64,000 nucleotides of DNA from Corallium rubrum (Eukaryota > Cnidaria > Anthozoa > Scleralcyonacea > Coralliidae). Below the pieces are notes generated by a model that did no database searches, had not been told where the DNA came from, and saw only the letters and a program-made list of their open reading frames with translations. The stretch is taken from NCBI GenBank assembly GCA_964035015.1, contig OZ035998.1, forward strand, positions 34,648,128 through 34,712,127, read 5' to 3'. Both the position numbers and the translations under genes were made by a program. Numbering within the stretch: position 1 is the stretch's first letter; each line of letters begins with the position of its first letter. Shown piece after piece: positions 1 to 64,000 of this stretch.

Positions 1-216
1 TGCCAAATCTTTGGACAATATTTCCCGAAGGAATGTAACATCATCGACGAACCTCATCGACGATCGCCTCTCGACTGCATCATGATCTGATGGTTCATCA
101 CTATCAGCATCAACCAAAAACTGCTGCTTAATCATATCATTTGATTCTTCGTCTTCTATAGTAGCTGGTGAAACAAAATATTCGTTTTCTGACTCGTTTT
201 CCAAAGCCCTATCTTG
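1..216 (-). CDS. Partial exon of an unidentified minus-strand gene
   Basis: Reading the minus strand from 216 to the window edge gives 72 codons without a stop, directly preceded by an AG that could be a splice acceptor (complement of 217-218). The peptide is acidic and Ser/Asp/Glu-rich (for example DADSDEPSDHDAVE) and then turns into a more ordered-looking segment, RFVDDVTFLREILSKDLA, at the edge. There is no initiator Met at the 5' end, as expected for an internal exon. I do not recognise the family. The open frame, codon usage and acceptor argue for a real exon, but 72 codons can stay open by chance. The rest of the gene would lie left of the window. Confidence 0.45.
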
Positions 217-650
217 CTGTATTTACCTGTATCATCACAGTGAAATTTACGATGAGTCCACACGCCTACGTCATCGCGGCCTAAACTCGGTCCCAGACTT
301 TTCGTACTTTTTATTCGAAAATATGGCAAAATTGGCAACTTCAACGCGTTGTAACTCGAAAAATATTCATCAGAATTACGCCAAACTTTCTGAGACTATT
401 ATTTGGCTGAACATCTTTCAGTCTGTGTAAAAAATGCCATACTCATTTTTTCATGTCATAGGCACTTTAAGTCTATGTCTGGTCCCTGCTTAATTTGAGA
501 GATGCAACTATTGTACAGTAATATGATTTATTGGTTAAAAAATTAGGAGTCAACACAACAATGACAACATCGACTTATTCACAACGTTGACATATACTCT
601 GCGAAATACAGCAATACATGGTCCGAATTAGTCTTTTAGAACACCTTCAC
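217..650. other. Non-coding stretch with a lone TTAA-type MITE end
   Basis: No gene recognised. At 448-470 a terminal sequence reads, on the minus strand, TTAA then AGTGCCTATGACATGA. It matches the ends of the TTAA-flanked fold-back elements at 21390 and 60141, so this looks like one end of a degraded copy whose other end is not visible. Confidence 0.4.
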
Positions 651-754
651 TTTTTTTCAGTAGTTACTCCCCTAATTAATTAAACATTGCCTTCAATTTT
701 AAAACCATTACTCTGCTTTCTTTTACCGTTACACTGCTTTCTTACTTTTATTTT

Positions 755-1075
755 ACGTTCTGAGAAGTTATACCACATTCTGAAAAGTTACATTTTGTTC
801 AGGATAGTTACTGTTTGCTACATTCTTATAAGTTACAGTGCACTACGTTCAGAAAAGTTATGCTGTACGTTCTGTAAGTTACATTCTACGTTCCAAGAAG
901 TTACACTACATATGTTCTGAAAAATTATGCTTCGTTCTAAGAAGTTACACTGCCATCAGAAAAGTTGCGCTAAGTTCTAAGAAGTTATACGCTACATTCA
1001 GAAAAGTTTTTGCTACATTTAAAGGAGTTATATGCCATGTTTTGAAAAATTACACTACATTTTACCTGTTAATTT
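755..1075 (+). repeat. Degenerate ~22-25 bp minisatellite
   Basis: About a dozen diverged units of the form TTCTGAGAAGTTACACTACA follow one another (for example at 758, 777, 850, 880, 913, 935, 955, 976). The spacing is irregular, so this is an old tandem array. Two short overlapping ORFs here are by-products of the repeat. Confidence 0.6.
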
Positions 1076-1140
1076 GAACTACCTCTTTCGTCTATCATTA
1101 ATAGTGAAATCTATTGTTCTTATGCATAGTTGTCCATCTG

Positions 1141-1632
1141 CATATGTCATAAGCATTGTTACTGAAAGCCCAATTTTTCTCCAAGAATGAACTAGCCATG
1201 GCAAACTTTGAGAGTTAATAGTGTGAAAACTACACATCAGATTCTCTTGAAATTTTCAGTGAGTGCTCCTGCCATGCTCCTCTGTACAATAAAACAAGAA
1301 GAAAACGAATTTTTCATTTCATAGACACTTTAACAAATATACTTTGACCACACAATCACATTTAAACATACATGTATTTTTTTAACAACTGATGAAAATA
1401 TTTTTTAGATGTTTCAGCACAGATTTCATTAACTGAGAGTACCAAGTTTTGATACGTCATAAGGCATTGTTACCAAGAAGCCCAAATTTCCCCAAAACAA
1501 ACTATCCACGGCAAATTTTGAGAGTTGATAGTGCAAAAACTATGCATCAGATTCTCTTGAAATTTTCAGTGAGTGCTCCTGTCATGCTCCTTACAATAAA
1601 ACAACAATCATTTTATAGACACTTTAATAAAT
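1141..1632 (+). repeat. Two direct copies of a TTAA-type element end
   Basis: The stretch 1141-1339 recurs at 1453-1632 at roughly 80-85% identity. Both copies end in TAGACACTTTAA, the same terminal motif used by the TTAA-flanked elements elsewhere in the window (7643-8448, 21390-21721). A shorter related piece is at 8461-8550. The second copy ends 20 bp before the probable first visible exon of the ATP synthase c gene. Confidence 0.55.
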
Positions 1633-1652
1633 TGTCTTATCTTTATTTCTAG

Positions 1653-1683
1653 GCTTGTGGGGCGTTAGTCAACCCAACCTTTG
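1653..1683 (+). CDS. ATP synthase subunit c, probable presequence exon
   Basis: A 31-nt segment lies between a strong acceptor (pyrimidine-rich tract then TTTCTAG) and a consensus donor (GTAAGT). It encodes ACGALVNPTF plus one base. The family's mitochondrial presequences begin with a similar Met-x-x-Ala-Gly/Cys-Ala-x-Leu...Pro pattern. Its end phase (one extra base) joins in frame to the exon at 6404, giving GAA (Glu) at the junction. The Met-bearing exon is not identified and would lie upstream. A further presequence exon between this one and 6404 is possible, because the joined presequence would be short for the family. An RNA read across 1683/6404 would settle it. Confidence 0.5.
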
Positions 1684-2687
1684 GTAAGTGCTTCACATAC
1701 AGTACTGTCAAAGTTTATCATGGTTTTGTACTATTAATTCACTGAAAAGAATTTGTTCCCTATAGTAATTCTAAGAAGAGACTGGTAATGAGTATGATGT
1801 TGGCACATGCATAAATAGCAATCTTGTCAAGTTGATATTCTGCCATGTCAGCAGTCATCCAAGCGGTACAAATGCTCAAATTTAACACATTTTTGCTTTG
1901 GTAAAATTTTGTGCATAAAAAAATAGGAAAAACTTAAACAACATACTTAGTTTTAAAAAAATTAGACAGAACTTTTTTTAACCATTAACTAAGTTTAAGT
2001 GAAAAATCTGTCTTGACAGCCTTTCCTAATACTGTTGCTGCTAGTAGTGTTCTATGTGGAAAAAACTGACCAGATGACAATTTTTAGAAATTTTGACCAA
2101 CGAAAACTGGGGATATGCATCTAAATAGATGAAAACTGTTAAAATTTGACAAATTTCAAATGCCATTATTGCCATGGTAATAGCAGATATTAGCACTATT
2201 CAACAAATAGTTCATAAGTGTGGTTCTCATTCTGCAGTTCAGTATACAGAATAATTTTTTTAATAGTTATTTTAAAGACATCAATAACCATAGACTATGA
2301 CTTAACATAACAAGCCACGAAAAAACAAACTCTAGGGAGCCACCTTAAAAAGCATATTGACATTTTCAGGCCTTGAATTTTGGAAAAGAAAAGGCAAGGC
2401 CAGTTTGGCTTTAAATGTTACAATGTTTTTCAGGGCATCAAGGCCAGATTGAAACTTTCATTCAGTTGCTATTTGAAGCACCTTACCATACTGATACAGC
2501 AAGATTTAAATCAAATACCATTTCAGAGCCTGTGATCCTTCTGCCCTGCAGAATGTTCAAGGTTACTTGACAGCCGATCCGCACGTTGTAACCAATAAAC
2601 TACTGCAATTGTAAAGGCATTGTATCCAGTAAGTTACTGGAAATTGTTTAATAAAGAGGTTTTTAATGAAACCCTTCCCCCCCCCGA

Positions 2688-2752
2688 ACCCCCTAACCCT
2701 AATCTCAAAAATGTGAATTTCCCGGGGGTAACCCTAACCCTAACTTGAAAAG
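2688..2752 (-). repeat. Short interstitial telomere-like repeats
   Basis: Clusters of CCCTAA (C-strand of the animal TTAGGG telomere repeat) occur at about 2691-2702 and 2731-2746, separated by a short unrelated piece. Too short and degenerate to be a telomere. Confidence 0.5.
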
Positions 2753-3987
2753 TGTTTTAATCTGTAAAACTACTGTAACTTAACTGAAGGTAGTTAATTT
2801 TCCATTTAATGAATTATCACTCACCAGAGCAATACATTTTTGTATGATTCATTGATAACAATTATCCAAATAAAAAATATAAATTGCTTGACTCAGATGT
2901 CACACAATGAAAGCCTGCAAAATGGCCTCAAACAATCAGAAAATTTCTTCACTAACAAGCTGGGTGATTAGGGTTTGTACTGTATGTAAATTAAAATATG
3001 TACAGAGCTGTGCTTTTGGTTGCAGCACTGCAAATAACACAATATTAAGTACATGTACATTTCCTTGGTCACTCAGCCAACAGAACTTTCATTAATTACA
3101 TTGAGTAAAAAATTACATTAGAGTCAAACTAGAGATTTTCTTAAGGGTGGTATGATATTAGCCGCTCAGGTATGATGAACGAAGGGCGCTGAGTGCATAA
3201 ACTTTCTTAGACGATAAACTCAGTACAATCATCGTCTTTTGTTTTGGTCGTTTGTGCTGCCGTGTTTAACATAATTCATCTTTTTTTCGCCTCTTCACGG
3301 TTTGGTGATTTCCAAATACTTTATATACACAACTATATTTTCATACTATTAAGGCATACGACAATTGCCTCAGACAAAATTACAAGTCACAAACGACGTG
3401 TTTCCCATAACGCAGATACGCTGTATCATAGATTCATAGTCCAGTTTATTTTGTGTCGATTCTCAAGGCTGCCGTAGTTAGTTTTTCTTTGCCGACATAT
3501 AAAAGTAATGTGTATTAAATCAGCGCTTGAGAAGTCGGCTGTTTGCATAATTGCATCATCGCTGTACTTTTATAGTATAAATATCATACGACATTTAACG
3601 GCTGGTTTAATACAGACGGCGTATTTTTTTATGAAATTTCAATTCGCAGTCGAGTTTAACATATAGCCGACTCGCCTTCTTTTGTTTTTATGTCAAGATA
3701 CCTCGCGCTCAGTGAAAGTCAGCTCTAGTACAGTAATGTAGCCGCCAGCCGAGTACCAGACTTTGAATCCTTTATCAATTCGCGTAATAGATTTAAACAA
3801 AAACAGATATTTTATAATAACAGAATAGTCTAAGGTCAAATGAGTTGTTTATGTGTCATTGATACGACCGGATATGAGAGATGAAATCATGTGAGGCGTA
3901 TGACGCCCAGCAACGGGAACGTCCTTTGATGTGATTGGCTGTCTAAATACGGAAATGAGTTTTTTGGTCACATGATATGCTGTTGTT

Positions 3988-4419
3988 TTGCATTCTTTCT
4001 TTTCGACGAGGTATTCGAGTAGTGAAGTTATGTCTGTGTTCTCTGCGACTTTTTACGATCCTGCGACTCGCCAGGAAGCTTCAGTTGGTAGCGAAATGCG
4101 AGTGTGCCAATGTGTCATCAACACAACGTTCAGTTGCCACGTTAGCACTTCAGGTGCAAAAGGCGATCAGATGTCAACGAACATTGCCACAATGTTCAGT
4201 CGCCACGTTAGCATTTCAGATGCGAAAGGTGACGAGGTGTCAACGTGCACCGACACAGACCCAAAAGTTCACGGGTCTATCACAACGGTGAGCAATTGTG
4301 AACTCTATCAAAATCTATCAAATACTTATCAAAATCTATCAAGTTCTTACCAGAATCTATCAAATGCTTATGAACATGTATCGTCAAATTTAAAGCAAAA
4401 TAAATCATTTGAAATGTAA
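3988..4419 (+). CDS. Hypothetical 143-residue ORF with internal repeats
   Basis: An ORF of 143 codons with two kinds of internal repetition: a central ~36-residue unit seen twice (SxHVSxSxAKGDxxST around residues 48 and 69), and a C-terminal 8-residue repeat of the type YQNLSNT/YQNLSSS/YQNLSNA. An overlapping frame is also open for 104 codons, which suggests tandem duplication of non-coding DNA rather than selection on protein. It lies within the probable first intron of the ATP synthase c gene, on the same strand. I do not recognise it and doubt that it is a gene. Confidence 0.2.
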   Translation: MHSFFSTRYSSSEVMSVFSATFYDPATRQEASVGSEMRVCQCVINTTFSCHVSTSGAKGDQMSTNIATMFSRHVSISDAKGDEVSTCTDTDPKVHGSITTVSNCELYQNLSNTYQNLSSSYQNLSNAYEHVSSNLKQNKSFEM

Positions 4420-4923
4420 AAAGCTCAAGTGTTTTTTACTTTTTTTATGTTGAAATACAGTACTGTTAATTGCTCTACGAAACTTTGCACTATCCTTGGG
4501 TTCTAGTTATTAACATATTGAAAATTTCAAAATCAGGACACACTTTGTACAAGTAATTAATACTAATAATTATCCAAATGAGCCCAAGTTTGTCTGTGAG
4601 CAGATAGTCAACAAGGTACAGTCAAGTTAATGACTATCACTCATAAACAATGAGGGCAAGTTGTCTAATTGTTGGCAACTAGTATTCCTGCATAAGCCGG
4701 AGTAGTAGGACAATTACCTTGACAAAATGCAAGTTTCTGCCATTGTTTTTCATTTGTGAATAATTGACTCTTGCTAGTGGTCTATTATCAATAGACAGAT
4801 TTTTTATACTAAAAATACATACAGTATACAGTATCTCTGCAGACTCTGCTTTATAGATCAAAAATAGAACGTATTAACCAGGCTGAAATAAACAAATCAT
4901 CAACCATCATAAATCACCAAGAT

Positions 4924-4991
4924 TTTTACACTTTTATACTTTAAACAGAGACATATTTACACTTTTATACTTTAAACAGAGACATATTTAA
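4924..4991 (+). repeat. 34-bp sequence tandemly duplicated
   Basis: A unit beginning TACACTTTTATACTTTAAAC occurs twice in direct succession with essentially no divergence, so the duplication is recent. Confidence 0.8.
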
Positions 4992-5894
4992 ATATCAGAC
5001 AGACATTGATACTATCTATACTCATACTCATTTACATTAACTGTGTTATGTAGTTGAAATAGTTAAACATGCCCTGGATGATTAACATTATTATATATGT
5101 ATTATTCATAAGCATTTAATACGCTAACCTTACTGCAGTAGAATTTACTTGCAGTGGATTCCTGGCTGTGGGGAAACTGTGGCGTCGCCGTCGCGCGATC
5201 GCGATGCGAACTTGAATACACAGAGAAACATTTAGATCCTAATTTATCGCAGATGCCGAATAACTCCCACCAAATATATCAAACACTCGTTGTAATTAAG
5301 CGTTGTTCGAAGTCATTGCGAATTGAAAATAACTGTAGAACACCAACACTGAATCGAACGAAGTCATGAGTCGAGTACGCTGCTACTTAGCATCACTGGA
5401 GACCCGAAAGATATAGCTACGTGATTGGCTTATTTCTCCACCGTTGCTCAGCATACTGAATCTGATCATTTGATTGGTCAGCATCCTTTGCTGTTGCTCA
5501 GAAAAGGCTAAATTTAGCATCAACCGTTGCTCCCGCCATTTCCACATTCACGTTAAGCTGATGCTAACTAATAAGTCAGTAAAAAGTGAGGGCCGCTACA
5601 CAGGCTTAATAATTAGGTAGGCTCGGGTTTTGGATTTAATATGGGCGCGAAAATAGACACCCAACTCACGGCATTTCTCGCGCAAATAATCGCGCAGCGC
5701 CCCTAAAAGTGATTGAACAATACGAATTTTATTAATGTGGTCAGGTACCAAAAATTATAATATTTTACTGAATATGTCAATTTTAAAGATGTTGGTGCGC
5801 AAAAATACTCGCCAAATGACTGAATAAATTAATTTGGAAATTCTGACCGTTGCTTGAGCAACGATAGCAACCCTCTGGATCCGCCTCTGCTCCC

Positions 5895-5956
5895 CTCCCC
5901 AGATGGCACTAATTTCCTCTGTGGGGGAGGTATGGATCTTTTCTGGAATGACCCAT
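5895..5956 (+). mobile_element. One end of a fold-back MITE (family of 27795-27974)
   Basis: The sequence from the GATGGCAC motif to CTGGAATGACCCA is nearly identical to the right arm of the complete fold-back element at 27795-27974. Only this half is present here. Confidence 0.65.
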
Positions 5957-6403
5957 TCAACAGAAAGACTGACAGAGCAGATGAATTTAAATACTGCAGA
6001 TATTTCAGCAGAGTTTTAGGTTTTATTGTCAATTTTACTAATCATACACTTTGTATTACAAAGCTTAGCTTTGTGGTTGAGGGTTGTGGAGCAAAGCAAA
6101 GCTTTGTGGTTGAGGGCAGGCCACTACTGGCCGTGGATTTCAGATACACTGTATTTCGAGGGCATAGCGGCCAACAAGCAGGGCATCGACAGCCAGTGGC
6201 CGCCAGTGCCGCTAAATTTGACAGGCTGTCAGACAGCATGTTCTGGGTGTTGGGTGACTGGCCAAAGTTGGGGTAATTTTTGCCGGCTTTCCATTGTAAG
6301 GAAAGGAGGGTGTGAGGTTGGGGGAAAATAATTCAATAGTTAATCTATATAATTATATGTACAGCACAAGTCATTACATACAATTTTTTTTGACTCTTCA
6401 TAG

Positions 6404-6514
6404 AAACTAGCAATATGCTTGCTACACGAAGTATTCAGACTAGTGCCAGTGTGAAAGATGTTGAAACTGCTGCAAAGTTTATTGGAGCTGGAGCTGCTAC
6501 AGTAGGATGTGCAG
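6404..6514 (+). CDS. ATP5MC: ATP synthase subunit c (F-type, mitochondrial), exon
   Basis: This exon encodes the end of the import presequence and the start of the mature proteolipid. It reads TSNMLATRSIQTSASVK, then DVETAAKFIGAGAATVGCAG, the first transmembrane helix of the c subunit with its glycine-rich GxGxAxxG face. The acceptor is TTCATAG at 6397-6403. The donor is GTACTA at 6515, leaving one base of a Gly codon that is completed at 20867. Subunit c forms the proton-driven rotor ring of complex V in the inner mitochondrial membrane. The match is unmistakable from the conserved AAKFIGAGAATVG core. The Met at 6415 is unlikely to be the true start, because the frame is open to the acceptor and a presequence is expected upstream. 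Confidence 0.95.
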
Positions 6515-7642
6515 GTACTAAATTGCTTAGATGGTACTGTTGTATTAGACTTCCTGTTTTCATAATTTTTTCCCTATGGAAAATCACAATTTTTGGACCA
6601 CCATGCAAGCACTGCTCACCCAATCGAAATGCTACAGTAACAAAAACGAACTGTGACACTTGATATATAACAAAGTTTATTGTTTAACACTCTTTTGGAT
6701 TGAGAATGGTTGCTTTTTGTAAACAATATACAGTGAACCCGAAGCGTTTCATGGAGTAATTAACTTGTTTCCTGCCAGTCGTCAATGTCACACAAAATTT
6801 GTGTCATAAATATGCAAACATTTCTTGTTATAAGAAAACTACCTTTCACTGCATGTGACTTGAAGAACAATCAATGTATGGTTGCTCATTATTTTGATGA
6901 CATTACTGCATATTCTCTTTTTTGTCCTTACTTAATTACAACAGTGGTAGTGAAGATAGTTATAATCTTTACTTACAGTACTAACTCGATTGCTTTATTT
7001 ATGTACTTTGACAATGTTGTAAGAAAGTCTTTTCGATAATTGTCAATTTTGTTTTTAATTTGATGGCTGTCCAAGCTTTAACAAAATGCATTATTACTAT
7101 AGCCACTTAATTGTAACAATGAGACAACGCACCGAGTTTTCTGTACTTTCATCTTATTAAATCTCTGAAAAATCCATTTTAAAATTCTTTTGTTTGCCAT
7201 TGCATTACTGGTTTTATAGTTAATGATAGGCCAATTGATAATAAGTAATTATTAAACTAGTTAATGGTAGAAATGTAAACATGCACAGCATGGTTACAGT
7301 TTGAGTGTTGAACAAGCTTGTACAGCATGGACAGTCTTGTTAACAATTAATGTTTTTAGCCATGATAACAAAGTTGTTAGAACTTGTGCCGAAGCGCAGT
7401 AGATACATGCACGCTCAGCGTGCCTATTTTTTTGTAAACAATATACATGTAGACCTAAAAGTGTCCGTGAAGTAAAAATTTCCAGATAGAACAAAAGCTC
7501 ATAATTTAAATAACCAATTTCTGGAAACTGAATTAAATGTGACATGTACTTTTCGAGATATTTAGTTACAAGTTGCCTTCAAAGACTGGGATTGAATATA
7601 TAGGGAAGATGACGTTTGCCCGTTGGATACTTAGATTATTAA

Positions 7643-8448
7643 AGTGTCACTGTGATGAAAAATCGTCAGCCTTATTTTTATCTTGTCATGAAGTACATTT
7701 AAAATGAGGATGAACGGCGTTTGTGGTTTGTAAATATCTCATCTCGTTCAAGAGATATTCACGTTTTGGAAATATGCAAATTATATGGCTGATGACGTCA
7801 TTTTCTCCAAACGGGAGAAATGGAAATCGTAAAATTAGGAATATCTCTAGAAATAAACAACAGAAAGTGCTAAAATTTTGCATGCTTATCGTATTAAATA
7901 AAATACGTTTTTCTGTGGAACTTTAGTTGTTTTCGTGGAAACTGCTAGTTCCTGGCCACCTCCAATGATAAAATTCAATTTGCTTATTTATCAGCAGTCA
8001 AGTAGCGTTTACTCCAGCGAATAGAAGTGAAGATTAGGGCTTATGTATAGGCATTGTAATTCAAACGTTTAAATCTTTCTATTTTTAAACAATGAGGCAA
8101 AAATGATAACTCTTTTTTTAAGGTTTAGAGTAACCTGTGAGCATGCGCTTGACATGGCAATCACAAAAGTTCCACAGAGAAGTGTATTGTATTGGATACT
8201 ATAAGCATAGAAAGTTTAAGCGCGTTCTATTGTTTATTTCCAGAGATATTCCTTATTTTACAATTTTCATTTCGCTGGTTTGGAGAAAATGACGTCATCA
8301 GCCATAAATTTGCATATTTCCAAAACGTGAATATCTCTTGAACGAGATGAGATACTGACAAACCACAAACGCCATTCACCCTCATTTTAAATGTACTTTA
8401 TGAGAAGATCAAAAAAAAGACTGACGATTTTTTCATCATAGTGACACT
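7643..8448. mobile_element. TTAA-flanked fold-back element, ~0.8 kb
   Basis: Long inverted repeats begin AGTGTCACTGTGATGAAAAA on the left and end with the complement on the right, with TTAA on both sides (7639-7642 and 8449-8452). The arms stay similar for roughly 250 bp each (7643-7900 against 8190-8448) and contain the shared motif TGACGTCAT. No coding frame. A second, degraded copy is at 36120-36680. TTAA duplications are typical of piggyBac and Kolobok transposases, so this is probably a non-autonomous relative. Confidence 0.85.
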
Positions 8449-8570
8449 TTAATTGTTTTTTTCTGTATGGTTGCCCAACTGCATACGTCATCAAGCACTC
8501 GAACCAAGCAATTAATTTCTTCAAAAATGGATAAGCCATGGCAAACCACATGCAGGCAGCCCAAATATAA

Positions 8571-8647
8571 AGATTTTATTTTATTCAAATTGAAAAAACC
8601 CCAACTAATTGACTGTTGAGATGCTTTTTTTCAATTTGAATAAAATG
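8571..8647. repeat. AT-rich hairpin
   Basis: ATTTTATTCAAATTGAAAAA near 8576 is answered by its near-exact complement ending at 8646, with a ~30-bp loop. Confidence 0.7.
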
Positions 8648-9242
8648 ACCAGTATTAGGATGAAAGCATCCTGCATAGTCACGGCGAATATTTTTGGCGA
8701 AGTACTGTAAACATTCAATAATTTATGGCCTTTCCGAACATTTTTGACAACAAAAGTTACTGGCAGTTATCCGTATTTACGTTAATGTTGTTTTCTCGGT
8801 GGATTTTTTATTGTTTTTAAATAGTATGTATATTTCTTCAAGTGTTTGTTTCAAACAGTGACTTGTTGTTTATTATTACAAAGTTGTCGCTGGCTTCAAC
8901 AACTTGTCGATTCAGTCCAGCTGAGTTTGGGCCGACCACATGTAGACACCCCTTTGCAGTACGTCATAAAACAAGCTTGAAACATCAAATACTCTGGGCA
9001 ACATACCGTGGCTTCTCTTAAATGCTTCAATTCAATTTACGTTCAATTTTCGCATTTAAGGTTTTGAAGGCCGCGTCGTCGATCTTGAGTCTCCATTGTT
9101 CTTGCGACGTTCGCGGAAAAATTGGAATTTTCCCTTCTTTACAGGGTGCGATATAACTCGAAATTTTCAGCTGTGCTTAACTGGTACTTTAATGAATATT
9201 ACCACGTACTTGAAACTCCAGGCGTACTTGTACTTTTTGTGA

Positions 9243-9266
9243 CTACCGCTGACAGGTCAGCGGTAG
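9243..9266. repeat. Perfect 11-bp-stem hairpin, Helentron 5' region
   Basis: CTACCGCTGAC and its exact complement GTCAGCGGTAG are separated by two bases. Possible 5' subterminal structure or regulatory site of the Helentron. Confidence 0.7.
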
Positions 9267-9500
9267 CCATAATGTCGGCGAAATCTTGCTTGAGTGCTTG
9301 AGTGTCTTGGATCTCACTTACGTCATACTCGACAGCTATCGTCGGATGTCGACAAGATCGCCAGGTATTCGCGAGAAGTGATCGCGTTGTTCGTGGGGGG
9401 CCAGCAGAAGTGAAACCGGTTCGGTCCGGTTGAGCCTCGTGTTTGTTTTCTGACGACTGCTATCTAATAGTGCTCTTGTTGTATCCTCAACGCTGCCTTT

Positions 9501-9525
9501 AAACCTTTCCTTTTCGGAAAGGTTT
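9501..9525. repeat. Perfect 10-bp-stem hairpin, Helentron 5' region
   Basis: AAACCTTTCC, a 5-base loop, then GGAAAGGTTT. It lies 540 bp upstream of the first Helentron start codon. Confidence 0.7.
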
Positions 9526-9724
9526 CTGTCTATTAATTACAAGGTAAGAAGTAGTGTCAAAGCTCTGACGTTTCGTATCGTGCATAAATCTATCTAAATC
9601 GATCTGAATCTGACACAAATCTCCAAGACTCCAACTGAGCTACTTCGCTCCTGTGACATCGGTTTGACTAGGTGTTTGTTTGCTTTTTTAGGTGTTTTTC
9701 AACATCTTGTTTTATTTTATCAAA

Positions 9725-9859
9725 GAAACGAAAGTTTGCGCAGACCCAAGCCAGCGGTCTGACTGAGCGTCAAGTGTTACGCTATCGAGACTTTCTATAG
9801 AACGGAAGTTTTGGGCAGACCCAAGCCAGCGGTCTGACTGAGTGTCAAGGTTACGCTCT
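9725..9859 (+). repeat. 75-bp-period direct repeat upstream of the Helentron ORF
   Basis: The core CAGACCCAAGCCAGCGGTCT followed by GACTGAG(C/T)GTCAAG occurs at 9741 and again at 9816, with flanking similarity for about 60 bp per copy. Paired subterminal repeats of this kind are plausible binding sites for the element's replication protein or promoter elements. This role is inferred. Confidence 0.75.
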
Positions 9860-10063
9860 CTGTCTATTGAAACATTGTTGTGATACTTGTTGTGATACTA
9901 GTTCTATCGAGAAACTATTGAGATTATTGAGAAACTGAAAGCTTGGAATCTGAGTGCTCGTCGTTTGTTCGTCAAATCCACGCGAGAAACACGCGTTTTT
10001 TTGTTATTGCGACTTTTCAAGTGTGACGTCATCTAAACTACTGCAAATTGCCAAAACTTCAAA

Positions 10064-13000
10064 ATGGGCAATACATTAGAGCAATATCGATCGAGAATAG
10101 GCTGTCACAGCATATTTATGGCAAGTATAGATAACGAACGTCGTTTAAAAGGGTCGTTTTGGAATACAATGTTAATGATGTTTTATTTACACGTGTTTTA
10201 CTTGCCAACATTAAAACGTGTCGTTGAGCGATATAAAAGATCGAATGAAGTTATGTCTTGGTTCCATCAAATGATGTGCTATCATGTATATGTATTGCTT
10301 CTAAGACTGTCAAATGACGTAGAAGAAAACCCAGGTCCTTCATCGTATCAAATAATTAATGTATTGGAAACTCTCCGTGCTGATTTTAGTCAAGGAGATC
10401 AGTCGAAGTTCGGTGATAATGCAGGTAAACAATGCGTTGCAATGTCATTAACCGCTGTAATATTCAGATACATCAAACCACATATTGACACCTGGGAGTC
10501 TCCTGATTTAAATAATATTTTGTATCGTGGTAACTGTCTGTATGATTGTATTAAAGGTTCTGTTAAAAAAGACTTCTTGTTGTTGACTGATGTTCCTGCT
10601 ATGGTATCAGTAAATGGGAAAACATATAATTTAACCTATAGTGGGGAATCATTAAGTGGGGAATTATTTATGACAGATAATAACGGGCCTTATATTTCCC
10701 TAAAAAATGCATTTATAGAGATATTTTTTGGAGGAGAAACAAATTATGAGTGTTGCTTGTTAACTATTGATTGTAACACAGTTGCAGTGTTTCACATGTT
10801 GAACAACAGTTATAGAATCTTTGATTCTCACTCAAGGGATATGTGGGGAATGCCAAGTTTTTCTGGAACATGTGTCTTGCTCGTTGTTGATGGCCTTGAA
10901 AACTTAGTTGCATTTTTTCAGGCTACTTCTTATCGAGGAACATGTGTGCCTTTTGAAATGAAAGGTGTTTTGGTCAATGAGGCATGTATTGGTCATAATC
11001 AAAACTTTGAGCAATTAGTAAATAATCAGAATCCTGACGGTAATTGCTACAAAAAAAGAAAGTGTGCTAATGAAAGTAAAGAGATTGGAAAGATTGATGA
11101 GTGTGAAACTAAGAGGAAAAAAATAAAAATTGAAGATCCAAAAACTAGAAATAAGCGATTGCAAGCTAGGCGCATGAATTATTTAAAACGAAAAAATACA
11201 GAAAGTGCTTTAATGAAAGAAAAGAGGCTTCAAAGGTGTCGGGAGTATAAACAGCAAAAGAGAGCAAATGAATCAGATGAGCAGAGACAGAATCGATTGC
11301 AGGCAAAGCACGCAAATAATATAAATAGGAGAGCAAATGAATCTGGTGAGCAGAGACAGAGTCGATTGCAGGCACAGCAAGTAAATGATATTAATAGGAG
11401 AGCAAATGAATCTGATGAACAGAGACAGAATCGATTGCAGGCAAAGCAAGCAAATAATATAAATAGGAGAGCAAATGAATCTGCTCAGCACAAACAGAGC
11501 CGATTGCAAGCACAGCAAGTAAATGATATTAATAGGAGAGCAAATGAATCTGATGAACACAAACATAATAAACTCTCAAAACAACAAGAATGTGATAGAA
11601 GAAGGAAAAAATGTGATGGTGTTTCAATTTCAGATGTTATTCATAGGTTTCACACAGCTGTATCAAAAGGCCCAATATATATTTGTACTTGTTGTGACCA
11701 GTTGTGGTATAGGCATAGTGTTAATTCTGCTGAAAAACTAAAAGTGTCAAACCCCACTATGTCACAATATTTGTTGAATAAAATATCTGTTGATAATATT
11801 GGGTGGATCTGTGGAACATGTGAAAAACATTTAAAAAAGAATAAAATGCCTCCTTTTGCTGTAAAAAATGGGATGGTATTTCCAGAAAAGCCAGAAAGTT
11901 TTGATTTAAATGAGTTAGAGTGGAGACTTGTTGCACCAAGATTAGCTTTTCTAAAACTTATGCAAGCACCGAGGGGTAAACAATTTAAGATAAATGGCAA
12001 CGTTGTCAATGTTCCTGCTGATGTTGTCAATACCATAAATACATTACCAAGACTACCACATGAAACAGGAACAATCAAAGTTCAGTTAAAACGGCAACTG
12101 CAATATAAAAGTTCTGCAATGTCTTTAAATATAAGGCCACATAAAGTCTTTCAGGTAGCATCTTGGCTAGCTACAAATAGTGCACTTTATCGTGAACAAG
12201 GCATTGTTTTTAATGAGCACTGGCACAAAAACTTCCAGGAAAATTTTTATGTATCTGATAATAGAATGGGACATGAAAAAGACGATTTAGATAATGCTAA
12301 AAATAGAGATGACAATCATTTAAATCTTACCAAAAATCATGAAAATTACCAGAATGATGATTGGAGTGAAGATGAGACTGAAATTCCTGCTGGGGTAACT
12401 GACAGTATGTTAACTCCTACAGATTTTCTTGAAGATAGTGAAAGAGAAATAATACATAACATAGCACCAGGTGAAGGTAACAGACCTCAGAGTATATTTC
12501 GAGATAAATATTCTGAAGAACTAGCTTACCCTGGGATATTTCTTGGCCAAAAAAGGCTAGAAAATAAAGAAAGATCAGTCAAAGTATTTTATAGTGACAT
12601 TTGCAAATCAGAATTAAGAAGGTCAGACAGAAGAGCTGCAATGTCTGTAGAGAATATATTCTTTAAGACTAAAAAGCTACAGATGAAAATACTTTTAGGC
12701 AAATCCCAAATTGCATTAAGGAAATCTAAGAGAAGTAACACAGGTTTAACAGCTGGACAGTTAAAGCAACAAGGTAGTTTGGAAAGAATTGTTCATCACG
12801 ATGAAGGTTTCAAATTTTTAAGAGCACTAAGAGGATCACCCCCGTATTTTGAAAAGGCTAAAAAAGATCTCTTTGCAATGATAAGACAATTGGGTCCTGC
12901 AACTTTATTTTGTAGCTTTTCCTCAGCTGAAACAAAATGGTTACATCTCCTTAAAATATTAGGGCAACTTGTTGATCATAAAGATTATACTGATGATGAA

Positions 13001-14077
13001 CTGGAAGAATTAAATTGGGAAGAAAAATGCAGACTCATCCAAAGTGACCCAGTGACTTGTGCAAGACATTTTGATTACCAATTTAATAAATTCTTGAAAG
13101 AATTCTTGATGAGCAACATTGCCCCTTTGGGAAAAATTAGAGACTGGTTCTATAGAGTTGAGTATCAGCAACGAGGTTCACCCCATATTCATATGTTAAT
13201 ATGGCTAGACAATGCTCCAGTATTTGGTGTTGCTAAAGATGATGATGTCACATCTTTTATTGATCAGATAATTACTTGCCATCTACCAAATAATGAGCCT
13301 GACCTAATAAATCTTGTTAATCGACAAACACATAGACATTCACATACTTGTCAAAAAAATTCAAAAAAAGAATGTAGATTTAATTATCCTCAACCACCAA
13401 TGAAGTCAACTAAAATACTTTATCCACTAGATGATAATGTTTCTCAAAGTGATGTTAGAAAACTAAACATTTTGTGGAAAAACATAAAGCAGCAACTAAA
13501 TGACATGAAAGAAGGTGAAAATATCACATTTGATCAGTTATTAGCTGATAGACTGAAGGTCCCTGAACATGACTATATGCTTGCAATTCGATCATCTCTC
13601 AACTGTCCCACAATCTTTTTAAAAAGAAATCCCAATGAACTCAGAATAAACAATTATAACTCTGCATGTCTGAGTGCCTGGAGAGCAAACATGGACATTC
13701 AATTTGTTCTTGACGTGTATGCATGTGCAATGTATATTGTTTCATATATATCCAAGGCACAAAAGGGAATGAGTGAACTACTTCGTACTGCATGTGCTGA
13801 AGCAAGAGAAGGAAATGCAAGTATTAAGCAGCAAGTGAGAGATATCGGTAATAAATTTTTAAACAGTGTTGAAATTAGTGCCCAAGAAGCTGTGTACATA
13901 ATTCTGCAATTACCAATGAGAAAATCATCAAGAGAAGTTGTTTTCGTACCGACCTCATCACCTAATGAAAGAGTTCAGTTGTTTAAACCACTAAGTGAAA
14001 TTGAAAAAATGCCAGATGAATGTGAAGAAATACATTTTGGTGGACTCTTAAAGAGATACACTGAACGACCTGCTTAG
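10064..14077 (+). CDS. Helentron ORF1: 2A, C76-like peptidase, STPR repeats, HUH replication initiator
   Basis: A 1337-codon frame. In order: residues 1-91 leader with a hydrophobic stretch ending in a 2A motif NDVEENPGP (84-92). Residues ~107-290 a papain-fold peptidase-like domain with GKQC (C124), a preceding Gln (Q113) and a DSH triplet (D254, H256), the layout of the C76 deubiquitinase family. Residues 380-517 six 23-residue repeats. Residues ~537-720 a Cys-rich DUF6570-like region (C541, C543, C544, C583, C586). Residues ~990-1235 the rolling-circle initiator with HIH (1041-1043) and the two tyrosines Y1224 and Y1228 before K1231. The initiator would nick DNA and bind the 5' end covalently through Tyr. 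The Met at 10064 is the first in the frame. The frame stops where Helitrons normally continue into the helicase, so the stop at 14075-14077 reflects a frame break. Confidence 0.93.
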   Translation: MGNTLEQYRSRIGCHSIFMASIDNERRLKGSFWNTMLMMFYLHVFYLPTLKRVVERYKRSNEVMSWFHQMMCYHVYVLLLRLSNDVEENPGPSSYQIINVLETLRADFSQGDQSKFGDNAGKQCVAMSLTAVIFRYIKPHIDTWESPDLNNILYRGNCLYDCIKGSVKKDFLLLTDVPAMVSVNGKTYNLTYSGESLSGELFMTDNNGPYISLKNAFIEIFFGGETNYECCLLTIDCNTVAVFHMLNNSYRIFDSHSRDMWGMPSFSGTCVLLVVDGLENLVAFFQATSYRGTCVPFEMKGVLVNEACIGHNQNFEQLVNNQNPDGNCYKKRKCANESKEIGKIDECETKRKKIKIEDPKTRNKRLQARRMNYLKRKNTESALMKEKRLQRCREYKQQKRANESDEQRQNRLQAKHANNINRRANESGEQRQSRLQAQQVNDINRRANESDEQRQNRLQAKQANNINRRANESAQHKQSRLQAQQVNDINRRANESDEHKHNKLSKQQECDRRRKKCDGVSISDVIHRFHTAVSKGPIYICTCCDQLWYRHSVNSAEKLKVSNPTMSQYLLNKISVDNIGWICGTCEKHLKKNKMPPFAVKNGMVFPEKPESFDLNELEWRLVAPRLAFLKLMQAPRGKQFKINGNVVNVPADVVNTINTLPRLPHETGTIKVQLKRQLQYKSSAMSLNIRPHKVFQVASWLATNSALYREQGIVFNEHWHKNFQENFYVSDNRMGHEKDDLDNAKNRDDNHLNLTKNHENYQNDDWSEDETEIPAGVTDSMLTPTDFLEDSEREIIHNIAPGEGNRPQSIFRDKYSEELAYPGIFLGQKRLENKERSVKVFYSDICKSELRRSDRRAAMSVENIFFKTKKLQMKILLGKSQIALRKSKRSNTGLTAGQLKQQGSLERIVHHDEGFKFLRALRGSPPYFEKAKKDLFAMIRQLGPATLFCSFSSAETKWLHLLKILGQLVDHKDYTDDELEELNWEEKCRLIQSDPVTCARHFDYQFNKFLKEFLMSNIAPLGKIRDWFYRVEYQQRGSPHIHMLIWLDNAPVFGVAKDDDVTSFIDQIITCHLPNNEPDLINLVNRQTHRHSHTCQKNSKKECRFNYPQPPMKSTKILYPLDDNVSQSDVRKLNILWKNIKQQLNDMKEGENITFDQLLADRLKVPEHDYMLAIRSSLNCPTIFLKRNPNELRINNYNSACLSAWRANMDIQFVLDVYACAMYIVSYISKAQKGMSELLRTACAEAREGNASIKQQVRDIGNKFLNSVEISAQEAVYIILQLPMRKSSREVVFVPTSSPNERVQLFKPLSEIEKMPDECEEIHFGGLLKRYTERPA
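10283..10339 (+). other. 2A-type ribosome-skipping motif
   Basis: Codons 74-92 of Helentron ORF1 encode YHVYVLLLRLSNDVEENPGP, with a Leu-rich stretch followed by the D-V-E-x-N-P-G|P signature. In known 2A peptides the ribosome fails to join Gly to Pro, so two products come from one frame. Here the break would fall at codons 91/92 (10334-10339), freeing the peptidase-led polyprotein from a 91-residue leader. Activity is inferred from the motif, and every residue of the core consensus is present. Confidence 0.85.
11201..11614 (+). repeat. Six STPR-type 23-residue (69-bp) repeats
   Basis: Units begin at codons 380, 403, 426, 449, 472 and 495, exactly 23 codons apart, with the pattern ESDEQRQNRLQAKxANNINRRAN. 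This period and composition match the STPR (score-and-three peptide repeat) DNA-binding module. Units 2 and 4, and units 3 and 5, resemble each other most, so a 138-bp pair was duplicated. The outer units are more diverged. Confidence 0.85.
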
Positions 14078-16854
14078 CAGACTGGGCAGCATGGTATGAT
14101 AGTGTTAATAACAAATCATATCAAAAGAAAACAACAAAACCAGACATTGATGATCTGCCATTAGAAACATCAGATAATGATGACAATAATGATGATGAAC
14201 TTTGTGATGACACCAACACAATTAATAAGTCCAAAAAATCTAATAAAAATAGTGAACCAAAAAAACGAACAAAAGCCAGAATCATAAGGTGTGCCTGGTT
14301 TAATAAAGAAGCCTACCCAGAGAAGCACTATCGAGAATTAATTATGCTTTTTACACCATGGAGGAATGAGGAAAGTGATTTAATTGGTAATTATTCATCT
14401 TATGAAGAACATTATTTAACTTTACAAGACTCAATAAAAGATCAAATGAGCCTCTATGCAGTTTGTAATGAAGAACTAAATAGTGCCCAAGAACAGTTAA
14501 ATTCGGCTTTTGACAATGATGAAGACCAGTTTGATTTAATTGCACCAGTAACTCAAGATGCTGAACACCAAGATGAAGATGAAGGCGCTATAGATTTACA
14601 TCCTGACTTGAATGAAAACTATGATCTGTCACACGACATTGGCATTCCTTCAGCATCATCAAATAATGAACCACTTATTCTAAATGAAATGCCAGCTGAT
14701 GAATATAGAGAAATGGTGCAAATGTTAAATAAAGAACAAAAGGAATTTTTCTATCATACTCTTCACCTAATAAAGACATCAGACAAACCATTTTACTCAT
14801 TTCTTAGTGGAGGTGGAGGTGTTGGTAAATCACATCTTACAAAATCAATCTATCAAGTAGCATTGAAATACTATAATACCAGGGCCGGTGATGATTTCAG
14901 TCAAGTTAATGTTTTACTTCTAGCTCCTACAGGAAAAGCTGCATTTATCATTCGAGGCAATACAATACACAGTGCTCTTGCAGTACCTGCATGTCAGTCC
15001 TTAAGAAATTATAAACCACTTGACTCTAACAGATTAAACACTTTAAGGTGTCAACTAGGAAGTGTAAAACTGATATTACTAGATGAAATATCTATGGTTG
15101 GAAACAGTATGTTTAATGTTCAAATAAATAATCGACTAAAAGACATTAAAGGTAGCAAGGAAGATTTTGGTGGTGTGAACATAATTGCAATTGGTGATTT
15201 GTTTCAATTAAAACCAGTCATGGATGGTTTTATATTCAAAGATTTTGATAACTCGGAATACGGTGTTCTTACTCCAAATTTATGGAAACAACACTTCCGA
15301 ATGGTTGAACTACATGAAATAATGCGACAAAGAGAGAGTAAAGCATTTGCAGAAACTTTGAATAGATTAAGAGAAGGAAATCATACTGAAAATGACATTT
15401 TGAAGATTAAACAAAGAATACTTCCAGAACAAAACTGTCCAAAACAAGCACCTCATTTATTTATACAAAACTTGAATGTTGATGAATTTAACGACAAAGT
15501 TTATAAAGCAGCAATTGGGGCAAAATACACAATAAAAGCTCACGACAGTGTCATAGGTGCTAATTCTGCAGAACTTAGAGACAAAATAATGAAGCAAATT
15601 CCAAATGACCCAAGAAAAACTAAACAGCTTGCTTCAAAGCTCCAGATTGCTGAAGGTGAAAGAACTGAAATTGCCATAAATGTAAGAACTGATGATGGTT
15701 TGACAAATGGTGCCCGTAATATTGTTAAATTAGTACAGTTACATCAACCTGGAAAACCTTCAGGTATAATATGGGTAGAGTTTGATCAACAAGAAGTTGG
15801 TAAGAAAACAAGACATGAAAACAGGCAGCTTTATCGACAAAATAATATTCAAAGTACATGGACGCCAATTAAACCAGTCACAACACAATTCGCTGTTGGT
15901 AGAAATAGAACGGCTCAAGTTGTCAGAAAGCAATTTCCACTGCGACTTGCTGCTGCTAAGACTGTACATAGATCTCAAGGTGATACTCAAACTGAAATTG
16001 TTGTCAACCTTAACACTCGAAGAGCAATTCCCCACATACATTACGTTGCATTGAGCCGAGTAACTACGATTGAAGGACTGTATGTCACTGACCTTTGTGA
16101 AGACAAAATTTCTGTTGATCCTAAAGTTGTAAGTGAAATGGAAGAGTTGAGAACAGAAAGAAGCCTCCAACTTTGTATCTCTCCATTGTATAAAATAAAT
16201 GACAATTCAGTTTTGAAATTGTGTTATTTAAATGTGCGTTCACTCCATAAACACATTGAAGATGTCCGTAAAGATTTTAATTATCTCTCTAGCGATATAG
16301 GAGTATTTACAGAGACAAGATTCAATCCGATAGAGCCAAATGAAATGTACACCATTGATGGTTTTGAGTTATTTCGTAATGACAGTCACTCTTGTGTAAA
16401 CAATGGACGACCCTATTACGGTACAGCGGTATATAGCAGAGTGCCATTAGTCGCTGGTTATCCTTACAGCCACAACATTAATTCTATAGAATTCACAATG
16501 ATCAAAGTAACAAGTCATCCAAACTTGACAATCGTTGCCGTATATCGTTCACCAAAAGTTCCTATTAGTCAACTGTGTTCAGCATTGAGAGAAATTGTTC
16601 TTGAAGTTGCTGGTGATGAAAGTGTAATAATTGGAGACTTCAATGTAAACTGGCTCAGTGAAACTGATGGAAGACCTCTCTACAATGTGTTGGTAAGGGA
16701 CAATAGCTATGTACAATTAATATCAAACTACACAACAGATAATAAAACTCTCATCGATCATATATTCTCTAAAACCACTTCTCAAAATGTAAATTCAGGG
16801 ATTTTAGAAACCTATTTTAGTGATCATAAAACAATTTGGGTATCATTCAAATGA
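14065..16854 (+). CDS. Helentron ORF2: PIF1-type helicase plus AP endonuclease
   Basis: This frame is open from 14065; the first Met is at 14344. The piece before that Met starts LADWAAWYDS, the conserved RepHel sequence that should directly follow ORF1's RYTERP, so the two frames are one broken gene. Counting from the Met at 14344: Walker A GGGGVGKSHL (156-165), Walker B LILLDEIS (243-250), GDLFQLKP (284-291), TVHRSQGDT (540-548) and YVALSRVT (567-574), all PIF1-family motifs. Residues ~625-836 form an endonuclease/exonuclease/phosphatase domain with N630, E657, YRSP (734-737), GDFN (764-767), D805-H806 and SDH (826-828), so its catalytic set looks complete. This C-terminal endonuclease marks the element as a Helentron rather than a canonical Helitron. 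It stops at 16852-16854. Confidence 0.95.
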   Translation, partial: TTCLADWAAWYDSVNNKSYQKKTTKPDIDDLPLETSDNDDNNDDELCDDTNTINKSKKSNKNSEPKKRTKARIIRCAWFNKEAYPEKHYRELIMLFTPWRNEESDLIGNYSSYEEHYLTLQDSIKDQMSLYAVCNEELNSAQEQLNSAFDNDEDQFDLIAPVTQDAEHQDEDEGAIDLHPDLNENYDLSHDIGIPSASSNNEPLILNEMPADEYREMVQMLNKEQKEFFYHTLHLIKTSDKPFYSFLSGGGGVGKSHLTKSIYQVALKYYNTRAGDDFSQVNVLLLAPTGKAAFIIRGNTIHSALAVPACQSLRNYKPLDSNRLNTLRCQLGSVKLILLDEISMVGNSMFNVQINNRLKDIKGSKEDFGGVNIIAIGDLFQLKPVMDGFIFKDFDNSEYGVLTPNLWKQHFRMVELHEIMRQRESKAFAETLNRLREGNHTENDILKIKQRILPEQNCPKQAPHLFIQNLNVDEFNDKVYKAAIGAKYTIKAHDSVIGANSAELRDKIMKQIPNDPRKTKQLASKLQIAEGERTEIAINVRTDDGLTNGARNIVKLVQLHQPGKPSGIIWVEFDQQEVGKKTRHENRQLYRQNNIQSTWTPIKPVTTQFAVGRNRTAQVVRKQFPLRLAAAKTVHRSQGDTQTEIVVNLNTRRAIPHIHYVALSRVTTIEGLYVTDLCEDKISVDPKVVSEMEELRTERSLQLCISPLYKINDNSVLKLCYLNVRSLHKHIEDVRKDFNYLSSDIGVFTETRFNPIEPNEMYTIDGFELFRNDSHSCVNNGRPYYGTAVYSRVPLVAGYPYSHNINSIEFTMIKVTSHPNLTIVAVYRSPKVPISQLCSALREIVLEVAGDESVIIGDFNVNWLSETDGRPLYNVLVRDNSYVQLISNYTTDNKTLIDHIFSKTTSQNVNSGILETYFSDHKTIWVSFK

Positions 16855-17172
16855 AGAGCAGACAAATAAATATAATATTGCTATCTATATAATGTATTTA
16901 GAGACACAAATGCAAATAAAATATGTATTACAAATAACCTTTTTATAATGATCATTAATAGTTCTAAACTGGCATTTACAAGAAAAACTAAGAGCAGAAT
17001 TTTTTAAAAAGGACACTTTAAAGTGCATAAAGTATATAATACAGCATTAAAGATGCAATTGATCAAACATGTTCTTTTGTAATTATCAAAAATTATGAAT
17101 TTAATATTATGAATAAAAATGATTAATTTTTCAAAATAAACAAATAAGTGCTACAAATTACATTGTGAATGC
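16855..17172. other. Helentron 3' untranslated region
   Basis: AT-rich, no ORF. Contains the palindrome CACTTTAAAGTG at 17012-17023. Confidence 0.5.
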
Positions 17173-17220
17173 TCCCATGCAATATGGGAACAACTTCACA
17201 TGAAGTAATTTTATTACTTC
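17173..17220. repeat. Cluster of three hairpins at the Helentron 3' side
   Basis: TCCCAT/ATGGGA (17173-17189), ACTTCA/TGAAGT (17193-17206) and GAAGTAAT/ATTACTTC (17202-17220) follow one another and partly compete. Helitron-type transposons carry a hairpin near the 3' end that acts in termination, so the element probably ends shortly after this cluster. Confidence 0.65.
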
Positions 17221-17299
17221 AACAAAAGCAGGGGCAACAGACCCACACCACGATTGGACATACTATATAGCAGGTAAGTTATTTTTTTTCTAATTTACT

Positions 17300-18886
17300 C
17301 TGATTACTTACATGTAACTAGTCTAGTCAAGTTTTAAGTGTTATTTCCAACTGTTAATTAAAGACTTTGTCTTTTTATTTTTTTATAGAAATTGACCAGT
17401 ACAAGTCTCAAATTGTCAATTGCCAAAAAAATGTTATTCCACTTACTGACAAAAGTATATGGTACTTCTTCCAAATTCTATACATGACATTTTCACCATT
17501 CAAGTCCATTAAAGTCTGGCTACTGTAGCAGATGTTATGATGCAAAATCAGAATATTGCAACACTTTTACAAGAGACATTATTTCAAGACTTTTTCCCTT
17601 GATATTAATTCTTCAGCATTATAATGGTAAAGGATAAAGCATTGAGGATAAAGGACTTGGGGCTAATTATCTTTACTTACAGCCAGTGGCTGAATTGCGA
17701 AGGATGCAGATCAATGTGGCAGTGTTGAGGTGCCATTGTATGACACACTTCAGATCACGAATCACAGCGAAGATGTAGGTGTTGATACAGTATACATCAT
17801 GTTTGGATATAGATAATCATGAAGAAACATTGTTTAATCACCATGATGTCACCACAATTTTCCTGTTATGGAACATATTGCAAGTTCCAAACTGAATATA
17901 CAGAAAGATGCACATATCCTGATCAATATTTATTGATATACTATAACTGTACACCTTTTAATGGATCAAGAATGCAAAAATTCTATGGCTGGTGGAAACT
18001 TTATTATCAACAAATATTCTCCATTAATTGTTATTTACTCTCAATCCAAAATATGAATTTTACAAGCTCACTTCATGCAAACTGTTCAAGCTGTATATTA
18101 CTAACAGTATATGATGCAAAGATTTCGATTCAGCCAGTAAAGAATGAAATTGAAGAACATTATTGTAGCTAGTTCTTTATTGCTGTGGACTTAAATTTTG
18201 TGATGTATGCTTTGTCTTTGTGTGTTTGCATTTTTGAACACAAATGATAAAATAGCTAGGCTATGTTCAGCTAAAAGAACAAATTGACAAGTTTGACTAT
18301 TCTAGTTCTCAAAATAATTAAGGTCCATGTTTTACACTCATGTTCAATGCACAGATGTGTAGTATGTACTATGTTGAAATGAACAAGATAAGACACATTT
18401 GTAAATTAAAAGAACTATCAATTGATTTCTGTCAGTATCTGTTTGCATTTTACTCATTTTCATGCTTTTCGTCTTTACAGCTAAACTGGGTGTTCGTTTC
18501 CGCACAACCTTGTTCTGACTTTCAATACAACTTCATATTATGTGAAGTTCGATATTTAAAATGCGAATTTTTAGCAACTTGCCAAGGAGTCGCTGTGTAT
18601 CGTTAGCTAGTAAACATTGCAATGTTGCTGTCAATATTGCAAGGTCGCATGGAAACGAATACCCGGTTTGGCTGTAATAGTCTCCTTTATATCTGTTTCT
18701 GTGTAAAAAGCGGTAGTCACATGTACGCTTTGCGTACCTATTTTTAAGTACAGCATCGCGAATATTCCTTGAAATGTAAATCATTGAAATACATTGATAA
18801 AGTGTAATACAACAGTAATGTAATATGTTTTTCACTCCTGCACTAAAGCTATAGTATTGAATCTATCCAGCTACTTTGCAGACTAT
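17300..18886. other. Intron sequence without recognisable features
   Basis: AT-rich. A 117-codon ORF at 17819-18172 shows no family resemblance and is probably fortuitous. Confidence 0.5.
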
Positions 18887-19413
18887 GCTTTATAAAATAA
18901 CTTGTATACTACGCGAACCCTGATTCGTCAGTTGCCGTGTTTGGATCAGAGTATCCAAACACGGAAAATTCCCGCCAAAACGATTTTTTGAAAATGTTGG
19001 ACAGTATATCATATTCACTTGTGATTATTTTATAAAAGAAATACCAAATGTTTTTTGCCGTGTTTGGAGACTCTTAAGCTGGATTTCCATTCAGTGCATT
19101 TTGTCGCGCGATCGACTTTTCTCGATAGCTTTCTTTTGAAATGTGTGTATTCAACCAAAGCTAATGAAATGCGTTCCGCTTGACAACCCACAATTCAAAA
19201 GAAAGTGATCGCAAAAAGTCGATCGCGCGATAAAATGCACTGAATGGAAATCCACCTTTATCCAAACACTTGGGAAATTGCTCGACTTTCGAAAAGCTCA
19301 AAACACTCGCCTACGGCTCGTGTTTTGTTACGCTTTTCTCCAGTCTCGCAATTTCCCCGCGTGTTTGGATCAGAATATCCAAACGCGGAAAACCATTTGG
19401 TATTTCTTTAATC
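18887..19413 (+). repeat. Dispersed repeat, copy 1 (filled by a MITE)
   Basis: Outside the insertion at 19077-19257 this copy is about 93-95% identical to 30222-30563. Both contain pairs of the form CCGTGTTTGGATC...GTATCCAAACACGG that can form hairpins. Confidence 0.85.
19077..19257. mobile_element. 181-bp MITE with TTA target duplication (PIF/Harbinger type)
   Basis: The terminal inverted repeats start AGCTGGATTTCCATTCAGTG and end with the complement (one mismatch), over ~44 bp. TTA flanks both ends (19074-19076, 19258-19260). The related repeat at 30222-30563 lacks the insert and has a single TTA at the same point, so the boundaries are exact. A 3-bp TWA duplication is the PIF/Harbinger signature. 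No coding capacity. Confidence 0.93.
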
Positions 19414-20289
19414 TTCCCCCAGTTCTTTCTAAGACTTATCCTAAAGACCAACAGCTTCGCCCACTTTACAATATTGTTTCTGATTCATAGCAAAAGTACT
19501 AATTTTGGCCTTCGACGAATTTAATTGTGGGAATTTTATGTCTGACAACTAGTACTTAAAATTCCGTAACAGCAAATCAGAGATCTTTCAATGTTCTGGG
19601 AACGAGAACAAATATCTTCCACTGACTGAAACTCGCTCCAGTTTATGCATTGTGTGTTTTTAAAACACGCAAAAAATGTAAGTACGCGGATGATGAGACT
19701 GGAACTCTCTCCTCTGCAGAGGCTTTATGAAGTTTGATAGGGCTGGAAATGAAGGAAGGCCGGAGGGGGATCGTGCGCGGGGAATGATGGGAAGACGAAA
19801 AAGAAATGAGCCTCTGAGATAATGTCAATATGGCGCCCAAACTCTGTGATGGACTAGGTGCCAGACTCGAGAATTTTAATGTATAATCAGATCTATACAA
19901 AGGTTGGAAATTACTGAACTGTGAATAAAAGACATTTAAATCACTGCCAGACAATTCTCAACTCGGGAATGTTATTGTAACACAAGGACAGGATTTTCCG
20001 GCTTTGAATTATGCAAATAAACAAACGCTAGAAAGTTTATCATTGATCTCAAAAGGAAAACTGTTGTGAACGTAAATCTTATCAATATGTCGTGGAAAGT
20101 TAGCGTTGGGAATATTTAGAGCGCTGCTCGAACTTTTTGGTCCATTCCGCGGGTGGTTTCCGTCGAAGAATTTATAAAAAATAAAATTTGCACTTTATGC
20201 AAACTACGTCGCTATCACCCATGACCAGCGTCCACCGTACGCCTCTGATCTTTCTCTGCCCAATCCTACTTTCGAGTGCGTACGACACA
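19414..20289. other. Intron sequence, nothing recognised
   Basis: No ORF or repeat that I can assign. A short minus-strand ORF (19643-19954) has no recognisable features. Confidence 0.4.
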
Positions 20290-20594
20290 AATTGACAATT
20301 TTTTTCTTGACAAGGAGGCTGGTCATGCTAGCTTTTGAACAAGGACAATTGTTCGTGTGTGTGATCGCCAAGGAAAACTTGACAAAATATTGCGCAGTAC
20401 GTCACTCCGCACTCGTTTACCGAACCTTATTATGCGATCATTGCCGTCAAGGAAAACTTGTCCAACCGTACACACAAGCGATAATAACTTGTCAAGGAAA
20501 TTTGTTGGAAAAGAACTTGTTCATTGTACACACGAGCAAGGAAAGCTACCAAGGAACTTGTCAAGGAAAACTTGGTCGTCTGTGCGGCGTTTTA
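20290..20594. repeat. CTTGTCAAGGAAAACTTG-rich repeat
   Basis: The motif CTTG(T/A)CAAGGAAAACTTG and its complement recur many times (for example 20369, 20447, 20490, 20563). The right part resembles the adjacent fold-back element, so this is probably an older, rearranged copy of the same family. Confidence 0.6.
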
Positions 20595-21036
<442 letters not shown>

Positions 21037-21141
21037 ACATGACTCATTTCGACGTTTATGTACTTCAGCCTTGTTTTAAGTGATCATGTTAACCGTGAGA
21101 TAAATCTGAGAATTTCCTAGCTTATAAGAAAGTGTTTGGCA

Positions 21142-21147
21142 AATAAA
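21142..21147 (+). promoter_or_regulatory. Polyadenylation signal of the ATP synthase c gene
   Basis: AATAAA lies 106 bases after the stop codon, followed by a T/GT-rich stretch. No competing signal is closer. Confidence 0.75.
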
Positions 21148-21389
21148 TGTTTGTTTTAATTTGAGTTTGTGAGAGAACAATGTTTTCACATCTGTATTGT
21201 ATTTCTTGTGCTAAATTATTTACTAACTTTGTTCATCTTGATGAGATCAGTCTCAAAACTGTTGTGAGGTATAACGGGTGTTTATCGCACATGCATGCGA
21301 TAAGGCTGGGCTTTGAAAGTTGGAAACTTTCAACTTCCAAAGCGAACTCAACAATCGCCCGGAGCGGACGTAATGGCAAACAGCCTTAA

Positions 21390-21721
21390 AGTGCCTATCT
21401 CATGGTTGGGGACTTTGAATATTTGTAATCTTTAGATTGTTCTGAGAAAAATTGTAATATATCTTGTCAGACGAAAATTTCATCTTCATGGACTTTTTCG
21501 CTGTTAAAGGTTCCGGAAGTGATGTCAAAGCAGGGATTTAGAAATAGGTTTAATATACACATATTCCTGCTTTGACGTCAAAATGACATCACTTCCGGAA
21601 CCTTTAACAGCGAAAAAGCCCATGAAGATGAAATTTTCGTCTGACAAGATATATTACAATTTTTCTCAGAACAATCTAAAGATTACAAATATTCAAAGTC
21701 CCCAACCATGAGATAGGCACT
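21390..21721. mobile_element. 332-bp near-perfect fold-back, TTAA type
   Basis: Arms of about 150 bp are inverted copies, starting AGTGCCTATCTCATGGTTGG and ending with the complement. The left flank is TTAA (21386-21389) and the right flank is TCAA, a one-base decay. The central loop is ~35 bp. The near identity of the arms points to a recent insertion or continuing arm correction. Confidence 0.88.
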
Positions 21722-22129
21722 TCAATAATTGGGACTTTAAGATGCTAGGACGACGACGGCGGTTAAAAAGCAAGATAAGTTTTACAAATTAAAGAAGTCA
21801 CAGTTAACCAACTATTATATTTGATACTTGAAGGTAGTTTAATGACGTTTTCTAAGGGTTCAGGTTTTTTTTATACACACTGTATAAAGAACAAGTGATT
21901 ACTCTGGGACTAAAAATTATTCATTCTCTTTGTTTTGCAAAAATACTTATTTTGTTTAGAAGGCGTAGTCGTTGAGGTTGACGTCGTAGATTTTAAAGTC
22001 CCTAATGACCCCTTGTTGAACCTCCGGCTCTGGTAGGGTTATTCTACGTTATTCTAAAGTTATTTATGTTATCCAGTATAAATAATGTTATAGTTTTAAT
22101 TTCGTTTATAGTTTAGTTGTAGGACAATA

Positions 22130-22356
22130 CATGGATCGCGAATCTCGACTGCGCATCAGAATGACGCATTCTGAGTCGGGATAAAACTTCATTAACTTTA
22201 TAACCTCAGGCTAAAGCTGCAGTTTTCATTTGCATTTCATTTACATTTCTGAACTCCTTGTACTGAATTCCTCAGCCCAATGTTATAAATTGAAATAAGT
22301 TTTATCCCGACTCAGAACGCGTCATTCTGATGCGCAGTCAAGATTCACGATCCATG
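22130..22356. mobile_element. 227-bp MITE, TA-flanked, family CATGGATCG
   Basis: The inverted ends begin CATGGATCGCGAATCTCGAC and include GACTGCGCATCAGAATGACG. TA flanks both ends, as for Tc1/mariner-type transposases. Related copies lie at 32671-32868 and 34711-34920. Confidence 0.85.
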
Positions 22357-22628
22357 TATAGTGTAGTTTGTACTTCAGTTAGTACTTTTAGCTTACACTT
22401 TAGTTTACCGTTGTCGCAGGATTAACTCTGCGGAGCCCGTGGATCCTTGAAGACTTCTTTTGAATTTTAAGGTCCTGAATAAGGTCTTAATGTACCAACG
22501 TTACTGATTCAGGGTTAACGTCTGCCCCAGTTAAATTTGCAGTGATAAGCACAACTTCAAACATCGCAGTGCCTTTGTTTGGAGGCATAAAGCCACAGAA
22601 TTGAGGCTAGGGGGGACGTGACCACCCG

Positions 22629-23085
22629 AGACGGAGTCGAGGGAAACCTCGAGACTCGAGGGAAAACAAAACTGTTTCGGTGTTTCCCGAGGGAGCAGAC
22701 ATTAAGTGTTTTGTTATATAGCTTGAGTTTCGCTGAATAATTTCGACGTTTATCAAGGGAAAGTACACAAAAGACAAACGCTAAGACTTACCAAAACATT
22801 TCGCCTGGCTCCGTAATTTCACTTCGACCAAACAAATGTAAGTCTCACAACAAAAGAGCAGCAATACATTTCTCCAGTTAATCTTCACACATGCTTTGAA
22901 GACCTATAAATATTTTTTCTTTCATACCAAACAAGCTTTTGTTTATAGGATGCTGTGAAGAGTTCAGTTCTAGCGGGCAACAATTGAAAAATTTATTGAC
23001 CGAGCAGGCAATAAGTTCTCAATTATTGCCCGCTCGGCAGACATTGAAATTTAGCAAAAGTCATGTGACCACAAACCAAAGTAAC
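22629..23085 (+). mobile_element. Composite MITE repeat, copy A (truncated)
   Basis: The left part carries the CGAGGGAAA/TTTCCCGAGGGAGCAGAC block. From 22708 it reads TTTTGTTATATAGCTTGAGT, the left end of the ~420-bp element that is complete at 62664-63082. It also contains the inner palindrome TTGACCGAGCAGGCAATAAG and its complement. The right end is lost near 23085. Confidence 0.75.
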
Positions 23086-23103
23086 AATTACAATTATTCA
23101 CCA

Positions 23104-23293
23104 GTCTAGAACTTATTCAAAAATGGCCGCCGAATTAAAATTATTTTTATACATACATATAAATTAGCCCTTATGAACTCGCTTTCATGTGTGAAATTCA
23201 AAAGAATTTGTGCTTTAAAACGAGGTCATAAGGGATAATTTAAATGCACATAAAAGAATTCTAATTTGGCAGCCATTTTTGAATAAAGGTCTA
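23104..23293. mobile_element. 190-bp fold-back MITE
   Basis: CTAGAACTTATTCAAAAATG at the left is matched by CATTTTTGAATAAAGGTCTA at the right, and the inner arms (GCCGCCGAATTAAAAT against AATTCTAATTTGGCAGCC) also pair. No ORF. Confidence 0.7.
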
Positions 23294-23619
23294 TAACGTC
23301 GGTCGAAAAGCTTTTTCTTTCGTAGTCCGAATCGGTCTGAATTAATCGGTCTGTTTACATGAAAAGTCGGCCTCAAAATTTCAGTTCGGTCTAGCAGGCG
23401 ACATGAGAATTTAGGCCGGCGTGGACTGAATCTCAAGCCGGACTCATGAAAACGTTCTACAGTAAAAACACAACCGACCTAAAGTCAATTTGGGCCGACC
23501 TCGTGTAAACACTCCTTGTCTTGTCTTAAGATCTGCTGCTTTATGTTGCCACATGTCATTGCATGCAGTGTGTTAAACTGAAAAGCATATAACAAATGAC
23601 CTTCCTTCACGGAGGGTTG

Positions 23620-23662
23620 ACCCAAAGCCATAAACATCCTTTGAGTGTTTATGGCTTTGGGT
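23620..23662. repeat. Perfect 17-bp-stem hairpin next to the LINE
   Basis: ACCCAAAGCCATAAACA and its exact complement enclose a 9-bp loop. It lies directly before the 5' end of the LINE coding sequence and may mark the insertion junction. Confidence 0.8.
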
Positions 23663-23667
23663 TAGAC

Positions 23668-26042
23668 CCCATCGCCTCCCAAGATCTATCACAGGGATTC
23701 TTGTAGGTGTTGTATACAGCCCTCCCGATACACCTGCTTTAGATCAGCTCAACTTGATCTGTTATCTCACGGAGAATTTGGACATTATTCGCAACGAGTC
23801 TCCCGATTGCGGTTTAGTACTTCTTGGTCTGAACAGTCATAACTTATTTCAAGCAGTTAACGAACCAACCAGAAACTCTGCCATTTTAGACCTAATTATC
23901 ACTAACATGCAAACTTATTACAATAAACCAGCCATCCTTGCCCCAATTGGAACTTCGGATCACAATGTGGTAAAATGGTTACCTTGCTGTAATAATATTT
24001 GCACTACGCGCCTTAACAATAAGTGGCAACTGCGCCGTTTCCCTCGATCTGAACGCGACGCTTTTGGCCGCTGGTTGACGTTACAAGATTGGTCCTCTAA
24101 TGACTCAAATCTGGCTTCGGTTGAAGATTTATCCATGTCCTTTACTTCAAAGATCTCCCAAGCTATTGACGACTTCTTCCCTCTACGATCGATCAAATTA
24201 CATCATTCGGATAAACAGTGGATTACGGCATCTATTAAAAAACTAATATCAGAGCGCCAACAGGCATACCATAGTGGCAACAGTCATCTTTGGCGACATT
24301 ATAGGAACAAAGTGAAATCAGAAATAATTTCGAGGAAGAAGAAATTTTATTCTGAGAAAGTACAACATCTCAAGAAAACGGACTCCAGAAAGTGGTGGAA
24401 ATATGTAAACCACATCTCGGGCAGATCTAGTGCCTCCTATTCCTCACCTTTTGTTCTTGAAAAGAATGGTATTATTATGTCACCTGATGAACTCGTTAAT
24501 TCGTTGAATAATTTCTTCGTTTCCGTCAATGCTGATATTCCGGCTTTTGATCTATCCAATTTGCCATCTTTTTTACCATCTTCTGATCAAATACCAGCAA
24601 TTTATCCTTACCAAGTCTGAGAAATTACTCAAGCTTAACCCGCATAAGGCGATTGGCCCGGATAAATTACCCCCGCGCATTTTCAAGGATTTTGCTTATG
24701 AATTGGCTGAGCCTATTACTGATATTTTCAACATTTCGTTGAATACTGGCGTCGTTCCAACGATTTGGAAAGCTGCTGATATAATACCAATTCCAAAAGA
24801 GTCACCACCAAAAATTGAAACGATCTCCGCCCGATATCGTTGACGTCCTGTCTATCGAAAGTGCTTGAAGAATTTGTTGCTACCTGGATGCTGGAGGATA
24901 TTCAAAGTAAAATAGATCCCCGCCAATTTGGCTGTTTAAAGGGCACTTCAACTTCAATGTGTCTGCTGGATATTTTCCATAGATGCTTGTCTAGTTTAGA
25001 CAAGCCTGGAAACACCTTACGAATATGTCTTTTGGACTTCAGCAAAGCTTTTGACAGGATTAATCTAAACATTCTCGTCGTGAAACTAATTGATTTGGGG
25101 GTTCGTAGATCCATATTGCCGTGGATTTGCAGCTTCCTTTCAAATAGAAAACAACGAGTGAAGTTGGGGGAGTCTATATCTGAATGGGCCGACGTCAATG
25201 CTGGGGTGCCCCAAGGTACAAAATTAGGCCCAATTTTGTTCTTGGTCATGGTTAATGACCTTGTGCCTCCAATTTGCCAACACTGGAAGTATGTGGACGA
25301 TGTAACAATTTTGGAAGTGATGCCCAGACATGGCCAGTCTATCATACAATCTGATTTGGATCACATTGCTGCGTGGTCTACCTCCAACTATATGAAGCTT
25401 AATCCCAAGAAATGCAAGGAGCTGAGAGTATGTTTTTTACGTAATCCACCTTCGTTGTCTCAATTAGTAATTGACAGTACCCCCGTGGAAGTCGTGGAAT
25501 GCCATAAAGTTCTTGGTGTGCAAATTCAGAATAATCTGAAATGGCGCAATCACGTCGACGCCATCACCAAAAAAGCTGCTAAACGCCTTTATATCCTTCG
25601 TATTTTGCGCCACAGTGCAGGTGTACCACCAAGAGATTTGATAACCATCTATATTGCCTTGATACAATCGATTTTGGAATATGCATGCGCGGTATGGCAT
25701 AGCAGTTTACCATCATTTTTGGCTGATAAAATCGAACAGATCCAAAGGAGAGCACTGCACATAATTTATCCACATATGTCCTATAGAGAAGCTCTTGTTG
25801 CGTCTGGTTGCCCACGACTAATAGATAACAGACAACGTCTATGTTTAAACCTCTTCAATAAAATAAGAAGGAACAGCACTTCACAACTAGCCAGTTTTAT
25901 CCCCAAAACGAGGTCAAGTGCGCATGGTCGACATTTGCGCAGTAATAACAATCTTTCCCTTTATCGGTGTAATACGGAACGATTTAAGCGTAGTTTCTTT
26001 CCTTCGATGATAAGCTATTTCAATCAAATACATAATCCATAA
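23668..26042 (+). pseudogene. CR1/Jockey-type LINE, 5'-truncated, two frameshifts
   Basis: Contains the last part of an endonuclease domain (from VGVVYSPPDTP; EPTRNSAILDLIITN; TSDHNVV), a linker, then a complete-looking reverse transcriptase: NPHKAIGPDKLPPRIFK, RPISLTSCLSKVLEEFV, LDFSKAFDRI, AGVPQGTKLGPILF and the catalytic KYVDD near 25290, followed by the thumb and C-terminal region (EYACAVWHSSLP). The frame changes near 24618 and again near 24825. The endonuclease GDFN motif reads GLNS. The element is therefore dead. Frame segments are 23754-24620, 24529-24843 and 24840-26042. The missing 5' half is typical of incomplete target-primed reverse transcription. Confidence 0.92.
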
Positions 26043-26322
26043 TACAATAATACAATTCATGTATGTCCTTTTTTAGCTCAACTATATGAGTTTTTACAAA
26101 CTGTTTCTTATAAAACTGGATTTTGTAACCGGAACCAGTCCTCCGGATTTCACAAATGTAAATTGCATGCTTGTTTATATATACCAGTACATATTTGCAT
26201 ATTTAATGTTATAGTTAGTCATTTCACAAATACCGATGTAAATATAAAGTAATTCACCATATGGTGCGATTTTATATCTTATTAAACCAACTATTTATTT
26301 ATTTATTTATTTATTTATTTTA
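26043..26322 (+). mobile_element. 3' UTR and ATTT tail of the LINE
   Basis: An AT-rich 3' region ends in about seven ATTT units (26293-26321). Short tandem repeats instead of poly(A) are usual at the 3' end of CR1-group LINEs, so the element very likely ends here. Confidence 0.75.
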
Positions 26323-27040
26323 GGGTCAAGATTAAATGTGGGGTGGGGGTTGGGTTTCAATTTCTTTGATATTCAGGATTATCTCTGGGAACACCGCGCT
26401 GCCAAACGTCTTGCGCATGTGCGCCGTCCGAGTTCGTCCTCGGAAAAAGGGCGGAAAACACTGTAATATTTGGACTGGTCCGAGAGTCCGACACAAAAGT
26501 TAAAATGATAAGCATACTAGGTTGTAACATATTCTGAATTTACCCTTTTTTTAAAACAAAAATGAATAGTTTAATTAAGTCTTCACTGTCTCGTTTGTTG
26601 TTATTTCCACGGCTAGTTCCCACTTCTCTTGCGATGTTTACTCAGCGAATTCACGCATGCGCAAACGTTTGGCTGTTGCGCCAATTATGTGACCAGAGAG
26701 AAATATGGAAAATTGGAAATTCAACTCAAGACTTGTCGTGAACGTATGCCAAATTACAAATATTTTGAATTGAAATATTTTATCACATAACCGAAATATG
26801 AAAAAACAAGAGTGAAGATAGTAAACTCGTATAAAAGTAAGTTGAATATAATCACGGTTGAATGGAATGATGCTACCTTATACTAGAATGGTTTTAATAT
26901 AAACATTCAATGTTTTATTCAACACTATCCAATTACTTAGTTTGTATTTCACTGGTATTTTAACAAATGTCCGTTTGGTTCTGGTATTCATAGGCGTAGC
27001 AGCCTAATTCTGTTTGGGGGGTTTGCCCGAAAAATTTAGG
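26323..27040. other. Intergenic, nothing recognised
   Basis: No repeat or ORF that I can assign. Confidence 0.4.
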
Positions 27041-27048
27041 GTTAAATC

Positions 27049-27218
27049 CAGTGGCGGATTAAGGGGGAGGGGGGCTGACTGGGCTACAGCCAGGGGCCCG
27101 CGGCCTCACGGATCCTAGGAGGGCCCGGGGCCGCTGATAACGTGCAGTGCAAGAAGGGGCCTGGGGGGCCCAATCAGAAATACAGCCAGGGGCCTCAGGT
27201 ACCCTTAATCCGCCTCTG
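27049..27218. mobile_element. 170-bp hAT MITE with perfect 8-bp duplication
   Basis: The ends CAGTGGCGGATTAAGGG and CCCTTAATCCGCCTCTG are inverted repeats of the hAT type (CAG...CTG). The 8-bp GTTAAATC is present on both sides (27041-27048, 27219-27226). The interior is GC-rich with repeated GGGGCC. The intact duplication implies a young insertion. Confidence 0.95.
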
Positions 27219-27794
27219 GTTAAATCGAAATTGCCTGAAATTCCCAGCAGAAAGTGCCCGAATTTTCTTTTTTCAAATATTTTGGGAGGGCAACAAAGAA
27301 TGCATCTAGAGGTCCTGAGACAACACTTAATATCAACAGAATGGAAACAGACATTGAAAAGCTGACAAAAGTTAAGCTAACTTTTTTTAGATTATTTAAG
27401 TTTTTTTTGGAAAGATTATGTACAGTATATGTTTCGGTATAATATATCAATAATATCATGTTTGTGGGGATTTCTTTTGTTCTCACAGGTCCATCAACAA
27501 CTAATATACCTCATTATATTCATTTTTACTAATCCTACCTCTGTTGATGTCAAACCATGTCTGATTAGAACTAATCATAAGGTTTGACGTCAAAGGAGGT
27601 GACAACAAAAGAAATTTCTGCAAACAAAAGAAATTCCTGCAAACAAACAAAATTCCCACAAACATGATATTACAAAGGAATAGCATAAAAGGAGGTGCAT
27701 TAGCTATTAAACGCTTGATTTGGTCATTTAGTAAAATTCCTGAGGGCTGAAATTACTTCTAATTATAGACCCTTTGCTGGCCCTTGGGATGAAA

Positions 27795-27974
27795 TGGGTC
27801 ATTCCAGAAAACATCCACACCTCCCCTACGGAGGAAATGTGAAGTTGACCCCTCCCCCCTTCGGACATCCTAGTACATTTTACTATTATCAGAAGTAGAT
27901 TTACCCCCATCCCCTCTCCGGATGGCACAAATTTCCTCCGTGGGGGAGGTATGGATCTTTTCTGGAATGACCCA
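27795..27974. mobile_element. 180-bp fold-back MITE, TGGGTCATTCCAGAAAA ends
   Basis: Left end TGGGTCATTCCAGAAAACAT and right end ATCTTTTCTGGAATGACCCA are inverted repeats, and pairing continues through CCTCCCC...GGAGG for about 50 bp. A half copy is at 5895-5956. Confidence 0.85.
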
Positions 27975-28131
27975 ATATCCCTTGGGTTATTTGATCCCTT
28001 GGGGTAATTTTTTGTGGAATACCCCTCACTCCAGGTCTATAATTGATAAATATTATACCTCAACTGTAAATTGTCCAGTCAGAAAGCTTGATTTGTACCA
28101 TGTGACCAGTCAATCATCGAATTATGTATCC

Positions 28132-28427
28132 GTCAAATCCAAGCATGCCCATTCCCCCTCCCCCAGGACACTGCTGGGCATGTGGCACATTAGACCAGCT
28201 TCCCAAGGGTGGGGCATTTGCAAACAAATCTTTGCCCAGGGGTAGGGCATTAGATATATATATTAAATTATTTCAATATTCTGAGCCTTGTTCTTTTTTC
28301 TCAGCACTAAAAGGCGATTGGGGAAGAGGCAATTGAGGTGACTGCAGGGAATTAGCACCGTTTTTCAAAAAATTGTCAAATGACTGGGGGTTGGCCCAGG
28401 GAGGGAATGGGCATGCTTGGATTTGAC
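28132..28427. mobile_element. ~296-bp fold-back element
   Basis: GTCAAATCCAAGCATGCCCA at the left is matched by TGGGCATGCTTGGATTTGAC at the right. The inner parts contain GGGGCAT repeats. Confidence 0.8.
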
Positions 28428-28867
28428 TAATCAATACATTACCCCTCACTTCATAGTATTAAAGTGAAATACCCACCACAGTGGGGTACTCGAGTTTGTG
28501 TACCATGTGTGAATGCCACACACTGTCAACAATGGCAGAACAACAAGATGTTTTGCCTGAACATTCAAAGATTGTTTGGTTTCATTAAGAAAAGAGGAAT
28601 TCAGAAAGTACATAGAAAGCAACAAAGAATGCATCTAGAAGCCTTGAGACAACACTTAATATCAACAGAATGGAAACAGACAATGAAAAGCTGACAGAAG
28701 TTAAGCTAACATTCACCCTTGTGTTATTTCATCCCTTGGGGTAATTTTTTCTGGGAATTACTCTCCGAAGCCGGGAAATCCTATTTCAGAGACCATATGT
28801 TTCAAAAATTTCTGGAGGAGGGTATGCCCCAGGTCTGGCCCCCTAGTCAATGCGGTCACAATGTCCT

Positions 28868-28882
28868 CCCCCCCCCCCCCCC
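28868..28882 (+). repeat. Poly-C tract
   Basis: Fifteen consecutive C. Confidence 0.9.
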
Positions 28883-29305
28883 TCAATATTTTGTCTTGCT
28901 GTGGCATTGTGAGGACTGGCAACATAAAATTACATTTCATTATATATCCGCTTTAAAGTTTGCACACTTTCCAGACCATATCTAGCTGATTAGCCTGCGA
29001 ATACAAGCACCTCACGTCGGTACCTGTATTCGGCCATGTTGAACTCAACTGCATCCTTTGCAATTTAGCCACTGGCTGCAAGTAAGGATGATTAGCCCAG
29101 TTTTCTTTCCTTTCCTTTCCTTTTGTAAATATATGCAGCACATTTAGTACAACACACAGTGTGAGTCACTGATTCTGACTTGTACCAAGTAGTTTTAATT
29201 AAGGGGAATTTGCAGAGGCTTGTTAATTTTGATAGTGCATTATGGAATGATCAAACGTCCAGATTTTCCCGCACGTGAACATTCCTACAAAAAGCGCCTG
29301 GGTAC

Positions 29306-29400
29306 GTAGAGTGTAGAGTGTAGAGTGTAGAGTGTAGAGTGTAGAGTGTAGAGTGTAGAGTGTAGAGTGTAGAGTGTAGAGTGTAGAGTGTAGAGTGTAG
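29306..29400 (+). repeat. Perfect heptamer array (GTAGAGT), ~13.5 copies
   Basis: 95 bp of uninterrupted GTAGAGT with no visible mismatch, so it is young or actively slipping. Because 7 is not a multiple of 3, the array is open in a minus-strand frame (HSTLYTL repeats); this is not a gene. Confidence 0.97.
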
Positions 29401-29717
29401 ACTGAAAGCTAGCCTGGTAACCACTAAAAACTTCTGCTTCCTATTGGTAGGGCTTTGGGTATGGTTAAAATGCACGTTGTATTTAAGAAATACCTAGTTG
29501 GTAGCCTGATCCAAACACGACATGGCGAGAAATAATGGTCACGCATGCGCGTAATGCATGCCCACTTACAAAAATTTTGACTAGAAAAGTTCTGCAAGAT
29601 TAATAGGACTTACATAGAGGATGAGTGAAACAATCGTCGTAGCAGTGTCAATTTTTAAATTACTTCAAATGTTTCCATCTGAATCGTATAGTGCACCACA
29701 TCTGCGATATAAATATC

Positions 29718-29855
29718 ATGAGCGATATGCCACAGATATTAAATCCGTTGCGGTTTTTGATATACTATTTTGAGCACAAGTCTAACATAAGCCAATATGA
29801 CGAATACGCAAATTGTACCAACCTTGCTGCTCACGTTATCGAAAATCAAACAGAG
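29718..29855 (+). CDS. Possible first coding exon, unknown
   Basis: From ATGAGCGATATGCCACAG, 46 open codons run to a good donor (CAGAG|GTATAC). The peptide MSDMPQILNPLRFLIYYFEH... looks protein-like, but I know no family for it and found no following exon. It lies inside a stretch whose ends carry CATGGCGAGAAAT inverted copies (29522 and 30123), so it may belong to an element rather than a host gene. Confidence 0.2.
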
Positions 29856-30221
29856 GTATACTATTTCCGTACAAGTTTCGATCTGATTCGGCTACTATAA
29901 AGATCCGTCTTTTCGATGATATTCTTCATTTCTAGCCCGTATTTGTCGTTGTTGCGGTTTTCAATATCAAAGCTTCAGTATTTTCTGATCATCGAATGAA
30001 GATTTCATCCAACATTGCATAAATTAGTTGTTCTCTTTTCTTCTGAACCGCGGAACTGTGACGACCGCACGACATAGGTACTAGCTTAATAGGGCTTTAA
30101 CTCTGCCTCTCTATGTCCACCATTTCTCGCCATGGGGATGTTGTGCGACTTGCGCAAAGCGTAAAAATTATTAATTATTAATTAGCTTTCGAAAGTCGAG
30201 CAACACCCCGAATTGGACCAG

Positions 30222-30563
30222 GCTTTATGAAATAACATGTATACTACGCGAGCCCTGATTGGTCAATTGCCGTGTTTGGATCAGAGTATCCAAACACGGA
30301 AAATTCCCGCCAAAACGATTTTTTGAAAATGTCGGACAGTATATCATATTCACTTGTGATTATTTTATAAAAGAAATACCAAATGGTTTTTTCCGTGTTT
30401 GGAGACTCTTATCCAAACACTTGGGAAATTGCTCGAATTTCGAAAAGCTAAAACCACTCGCCAACGGATCGTGTTTTGTTACGCTTTTCTCCAGTCTCGC
30501 AATTTCCCGCGTGTTTGGATCAGAGTATCCAAACACGGAAAACCATTTGGTATTTCTTTAATC
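30222..30563 (+). repeat. Dispersed repeat, copy 2 (empty site)
   Basis: Counterpart of 18887-19413 without the MITE; a single TTA occupies the insertion point (near 30410). A short third fragment (TCCAAACATGGAAACCCATT) follows directly. Confidence 0.85.
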
Positions 30564-31334
30564 CAAACATGGAAACCCATTAGGTATTTCTTTTATAAAA
30601 TGACCGACAATAAAATAACAGATTTTGTGAAAAAAAAAATAATGATAGGAATACATATTCTCCCAAAATTCTTCAACTACCAATCACGTTTCGTCTACTT
30701 TTCCTCAAACTCATAAACAGCCAATCACCTTGTAACGTCTTGATGACAAGCCGGACGAGCGAAAATCCTAAAATTATTTTGCCGACAAATTCAACAATGG
30801 GAATGTCAATAAAGAAGTGAACTCTGACCATCGAAAACAGCGAATTTATGATTGACAATAAAGCACACTTCAGTAAGAACGCAAATGACGTCACAACGTC
30901 AACTGAGTGCAGAACAGAATAGATTAGTCACCACCGAGACACAGGGAGCCCACTCACTGGCTTTGGGGCGCCTGATATCACGTCAAGGACTGGGGCGAAT
31001 AAGTCAAGCCAAGGGTGGCGGTTAATTGGTGGCCGTCGGCTTCCCTCCCCCCTGGCTTGACTTACTCGCTCCAGTCCTTGGGACCAAATTTACAAAAAAA
31101 AATCGAGCTGAGAGTTGACAACATTTTGAAAGCCAAAAACGATTGTCAGTAAGCAAAAAGTTCAACTAAACCAAACATTTTTTGTACGTTATTAGTGTTT
31201 ACAGCAAAAAACATTTACTGAAAATAAACTGACATAATGCGACTTGTAGTCCAACAAGTACTTGCGACACACGTATAGATTGACTAGTTCCCAGGCGTAA
31301 AATATCGAAAACAACCTCTATCTACCATCCGAAT

Positions 31335-31404
31335 TCCAGTGGCTCAAAGGTGAGAGCGTCCGGCGCTGGCATTCGGAAGGTTGTGGGTTCGAGTCCCGTC
31401 TGGA
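31335..31404 (+). tRNA. tRNA-like sequence (SINE head or pseudo-tRNA)
   Basis: A-box-like TGGCTCAAAGG at 31340-31350 and a perfect B box GGTTCGAGTCC at 31386-31396, at tRNA spacing. A GCTC/GAGC D stem is present, and TCCAG/CTGGA could form five pairs of an acceptor stem. The anticodon arm does not fold into five pairs with a seven-base loop, so I read this as tRNA-derived rather than a functional tRNA. Confidence 0.5.
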
Positions 31405-31797
31405 GCTCAGAGTTTTTGTCTGAGTTCACTTACGGCAACTTGTACAGCAAAAACATACGAAAAAACCCAACATATTTACAGGTTTCTTTTTAAAGGATAA
31501 TTCTGAATGGTTTTATGTTGTATTTGTGTGTTTCTTGAGTTTCTTTGTATTCGGAAAGATGTTTTAACTATCTGTTTTGAGCTTGCTTCATTCGGCAACA
31601 AACACGGCAAAGAAAAAAGCTTGGATTTTTCCACGGAACTTATGTTTCACGCCATAATTTACATGTATTTCAATGTCTTTGAACTTTTTACTTTAAAAAA
31701 GAATTAAATTTTTGTGTAAATGTTTTTCTGAATTCAAAAGTGTTATCGGCGTGAGTTGCCAACACTTCGGGCTACTGAGCGCCGTCCTCAGACACCC

Positions 31798-31803
31798 CTT
31801 TGT

Positions 31804-31834
<31 letters not shown>
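31798..31834 (+). repeat. (TG)n then poly-G tract
   Basis: About ten TG units are followed by seventeen G. Confidence 0.9.
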
Positions 31835-31835
<1 letters not shown>

Positions 31836-32670
31836 TGGTGTTACACACCCAACCCTAGCTCCGGCCCTATTTTACGCCGTCGGAAGATCTAACAAGATGG
31901 TGCCGTTCAATTGGGGACACTTCATGTAATACAAAAGTATCGGGGACCCGCAGTCCAGTTATATAGAGGTCAGTGGTATAAACCAGCTAGTGGTTTACTG
32001 CATTCTGATTGGCTGAGCTATTGGTGATCTGGACACTATCTAGTTGGTGATAGACCATTAGTTGTGAAAGAGTCGAAGTTTAAATGGAAAATAATGGCAG
32101 AAAACTCGCATTTTGCCGAGGTTTTAGTTTAGTTCTTTAAAATAATAGTTTGTTCGACTGTTGGTTTATACTAAAACAATTAGACTGACAAGTCATCCTG
32201 GGAGAAAGAGAAGAGCGAAAAGACCTAGCAAAATTCGCAGGAAGATGCTTGTCAAGAATGGCCTTGATTTCTGTTTTTTGTGCGTTCCTGGGTTCTAATA
32301 AAGCATTAAAACTGGTTCTACTTCTAAAGAAGTGTTAACAATTAGGCAAAGGGCGCGGCCCGGGTTATCTATGAGTTAGTCAACTCGGCTACGCCTCGTC
32401 AATTACCTATTGTTCATAAACAACAGCCTTCTCATGAACCTCTAACACCTCAGCGGAGAGGTGAGGTTATTCTGCACATAGTTACTTGAAATGTGATATT
32501 TTAGGAACAATTTAGTTACTTTATTGTTATTAATCCATACCGAAAATCAAACCCTATGGATTAGGTTAAACTGAGTGCAATCAGTCAAGCTCATGCCGGA
32601 AGCGAAAACCCTAGAAACTAGGCTAGCCTAGTGTATTCAACACCCAACAAGCATTAATATTAATAAGGCA

Positions 32671-32868
32671 GTACGTAAATAATGTCGACTGCGCATCAAA
32701 ATAACGCGTTCTGCGTCGGAGTAAACTCATACTCATCATGCTGAGGAATTCAGTATAACGAATTCGGAAGCAGTGTAAGTGAAAATGATTTCTGCGGCCA
32801 TAACCTGATGTTATGGATTGAAATATGTTTATAAATATCTCGACGCAGAACGCGTTATTTTGATAATA
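32671..32868. mobile_element. MITE related to the 22130 family (degraded)
   Basis: GTCGACTGCGCATCAAAATAACGCG at the left and CGCGTTATTTTGAT near the right are inverted repeats; a GCGTTCTGCGTCG block follows in each arm. The right end abuts LINE coding sequence, so the MITE may have landed in that LINE. Confidence 0.7.
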
Positions 32869-33046
32869 CCAGGACTGCTCAACATCTACGCCCGCATCAA
32901 TGTCGTACAACTTTAAAATCACAAACAACATATCAAGGTCCTATTTATTGGAACTACTTGAATGATAACATAAAAATGGCACCAAACCTTTCACAGTTTA
33001 AATCTAGACTGAAAGAATCTCTTCTGCAAGACTATTCAGACTATTG
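32869..33046 (+). pseudogene. C-terminal scrap of a LINE ORF2
   Basis: An open frame of about 59 codons ends in the typical LINE C terminus GPIYWNYLNDNIKMAPNLSQ followed by FKSRLKESLL and a stop at 33044-33046. Everything upstream of the terminal region is missing or replaced by the adjacent MITE. Confidence 0.8.
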
Positions 33047-33674
33047 AGCGTGCTGCTATTATTATGCTACTATTATGTGCTAGTTATGTAATGTATCTGT
33101 ATATCTCGTGAATATCTATTACACGGATATATATGGGATAATGGATTATAATCAGTTTTTCTCCCTTTTCTATATTTATTATAATAGTATATTCTATAGG
33201 GGGAGCATAAACATTATAAGCCTTTGGCTTCTGTTTTAGGCTTCCTCGTCACATATTATTTCATAATTGGTAAGCTAAGTAATTATTGCTAACCTCTCAG
33301 TTAACAATGGTTACTTGATGAACCTACATAAATATATATAATTGTGAAACTTGTAAATTGTGACAAATCAAATAAATCAATTATTTATTATCTGTTTTAT
33401 CTGTAGATTACGACCTGGCTTATTGGGAGTAGGCTATATCGCTATAATTGCTGTTAATCATTTCAATTTATTTTTTTTTCCCTGCGTTAAAGTTTGTGCA
33501 CACGTAAATATAATTCAAGGAATGATGAAAGACATATGCTCGGGTCACCACTTATCATCTGTTTGCAAGAAAATAAACAATAGTTGAAGATTAATGATTT
33601 TAAATCCCTGACATTATTAAAACAATTATAGATTCCCTGTGTGATCCGACGCCACACAAGGCGCCACAGAAAAC

Positions 33675-33738
33675 ATGGTCTTGGTCGAGAAGGAGGACTG
33701 GTACGAGGTTAACTCCGCTAGGAACAACCCGGCACAAG
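33675..33738 (+). CDS. Possible first coding exon, unknown
   Basis: A segment with an acceptor-like TTATAG (33626-33631) and a donor (CAAG|GTTTGT) contains ATG in good context (AAACATGG). It encodes MVLVEKEDWYEVNSARNNPA with G/C-ending codons unlike the AT-rich surroundings. A stop lies in frame upstream, so the ATG would be the start. I found no downstream exon and do not recognise the peptide. It could also be a fragment of a retroelement ORF1. Confidence 0.3.
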
Positions 33739-34710
33739 GTTTGTTTATAATATATAAGCTCTAGTTATATCTAGCCTAGGTTTGCGTGAAAAAATTCGGA
33801 ATATACACACACAAAACACAGTAGCAATTTTTGGCGGAAAAGTTGAAAATATTGTCTTTTATGATTCTGCCGCCCATGCGGAATATACATGTTTGGGGCA
33901 GTCAGTCAGTCTTAACCGAAAAACACTTGGGTTTGGAAAATGTTTACATCACACGGTTGGCGTCGTAGTCATTTACCATGCTCATCACGATCGAGAATCG
34001 TATAGAAAATCGGCCACTTTCATGGGGCAGTTCGCAGGCCATGTGCGTGCTGGCTCACGTGAGTTGTCGGCCGAGCTTAATTGATGAAATTTACTAAATT
34101 CTAAACACACACACGCAAAACAATAACAAGTGAACTGCCCATATATAGCCAAAAACAAAATCAAAACAAAGAAAAAAACAATCAAAGTTATCTGATAGTT
34201 GAGATATTTATTCTCCCTCCATAGTTGATTGGGTTTATGTTTTATGTCAACTCGTCAGACGTCAAGTATACTTTCCACGACTGATTCGAACTTTAAATCC
34301 GTTTTAAAGGTCAATTTGGTACACACATCTGCCAAAAAAAACCCAACCCGACTTCTTTTGGGGGTAGTAAACGGCCGACAAACAACAGATTTTAGTTATT
34401 TAACACGGAAGTTTACGATACTAGATTGCACCTTGTTCTTCGTCTAATTTTCCCGCCATATTTGATCTCGAGTCAGCAAATGCTTGATATCCTACAATAT
34501 CCCTAGTATCCTCTTCAATGGATCCATTATTTTCTTTTATCTTCCCAATTTTATCGTCTCCTTATTCATCTCGCGCCAGCCTCGCTTGGTCTCGCGTGTA
34601 TTGATGACGTTTACACGCAAGATATTCGTTCTACGCATGCGCAGCTAAAACAGGTCAGCCTGGATTAGGTCTCCGTCGACAGCCGCAATTTCCGATCGTG
34701 AATAAGCCAT

Positions 34711-34920
34711 TTCGTAATATCGACTGCGCATCAAAACGAGGCCTTCCGGTCGGGATAAACTTATTTCAATTAACATCCGGCTAAAGCCACAGGATTTATT
34801 TGAATTTCATTTACATATGCAAATTCGTTATACAGAATTCCCCAGCCTGATGTTATAAATTGAAATAGAATTTATCCCGACGCAGAACGCGTCATTTTGA
34901 TGCGCAGTCGAGATTACGAA
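34711..34920. mobile_element. 210-bp MITE, third copy of the 22130-type family
   Basis: TTCGTAATATCGACTGCGCA and the complement of TGCGCAGTCGAGATTACGAA are inverted ends with one mismatch. The inner blocks (CGGGATAAACTT / ATTTATCCCGACGCAGAACG) match the copy at 22130-22356. The ends differ outside the GACTGCGCATC core, so it is a subfamily. Confidence 0.8.
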
Positions 34921-35262
34921 CAGGCCCGGTTATCCCTGACTCGTACCCAGTCATCTCAGTGTCGTCTCAAACGTCCTTGCCCGTCTTATTAGGTTTGTAT
35001 ATATTAGAGGCAAGTTTAAACGCGCAACAGCGGTGCATTATTGGAGTGCCGTCGTACACAGTTTATAAGGGCAAATTTTAACCCGATTAGCGTACCCTTA
35101 AGTGGGATTTTACTTAGCAAACCGGGCTGGCCCGCTTTACATGTAAACTGACCAGAACCTCGGTTAGCCAGGCCATTCAATTCCGTCCCCTGTAGGCTCA
35201 TATAAACAAAGCGTAGGGTAACCGATTTCATCATATGTGTAAGTGTAAAATAAAGTTTATAG

Positions 35263-35420
35263 AGAGGAATACACGGTAGCGCGAACTGATATGAGATTTA
35301 TCTTGAAGTGGTAAATCATAGTCAATTGAGAAATGGTCTGGAAACTTGGCAAACTTCAAAATGCCTATAATGAGCTGTGATTTTACGTTAGAACGGTTCT
35401 GACCACTGATCTCTATATAA
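35263..35420. mobile_element. Fragments of two MITE families joined at 35310
   Basis: 35263-35310 resembles the left arm of the 35658 fold-back (ACACGGTAGCGCGAA, ATCTTGAAGTGG). From 35315 the sequence CATAGTCAATTGAGAAATGG matches the left end of the 7-bp-duplication family at 51778. Its right end is not found. Confidence 0.55.
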
Positions 35421-35657
35421 CAGGATTGCTCATTCTTACATTTTGAAGCCACTGGCGGCCATATTGGTTCTCCAAGGTCCAGTGTACTTTGCGGGCTTAG
35501 GAGTAGTAAGAGTGTACCGGGGGAGTCGGGAAAGCCATATAAAAGAGAAGGAAAATACAAGCAAATACAGTCCGAAATTGTCAACTACATACTTCAAGGC
35601 GTTGTAAAGACATACGTTTTACTGCCAAAGGTTTATAAATAGTTCTATATAGAGGAT

Positions 35658-35794
35658 ATTACACGGTGGTGCGAAGATATGGATTTTATCTTCGAGTGGT
35701 GAAAACAATATTTTACGAATGAGCGTAGCGAATGAGTAAAATATCGTTTTTACCACGAGAAGATAAAATTCATATCTTCAAGCCAGCGTGTAAT
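35658..35794. mobile_element. 137-bp fold-back MITE, ATTACACGGTGG ends
   Basis: ATTACACGGTGGTGCGAAGA and the complement of TCTTCAAGCCAGCGTGTAAT pair, and the pairing continues through GATTTTATCTTCG and GAATGAGCGTAGCGAATGAG at the centre. Confidence 0.85.
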
Positions 35795-36119
35795 TTTCTT
35801 TTTATTATATAGATTCAATGCGAAAAGAGGTAACATTCTTAATGACGTCATCGATATCTTCACTAGTGAGGATATGGAAAATACGACACTGCATATTTTC
35901 TAATAAAACACTCGCATCTATATAATAAAATGAAGTTATTGATGATTTCGTTGGTGTTTTTTACGAGTTTTGTGATATAGGCAAGTTTACCGATTACCAG
36001 GCACTACAGGCAGAGTAACAAACTACGAAATAACACGTTTTACTGCTTAATAATACCAACAAATGCAAAAACCATAAGCTTGTAAACATTATACAGTGTT
36101 CCTTGTTTGATACCAATAA

Positions 36120-36680
36120 CAAAAATGATAATTCCTTTTTTAAAGTTTAGAGTAACCTGAGAGCATGCGCTCACCATGGCAATCACAAAAGTTCCACAGA
36201 GAAGTGTATTTTATTGGATACTACAAACATACAAAGTTCAAGCACGTTCTAATGTTTATTTCCAGAGATAGTCCTTATTTTACAATTTTCGTTGCGCTCG
36301 TTTGGAGTAAATGACGTCATCGGCCCGATATAATTTGCATATTTCCAAAACGTGAATATCTCTTAACTCATTCCTGTCCGGGGGCTTCCCCAGAGGTGAA
36401 TAAAATCGTCTGGCGTTAGCCAGAATAAAATACTAAAGACCGATTCGGACAAGAAAGAGTTAAAGAGATAGTTTATAACTCATTCCTGTCCGAGGGCTTC
36501 CCCAGAGGTGAATAAAATCGTCTGGCGTTAGCCAGAATAAAATACTAAAGACCGATTCGGACAAGAAAGAGTTAAACGAGATGAGATATTGACAAACCAC
36601 AAACGCCGTTCATCCTCATTTTAAATGTACTTTATTATAAGATCAAAAAAAGACTGACGATTTTTTCATCGTATAGTGCC
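36120..36680. mobile_element. Second copy of the 7643-8448 TTAA element, truncated and interrupted
   Basis: From AATGATAATTCC the sequence follows the right half of the 7643-8448 element (8101-8448) at about 90% identity, including ATGACGTCATC and the terminal GACTGACGATTTTTTCATC. It is interrupted at 36364-36576. The left half is missing. Confidence 0.8.
36364..36576. mobile_element. MITE present as a tandem pair
   Basis: Two ~100-bp units, almost identical, each begin TAACTCATTCCTGTCCG and end CGGACAAGAAAGAGTTAA, with a 12-bp linker between them. The host element resumes after the second unit. The ends and the inner GTCTGGCGTTAGCCAGA palindrome recall the CTCTTTCACTGCTAC elements at 57430 and 57755. 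Confidence 0.85.
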
Positions 36681-37613
36681 ACTTTTATAGTGCCAATTAA
36701 GATCTATCTCTTTTGTCGTTTCTTTTTTCATGAATTATTAGTAATGAGTATTACAATATATAAAATATCAACCTAACTGTAACTAGATCTATAACTATAT
36801 ATAAACACAGTAAAATAGCACATTTCATTTAAAACGTTATTGGGGTATGATATAATAAAATTCAAAAGCTAAGACTCGCTTGGATTATTAAGAGTAGAAG
36901 CAAGAAAGCTAAAAAGGTTATATTTAGTATAGTATAGTATAGTGTCACGTTGGTATAGTGTTTTGATATATAGCAAAGGGAAAAGGTGATGAACTGCTGA
37001 GAGTTCTAGCAATTTAGTGTTGACCTTTCGACCAGAGTCGTTCAAAATAGACGTTTTAGAATACAGGAGTTTGTAATTAGTCCAAGAATGCTCAATACTT
37101 TGGGCGGTAAAGCATGCAAGTAAATTTACTGGAAACATTTGTCGCTACTCATAGTTTCACGGTGCTCTTTGCGATCTTCAGGCAATTTTGAAGAATCCGG
37201 TCGGGCTCTGCTATTTGTATATATAATTTATATATATCGTCCGTAATCGAAACCAAAGGAAATTACTGCACGACATTTCCGCCTTGCTGAAAATAGAGCC
37301 TGTACTTAATCATTCTGCGCGATAATAACGAATATTTGCGAAAACGTTTACACTTTAAACATCTGCATGTTATCAAATTAGATAAATTAATGAGAGAATT
37401 AAAGGATACAAAAAATTATTGACAAAAAAATATCACCTTAAAAAAATATTACGTCGTTTTGCAAATCACCTTGGCTTCCTAATGAATCCGAAATCACAAT
37501 TTTTGTAAAAGCTTTTTAAAAGCACTGCCTCTGTTGATTGTCATCAGCATTTAAACTTTGTGATAGGCAATAAAAACTGATAAAAATGACCCACCGCATC
37601 AAAAAAAGAAATA

Positions 37614-37775
37614 CAGTGAACTCTTTCTAAGCGGGCACCCCTCTAAGGCGAACAGCTAATCTTGGCCGCTCGTACATTGTTTACTATAATAAAACTCTTT
37701 CTAAGGCGGACACCTCTCTAAAAGACGGACACCAAATTGGTCCCGAGAGTGTGCACCTATAGAGAGAGTTCACTG
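37614..37775. mobile_element. 162-bp TA-flanked MITE, CAGTGAACTCT ends
   Basis: CAGTGAACTCTTTCTA at the left and the complement of TAGAGAGAGTTCACTG at the right, with TA on both sides (37612-37613, 37776-37777). GGCGGACACC-type motifs inside are typical of pogo/Tigger-like MITEs. Confidence 0.9.
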
Positions 37776-39151
37776 TATATCTTTAAGGATACAGATCAAT
37801 GCAGCCGTGTCGAAGGCATATCGAGCGCGCTCCTGACAGTCGCCATACGACACGCGTCAGACCGCGTAGCACAGCTAAAATCTATAGTGTTGGTTGTACG
37901 GAGTGAGAAAAAAAAATCAAACGTCATAGCTTGGGAGACACCTACATCAACTCTATACTTGCACGAGTTTCAAAGTTAAGAATCACAATGGGCTTGTTTC
38001 TATAGGCGGTCACCTATCCCATTCAAGTACTAATTCCTTCGTCCGACCGGTCTTAACTTTGGACCAATAGCTTAGGCCTGTGACAAACGGCGTATTTTTC
38101 ATGCGCCATATAAAATATGAGAATTAAGTTCATGAAAAATACTCCGTTTGTAACCATTAAATACGGCAATTTCATTAAATTGAGTTTTACGGCGTATCAT
38201 ATTGTAAATTAATGTATGCATTTTATTCGGCGCATGAATTGTCACAGGCCTTAGTTTTAGAGCTAACAGCACACGTCACCCATGCTTGCCACCGTTCCAG
38301 TATAGTGAAAATAGTGATTTGTTGGCTACATATATATGAGAAGGAAATGTTGATAACGATAATTGTAAAGGCATTAAACCGCAATAATGTAAGACTATAA
38401 AGTAGGCCTATATATTAAACCACAACACAGCTATATATTATATAGGTTCTTAATTCTTATATATTATCACTCACATTTTGGCACTTTATCAAAGCTTTAT
38501 TTCAAATTGGACTATTTAATAGGGCCCGGCCCGTGCAGTTTGTATATATACAGGCAAAAATTAGACTTTTTAATTAAGACCACAAGTATAACGTATGAAA
38601 GGCACAAATCGCTCTTCGTGTTTTCTCTAAGAGTTTTCAGTTCTTGTTTAGGTTGCGTCTTTATAGAATATGACTGATAAACTACAAAAATCTTCGGATA
38701 AATGCATGGTCAAGTTTCCGTCTTATTAATGTTGCGTCTTCTTTAAAAACAGCGTTTTTAACTGCAAGTATATACTTATTTTTTTCGTATCCCGACTGAT
38801 AAACCACAAGCTAAACCGTCGGCGAAGAAATGGGCAGCGTTCTATTTAAATCTCCTCCTAAGATTTGTAAGAGAGCTCAGGCAATGACTTACAATGCTTG
38901 GCTTGGCCATAGTTGATAGAGGGAGATGGTTAGGAAACTTCATAAAATCCATTGTTCTAGGTGTTTGTGTACAGTAAAAACGCGCATAAAAGAACCAGTG
39001 GGCAAGTTAGGACCCAAAATACAAGAACAACTTCAGGCTGACAAATGAGACTGGTTCTTAAAAAACCTGAACTTTTGTACTTTAGCTGAAGTAGAAAGCA
39101 TGTTCTAAGGGCAGGTATATGTCAGGTACATTTTCAACCTTTCATTTTATA

Positions 39152-39154
<3 letters not shown>

Positions 39155-39225
<71 letters not shown>
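39155..39225 (+). repeat. (AT)n microsatellite
   Basis: About 70 bp of nearly uninterrupted TA/AT. Confidence 0.97.
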
Positions 39226-39227
<2 letters not shown>

Positions 39228-39348
39228 GTTGAAATTGTAACTTGGTGTACACCAAGCTACAATTTCAACTCATTACTACCAGACTACCGACGTCGCATGT
39301 CATTAAAACGAACCAGATCGCGATTTATCCTTCTCTCTGCTGTCTGAG

Positions 39349-39403
39349 TCCCAGTAGCTCAGTCGGCAGAGCGTCGTCTGGAAATCAGAAGGTCGTGAAA
39401 TTC
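39349..39403 (+). repeat. tRNA-derived SINE head
   Basis: TAGCTCAGTCGG (A box) and the run GCAGAGCGTCGTCTGGAAAT then CAGAAGGTCGTG match a tRNA from D arm to variable loop. The B box is degraded (AATTCATC). Confidence 0.65.
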
Positions 39404-39637
39404 ATCACTAATTCATGAGTTTTGCAGCCAATCCAATTTCAGAAATTACGTCACATGTATACCCCTGTAAACCCCATACAAACTAAAACCATTGATGCTA
39501 ATTAGTTACAACCACTAGTGGATGTATACTCTTCTGATACAACCACTAGTGCTTGTAACTAATTAGCAAATTAGCATCTCAATATCCCAAAGGGATTTTT
39601 ACTATTTATTCATTTCACAAGTTGTTTACAACACTCG

Positions 39638-39703
39638 CGTCCTTGTTGTATTGAATATACAATCACTCGCCTTCGGCTCGTGATTGTATAATTCAATACA
39701 ACA
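39638..39703. repeat. Long hairpin
   Basis: TTGTATTGAATATACAATCAC and the complementary GTGATTGTATAATTCAATACAA enclose TCGCCTTCGGCTC. Confidence 0.75.
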
Positions 39704-40270
39704 CGGCCGCTTTGGCAATATGAAATACAATTGAGATGTTAACGTTCAATTTATGTGAATAATTAAGGAAAGAAATAATTTAAAACACCAAACCAGGAAC
39801 AATTGTTTTTGACTAGAAATGCAGTAAGAACCAGGTAAGAACCAACTCGGCCTGATTTCTCACTAAGTACCCATTATATAAAAACCATTTCAGCCTGACG
39901 TCAAAAAATAGTGTTTCTTTTATGCGTGTTTTTACTGTACCTTGTGCATGGTCACGGTTGAAAATTCTATTGTTTTACCATTGTTTTACCTTTGTGAACT
40001 AAGATAGCAGTGTAAAAGAGATTGGGCACTACGTGTTTGTTTTGGCTTCTGGTTCGAGGTATTCCAGTACTTATTACAAATAATGACATATTTCGAGCCG
40101 TGCTTCCAATAGAAAACGTTTGTGTTCAGTCGTTTGTCCATATCAAATGAGCTTTAAAAAACTTTGTGCACGGTCAAACCCCCTTTCAACCTCAAAGTGG
40201 GTTCTTTGTTCAATATATTTGAAGTTTGCCGGGTTTCCTAACCAGCTCCCTCTATCAACTATGGCTTGGC

Positions 40271-42640
40271 TTGGCTTGGTGTGTTGCGGTTTTTGTTCAG
40301 TTGCTTGGTCATCGCAGTGGAGGGCGAGGTCAACTCGCAAAGCTGTTCGTAATTGATTCATTCTGTTAGAGAAACAAAGTCTGGTGGTTTTAATAGCGTT
40401 CCTCTTCGACTTAGCCCATTGGCACTGAAAAAAAGAATGTTGCCACTTTAAACTTAACGTTTGAATCAAGTACAAAGTTGAAAGGTTTATATACAATAGT
40501 TCCTGAATGTATTATTTTTATTTCCAATTGAAACCTCGCATTCCTTGCCCATATATAGATACCACATCCGAGCGGTATAAAATGATAAGAAGTGTGTTTT
40601 TATTAGGCGTGGGCTACTCAGCCGCTCTTGCATTCGCCAGAATTGGTGTATAGCGCCCCTTTGAACTCCGTTCTCTGAGTCATTACTTGGCGCCTCTCTG
40701 TCGATCGAAGTCAACCACGGCCCCGTGAAAATGAGGCTGGTCGAAACATACTCCGTGAAAGGCGCATCTGAATTAAGAGAGAAGAAAAAACAACACAGAT
40801 TGAGTTATCGAACTGTGTAAATAAACCTAGTAATGGGAATAAGCTAAATCACTTTCTCGTGCACTCTTCACCTTCTCACGAAGACTGTAATTGCCACTAC
40901 CGCTATAAATTACACCAAGTTTTGACAAGTACATGTTACGTCACATGCCCGATGCATGCGCGGAATGCGCTAAAACCTCGGCTAATTAGATGCGTCATGG
41001 AAAAATATTTTGCAAAAGAGCATATTGCAATGTTGAAGCGCAAACTGCAGAAAGGAATATCATTTTACATTAAGAACATGCGTTAAGGGGTGTATGTGCA
41101 TTGTTACTGTTAAGTCGAGAAAGTGCAAAGTTTTTTTTAATTCGGGTAGCTTTTCTGGGCTGCATGTGTCGAGTGGCTCTTTACCGGTTTTGGCCTGAAA
41201 AAACGACAATCGCGTGGGGAAACTTGTAGCTTAAAATTCCACAAGAGCATATTCTCGTTGCTATAAGTTCTGATTCTACTCAAATTTTCTCAACTCTTGT
41301 CTAAATCGCAACAACATGCGAGGAAGTTGTCAAACTTGATCAGGAGTTGCCGTTCTAGTGAGAACGGGCGGGCGGGCGGTCTGGCGCGGCCTCACTGACT
41401 AGCTGTCAGGAAGAAGACCAAGGGCAGACACGATCATGAATAATGATTCGCACAGGAACTGCGGCTTGACCAACTTTGTTGTTGCGAATCACAAGAAAAA
41501 GACTAAACCACACTGTAGCGTGAAGTCACGAAATATCTTAAATACACCTCTATTTCAATTTAGAACACGAGTACGTATAACAAACACCGAGCTTGTTGAC
41601 CCCACTGCCTAACAGCGATTATCTCGGCTAAACTCGAAGATTTGCTGTTATTTTTCTCAACTTAGTCAGGTGTCGTCACTAGGGATTTTTTTGTACAATA
41701 TATAGGCATTGGATCCTTGCGCAGACATTTTGGAGCCCAACACGGGTTTTGGGCCCAACACATAAATCTCGATTTCGAGCCGAAGTCTTCCCGTTTGTAA
41801 TGATGTGCGAAAATGGCCACACTCCGTGCTAATTAAAACGATAAATTGCACCGATTTAACGGCGCTATTAATAGCGGCTAAAGAGGTGCTGCATGTTCTT
41901 TGGGTTCCACACGTTCTATTAACTTCTTAATAAGATCTTTGCCTTAAAGTAAATAGTCCTCAATTACAAGAGGCATTACCGTCCAATAAAGCGCCTCGAT
42001 GACTCCTTTCCCTGTCGACGAAACAACAGTACAAAACCGAAAACATTCTTCGTCGTTAGGTGTTTAACACACACACACACACACAAAAAGAAGATCATTC
42101 TCTCTAGACTTTACTTAGAATATCTTATAAAATTAGACGATGCATATTTTGCTGCAGTCAGTGTGGAATAGCGGTAATAACGTTTTTTTATGAATTTCCC
42201 GTTCAATTTTAATATTGTATTCGTAAACGCAACTGTGTAAACTCTTTGTGGACATACATTGGACTGCTTAGACTTGCGACTCGCGTAGGTTTACAGGAAG
42301 TACACATTGGTTGGTAGGAATATTACATAGACACGTTATGCTGATTGTGCCGCCGGTCTGAATGCATAATACCCATGCAAGTATATAGAATGTAAAAGTA
42401 TTTTGAAAGTATATAGCACTTAGGATTTGAAGTATTTGTTTGGAATAAAAAGTATACGTGTTAATTGGTTTTGTAAGGGGTGACGGTTAAAACTTAAGCT
42501 GCCTTGTAAATCTTAATAGTTTCAAATTAGACGGTATTTACTGTGAGGCCACAGTCGCCAAGCGACAGCTTTTAAACACGATTTCGAAACAGGACTTGTC
42601 CTATATTCGCCGTGCGAACTTGAATCATTTTTCACAGCCG
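40271..42640. other. Intergenic region upstream of the homeobox gene
   Basis: No gene or fold-back element recognised. A (CA)n tract is at 42068-42085 and a GGGC run at 41367-41380. Lower repeat density than the flanks, which would fit regulatory sequence for the homeobox gene; this is inference. Confidence 0.4.
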
Positions 42641-42642
42641 AG

Positions 42643-42864
42643 ATGCCGTTCAGCTTATACAGTTTCGGTATAATTAATGATGGTATAGATGTTATGTCAG
42701 CCAGACTTGATCACATGACACAAGGTGAATCGAATGGCCTCGGGTACATGACCAAAACACATCAGGTAAACTGCGTTGGCTCAACGCCTCGAATTGAAAG
42801 AACCAATCAGGAAGCCGTAATTTATGAGCTCTTCTTAAAAAGAGATTCGCCACATGTTAATTAG
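42643..42864 (+). other. Short ORF upstream of the homeobox start
   Basis: A 73-codon ORF ends 91 bases before the homeobox ATG and could be an upstream ORF in its 5' leader. A donor-like GTAAAC at 42765 would cut it, so it could instead be a separate leader exon. No family recognised. Confidence 0.25.
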
Positions 42865-42955
42865 AAGGTATCGCTTTCTCCGTCATCGTTGCAAGAGATT
42901 ACAGTTGATTTAGTTCCGTGAGCGAAGAAAGAAGGCAGGTCAAAGAGAGAGCAGC

Positions 42956-43277
42956 ATGGAACCTTTTAACCCAAGTGTGTCGTATATGTACTCACACCAG
43001 TCGTGCTTTCCGGGATATCAGCCTCTGTTTATGCAGCAACAGCTAGCTCAGTTTCGTTATGCTAATTTTCCGCCATCGCTTCGTTCCCTTTCGCACCCTT
43101 TCATATACTCTACCCTTCCTCGTTCCGAAGAAATAAAGACGAACTCAGAGTACAGCCCGGCAAGCGAAACGACCGAGAATCTGAGCTCACGCTCTTTCAG
43201 TGCTTGTCAAAGCTTGGAAGAGGCACAAAACGACGAAACTGGCATCGAAGATGATCAAAGCGACTCAGCAAATTCAG
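42956..43277 (+). CDS. Hox/ParaHox-type homeobox protein, exon 1
   Basis: Starts with ATGGAACC in good context (AGCAGCATGG) and gives 107 residues plus one base up to the donor GTATGA (43278). The peptide is rich in aromatic residues and Ser (MEPFNPSVSYMYSHQSCFPG...), as in the N-terminal regions of ANTP-class homeobox proteins, then acidic (DETGIEDDQSDSANS) just before the junction. No classical YPWM hexapeptide is visible in this exon. Splicing to 43659 restores GAT (Asp) and keeps the frame, giving a 195-residue protein. A single intron N-terminal to the homeodomain is the usual Hox gene structure. Confidence 0.9.
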
Positions 43278-43658
43278 GTATGAAAAAGAAAAGCACCCGT
43301 GTACTAAAAAAATAACATTAGTTGTTATACGAACAGAGCCAACACGAGACTAATAATTCGAAGAATTTTCCCATTAAATATAAATGGTTTTGTTAAACTG
43401 AATATATTATGTGATCTGATGCATATTTTTTTTGCAAATTCTAAGGACAAAAGTACATTCTTGCATGGCTTAATAAAAAGCCAACAAGTGTCTTATTTTT
43501 GATCGAAGAAAGCACAGCGTTTAAAAAATGGATATTTAGTATGGCTTGGGCCACTTCTAATTGTAAATACGGCTAAGAACGTGCCTTTGCAAGGTGATAG
43601 TTATGAATTTCCTCCCGCACCGAATAACTTTCTGAATTCGTTGTGTTTTGTTCTATAG

Positions 43659-43924
43659 ATCACTGGCTAGTCCGGCAACCGTACCGAAGCCGGAAAAGAA
43701 TGGCCTACACGAGACAACAGCTTCTGGAGCTTGAGAAGGAATTCCACTTCACGCGATATTTAACGCGCGAGAGGAAAAGAGAGTTGGCTGACACTTTAAA
43801 TCTGACAGAAAGGCAAATAAAGATTTGGTTCCAAAATCGCCGCATGAAATGGAAGAAGGTGAACAATCCCGTGATTCCTACCAACCGAGGAATGATGAAG
43901 CAAAACCAGTCGACGAAACGGTAA
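43659..43924 (+). CDS. Hox/ParaHox-type homeobox protein, exon 2 with homeodomain
   Basis: The acceptor TTCTATAG (43651-43658) leads into the homeodomain, residues 117-176 of the joined protein. It carries the diagnostic [40 protein letters not shown] with W48, F49, Q50, N51 and R53, so it should bind TAAT-type sites as a nuclear transcription factor. A tryptophan at residue 110 (DHWLVRQP), seven residues before the homeodomain, sits where the PBC-contacting Trp of Hox9/10-type proteins lies. The [14 protein letters not shown] stretch also resembles Xlox/Pdx. I therefore place it in the HOXL group without choosing a subfamily. A basic 19-residue tail (ending QSTKR) follows. Confidence 0.97.
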
Positions 43925-44338
43925 CCCAGTTAGAGAACCTCGAAGTAAAGACAGGTTGCGTTGAACGCAAACCGAGCGAATTAAGAAATGCAAGGACGTT
44001 TCTTTTTCCCATCGAGGAAGGACACTAATTCAATAGAATAATACCCTAAGCCTCGTCAACGTGGCTTAACTCGAGACAAATTAACGAATTCTATTCAAGC
44101 AATTTTACATGAATGATGAAATATCGAAGGCAACTGTATATATATATGTTCGACACACAGTCCTCATTTTTACCCCTTTATGGCTTTCGTTTTAGATCGT
44201 AAAGGCGGCAGACCTCGATAAGATTTAATTGATATTTTTGGAGTACACTTGTGTCGAAACTACGCTCTGTTAAATTGCCGTTGTAAATTACAGTTTTATT
44301 TTGATGTTGTGTGTAAAAAAAAATCTGCTCCATACTGA

Positions 44339-44355
44339 AATAAAATCTCAATAAA
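44339..44355 (+). promoter_or_regulatory. Two polyadenylation signals, homeobox gene
   Basis: AATAAA at 44339-44344 and 44350-44355, about 420 bases after the stop, followed by a GT-rich stretch. Confidence 0.65.
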
Positions 44356-44399
44356 GCCATCCTTTGTGTTAGCGGACTTATGGTCATGTTGTCTGCTCA

Positions 44400-47300
44400 G
44401 GGATTTACAGTGATGGGAGCGTGAGCCGATCAAGCAGGTTAAAGCCGTCTTTGTGTGTCCAAAGGACTAGGTACAATAAAGTTAGGTAAACTTTCATGTT
44501 GTCTTAAACATTTATTATAACACCAACTGGCGCCTCTTCCCCCATCAAGCACGCCATTGTGGCGAACACTTCAAGTTTTGAATAATAGCTTTTGACAAAC
44601 ACGGAACACGATAGCCGTTGTGAACACTTCATTCAGTACTATACTCGGCACTAAACCCGGCTTAAACAAAGGACGAAGGGAAATGATCTTTTTCACGGCA
44701 GAGCAATAAAGCGTGTGGCCACAAGTGGAGTCGAAAATCGTGGTGTTGTCTGACGGTCTAAAGCATTGTGAAGTATATTTTGTTTGTTGTTTAGACAAGT
44801 TAAGTTGACTCTTGAGAACAATGTCTAGCATGCTTTCATTTGTATAGTATAATAATCTTTAGCGTGTAAATCGTTCGTCAGTTTACTATTCTTTTCAGTC
44901 TTAACTCGGTAGCTATTTGTGTGAAATCGAGTTTTGGTTTTGTTCATGTTATGCGTTTGAAAGTGCGTTCAGGTGACTTGCCATTACATTACATTATGAT
45001 CTGTATATTCCAAATGATTAAGAAATATGAAATAGAGCCATTCACTCTATTGACACCGTCATGCTTTTTCATACTTATATATTTGCTATCGTCGGCCTAC
45101 TGGTAGTTCGAAGCCAGATGGACGCCATTGACTATACAAAAACCATGCCTTGCCGTCTAACACTTTTGGCGTCACAATAAATACCCAGTCCTGCCAACGG
45201 GGTTAATGTCCAAGTCTTTCGTGTAGGAATAGCGTTTAATAGAACAAGAATTTGTAGTATGGCTTTGAAAGAACTGTTCTCGAAACAACAGGCGATGAAA
45301 GGGCGTTTGTACATTGTCCCGAAGAGAAGAGTGTTTCTTTGTGTATCTCTCTCATTGTGATTCATCGCCAATTGTTTGACAGAATTTTGTGCATTTTGTC
45401 TTTGAGGATGCATGCGAGATTCTAACGCCGAAGTGTCTAGTCAAACGGAGGAGCTGCGTCTCCCTTCGAAGTGTTAGTCCATAGCACGTTCACACCTCAC
45501 AAACAGCTCTACCACACCGTAGTTTACGAAAGCGTTTTCGATCAATCGTCTTCGACCGAAGACCGGTTCAACAAACGACTATATACAAACAAACTGTAAT
45601 CGTTTTCAGTCATTAAATTGGTCCTTGTACGAAATCGACTGAGTGTCTTCTGGAAGTTATTGTTTCGAAATAACCACTTTTTTAACGGATGCTAAAAAAC
45701 TGAACTAGTTTCTGATGAGGATGTGGCAATCAAGTTTTCAGTATTGTCTGGTCATCTGTACCGGTCAATTAGTGCCATGGTGGTTTACGTTATAATGATA
45801 GGTTTAAGCTTGTTTCGTAGTAGTTCTTTCACAGCAAAAGAAAGATCTATGAAGTGTCAAATGAAGTGCCAAGAAGGAAAGGACAACCTTTGTTTATCAA
45901 TCTCCTGTTGCCTTTCTGGACCATATATGAAATGATGTTTATATACATCGCAAGCCGAGATTCGGAAGCCTATACTCGGATTGTTTCAGGACGAAAGTAG
46001 TGTCTGTCGTGATCATGGCCATTCTTTTTTCTGTAGCTATATCTGTTGTATTATTCACCGACTTAATGCGCGGAAACGATTTGGAAAATATTTTTGCCGA
46101 ACGCGGGACAGATTTCTAACACCGAATTTCAGTTCGTGCGTGTCTTGTCCGAAGACATCGTTTAAAGATACATTGCTAGATATAAGGATATAGATGTACT
46201 TTCCTATGTTCCAAAAAACTATGCCACGTTCTCAGGACGAGGTAAGAGTTTACAGCGTTTAAAAAGATATATTGTATGTATCTCTTAGAGGACAAGACGG
46301 CATAACAGATGAAGCATGGAACGTGTTCTGACATACCTTGTCTCTTGATGCGAACTAAGTCACCCTGTTCCTGTCGATCTTGTTTGTTGATGAGCATTCT
46401 TACTGCAAGACAAGAATATTAAGAAGGCTTTTTATCATTCATTTTGATAGTCAGTATATCACATATTTCGCAATGCAAAGACTTTTAAAATATGGCTTAT
46501 TCAAAAAGTGCAATTCTGTACTGATGAATGATTTGCAAAACGTTAGGCTATATATTTGGGTACGTTATATATGGTTTTCATCTATTGAATTTAGTCGTTC
46601 GTCGTTTTTTTATTATGTGATTTAAATGTGGGATACGACCAATATATATTTGCTGTCTATTTCCTCAAAGAGTATTTATTATACTGAGGTAAAATATTAA
46701 TCCTTCACTCTTTATATACCAACATAAAATAATCCTTCTCACTTTATCCAATGAGGCGACAATTTAAGCCATTCGTGTCGAAATTAGACAGGGAATATTA
46801 AGCATGAATATAGGTTTGCTTACCTTGTAAATGTAATGGCCCATTATTTCTGATTCTGCGTGTCTTTTCTTATCTTTGCCCAGAAGCCATTCACATTTCC
46901 AAGTTGACCACCTGATTCTTTTTTGAGTACACGTCAACGTTTTTGTTTTTCCTAAAGAAAACACACTTTCCGAATGTTTTGTCATGACCTCCAAAGCTGC
47001 GCTGTTTAAATGCCATCAGCGTAAGACGAGAGTCGCGCTGTTGACGCGACCGAATCTTGTTTCACAAACAAACTGATGCATCCAGCACGAAACCAACTGA
47101 AACTAAAAAGGGTTTTGGCATCTTCCAAGTGCTTTATAAGGCAGGGTATAAGATTTCGCGCTCAAGTATCATAAATCTTAACGAATTGTCAGAGCCACAG
47201 TATGCGACGAAAACAGAAAGGAATCATGGTGATAGAGAGATTTGTGTGGCCAGTTTCAAATTAGCGATAATCAAAGAAGCATGCATGTTAACGTTAACGA

Positions 47301-47990
47301 GAATACGAAACTCGGCCTTGTCCACTGATTCCACTGTGTTTATGTAGTGTACATAATATTTTACAATGCCAAGCTCATTCAAAGATGGGACTTTTTAATC
47401 ACCTGCATATATATGATATAGGGTCTTGTTTCCGTTTTCTTTTTAAATAATGATCTTGGTTTAACTGAGAACAAATTTCGTTTGTTATATATAAATCAAA
47501 TTTTGTCGCAAAAAATTCCTCTTAAATCACACAATTCGTGAGTAAGTACCCCAGTTTTGTACATTTGAGTAAAAATTAAATTGTTGGGTTTTTTTGCGTG
47601 ATTTGAGGGCACGTCGCGCGCGTCCGTTTGTTTTTGTAAAGCTAGATCTTCCTGAAAGGAAATGATTATGAGAAAACGATGGGTCTTAGTACGTTGTTTG
47701 TGTGGAATATTAATGAAGGTTACAGAGAGTTTCCCGGTCCCGCAGCTGTTAGTAGTCTGCGTGTTGTATAACGTCGTCGTAATCGAAGTGCAGACGGAGG
47801 ACCTGCAGTGCCAAAGAACAATTTATAAAAAGAGAGTCATTGAGTTCAAACTCGTGATGACAGATTTGACAGTTGCCGTGAGATTGCGCATCTTGCTTGG
47901 TTAATAATGGTACTTGTTTTCACGCGACAGGTTATTAGTTGAAGGCCTGACCGAAACAGCTCTGTAAACTGATGTCGTGTTGTAACAGAA
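44400..47990. other. Intergenic region downstream of the homeobox gene
   Basis: No gene, MITE pair or LINE recognised over 3.6 kb. The ORFs here (for example 47057-47347 and 47662-47904) have no recognisable domains. Confidence 0.4.
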
Positions 47991-48000
47991 ATATAATATA

Positions 48001-48092
48001 CAGCATATTCTCAACTTTGCAGGTTAGGGCGATTTTTTGGTATTAAACTTATACTTAATTGACGTTCGAAAATGTTATTCAAAAAGTCTTAA
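48001..48092 (+). repeat. ~170-bp satellite unit, left part
   Basis: The landmarks AGCATATTCTCAACTTTG and ATGTTATTCAAAAAGTCT match units at 53487-54470. The unit continues after the MITE at 48631 (ACAAGACAGCTTTG), so the two pieces form one interrupted monomer. Confidence 0.75.
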
Positions 48093-48626
48093 CCCTATGG
48101 GACGGGGGGGGGGGGGGGAAAGTGCCCGCGGCCAATATCTCCTGAACCATTTGGTGTATTCCGACGAAACTTTTACAGGCGAATGGTATGCCTTGTTCAA
48201 GTATGTGTTACACTTATGTTGTCATGGCGACAAATTATGACGTCATTATGACGTCATTAATTGCAAAAACCCAGGATTTCTAGAATTTCCAAAAAAAATT
48301 TTCCTATTGTTTTGTTAACATAAAAAAGGTAGTATATCAAAAAAATAGTTTCTCTTTATTAAAAAGTGCTTACTTTTATTGTAACTATTATAAAAGCAAA
48401 CATAATAAAAATTGTCGGCTGAAATTTTGTGTTGGTAGGTGTTCACGACTCCGCTGTAACTTTATTTTGGCGTAATATTTTTTCACCAAATTTTCCACAC
48501 ATAAAGCCCATACATATTTAGGAAAAGTCATAAAATTTCAGAACCATACCTGTACTGGTTTAGGAGATATTAACTTTTAAATTCAGCGCGGGCACTTTCC
48601 GCCCCCCGCCCCCCGTCTGGATAGGG
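48093..48626. mobile_element. 534-bp piggyBac-type MITE, TTAA-flanked, G-rich ends
   Basis: TTAA at 48089-48092 and 48627-48630. The ends start CCCTATGGGACGGGGGG and, on the other strand, CCCTATCCAGACGGGGGG, followed in both by GGAAAGTGCCCGCG. The CCC start and TTAA duplication are piggyBac-like. It interrupts a satellite monomer precisely. No ORF. Confidence 0.88.
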
Positions 48627-48697
48627 TTAAAGGGCAGTATAGATAACGATCTGTCCACTGCTCCAAAACAAGACAGCTTTGCTCTAAAATTACAATA

Positions 48698-48857
48698 AAA
48701 GCTTTGTTATATAGCTTGAGTTTCACTGAATGCAACAATGACTGTCATTGGTTGGTTTGTGGTCACATGACCTTAGCTAAATTTCAATGTCTACCGAGTG
48801 GGCAATAATTGAGAACTTATTGCCATGCTCGGTCAATAAGTTTTCAAACAAAATTTG
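48698..48857 (-). mobile_element. Partial copy D of the 62664-type element (inverted)
   Basis: Begins TTGTTATATAGCTTGAGTTT and contains GGTTTGTGGTCACATGACC and the inner palindrome, in the order of the reverse strand of 62664-63082. It is cut off at the left end of the giant inverted repeat. Confidence 0.75.
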
Positions 48858-50550
48858 TCCCCGAGCCTGGGCGTAGGGCCGAAGGCCCGGAGCCCGGGTG
48901 AGGGTGCTAATCTCGACACGCGTGGAGTCCATTTTACACGCGTGTAGAAAAAGCAGGAGGGGATTTTGAGTGATTTGAATATTTATATATTTAGTCCTTG
49001 GTAGGATGTTCAAGTTGCGCCGTAAAAATTTGGGGGGACTGGTAACAATATGAAGCCGGAAATTGATTGGCTGACGTCAGCATTTAAAATCATTTACTAG
49101 TGATCACGATAGCAAAATAAACTGTCTTTTAATATTGCGAAATCATTTATTGTTGACGAGAATCTCTGGACGAGAATAAAGAAAGTCACTTTTTGGATCA
49201 GTTAGCACATCTCTTTCGAAGGAACAGAAAGAAAAACTGAGGAAAAACTGTTTATTGTGAGTAAAATGGAAACTAAAAGATGGCAGCAAGAATAAACTCG
49301 AAGGTATAAAACTTCCGTGCTAAGACTAAGTCAGTATTAAAAGGTAAGCTTAAAGTTTTTCATATTTTAACTCGACCACTGAAAATATATTTTCGAATGA
49401 AAGTTTCCCTTTTGTTTCATCTTGAGAGATATCAATTTTATTACGTTGATGGTTTTTGCTGTGTTTTGCTGAAGACGCCAATCTTTTAGGACGTGGTATA
49501 TATGTTTTCCATATTTTTCTTGACCACTGTTATCTCTTTTTGAATGAAAATTTGCCGTTTGATTAATCAAAAACAGTCTATTTATACTGCCATATTTTTG
49601 TTTTCTCTTATTTCTGGTATTCAATCTCTTAAATAGATTCGCTAATTTGTTTTCTGCGGTGTTTTTCGACGTGTTTTCTAGTGTTTTTGATTTTGACGTT
49701 TAATATTTTAAAACAACATACTCTTTTGACTGATATGAACTTTGTCAATTTCTCCGCTGTTTTTTCATATTTTTGACTGAAACCTTGCCTGTTACTTTTT
49801 CATGGCAATCTGATTGTACTGGTTTGTTTTTAGTTCTATTGTACTTATAGTTTTCGAGGTATTAATTTTAATACGTTGGTTTCTCTGTCAATGTGAAACA
49901 GACAAGGAAGCCATTTAAACGCTTGCAAAATCTAAATAAAGATCACTTTGGCAACGTCCATGTAATTTGATGTAAACAGAATATTATTTTACATTCATAC
50001 AAAGCGTAAACTAAGTTTTCCTTTTTGGTTCAACTTTGCAATTCATGTAGTTGAAACAATTAGTCACTTTAGTCTTTGTGATTATCGTTTGCTTTTGCCG
50101 TGTCTCGCTGAGAATGCCATGCAGTGGGTCGGACGACTAGAACGTGACACATTTTTTTATCGTTTGTATATTTTCGAATAAAGATTTGTTGTTTTTTTTG
50201 CTTCATCTTGACAGTCCGATTTTACTGTACTATATTTTCTTCGGTTCGATGACAGGTGCTATTGTAAGAACTGCATGAGACAGGGGGGTGTTACAATATA
50301 TTAAGAAAAACTAATTGGATGCTTACTTGAAGAAAATTATGTATTAAAAGCGGGCGAGGGGTTGTTGCGTTTATGTATTTCTAGTATATACAATACCCTG
50401 GTTGCTATGCGTGTTTTCATTGGTTGTTGCCCATGATCTATTAGAGGACAGACACATGGATCATGTCAGATCACGTCTGCTGATTGCTTTTTTCTTTCTT
50501 CATGCCCCAAAATCCGGCAAGAAGTATTGTGTAATTTTTGTATTGTATAA

Positions 50551-50737
50551 AACAAATAGATTCCATTTTTTTTGTTGTCTGTTCAGTTATAGAGCACAGA
50601 AGACGTCACAACGTGGTAAGAACATCAGTGACCCACTCGACTGCGTCTCGTGGGCCACTTTTTTGTTCTTACCACGTTGTGACGTCCATCTGTGCATCTA
50701 TAACTGAACAAACAACGGCAAAATGGAATCTATTTGT

Positions 50738-50738
<1 letters not shown>
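50551..50738. mobile_element. 188-bp fold-back MITE in the centre of the giant repeat
   Basis: AACAAATAGATTCCATTTTT and its complement, then GTTCAGTTATAG and GACGTCACAACGTGGTAAGAA in both arms; the loop is about 35 bp. Confidence 0.87.

Positions 50739-50740
<2 letters not shown>

Positions 50741-50788
<48 letters not shown>
50741..50788 (+). repeat. (AT)n microsatellite
   Basis: About 24 perfect AT units. Confidence 0.97.
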
Positions 50789-50790
<2 letters not shown>

Positions 50791-50799
50791 CTGCTATAA

Positions 50800-50996
50800 G
50801 ATGCAGCTCTCTCGTGTTCTGGAGCAGTATAGACGTTGTTGTATATACAACTTTTTAAGACTTTTTGAATAACATTTTTGAAGATGAATTAAGTATCGAC
50901 TGAAGTTTAATACAAATAAATTGACCAAACCTGCAAAGTTGAGAAAATGCTGTATATATTCCTGTAACCTCTTTTAATCGACGTTAATAATATACA
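50800..50996 (-). repeat. Inverted ~170-bp satellite unit
   Basis: The complement of 50932-50977 reads ACAGGAATATATACAGCATT then TTCTCAACTTTGCAGGT, the satellite landmark seen at 48001 and 53487, in the opposite orientation. Confidence 0.6.
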
Positions 50997-51347
50997 CATA
51001 ATGTCTGCTCCCGAGGGAAAAGTTTGGTTTTCCCGAGAGTCTTGATATTTCCCAAGACGAAGTCGAGGGAAACATCGAGACTTGAGGGAAAACAAAACTA
51101 TTTCCCGAGGGAGCAGACATTAAGTGTTTTGTTATATAGCTTGAGTTTCGCTGAATAATTTCGACATTTATCAAGCGAAAGTATATACACAAAAGACAAA
51201 CGCTAAGACTTACCAAAACATTTCGCCTGGCTCAGAACCAAAGAACAGCAATACATTTCTTCAGTTAATCTTCACACATGCTTTGAAGACCTATAAATAT
51301 TCTTTTTTTCGTACCAAACAAGCTTTTGTTAACACCGCATCCTACAA
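50997..51347 (+). mobile_element. Composite MITE repeat, copy B
   Basis: Starts with a ~125-bp palindromic block (ATGTCTGCTCCCGAGGGAAA ... TTTCCCGAGGGAGCAGACAT), then the TTTTGTTATATAGCTTGAGT element up to AAGCTTTTGTT. The last ~17 bases (ACACCGCATCCTACAA) match the family's next segment in inverted orientation, so the copy ends at an inversion junction next to the right arm of the giant repeat. Confidence 0.75.
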
Positions 51348-51777
51348 ACTAGAAATACATAAACGCAACAACCCCTCGCCCGCTTTTAATACATAATTTT
51401 CTTCAAGTAAGTATCCAATTAGTTTTTCTTAATATATTGTAACACCCCCCTGTCTCATGCAGCTCTTACAATAGCACCTGTCATCGAACCGAAGAAAATA
51501 TAGTACAGTAAAATCGGACTGTCAAGATGAAGCAAAAAAAACAACAAATCTTTATTCGAAAATATACAAACGATAAAAAAATGTGTCACGTTCTAGTCGT
51601 CCGACCCACTGCATGGCATTCTCAGCGAGACACGGCAAAAGCAAACGATAATCACAAAGACTAAAGTGACTAATTGTTTCAACTACATGAATTGCAAAGT
51701 TGAACCAAAAAGGAAAACTTAGTTTACGCTTTGTATGAATGTAAAATAATATTCTGTTTACATCAAATTACATGGAC

Positions 51778-52078
51778 CATAGTCAATCGAGATATCATGG
51801 TCTGGAAACTCGGCAAACTTCAAAGCTCTTATAATGAGCTGTGATTTTATGTTGAACCGTACCTTACACCGTGCACATCCTTTGTTTTAGGTTTATTAAT
51901 ATTTAAATAGCACGGTTGAGTGATTGAACTGAAACGTTGCTATTGGACAATTCGTTCATTATACTAAAACACAATGTGTTCAATGACCGTACACCGTGCA
52001 CAAAAATGCATAAAGGTGAACAAAAAGATAGACCAAAGACTTTAGCTAAGTTTCCAGACCATATCTCGATTGACTATG
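51778..52078. mobile_element. 301-bp MITE with 7-bp duplication, CATAGTC ends
   Basis: CATAGTCAATCGAGATATCA and the complementary right end, continuing TGGTCTGGAAAC. CATGGAC is present on both sides (51771-51777, 52079-52085), and the other arm of the giant inverted repeat has a single copy (GTCCATG at 49956-49962), an exact empty site. Inner repeats of ACACCGTGCAC. No ORF. Confidence 0.95.
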
Positions 52079-53184
52079 CATGGACGTTGCCAAAGTGATC
52101 TTTATTTAGATTTTGCAAGCGTTTAAATGGCTTCCTTGTCTGTTTCACAATGACAGAGAAACCAACGTATTAAAATTAATACCTCGAAAACTATAAGTAC
52201 AATAGAACTAAAAACAAACCAGTACAATCAGATTGCCATGAAAAAGTAACAGGCAAGGTTTCAGTCAAAAATATGAAAAAACAGCGGAGAAATTGACAAA
52301 GTTCATATCAGTCAAAAGAGTATGTTGTTTTAAAATATTAAACGTCAAAATCAAAAACACTAGAAAACACGTCGAAAAACACCACAGAAAACAAATTAGC
52401 GAATCTATTTAAGAGATTGAATACCAGAAATAAGAGAAAACAAAAATATGGCAGTATAAATAGACTGTTTTTGATTAATCAAACGGCAAATTTTCATTCA
52501 AAAAGAGATAACAGTGGTCAAGAAAAATATGGAAAACATATATACCACGTCCTAAAAGATTGGCGTCTTCAGCAAAACACAGCAAAAACCATCAACGTAA
52601 TAAAATTGATATCTCTCAAGATGAAACAAAAGGGAAACTTTCATTCGAAAATATATTTTCAGTGGTCGAGTTAAAATATGAAAAACTTTAAGCTTACCTT
52701 TTAATACTGACTTAGTCTTAGCACGGAAGTTTTATACCTTCGAGTTTATTCTTGCTGCCATCTTTTAGTTTCCATTTTACTCACAATAAACAGTTTTTCC
52801 TCAGTTTTTCTTTCTGTTCCTTCGAAAGAGATGTGCTAACTGATCCAAAAAGTGACTTTCTTTATTCTCGTCCAGAGATTCTCGTCAACAATAAATGATT
52901 TCGCAATATTAAAAGACAGTTTATTTTGCTATCGTGATCACTAGTAAATGATTTTAAATGCTGACGTCAGCCAATCAATTTCCGGCTTCATATTGTTACC
53001 AGTCCCCCCAAATTTTTACGGCGCAACTTGAACATCCTACCAAGGACTAAATATATAAATATTCAAATCACTCAAAATCCCCTCCTGCTTTTTCTACACG
53101 CGTGTAAAATGGACTCCACGCGTGTCGAGATTAGCACCCTCACCCGGGCTCCGGGCCTTCGGCCCTACGCCCAGGCTCGGGGAT

Positions 53185-53465
53185 CATAGTCCCTAGAATT
53201 ATATTGTCCGGAGACGCGGCGAACATCAAAGCGGTTAACAATGAGCTACAATTTAGGTTGAGGGTGGCAAATAAGGTGCACAATCTTTTGTTTTACGTTC
53301 ATTAATATTTATAAAGCAACGATGCTATTGGTTGATTGCTTCATTATACCAAAAATACAATGTGTTCAGCAAGCGTTAAGGTGAAATAAGGTGCACAAAC
53401 GTGAACAAAAACCTAGAACAAAGACTTTGGCCGCGTTTCCAGACAATTTATTTCTAGGGACTATG
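53185..53465. mobile_element. 281-bp MITE, CATAGTCCCTAG ends
   Basis: CATAGTCCCTAGAATTATAT at the left, and TTTATTTCTAGGGACTATG at the right. The interior parallels 51778-52078 (CAATGTGTTCA, GGTGCACAA, TTGGCCGCGTTTCCAGAC). It abuts the giant repeat. No duplication is visible at its flanks. Confidence 0.85.
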
Positions 53466-53486
53466 TATATATATATATATATTTAT

Positions 53487-54470
53487 CAAATTCTCAACTT
53501 TGGTTAATATGGGCGATTTCCGAGTAGCTTCAATTTATAGTTAATTTACTTCAAGTTCAGTGAAGAAAATGTTAATGTTATTCATACGATGACAACGTCT
53601 GCTGCTCCAGAAAAAGACAGCTTTATATAGGAACGTCATTTTATAACAGGAAAATATAGCAATCTCTCAACTTTTTCTTAGGCCTGTTTCTCGGTAACTT
53701 CTACCTAACTAATGGTTATATTTCAAATTATAGGTCAATTTCACTGATGTTATTCAAATATTCTGAAAGAGCTGTGTACGATGTGTACTGTTCTAGAACA
53801 AGACAGCTTTATAAACGTCATTTGAAACAGGAATAAATAGCATATTCTTAACCTTATTTTGGTAGTGCCGGTCTCTCGGTAACTTCAGGCTATAGTTCTT
53901 TCAAGTTCAAAATGTTATTGCAAAAGTCTGAAGGAGTTGTACGTCGTCTACTGGACGAGACAGCTACATGTTATAAACAGGAATCTATAGCATATCCTTC
54001 TTATCTTGAGGTCGATTTCTGGGTATTGCTGGTGTGTGGTGTGTACCTTACATCATTGCCGCCATCTTGGATGAATTTAACAAAAGTTTTCTATCATCTA
54101 CAATTATATAATTTCATCCAACATGGCGAAAATATCTTTGTCTTTTGAATCTCAAATTAAGGTTATAAAAAGTCTGTAAGAGCTGTATACGACGTGTATT
54201 TTAATACAGCTTTTTATTATATAAAATAGAATGGTTTATTGATTTTTCGATATAAAAATCGATATTCTATGCTGATAATCTCGCATGTCGCTTATGAAAT
54301 GCATTAGTGTATACTTCTCTATAGCTATTTTTGTGTGGCAATAAGACTATTTTTTTGTATAATAAACAGAACTTTGCTCACTTATGTATTATTCTTTATA
54401 CAAACGTCGTCTTATGATAGGAATATATAGCATATATTCTCAACCTTACTAGGGGATAGGCATTGCTATA
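53487..54470 (+). repeat. ~170-bp satellite-like tandem units
   Basis: Units start with (A)TAGCATAT-T-CTCAACTT at 53487, 53655, 53837, 53989 and 54429, and each carries GACAGCTTTATA about 130 bp later (53617, 53803, 53963, 54205). Units are 75-85% alike and 150-180 bp long. A 78-codon ORF inside (53912-54148) is a by-product. Confidence 0.75.
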
Positions 54471-54612
54471 AGCTCAAGATTTTTATGCAAGGACCGTGAT
54501 TTGTGCAATAACTTGATAAATAAATAATTGATTGGTTGATTTGAAGTAAAATAGTTGATTTCAAGTTCAAAATTTGATATCTTTCAAAAAGTCTGAAAGA
54601 CATACATTGGAG

Positions 54613-55337
54613 TTCCCAAAGTAGTAGCTACTTTTGGGTAGCCGTTATACTTCCGGGGGTACCGCTACTTTCGGAAATTATTAGAGATCTCGAAAATTTG
54701 CTGTTACTTTCGGGGGCCCACCAGTGGCGGCGTGGCTCTGAAATAGGGCCCGGGACATCACATTCTAGGGCCCACTTTCAGGGGTCATCATAGGAAGAAT
54801 TTAGAACTTCCGGCATGCTCCCCCGAAAATTTTTGAAATTTAGCTGTCTGAAATGACATTTCCTGTGTTCCGACAACACCTTTTAGCAAAATTTTAAACG
54901 TTTAAAAACATGCAGAAAAACAACGGTACAATATTTATAATCTATTAACGTGTACAGTAGTTGCATGTAGTCTTGTTATTTTCAATACACGGATTAATTT
55001 ATAAAATACTATAAAATAAATGTGCTGCATAGGCAACGTTGAATTGAAAAAAAAAAATCGAAATACTAAAGGTTTTATGAAATGAATTGAACTGTAACTG
55101 TACGTTTCTCTGATAAAGGACCTTAGGTCGAAACGCTATAGAATTGCGGTATTCCATAATCTAAATTTCATTTCAAGTTTTATGCTACAGTGTTTAAAAA
55201 TGATTGGCCAACCAGCTAAGTATCCACGAAATATTTGGGCCCACCAGTCACAAATTGTTGGGGCCCGCCCACCGGGAAATCTCCCAGTGTCCCGGTGGGC
55301 CACGCCGCCCCTGGGGCCCACTACTTTGGAAACTCTA
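54613..55337. mobile_element. Small MITE (GGAGTTCCCAAAGTAGT ends) split by a hAT element
   Basis: GGAGTTCCCAAAGTAGTAG at the left and ACTACTTTGGAAACTC at the right are inverted ends. Without the nested element it would be about 125 bp. The satellite-like flank reverses orientation across it (TTCAAGTTCAAAATTTGATA at 54556, complement ending 55449). Confidence 0.7.
54722..55313. mobile_element. 592-bp non-autonomous hAT with perfect 8-bp duplication
   Basis: CAGTGGCGGCGTGGC and GCCACGCCGCCCCTG are hAT-type ends. GGGCCCAC flanks both sides (54714-54721, 55314-55321). It interrupts the small MITE above. No transposase frame. Confidence 0.93.
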
Positions 55338-55529
55338 TGGTATACGATGTTTGCTGCAGGTCCTGAAATTAAACGGAATTCAGTATATCTGCAGCAGACA
55401 TCGTATATGTCTTTCAACCTTTTTGAAAGATATAAAATTTTGAACTTGAAAAAATTATAGCATGTAAAATTACCGAGAAATAAATCGAACCATCCCTAGG
55501 ACAATACCGGACATTTGCAAGATTTTTAA

Positions 55530-56165
55530 GGTGGCTCCCTTCAGTTTCTTGAAAAGTGGAAAAATGCAAATTTCAACCTTGAAAAGTGTGCATGGATATT
55601 TTGTAAAAGAGTGAAAAGTTTTGTGCATAGAATGACATACAAAGCATCAAATATGTCAACAGATAACGTTTCATCAGTTGCCTTGACAACAGTGACGTTT
55701 CAAAAATTTCACATTTAGTCCAATTTATTTCAAAAACGAGTTTGATTACCCTCAATTTATTTTCTCTAACATTTAACATTTATCTAAGTTTAAGTAATCG
55801 ATAGAGAGGTTTTTAAAAAATTCTGTAGATCCAATTTTTTTTACCGAAGATAAATCATGGTTTTTTAATAAATTGAATCTACAAAAATTTTAATTTGTCT
55901 ATTGATTATACTTACACAAAAAGAAATATTTAAATGCAAAAAAGATTGGGGGTCACCAAAGTCGTTTGCGAAATAAATTGAATTAAATTTGAAAGTCACT
56001 ATTGTCATAGCAACTGCTGAAACACTTTATTTCTTAACAGTACTTGATGCTGTGAACGTTATTATACGCACAACCGAACGTTGGCTTTATTCTTTCCCAA
56101 ATTATCTATAAGCACTTTTCTGAGGTTGAAACTTGCACTTTTTTTCACTTTTTAACGGTATTCCC
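55530..56165. mobile_element. ~635-bp fold-back element
   Basis: AAAAGTGGAAAAATGCAAATTTCAACCT near the left is matched by the complement of AGGTTGAAACTTGCACTTTTTTTCAC near the right. Inner blocks (GTTGCCTTGACAACAGTGAC against GTCACTATTGTCATAGCAAC; ATTTATTTCAAAAACGA) also pair. A piece of its outer end (GGGAGCCACCTTAAAAA) recurs at 2337. Confidence 0.8.
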
Positions 56166-57420
56166 GATATATCTAAAATGTTGTGGCATCCGCGCAGGCC
56201 CTCTCCCCCTGTTTACTTTCCCTAGTTCCAACCACGAGCCTGCTTGCAGGTTATATGCCTGGACAGAAATAGCAAACAAGGCTGCATTTTAACGATAAAC
56301 ATGTAAGAACATGGAATTTAAAAATTTAACTATTTCTGGCCGGAATCCGACTCTCAAGTCTATATTTTACTCTGGCTAACGCCCACCGATTTACTCGTCA
56401 TTGGAAGAATCCACCGACGGCATTAAAAGAGGCCGGTACTTTAATTTGGATTCATTCAACAGAGAACGTCAACAGGGAGGGTTGGGATTGATATAGTTAT
56501 ATATATGGGAAAATAATGACCAAATGAAAGCGTTTTAAAGTACCTATACCACGAAAATTAAGTCTGTCTTATTAAAAGAACACTTAAAATGACAAAGTAC
56601 GCACATGTGTGTGCGTACTGCGTATACACGTTTGTTAAGTATAAAACGCTCAGAAGCAATCGTTAAGCAATGTAGTTATGTAGAACCGCACTGAGACGTT
56701 GTATACGGTAACTTTAATTCTCGATTTGCGTGTATTTGAAATGGCGACAATACGGTGCGGTACGAACTCTAGCAGCAAGACAAGTGATTTGCGTGACACA
56801 ATCACAGAATAGGAACACGAATGTCAATATCCATTCATCGAAGTACGTCCAATCGAGGTGGCCCTTAACCGGAAGTAAATTGTTAAGAACTCCCCCCCCC
56901 CCCACCCCCCCCCCCCCCCCCCCCCACACCAAAAAAACCCAAAAACAACACCAAAAAAACCCCGTGCCGAAACCTAGACTACCGAAGTAGCTCGAGTAAT
57001 TAATAGAAAGACAAAACAATTAACCGATATCAATCTTAGGTAATCTGGCCTATATTTGACTATGTTGTTTTAGTTTTTAGTTTATTAAATTAGGCATGTA
57101 ATAAAGAACACATATCTCTGCATCTGCACATTACTCCCTTTCGGCTTGACAACGAAACTTGTATTAATTTTGACAAATGTTTTCCTGAGGGTGAACATTC
57201 GATATATTTGTTCTTGTCGGGTGCTCATTAAAATTGAACACAATCATATACGTGATCGAAGCAAGCTGTACATATATGATAACACACAGATTGTTTTCCT
57301 ATCATCAAGCAGTATTTATAGATATCAAAGTAGAAGGAGAGCACGCGAGCGCGCGCGTGTATTGTGCGTAAGTTTGTGTGGTGTATGATATAGGTTGCAT
57401 GTAATATAGGTACCCACAAG
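56166..57420. other. Intergenic, few features
   Basis: Contains a CTCTGGCTAACGCC motif at 56369, also found in the MITEs at 36364 and 57755, and a C-rich tract. Nothing else recognised. Confidence 0.4.
56891..56925 (+). repeat. Poly-C tract (35 bp, one A)
   Basis: Thirty-four C interrupted once by A; its complement is a long G run. Confidence 0.95.
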
Positions 57421-57429
57421 TCGTATACT

Positions 57430-57534
57430 AACTCTTTCACTGCTACACTCGTCTTTTATTGTTTTACTCTGGTGAATGCGCTAATGCTAGACGATTTTAC
57501 TCATTAAAGGGGGAAATGTAGCAGTGAAAGCGTT
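57430..57534. mobile_element. ~105-bp MITE, CTCTTTCACTGCTAC ends
   Basis: AACTCTTTCACTGCTACACT at the left and ATGTAGCAGTGAAAGCGTT at the right. A sister copy is 57755-57852. Confidence 0.8.
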
Positions 57535-57569
57535 CTAGCCAATGGCTTAACCCATGCACCTCAATTAAG

Positions 57570-57750
57570 CAGGGGCGTAGGGATGGGGGCAGATGGCCCA
57601 ACTTTGCCGTAAAGTGCCCTCTTTGCAACAGAAAAGTGCCCTTTTATGATAAAACATGTGTCTCAAGTGTCCTTTTGAAGCTCTACTCCCAAACAAAATT
57701 CCCTTTTAAAGCTGTGCCCCTCAAACATCAACTAGCTTCCTACGCCACTG
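57570..57750. mobile_element. 181-bp hAT MITE
   Basis: CAGGGGCGTAGG and CCTACGCCACTG ends. The flanks CAATTAAG (57562-57569) and CAATTAAC (57751-57758) form an 8-bp duplication with one mismatch. AAGTGCCCT motifs repeat inside. Confidence 0.87.
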
Positions 57751-57754
57751 CAAT

Positions 57755-57852
57755 TAACTCTTTCACTGCTACAGTCGACTTTTATTATTTTCCTCTGGCT
57801 AACGCCAGGCGATTTTTATACTCGTCAAAGGTAGAAATGTAGCGGTGAAAGA
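57755..57852. mobile_element. 98-bp MITE, sister of 57430
   Basis: AACTCTTTCACTGCTACAGT and ATGTAGCGGTGAAAGAG are inverted ends; the centre reads CTCTGGCTAACGCCAGGCGA. TTAA overlaps its left end and also lies in the right duplication of the hAT element above. Confidence 0.8.
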
Positions 57853-57859
57853 GCAAAGA

Positions 57860-58500
57860 TAATCCTGGATGGGTGACCATCTTTGCCTCAGAGCAGAGTC
57901 GCAGCTTGCGTTGCAGAAGACATACGAAACCGTGTTTTCTTACTGGAAAGTTCTCCGGTGGTTCTCCCTCGTAAAATCAACGTTAAAACGTCTTTAATTA
58001 GTTCTGCGAGCTAAATACATTTTGTACTTAAAAACGTTTACATCCATACATGTATACTTTACTTTATTGTGATAAATAAATCAGTAAAATTAAACAAACA
58101 AATTTTAGAGTTGTGAGTTGTAGTTGATCTCTCCTGTGCTTCGAGGGTTTTTCGCCAGGTTTTTTCGCCAGGTTTTCCGGTTTTCCTTCGTCCGTAAAAT
58201 CAACACCAAGATCTTAGTTAACTCTATGTGCTTCAGTGCTTCGTGATCTGACCATAGTTAAGTGAGGTTATGCAATAACGAAGGTTAACAGCTAGGTAAC
58301 CGTGCGTCGTAAATGAATGGCGCTAGCACGTGCAACGAGGGGGTAGGCTAAGAGACTAGAACGACCCCCAAGTCAGCAGTAGCACATTTGCTTGACTACC
58401 AGTGACACGTGTGTTCTGGAGCTTTGTGAAATTGTGCACCCACCGCCCCACCCTTTCTTCAATCACTAAAGGGTAAGTTATCTCTACCAATTTATTGGTG
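57860..58500. other. Intergenic, nothing recognised
   Basis: A short local duplication (TTTTTCGCCAGG twice, 58148-58172). No ORF of note. Confidence 0.4.
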
Positions 58501-58502
58501 TG

Positions 58503-58617
58503 ATTGGTGCAAGCTATCCCGAAGGGGTGGTCAGCTCAAGATACCACCTGGCTGGATCTTTATCTGAATCCAAGTACCACTACTTGCTTCAAGACCCCCT
58601 CGGTAAACAGCTTGCAC
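58503..58617. repeat. Inverted repeat with GGTGCAAGCT arms
   Basis: TTGGTGCAAGCTATCCCGAA and CTCGGTAAACAGCTTGCACC pair at their ends with imperfect inner pairing. It could be a small structured RNA or a MITE remnant; I recognise no RNA family. Confidence 0.45.
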
Positions 58618-59462
58618 CTAACCAACCAAATGGGCCGTAAGTAAAAGGTGAACGGAGATGTTAATAGAACATATACATGGTTTGGAAACTCGTTTAAAGT
58701 CATAATATTGCCTGAGTTCTATGTTTTTGTTCAAGTTTATGTTCAGTTATTGAAATAACGTATAAAGGACTCAGGAGTTATTAATGTTATCGCATACAAT
58801 ATCAAGTTATGATATTTCCAAAAGAAATTTGAGATACTCCTATTATTAAGTTATTGCTATAAATAAGTTTTCCTATTACTTGTTTTGCATACAGTATTAA
58901 AAATATATATAAAATTTTCCGAAATTAATTTGAGGTTCTCCTATTATTAAGTATTTCTATTATAATAAACTTAAGTTTACAATTTACATGTTTACAAACA
59001 TGTTTACAATTAAAAAATTTGTCGTATATTTGAAGGTTTTTTTTCTATATAGTTATTGCTTATACACTATTATTAAGTTATATAAATTTCCAAAAATAAT
59101 TTGAGGTATTCCTATTATTAAATATTCCTGTATTCTTATTATTAAGTTTTTTCTTACAATTTAAGTTATATAAAGTCTGAAAAGTCAAATGAAGTATTTC
59201 TATTATTAAGTATTCCTGTCATTAAGTTATTGCTTTCAATATTATCAGGTTATATACATTTCCAAAAGTAATTTAAATTAAGTTTTATTACATAAAATAG
59301 TGATTTATTGATTTTCCCGCCACTAATAAAAACGATAACCTCACATGTGTGATTATTATTCATGATAATCTCACACGTGTCGATTATCATGAAACGCATT
59401 AGAGTATATACTGCTCTATTTTTGTGGGGCAATATGACTTTTTTATAATAAGCAGAACAATA

Positions 59463-59551
59463 CATGGATGTTTGGAAATATGAAATTATTTCTCGTGTTG
59501 AACAGGCTTGGTCAACACTCGAAATGGATTTCAAATTTCCGTATATCCATG
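59463..59551. mobile_element. 89-bp fold-back MITE, TA-flanked
   Basis: CATGGATGTTTGGAAATATG and the complement of the right end ATTTCCGTATATCCATG, with TA on both sides. Confidence 0.8.
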
Positions 59552-59623
59552 TATTATTATAAAAGTAATTTGAGATATTCCTATTATGAAGTAGTCGTAT
59601 TATTTATTAACTAGTACTTACAA

Positions 59624-59731
<108 letters not shown>

Positions 59732-60140
59732 TATCGATTAGCTAGCTGCCTTGGTGCCTTTGCAGCAGAATGTTCTACATTCATAGAAATGCTAAATGAT
59801 CTTAATCTTGACAAGACTCGTCAAAAATATTGTATTAGTAGAATGACGACGATCGCAATCAGAACCACCTATTACATATTCTGTTGCCGAAACAAGGAAT
59901 GGACAAATCCTGAACTGCTAACTTTTTAAAATTATTGTGCTGTATGTTTGTTTTATGTTGTTATATATAGTTATTAGTTATATATTATTAGTGTTGATTC
60001 AAGTAGCCGATCGTAAATTACCTTAAATAAGCGAGATTTACAATTGTATATTATCTAAAAAGACATTTAATAAAGTTTCCATTATTGTTATTACAATATC
60101 ATTATATACATCATGTAAGTTTTCAAAAGTGGTAATTTAA

Positions 60141-60604
60141 AGTGCCTATGAAACGAAATTTCACTTCAGTTTTTTAAGGTTGTGTTTAGACGAACACAGA
60201 AAAATGGCTTTTAGACGCCTTTCAAGTCTTATCCCCTTCTTGAGTTATTGGCTATGCAATTTGAGCAAGACGTCACACGTTGTATGTGGGAGAACACGAA
60301 AAATCAGTCATCTCTTTGGATTGGTTTGACTAAACTGAATCAAACGTTGGGAATCTTCCTTGGGTATGGTCTGAGTACGTCTGCAATGTGTGGTTTTGTC
60401 TGGTTAAACCAATCCAAAGACATACTGATTTAGCTGATTTTCCGTTTTCTCCCACATACAACGTGTGACGTCATTGCTCAAATTGCATAGCTAATAACTT
60501 AGGATAAGATTTGAAAGGCGTGTGAAAGCCATTATTCATTATTTTAGATGTTCTTCCAAATACAATCTTAAAAAGCTGCAGTGAAATTTAATTTCATAGG
60601 CATA
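60141..60604. mobile_element. ~464-bp fold-back element, TTAA type
   Basis: TTAA (60137-60140) then AGTGCCTATGAAACGAAATT; the right end is TTAATTTCATAGGCA, where the outer bases have decayed. The arms share GACGTCACACGTTGTATGTG with its complement and AATCCAAAGA/TCTTTGGATT near the centre. A 61-codon ORF inside is not a gene. Confidence 0.82.
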
Positions 60605-61825
60605 TTCCTATTGTTAAGTATTCCTATATTAGCAAGTATATTCCTGTTATATATTAACCTGTTACTTACAATATAAATCCCAAAGGTAATTTGAGATATT
60701 TCTATTATCAAGCGGTCCCATTGCTAAAATATTTAGTTTTATACATATAATTTTTCAAAAGTATTAATTTAAAGTATTCCTATTATCAATTATGCCTATT
60801 AGCAAGTATTCCTGTATGTATTAACGTATTACTTACAATATTAAGTTATTAATTTCCAAAAGTAATTTGAAATATTCCTATTGTTACGCTCCATCGGTAT
60901 AGAACGTAAACTTATATAGTGTAGACCAAGCTTTTTAACATCTTATATATGTTATTTATTTTAAACAAGCAACAATAATTATAATTAAGCGATTATTATT
61001 TTATCTATGACATTTTAAACTTCATCTGACCGAGTGAGCAGCAACGCAAAAAGGTTATTATTTCCAAAATATTTGTTAGTCCAAAGTATCATATTTCTTG
61101 AGTACAGTTCATGTCTAGAATATCCATGTTGTCGATAACTTCACATTAAATCGAGTTGTCCAGTAATAGTATCTCAGCGCATTGGGAGCGTCGTCAAAGT
61201 ATAGCCATGGTTTATCCTTCGTCTTGTCTCATTCTTTATTAGTTGTTAGTTCTCCCCCTTTGATTGAAGCGTGAAGCTATACTTTATATAATGCTTGGTA
61301 TAGAGGAAGTCATTGCAAAACTGTGACTAATTTCCTCTACGTAACTTAGGATGATTCTGCAATCTTGAAGTTTCTTACCAAACCACAAACTACCACAGCT
61401 ATGCAAGCTCATGTCCGTTTGCGTCTTGTGGTTTCTAAATCTACATCATTTGCGTTTTCTTGCTAGATCATGCTTAAACTACAAACAATTTCCTATAGGC
61501 AAATCGTTTCCCATAAGTAAATTAGACTAAATTATATATGTATAATATTGCTATAACATACATGATAATCGTATATCATGTAACACTATTATCAAGTACT
61601 CCTATTCCTATTGCTTACAATATTAAGTTATATACATGTAAATTTTCAAAAGTAGTAGTAATGTGAAGTATTCCTGTTATGTATTAACTTATTGGAATCT
61701 TAAGTCATAAATTTACAAAAGTAATTTGATATATTCATATATATTATCAAGTATAGTCCTATTGCTTACAATATTAAGTTATACATGTAAATGTGAAGTA
61801 TTCCTATTTTCCTCTTATATTATAC

Positions 61826-62663
61826 ACTTAATGTCTGCTCCCGAGGGAAACAGTTAGTTTTGTTTTCCCGAGAGTCTTGATATTTGCCGAGACGAAGTCG
61901 AGGGAAACATCGAGACTCGAGGGAAAACAAAACTATGAATGAATAAATGAATGAATAATCAATGAATAATCTTTAATATCCAAAATAGCAGTAAAAACTG
62001 AATTGCTTAGGATTTACATCATAACGTATATAAGTTGAAATATTAAGTTATAAAAATACATGAATTAAAAAATAGAACAGTACAATTTAAGACTAAGCGC
62101 TAGCTTAAGAAGTGATATAATTTAAACTAACGTTTCTGGATATTATAAACACGAGTAGCAGCTGCAACAAAGCTGTTCATAAAACGATCTGTTCGACATT
62201 TAGGTTCTAATAAAGTAGCGTGAGTTCTCAAATTATATGTTAATACATTTCTTGGCGGAACTAGGGCATTCAATTTATGAGAAGGAGAAATCATATTCGA
62301 AAAAAAACGGTTGCAAAGTACAGATCTTCGTTCGTGTAGAGTTGTCAACTTTGCCCTTGACATAGAATCGATATACTTCAAAGCTGGAAATATAATTCTG
62401 AGCGCTCTCTTTTGGATATTTTCAATCTGGTCACTCAGGTACTGAGGGAGGTTAAAATGCCACACCTCACATGCATATTCCACAATTGGTCGTATATACG
62501 TACAGTACACGGAAAGAAGGACTTCTGCAGGTAAGGCATTTCTCTGAAGAAGGCGTAAACCATACAAGCGCTTAGCAGCTTTCTTATGAACGTAGTCTAC
62601 GTGGCTGTTCCATTTGAGATCGCTGGAGATCACCACTTTTCCCGAGGGATCAGACATTAAGTG
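61826..62663. mobile_element. ~125-bp palindromic MITE split by a LINE
   Basis: ACTTAATGTCTGCTCCCGAG at the left and TCCCGAGGGATCAGACATTAAGT at the right are its inverted ends. The uninterrupted copy at 50997-51122 shows that the LINE piece 61937-62634 was inserted after AACAAAACTA. Confidence 0.85.
61937..62634 (-). pseudogene. 5'-truncated CR1-group LINE, last ~700 bp
   Basis: On the minus strand, 62634-62127 is open and encodes the end of a LINE polymerase: SSDLKWNSHVDYVHKKAAKR, LYGLRLLQRNALP, YIRPIVEYACEVWHFNLPQY, IQKRALRIIFP. This is the post-catalytic thumb/C-terminal region, with no YxDD motif because of truncation. The stop is followed by ~190 bp of 3' UTR and a tail of ATTC/TTCA-type tandem repeats (61937-61970). 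Its frame has no break, so it is younger than the LINE at 23668. The two share the VWHxxLPxxLxDxIExIQxRALxIIxP pattern but are clearly different families. Confidence 0.9.
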
Positions 62664-63082
62664 TTTTGTTATATAGCTTGAGTTTCGTTGAATAATTTCG
62701 ACGTTTATCAAGGGAAAGTACACAAAAGACAAACGCTAAGACTTACCAAAACATTTCACCTGGCTCCGTAATTTCATTTCAACCAAACAAATATGAGTCT
62801 CAAAACAAAAGAACAGCAATACATTTATCCAGTTAATCTTCACACATGCTTTGAAGACCTATAAATATTCTTTTTTCGTACCAAACAAGCTTTTGTTTAT
62901 AGGATGCCGTGAAGAGTTCAAAGTTCTAGCGGTCAACAATTGAAAACTTATTGACCGAGCAGGCAATAAGTTCTCAATTATTGCCCGCTCGGTATACATT
63001 GAAATTTAACTAAGTCATGTGACCACAAACCAACGCATGACAGTCATCGTTGTATCCAGCGAAACTCTAACTATATAACAAA
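62664..63082. mobile_element. ~419-bp MITE, complete copy (TTTTGTTATATAG ends)
   Basis: TTTTGTTATATAGCTTGAGT and the right end CAGCGAAACTCTAACTATATAACAAA-type complement define it. Inside, TTGACCGAGCAGGCAATAAG and its complement form a second palindrome. Copies A (22629), B (50997) and D (48698) are partial. Confidence 0.82.
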
Positions 63083-63488
63083 TTAAGTTATTGCTTGCCA
63101 TATTATCAAGTTATATAAACTGTCAAAACTAATTTGAGGTATTCCTATTATCAAACATATACATGTCACTACACTTTACAGGTCAACTAAACCTTTGAAG
63201 TTATATTTTCTTCTGAAAAGATTATCATCTAACTTAGCAAAAGTAAAGAAAAATATGAATTTCGAGGTAAAGAAAAGAATTTATCAGCGAAGCCTTCTTA
63301 GGTCCTCTTGAAACATGACCACGTTTCTAGGAGAATGGGTACTCTATTGTCTTTAACGTCATACCGGTAAAACCCAGCAATCACCTTGTTGTTTGTTACC
63401 GGTCAGCATATCCTCTCATTTCGAAATGATGATTATCGTCATTCGTGAGATGTCGTTGAATTAACAATAATCATCATTTAAAAAAAAG

Positions 63489-63656
63489 AATTCCCTACCC
63501 CCAAACCCCCAACTCAACCCCCACCACTAAACCTGACCCCAACCCTAACCACAACCCCCCTGACAACCCTAACCCTAACCATAACCCCCCGTTGGACCTA
63601 ACCCTAACCACAACCCTCCGGAAAAAAGTCCCGCCTCTCAGACCCCGACCACAACA
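63489..63656 (-). repeat. Interstitial telomere-like array
   Basis: C-rich strand with many CCCTAA, CCCTAACCATAA and CCCCAAC variants over ~165 bp. The units are mixed and imperfect, so this is a degenerate array and not a chromosome end (unrelated unique sequence follows). Confidence 0.75.
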
Positions 63657-63716
63657 CCCCTAATGGTTCTTTTGTTTTATGCAATTTCGTTTAACATCCC
63701 GCATGTGGGACAGAAT

Positions 63717-63790
63717 CTCACTTGAGTATCATGATAATCATCATATTCGACTGTGTGAAGAAATGATGATTATCATGGTACTCAAGTGAG
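63717..63790. repeat. 28-bp-stem hairpin
   Basis: CTCACTTGAGTATCATGATAATCATCAT pairs with its near-exact complement ending CTCAAGTGAG, with an 18-bp loop. Confidence 0.85.
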
Positions 63791-64000
63791 AGGACATGTT
63801 GTACCGGTATATGACATCACAAGGTACTAGTACCAGTCTTTATTTCGACGCGGTCGTCGTTCACACGAGTTCAGCAAAAGGAGCAAAAACTCAAACTTAG
63901 ACAGTTCATAAAAGTGGAACCGAGTGATGGTTTCAATTCTTTTTTCGGTTTTTAGATTGAACTTTCCAGACTTTAACGGAAAATAGAATAACCTGGAAAT

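Follow-up and report, generated by a model that had tools for sequence, protein, structure and literature searches.

The window analysed here, 64,000 nucleotides of Corallium rubrum DNA, holds one copy, now decayed, of an abundant rolling-circle transposon, a Helentron. Its relatives whose frame is open encode, in one long stretch, a leader, a 2A peptide, a deubiquitinase-type domain, basic repeats, DUF6570, Rep, a PIF1 helicase and an endonuclease, and in four other families read from the same genome a VTD or OTU domain likewise comes straight after a 2A, at Rep identities from 80% down to 33%. Ribosome skipping at 2A peptides has been described for RNA viruses, and animals have it in certain retrotransposons and immune genes. 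We think it likely that these observations are best explained by a mechanism in which the 2A would free the leader from a second protein that is deubiquitinase and transposase at once.

The whole Helentron copy spans 9234-18745 (+), about 9.5 kb, with sharp ends common to copies that have different flanks; the earlier note had given it a shorter span, 10064-16854. A search of the same genome found at least 27 family copies, window included, with the helicase part 93-100% identical, and we fetched 20 of the other 26 for comparison with the window. The ends of the fetched copies match window positions 9234 and 18745, and the ten that have both ends measure 9598-9684 nt and differ in their flanks (L020 and L021, with common flanks, are probably alleles or products of a duplication). 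The 5' end (9234-9265, +) shows T5, the 12-nt subterminal inverted repeat GTGACTACCGCT at 9239-9250 and a nested inverted repeat of its own; the 3' end (18709-18745, +) shows the subterminal inverted repeat AGCGGTAGTCAC at 18709-18720, the hairpin GTACGC-TTT-GCGTAC at 18723-18737 and T5. The two subterminal repeats are complementary at 12 of 12 nt, where at least 11 bp is expected of a Helentron, and the hairpin stem has 6 bp. Subterminal inverted repeats, a nested 5' repeat and a 3' hairpin are all described for Helentrons in the accessible part of Thomas et al. (2014, PMC4067079).

The joined flanks of sister copy L023, used as a query, returned 16 matches, six of them full-length and representing paralogous empty sites. 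Three of the six were fetched; they are identical across 70 nt, and each has a run of T7. At the filled site one side shows T5 and the other T7, so L023 entered a T-run at a nick that cannot be placed exactly, in keeping with the T-rich target and lack of a large duplication expected of Helentrons. The same search with the flanks of the window copy recovered both of these flanks plus a single weak match, and thus no empty site. The 3' 1.9 kb holds no extra conserved gene in the eight copies examined, where frames reach 80-119 residues at most. Just past the 3' end, at 18932-19412 of the window, lies a set of palindromic repeats with 79-nt arms, 87% complementary, which includes units like TTTGGATCAGAGTATCCAAA and looks like a small non-autonomous inverted-repeat element. 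A broken non-LTR retrotransposon is found at 23634-26042 (+). Its reverse transcriptase lies at 24819-26039 (PF00078, 1.2e-25), and the frame preceding it had no Pfam match at E 0.01.

The protein of the window copy is split over two frames, 10037-14077 and 14065-16854, which overlap at 14065-14077 (+). The stretch matching 13980-14159 is 180 nt long in the window and 199 nt in the 20 compared copies (201 in L015); because the roughly 19 nt absent at the frame junction are present in 20/20 copies, the window copy is not a single reading unit, and its two frames result from a private deletion. For that reason a programmed frameshift between the frames was rejected. Four of the 20 copies (L011, L013, L016 and L022) run from 2A through endonuclease in a single frame of 2204-2259 aa, and the fusion of HUH Rep to PIF1, divided between two frames in the window, is found within one frame in L011. 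The other 16 copies have broken frames or lack a part.

All seven modules that the earlier note had listed from the letters alone are present in the order it gave, six of them backed by Pfam above its cut-offs in the window frames. The type I leader, counted with its 2A, occupies 10064-10336 (+) and runs for 91 residues, starting at the first ATG and ending on the Gly of NPG; the 2A (StopGo) motif DVEENPGP itself lies at 10316-10339 (+), with its predicted break between G and P at 10336/10337. The peptidase follows at once (10337-11005, +; Pfam Herpes_teg_N/VTD, E 1.7e-9). The STPR array at 11174-11580 (+), its outer limits set by eye, consists of 23-residue basic repeats in 69-nt tandem units; PF21107 matches at 2e-10 (best stretch 11282-11503), TRF reports 4.3 copies of period 69 at 11260-11556, and the repeats are similar to those of FMBP-1 (5d23, E 1.9e-4). 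What had been called DUF6570-like is the real family, at 11837-12214 (+; PF20209, 5.5e-18; alignment across families A, B and C), with Cys-x2-Cys pairs that look zinc-binding by eye. Rep, an HUH nuclease at 12818-13756 (+; PF14214, Helitron_like_N, 6.3e-24), keeps its HUH motif PHIHM (13181-13195) and its Tyr motif YIVSY (13733-13747) intact. The PIF1 helicase has its Pfam stretch at 14722-15390 (+; PF05970, 2.3e-23) and its Walker A at 14809-14835, and the C-terminal AP-type endonuclease expected of a Helentron lies at 16228-16827 (+; Exo_endo_phos, PF03372, 4e-9), with active-site motifs TET, GDFN (16633) and SDH (16819).

The peptidase had been read as C76-like, and it is, judged by Pfam, fold and active-site residues, of the VTD (tegument-like) deubiquitinase type. 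It is homologous to C76 deubiquitinases in sequence and in a fold predicted from nine sequences at pLDDT 73 (a prediction from four sequences, pLDDT 42, was not used). The active-site Cys lies in KQCVAM and the Asp-x-His in FDSHSR, and these residues (C33, D163, H165) are invariant in nine aligned proteins. The earlier note had gone further and proposed that the element processes its own polyprotein, the peptidase cutting it into Rep, helicase and endonuclease pieces. The peptidase does sit on a polyprotein, and subunit cleavage is one possible role of Helentron OTU proteases given in the accessible part of PMC4067079. However, the fold and the Asp-x-His active site match deubiquitinases, zebrafish Helentron VTDs are reported active on ubiquitin in the accessible part of PMC9741609, and VTD and OTU replace each other at one place, right after the 2A, which fits a common ubiquitin activity better than a common cut site. 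We therefore find self-processing unsupported and highly improbable.

Deubiquitinase activity beside a co-translational break remains our preferred reading, and D(V/I)ExNPGP in frame before the VTD is the sequence expected of a 2A. D[VI]EENPGP is intact in 18/19 sister copies covering the site; among the 20 copies, the motif of L010 is interrupted by a stop and the region is missing from L015. As family A, to which the window copy belongs, consists of copies close to each other, the distant families weigh more, and copies or matches from one family do not count as independent observations. Family B (L029, L031), with a Rep 74-77% identical to that of A, has a different leader and SGDIELNPGP followed by an OTU protease in place of VTD. 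Family C (L030) has two tandem 2A motifs, NLGP followed by NDIEKNPGP; VTD and nine stretches of STPR come after them. Its 895-1035 is a tandem duplication of the 2A segment and the first VTD residues, and the leading 2A copy no longer has the first Pro of NPGP. Family D (L041, continued by L043) has NDVETNPGP, VTD and STPR. Family E (L037-L040, L042 continuing L039) has [RK]DIEKNPGP, then VTD, and a second VTD-like stretch that by eye has no Asp-x-His motif; downstream come basic repeats, DUF6570, Rep and PIF1, followed by a sub-threshold endonuclease match (0.016). Its Rep, from one copy (L042), is 31-35% identical to those of other families. STPR proper occurs in A, C and D, its repeat number varying between families, and the STPR model had no match at E 0.1 in the basic repeats of B and E. 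Since this is a multi-copy family, and the order is maintained among its copies and across the related families, a chance fusion in the window copy was rejected.

Genome-wide, D(V/I)ExNPGP gave 504 matches and the reversed pattern 0, so the motif is not a product of chance; in the 64-kb window no second DxExNPGP-type motif was found. Positions of the 2A were followed on C1:1-71,616,493 (100 places), together with domain searches that scored 150 candidates genome-wide, of 195 for VTD, 215 for OTU and 480 for Rep, from which the following counts derive. There, a 2A lies 52-112 nt upstream on the same strand of 24/26 VTD matches and 12/20 OTU matches, where chance predicts about 2e-4 per place. 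Among the 64 remaining 2A places, 12 have a type I leader, two (31538404 and 56393210) precede a Rep match and one is a decayed family B copy (L036). Of 21 Rep matches in the same stretch, 13 have a 2A 2.0-3.0 kb upstream and eight have none within 8 kb upstream; the 2A is thus not universal among Rep-bearing elements of this genome. One 2A, AVDIETNPGP in a 98-residue frame at L034 151-444 with a TKPNQ repeat further on, is one of five near-identical sites among the 100.

The idea that STPR marks the VTD type was considered and rejected. Of 15 STPR rows on C1:1-71.6 Mb (15 of the 19 listed, the other four lying at places already included), eight follow a 2A within 3 kb and seven have none at most 3 kb upstream, and at least three Rep matches have STPR without 2A. 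STPR and Rep also occur together, in frames of about 700-890 residues, in another abundant group (C23:14384837, C15:15666094, C32:9676241 and similar), probably a different Helitron-type element with STPR; three C1 places with STPR and Rep that we checked have no 2A upstream.

Selection was compared between modules. Between L011 (A) and L030 (C), dN/dS was 0.39 for the leader, 0.19 for VTD, 0.28 for STPR, 0.15 for DUF6570 and 0.09 for Rep, values that are imprecise because dS is at least 1.2. Between B1 and B2, it was 0.67 for the leader, 0.10 for the 2A (17-18 codons), 0.31 for OTU and 0.12 for Rep. Judged by these ratios, purifying selection acts on the modules. A possible objection is that the 2A is a relic of a captured leader that causes no skipping, leaving one fused protein. 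The 2A codons alone give 0.49 between A and C, not lower than the leader, which suits a relic, although this covers 18 codons, and in the alignment the partner of the A motif is C's dead NLGP copy. A relic would hardly keep the form D(V/I)ExNPGP in the same position across five families that are as little as 33% identical in Rep, nor would one of the two motifs in the doubled family C have stayed intact, and the reversed-pattern control likewise speaks against it. We consider this reading improbable.

Another possible objection is that the leader and 2A were captured from a non-LTR retrotransposon, and that in this genome it is chiefly retrotransposons that have the 2A. 2A sequences have reportedly been seen in non-LTR elements. 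For 49/100 of the C1 places we found no Helentron tie, so the 2A may not be specific to Helentrons here; about 1.8 kb past the leader-2A of L035, a frame resembles by eye a retrotransposon endonuclease end; and the accessible part of PMC4067079 argues that the Helentron endonuclease came from CR1. Yet at the three leader-I loci read outside complete elements (L032, L033, L035) the leader-2A runs straight into a truncated VTD, and no retrotransposon with leader I or II was seen among the few places read. We regard capture from a retrotransposon as rather unlikely.

Leader matches in the genome number 165. The loci L032 (1-3001), L033 (1-2501) and L035 (1-2501) are short elements carrying leader I, 2A and the first VTD part alone. 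L032 and L033 also have a common downstream frame, and nine leader matches among those listed have the same score and a 171-residue frame; on these grounds such short elements look like deletion derivatives that spread. The leaders of L032, L033, L035 and three E copies include strongly hydrophobic stretches, with 19-residue means of 2.4-3.1. The best 19-residue mean is 1.2-1.3 in the window family (1.19 in the window), 1.4-1.5 in C and D and at most 0.73 in B, where the control, the best stretch in the rest of the protein, is 1.53 for the window and 1.26-1.65 for other families. The leader is only weakly hydrophobic in the window family, and in B it lacks hydrophobic character. By this comparison membrane targeting would be family-dependent: it is likely for the leader in some families, and open, or unlikely, in the window family.

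Combinations of leader and deubiquitinase differ between families: leader II is common to B (with OTU) and E (with VTD), and leader I accompanies VTD in A, C and D. The ratio of A-E to A-C distance is 6.2 (4.7-8.5) for Rep, 3.3 (2.4-5.0) for DUF6570 and 1.5 (1.2-1.9) for VTD. The low VTD ratio is expected if VTD moved between lineages after the Rep split; a conserved VTD core could also cause it. The small trees of Rep and DUF6570 are unrooted, with most splits weakly supported; the long branch that puts E next to B1 in the tree of Rep is probably an artefact. Between two family A copies, L022 and L011, dS is 0.2-0.4 across most of the N-terminal half, 0.09 in VTD and the pre-Rep stretch and 0.02-0.06 from Rep onward, a contrast that suggests recombination. 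We propose tentatively, as something less than an even prospect, that the 2A is a working part conserved in a large group of rolling-circle transposons, which splits a leader (membrane-directed in several families) from a nuclear deubiquitinase-transposase and serves as a joint for exchange of leaders and deubiquitinases across lineages. No relatives were confirmed by tblastn in viral contigs (152 pattern stretches) or prokaryote genomes (590).

In the mechanism we favour, the 2A nascent peptide would make the ribosome skip one peptide bond, releasing the leader co-translationally, and a second protein would begin with Pro directly before the deubiquitinase. STPR of FMBP-1 binds double-stranded DNA. 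From what is known of these protein families, the second protein would be the transposition machinery: the HUH Rep would nick and join, PIF1 would unwind, the endonuclease would help to open the T-run target, and the STPR and DUF6570 parts would bind nucleic acid. The N-terminal deubiquitinase may strip ubiquitin from the transposase or from host partners, and separation from the leader may let the remainder reach the nucleus, a step that is weak for the window family. A 2A fixed and conserved before a deubiquitinase-type domain in five families suggests a need for a separate leader and a free deubiquitinase, and opens two questions to testing: the reason for deubiquitinases in Helentrons, and how more than one protein can come from an element with a single frame. 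Differing partners on either side of the 2A joint would exemplify modular evolution in mobile DNA.

The earlier note had also called the combination one not known to it as a described type, and perhaps a distinct lineage. VTD in Helentrons is already published, and the 2A signal at its fixed place in Helentrons was not found in print. Taken as a whole, the interpretation in the note is partly supported. One may object that nothing here is new, the element being a published VTD kind already in a repeat library and its 2A either unremarked or reported elsewhere. The accessible parts of PMC9741609 and PMC4067079 do, respectively, report cnidarian VTD Helentrons and draw a Nematostella Helentron with an OTU-like protease. 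Against this, the results listed by literature searches that combined 2A with Helitron, rolling-circle or transposon included no relevant paper (their scope did not extend to Odon 2013 or Rao 2025, either of which may mention Helitrons), and the same holds for the listed results on STPR with Helitron or transposon, and on DUF6570; the accessible part of PMC9741609 does not mention STPR, 2A peptide, NPGP or skipping, and that of a PNAS 2026 paper on StopGo diversity (PMC12846837) does not mention helitron and names retrotransposons in a reference title alone. We regard this reading, too, as rather unlikely.

Helentrons as described in the accessible part of PMC4067079 resemble the window element in Rep-helicase, C-terminal AP endonuclease and T-rich target, and some have an OTU protease, as family B does. 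They differ in that a 2A leader and an STPR array, both present here, go unmentioned there, and in that mite elements have 38-60 nt from the 3' subterminal repeat to the end, where the window copy has 25 nt. The zebrafish Helentrons DrT1 and DrT2, in the accessible part of PMC9741609, have a VTD domain of the same fold and active site, and DrT1 has two VTDs, to which family E is similar by eye; 2A and STPR are unmentioned for them in that part, whereas here VTD or OTU comes directly after a 2A. The STPR of FMBP-1 (5d23) also consists of 23-residue basic repeats matching PF21107, but here the repeats belong to a transposon protein and their number varies between families. Sea-urchin NLR genes have an N-terminal 2A of the form DxExNPGP, as here, and their 2A can double as a targeting signal (Roulston 2016, PMC4981915, accessible part). 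Unlike those NLR genes and the non-LTR systems, the present case is a rolling-circle DNA transposon in which the 2A is fixed before a deubiquitinase-type domain.
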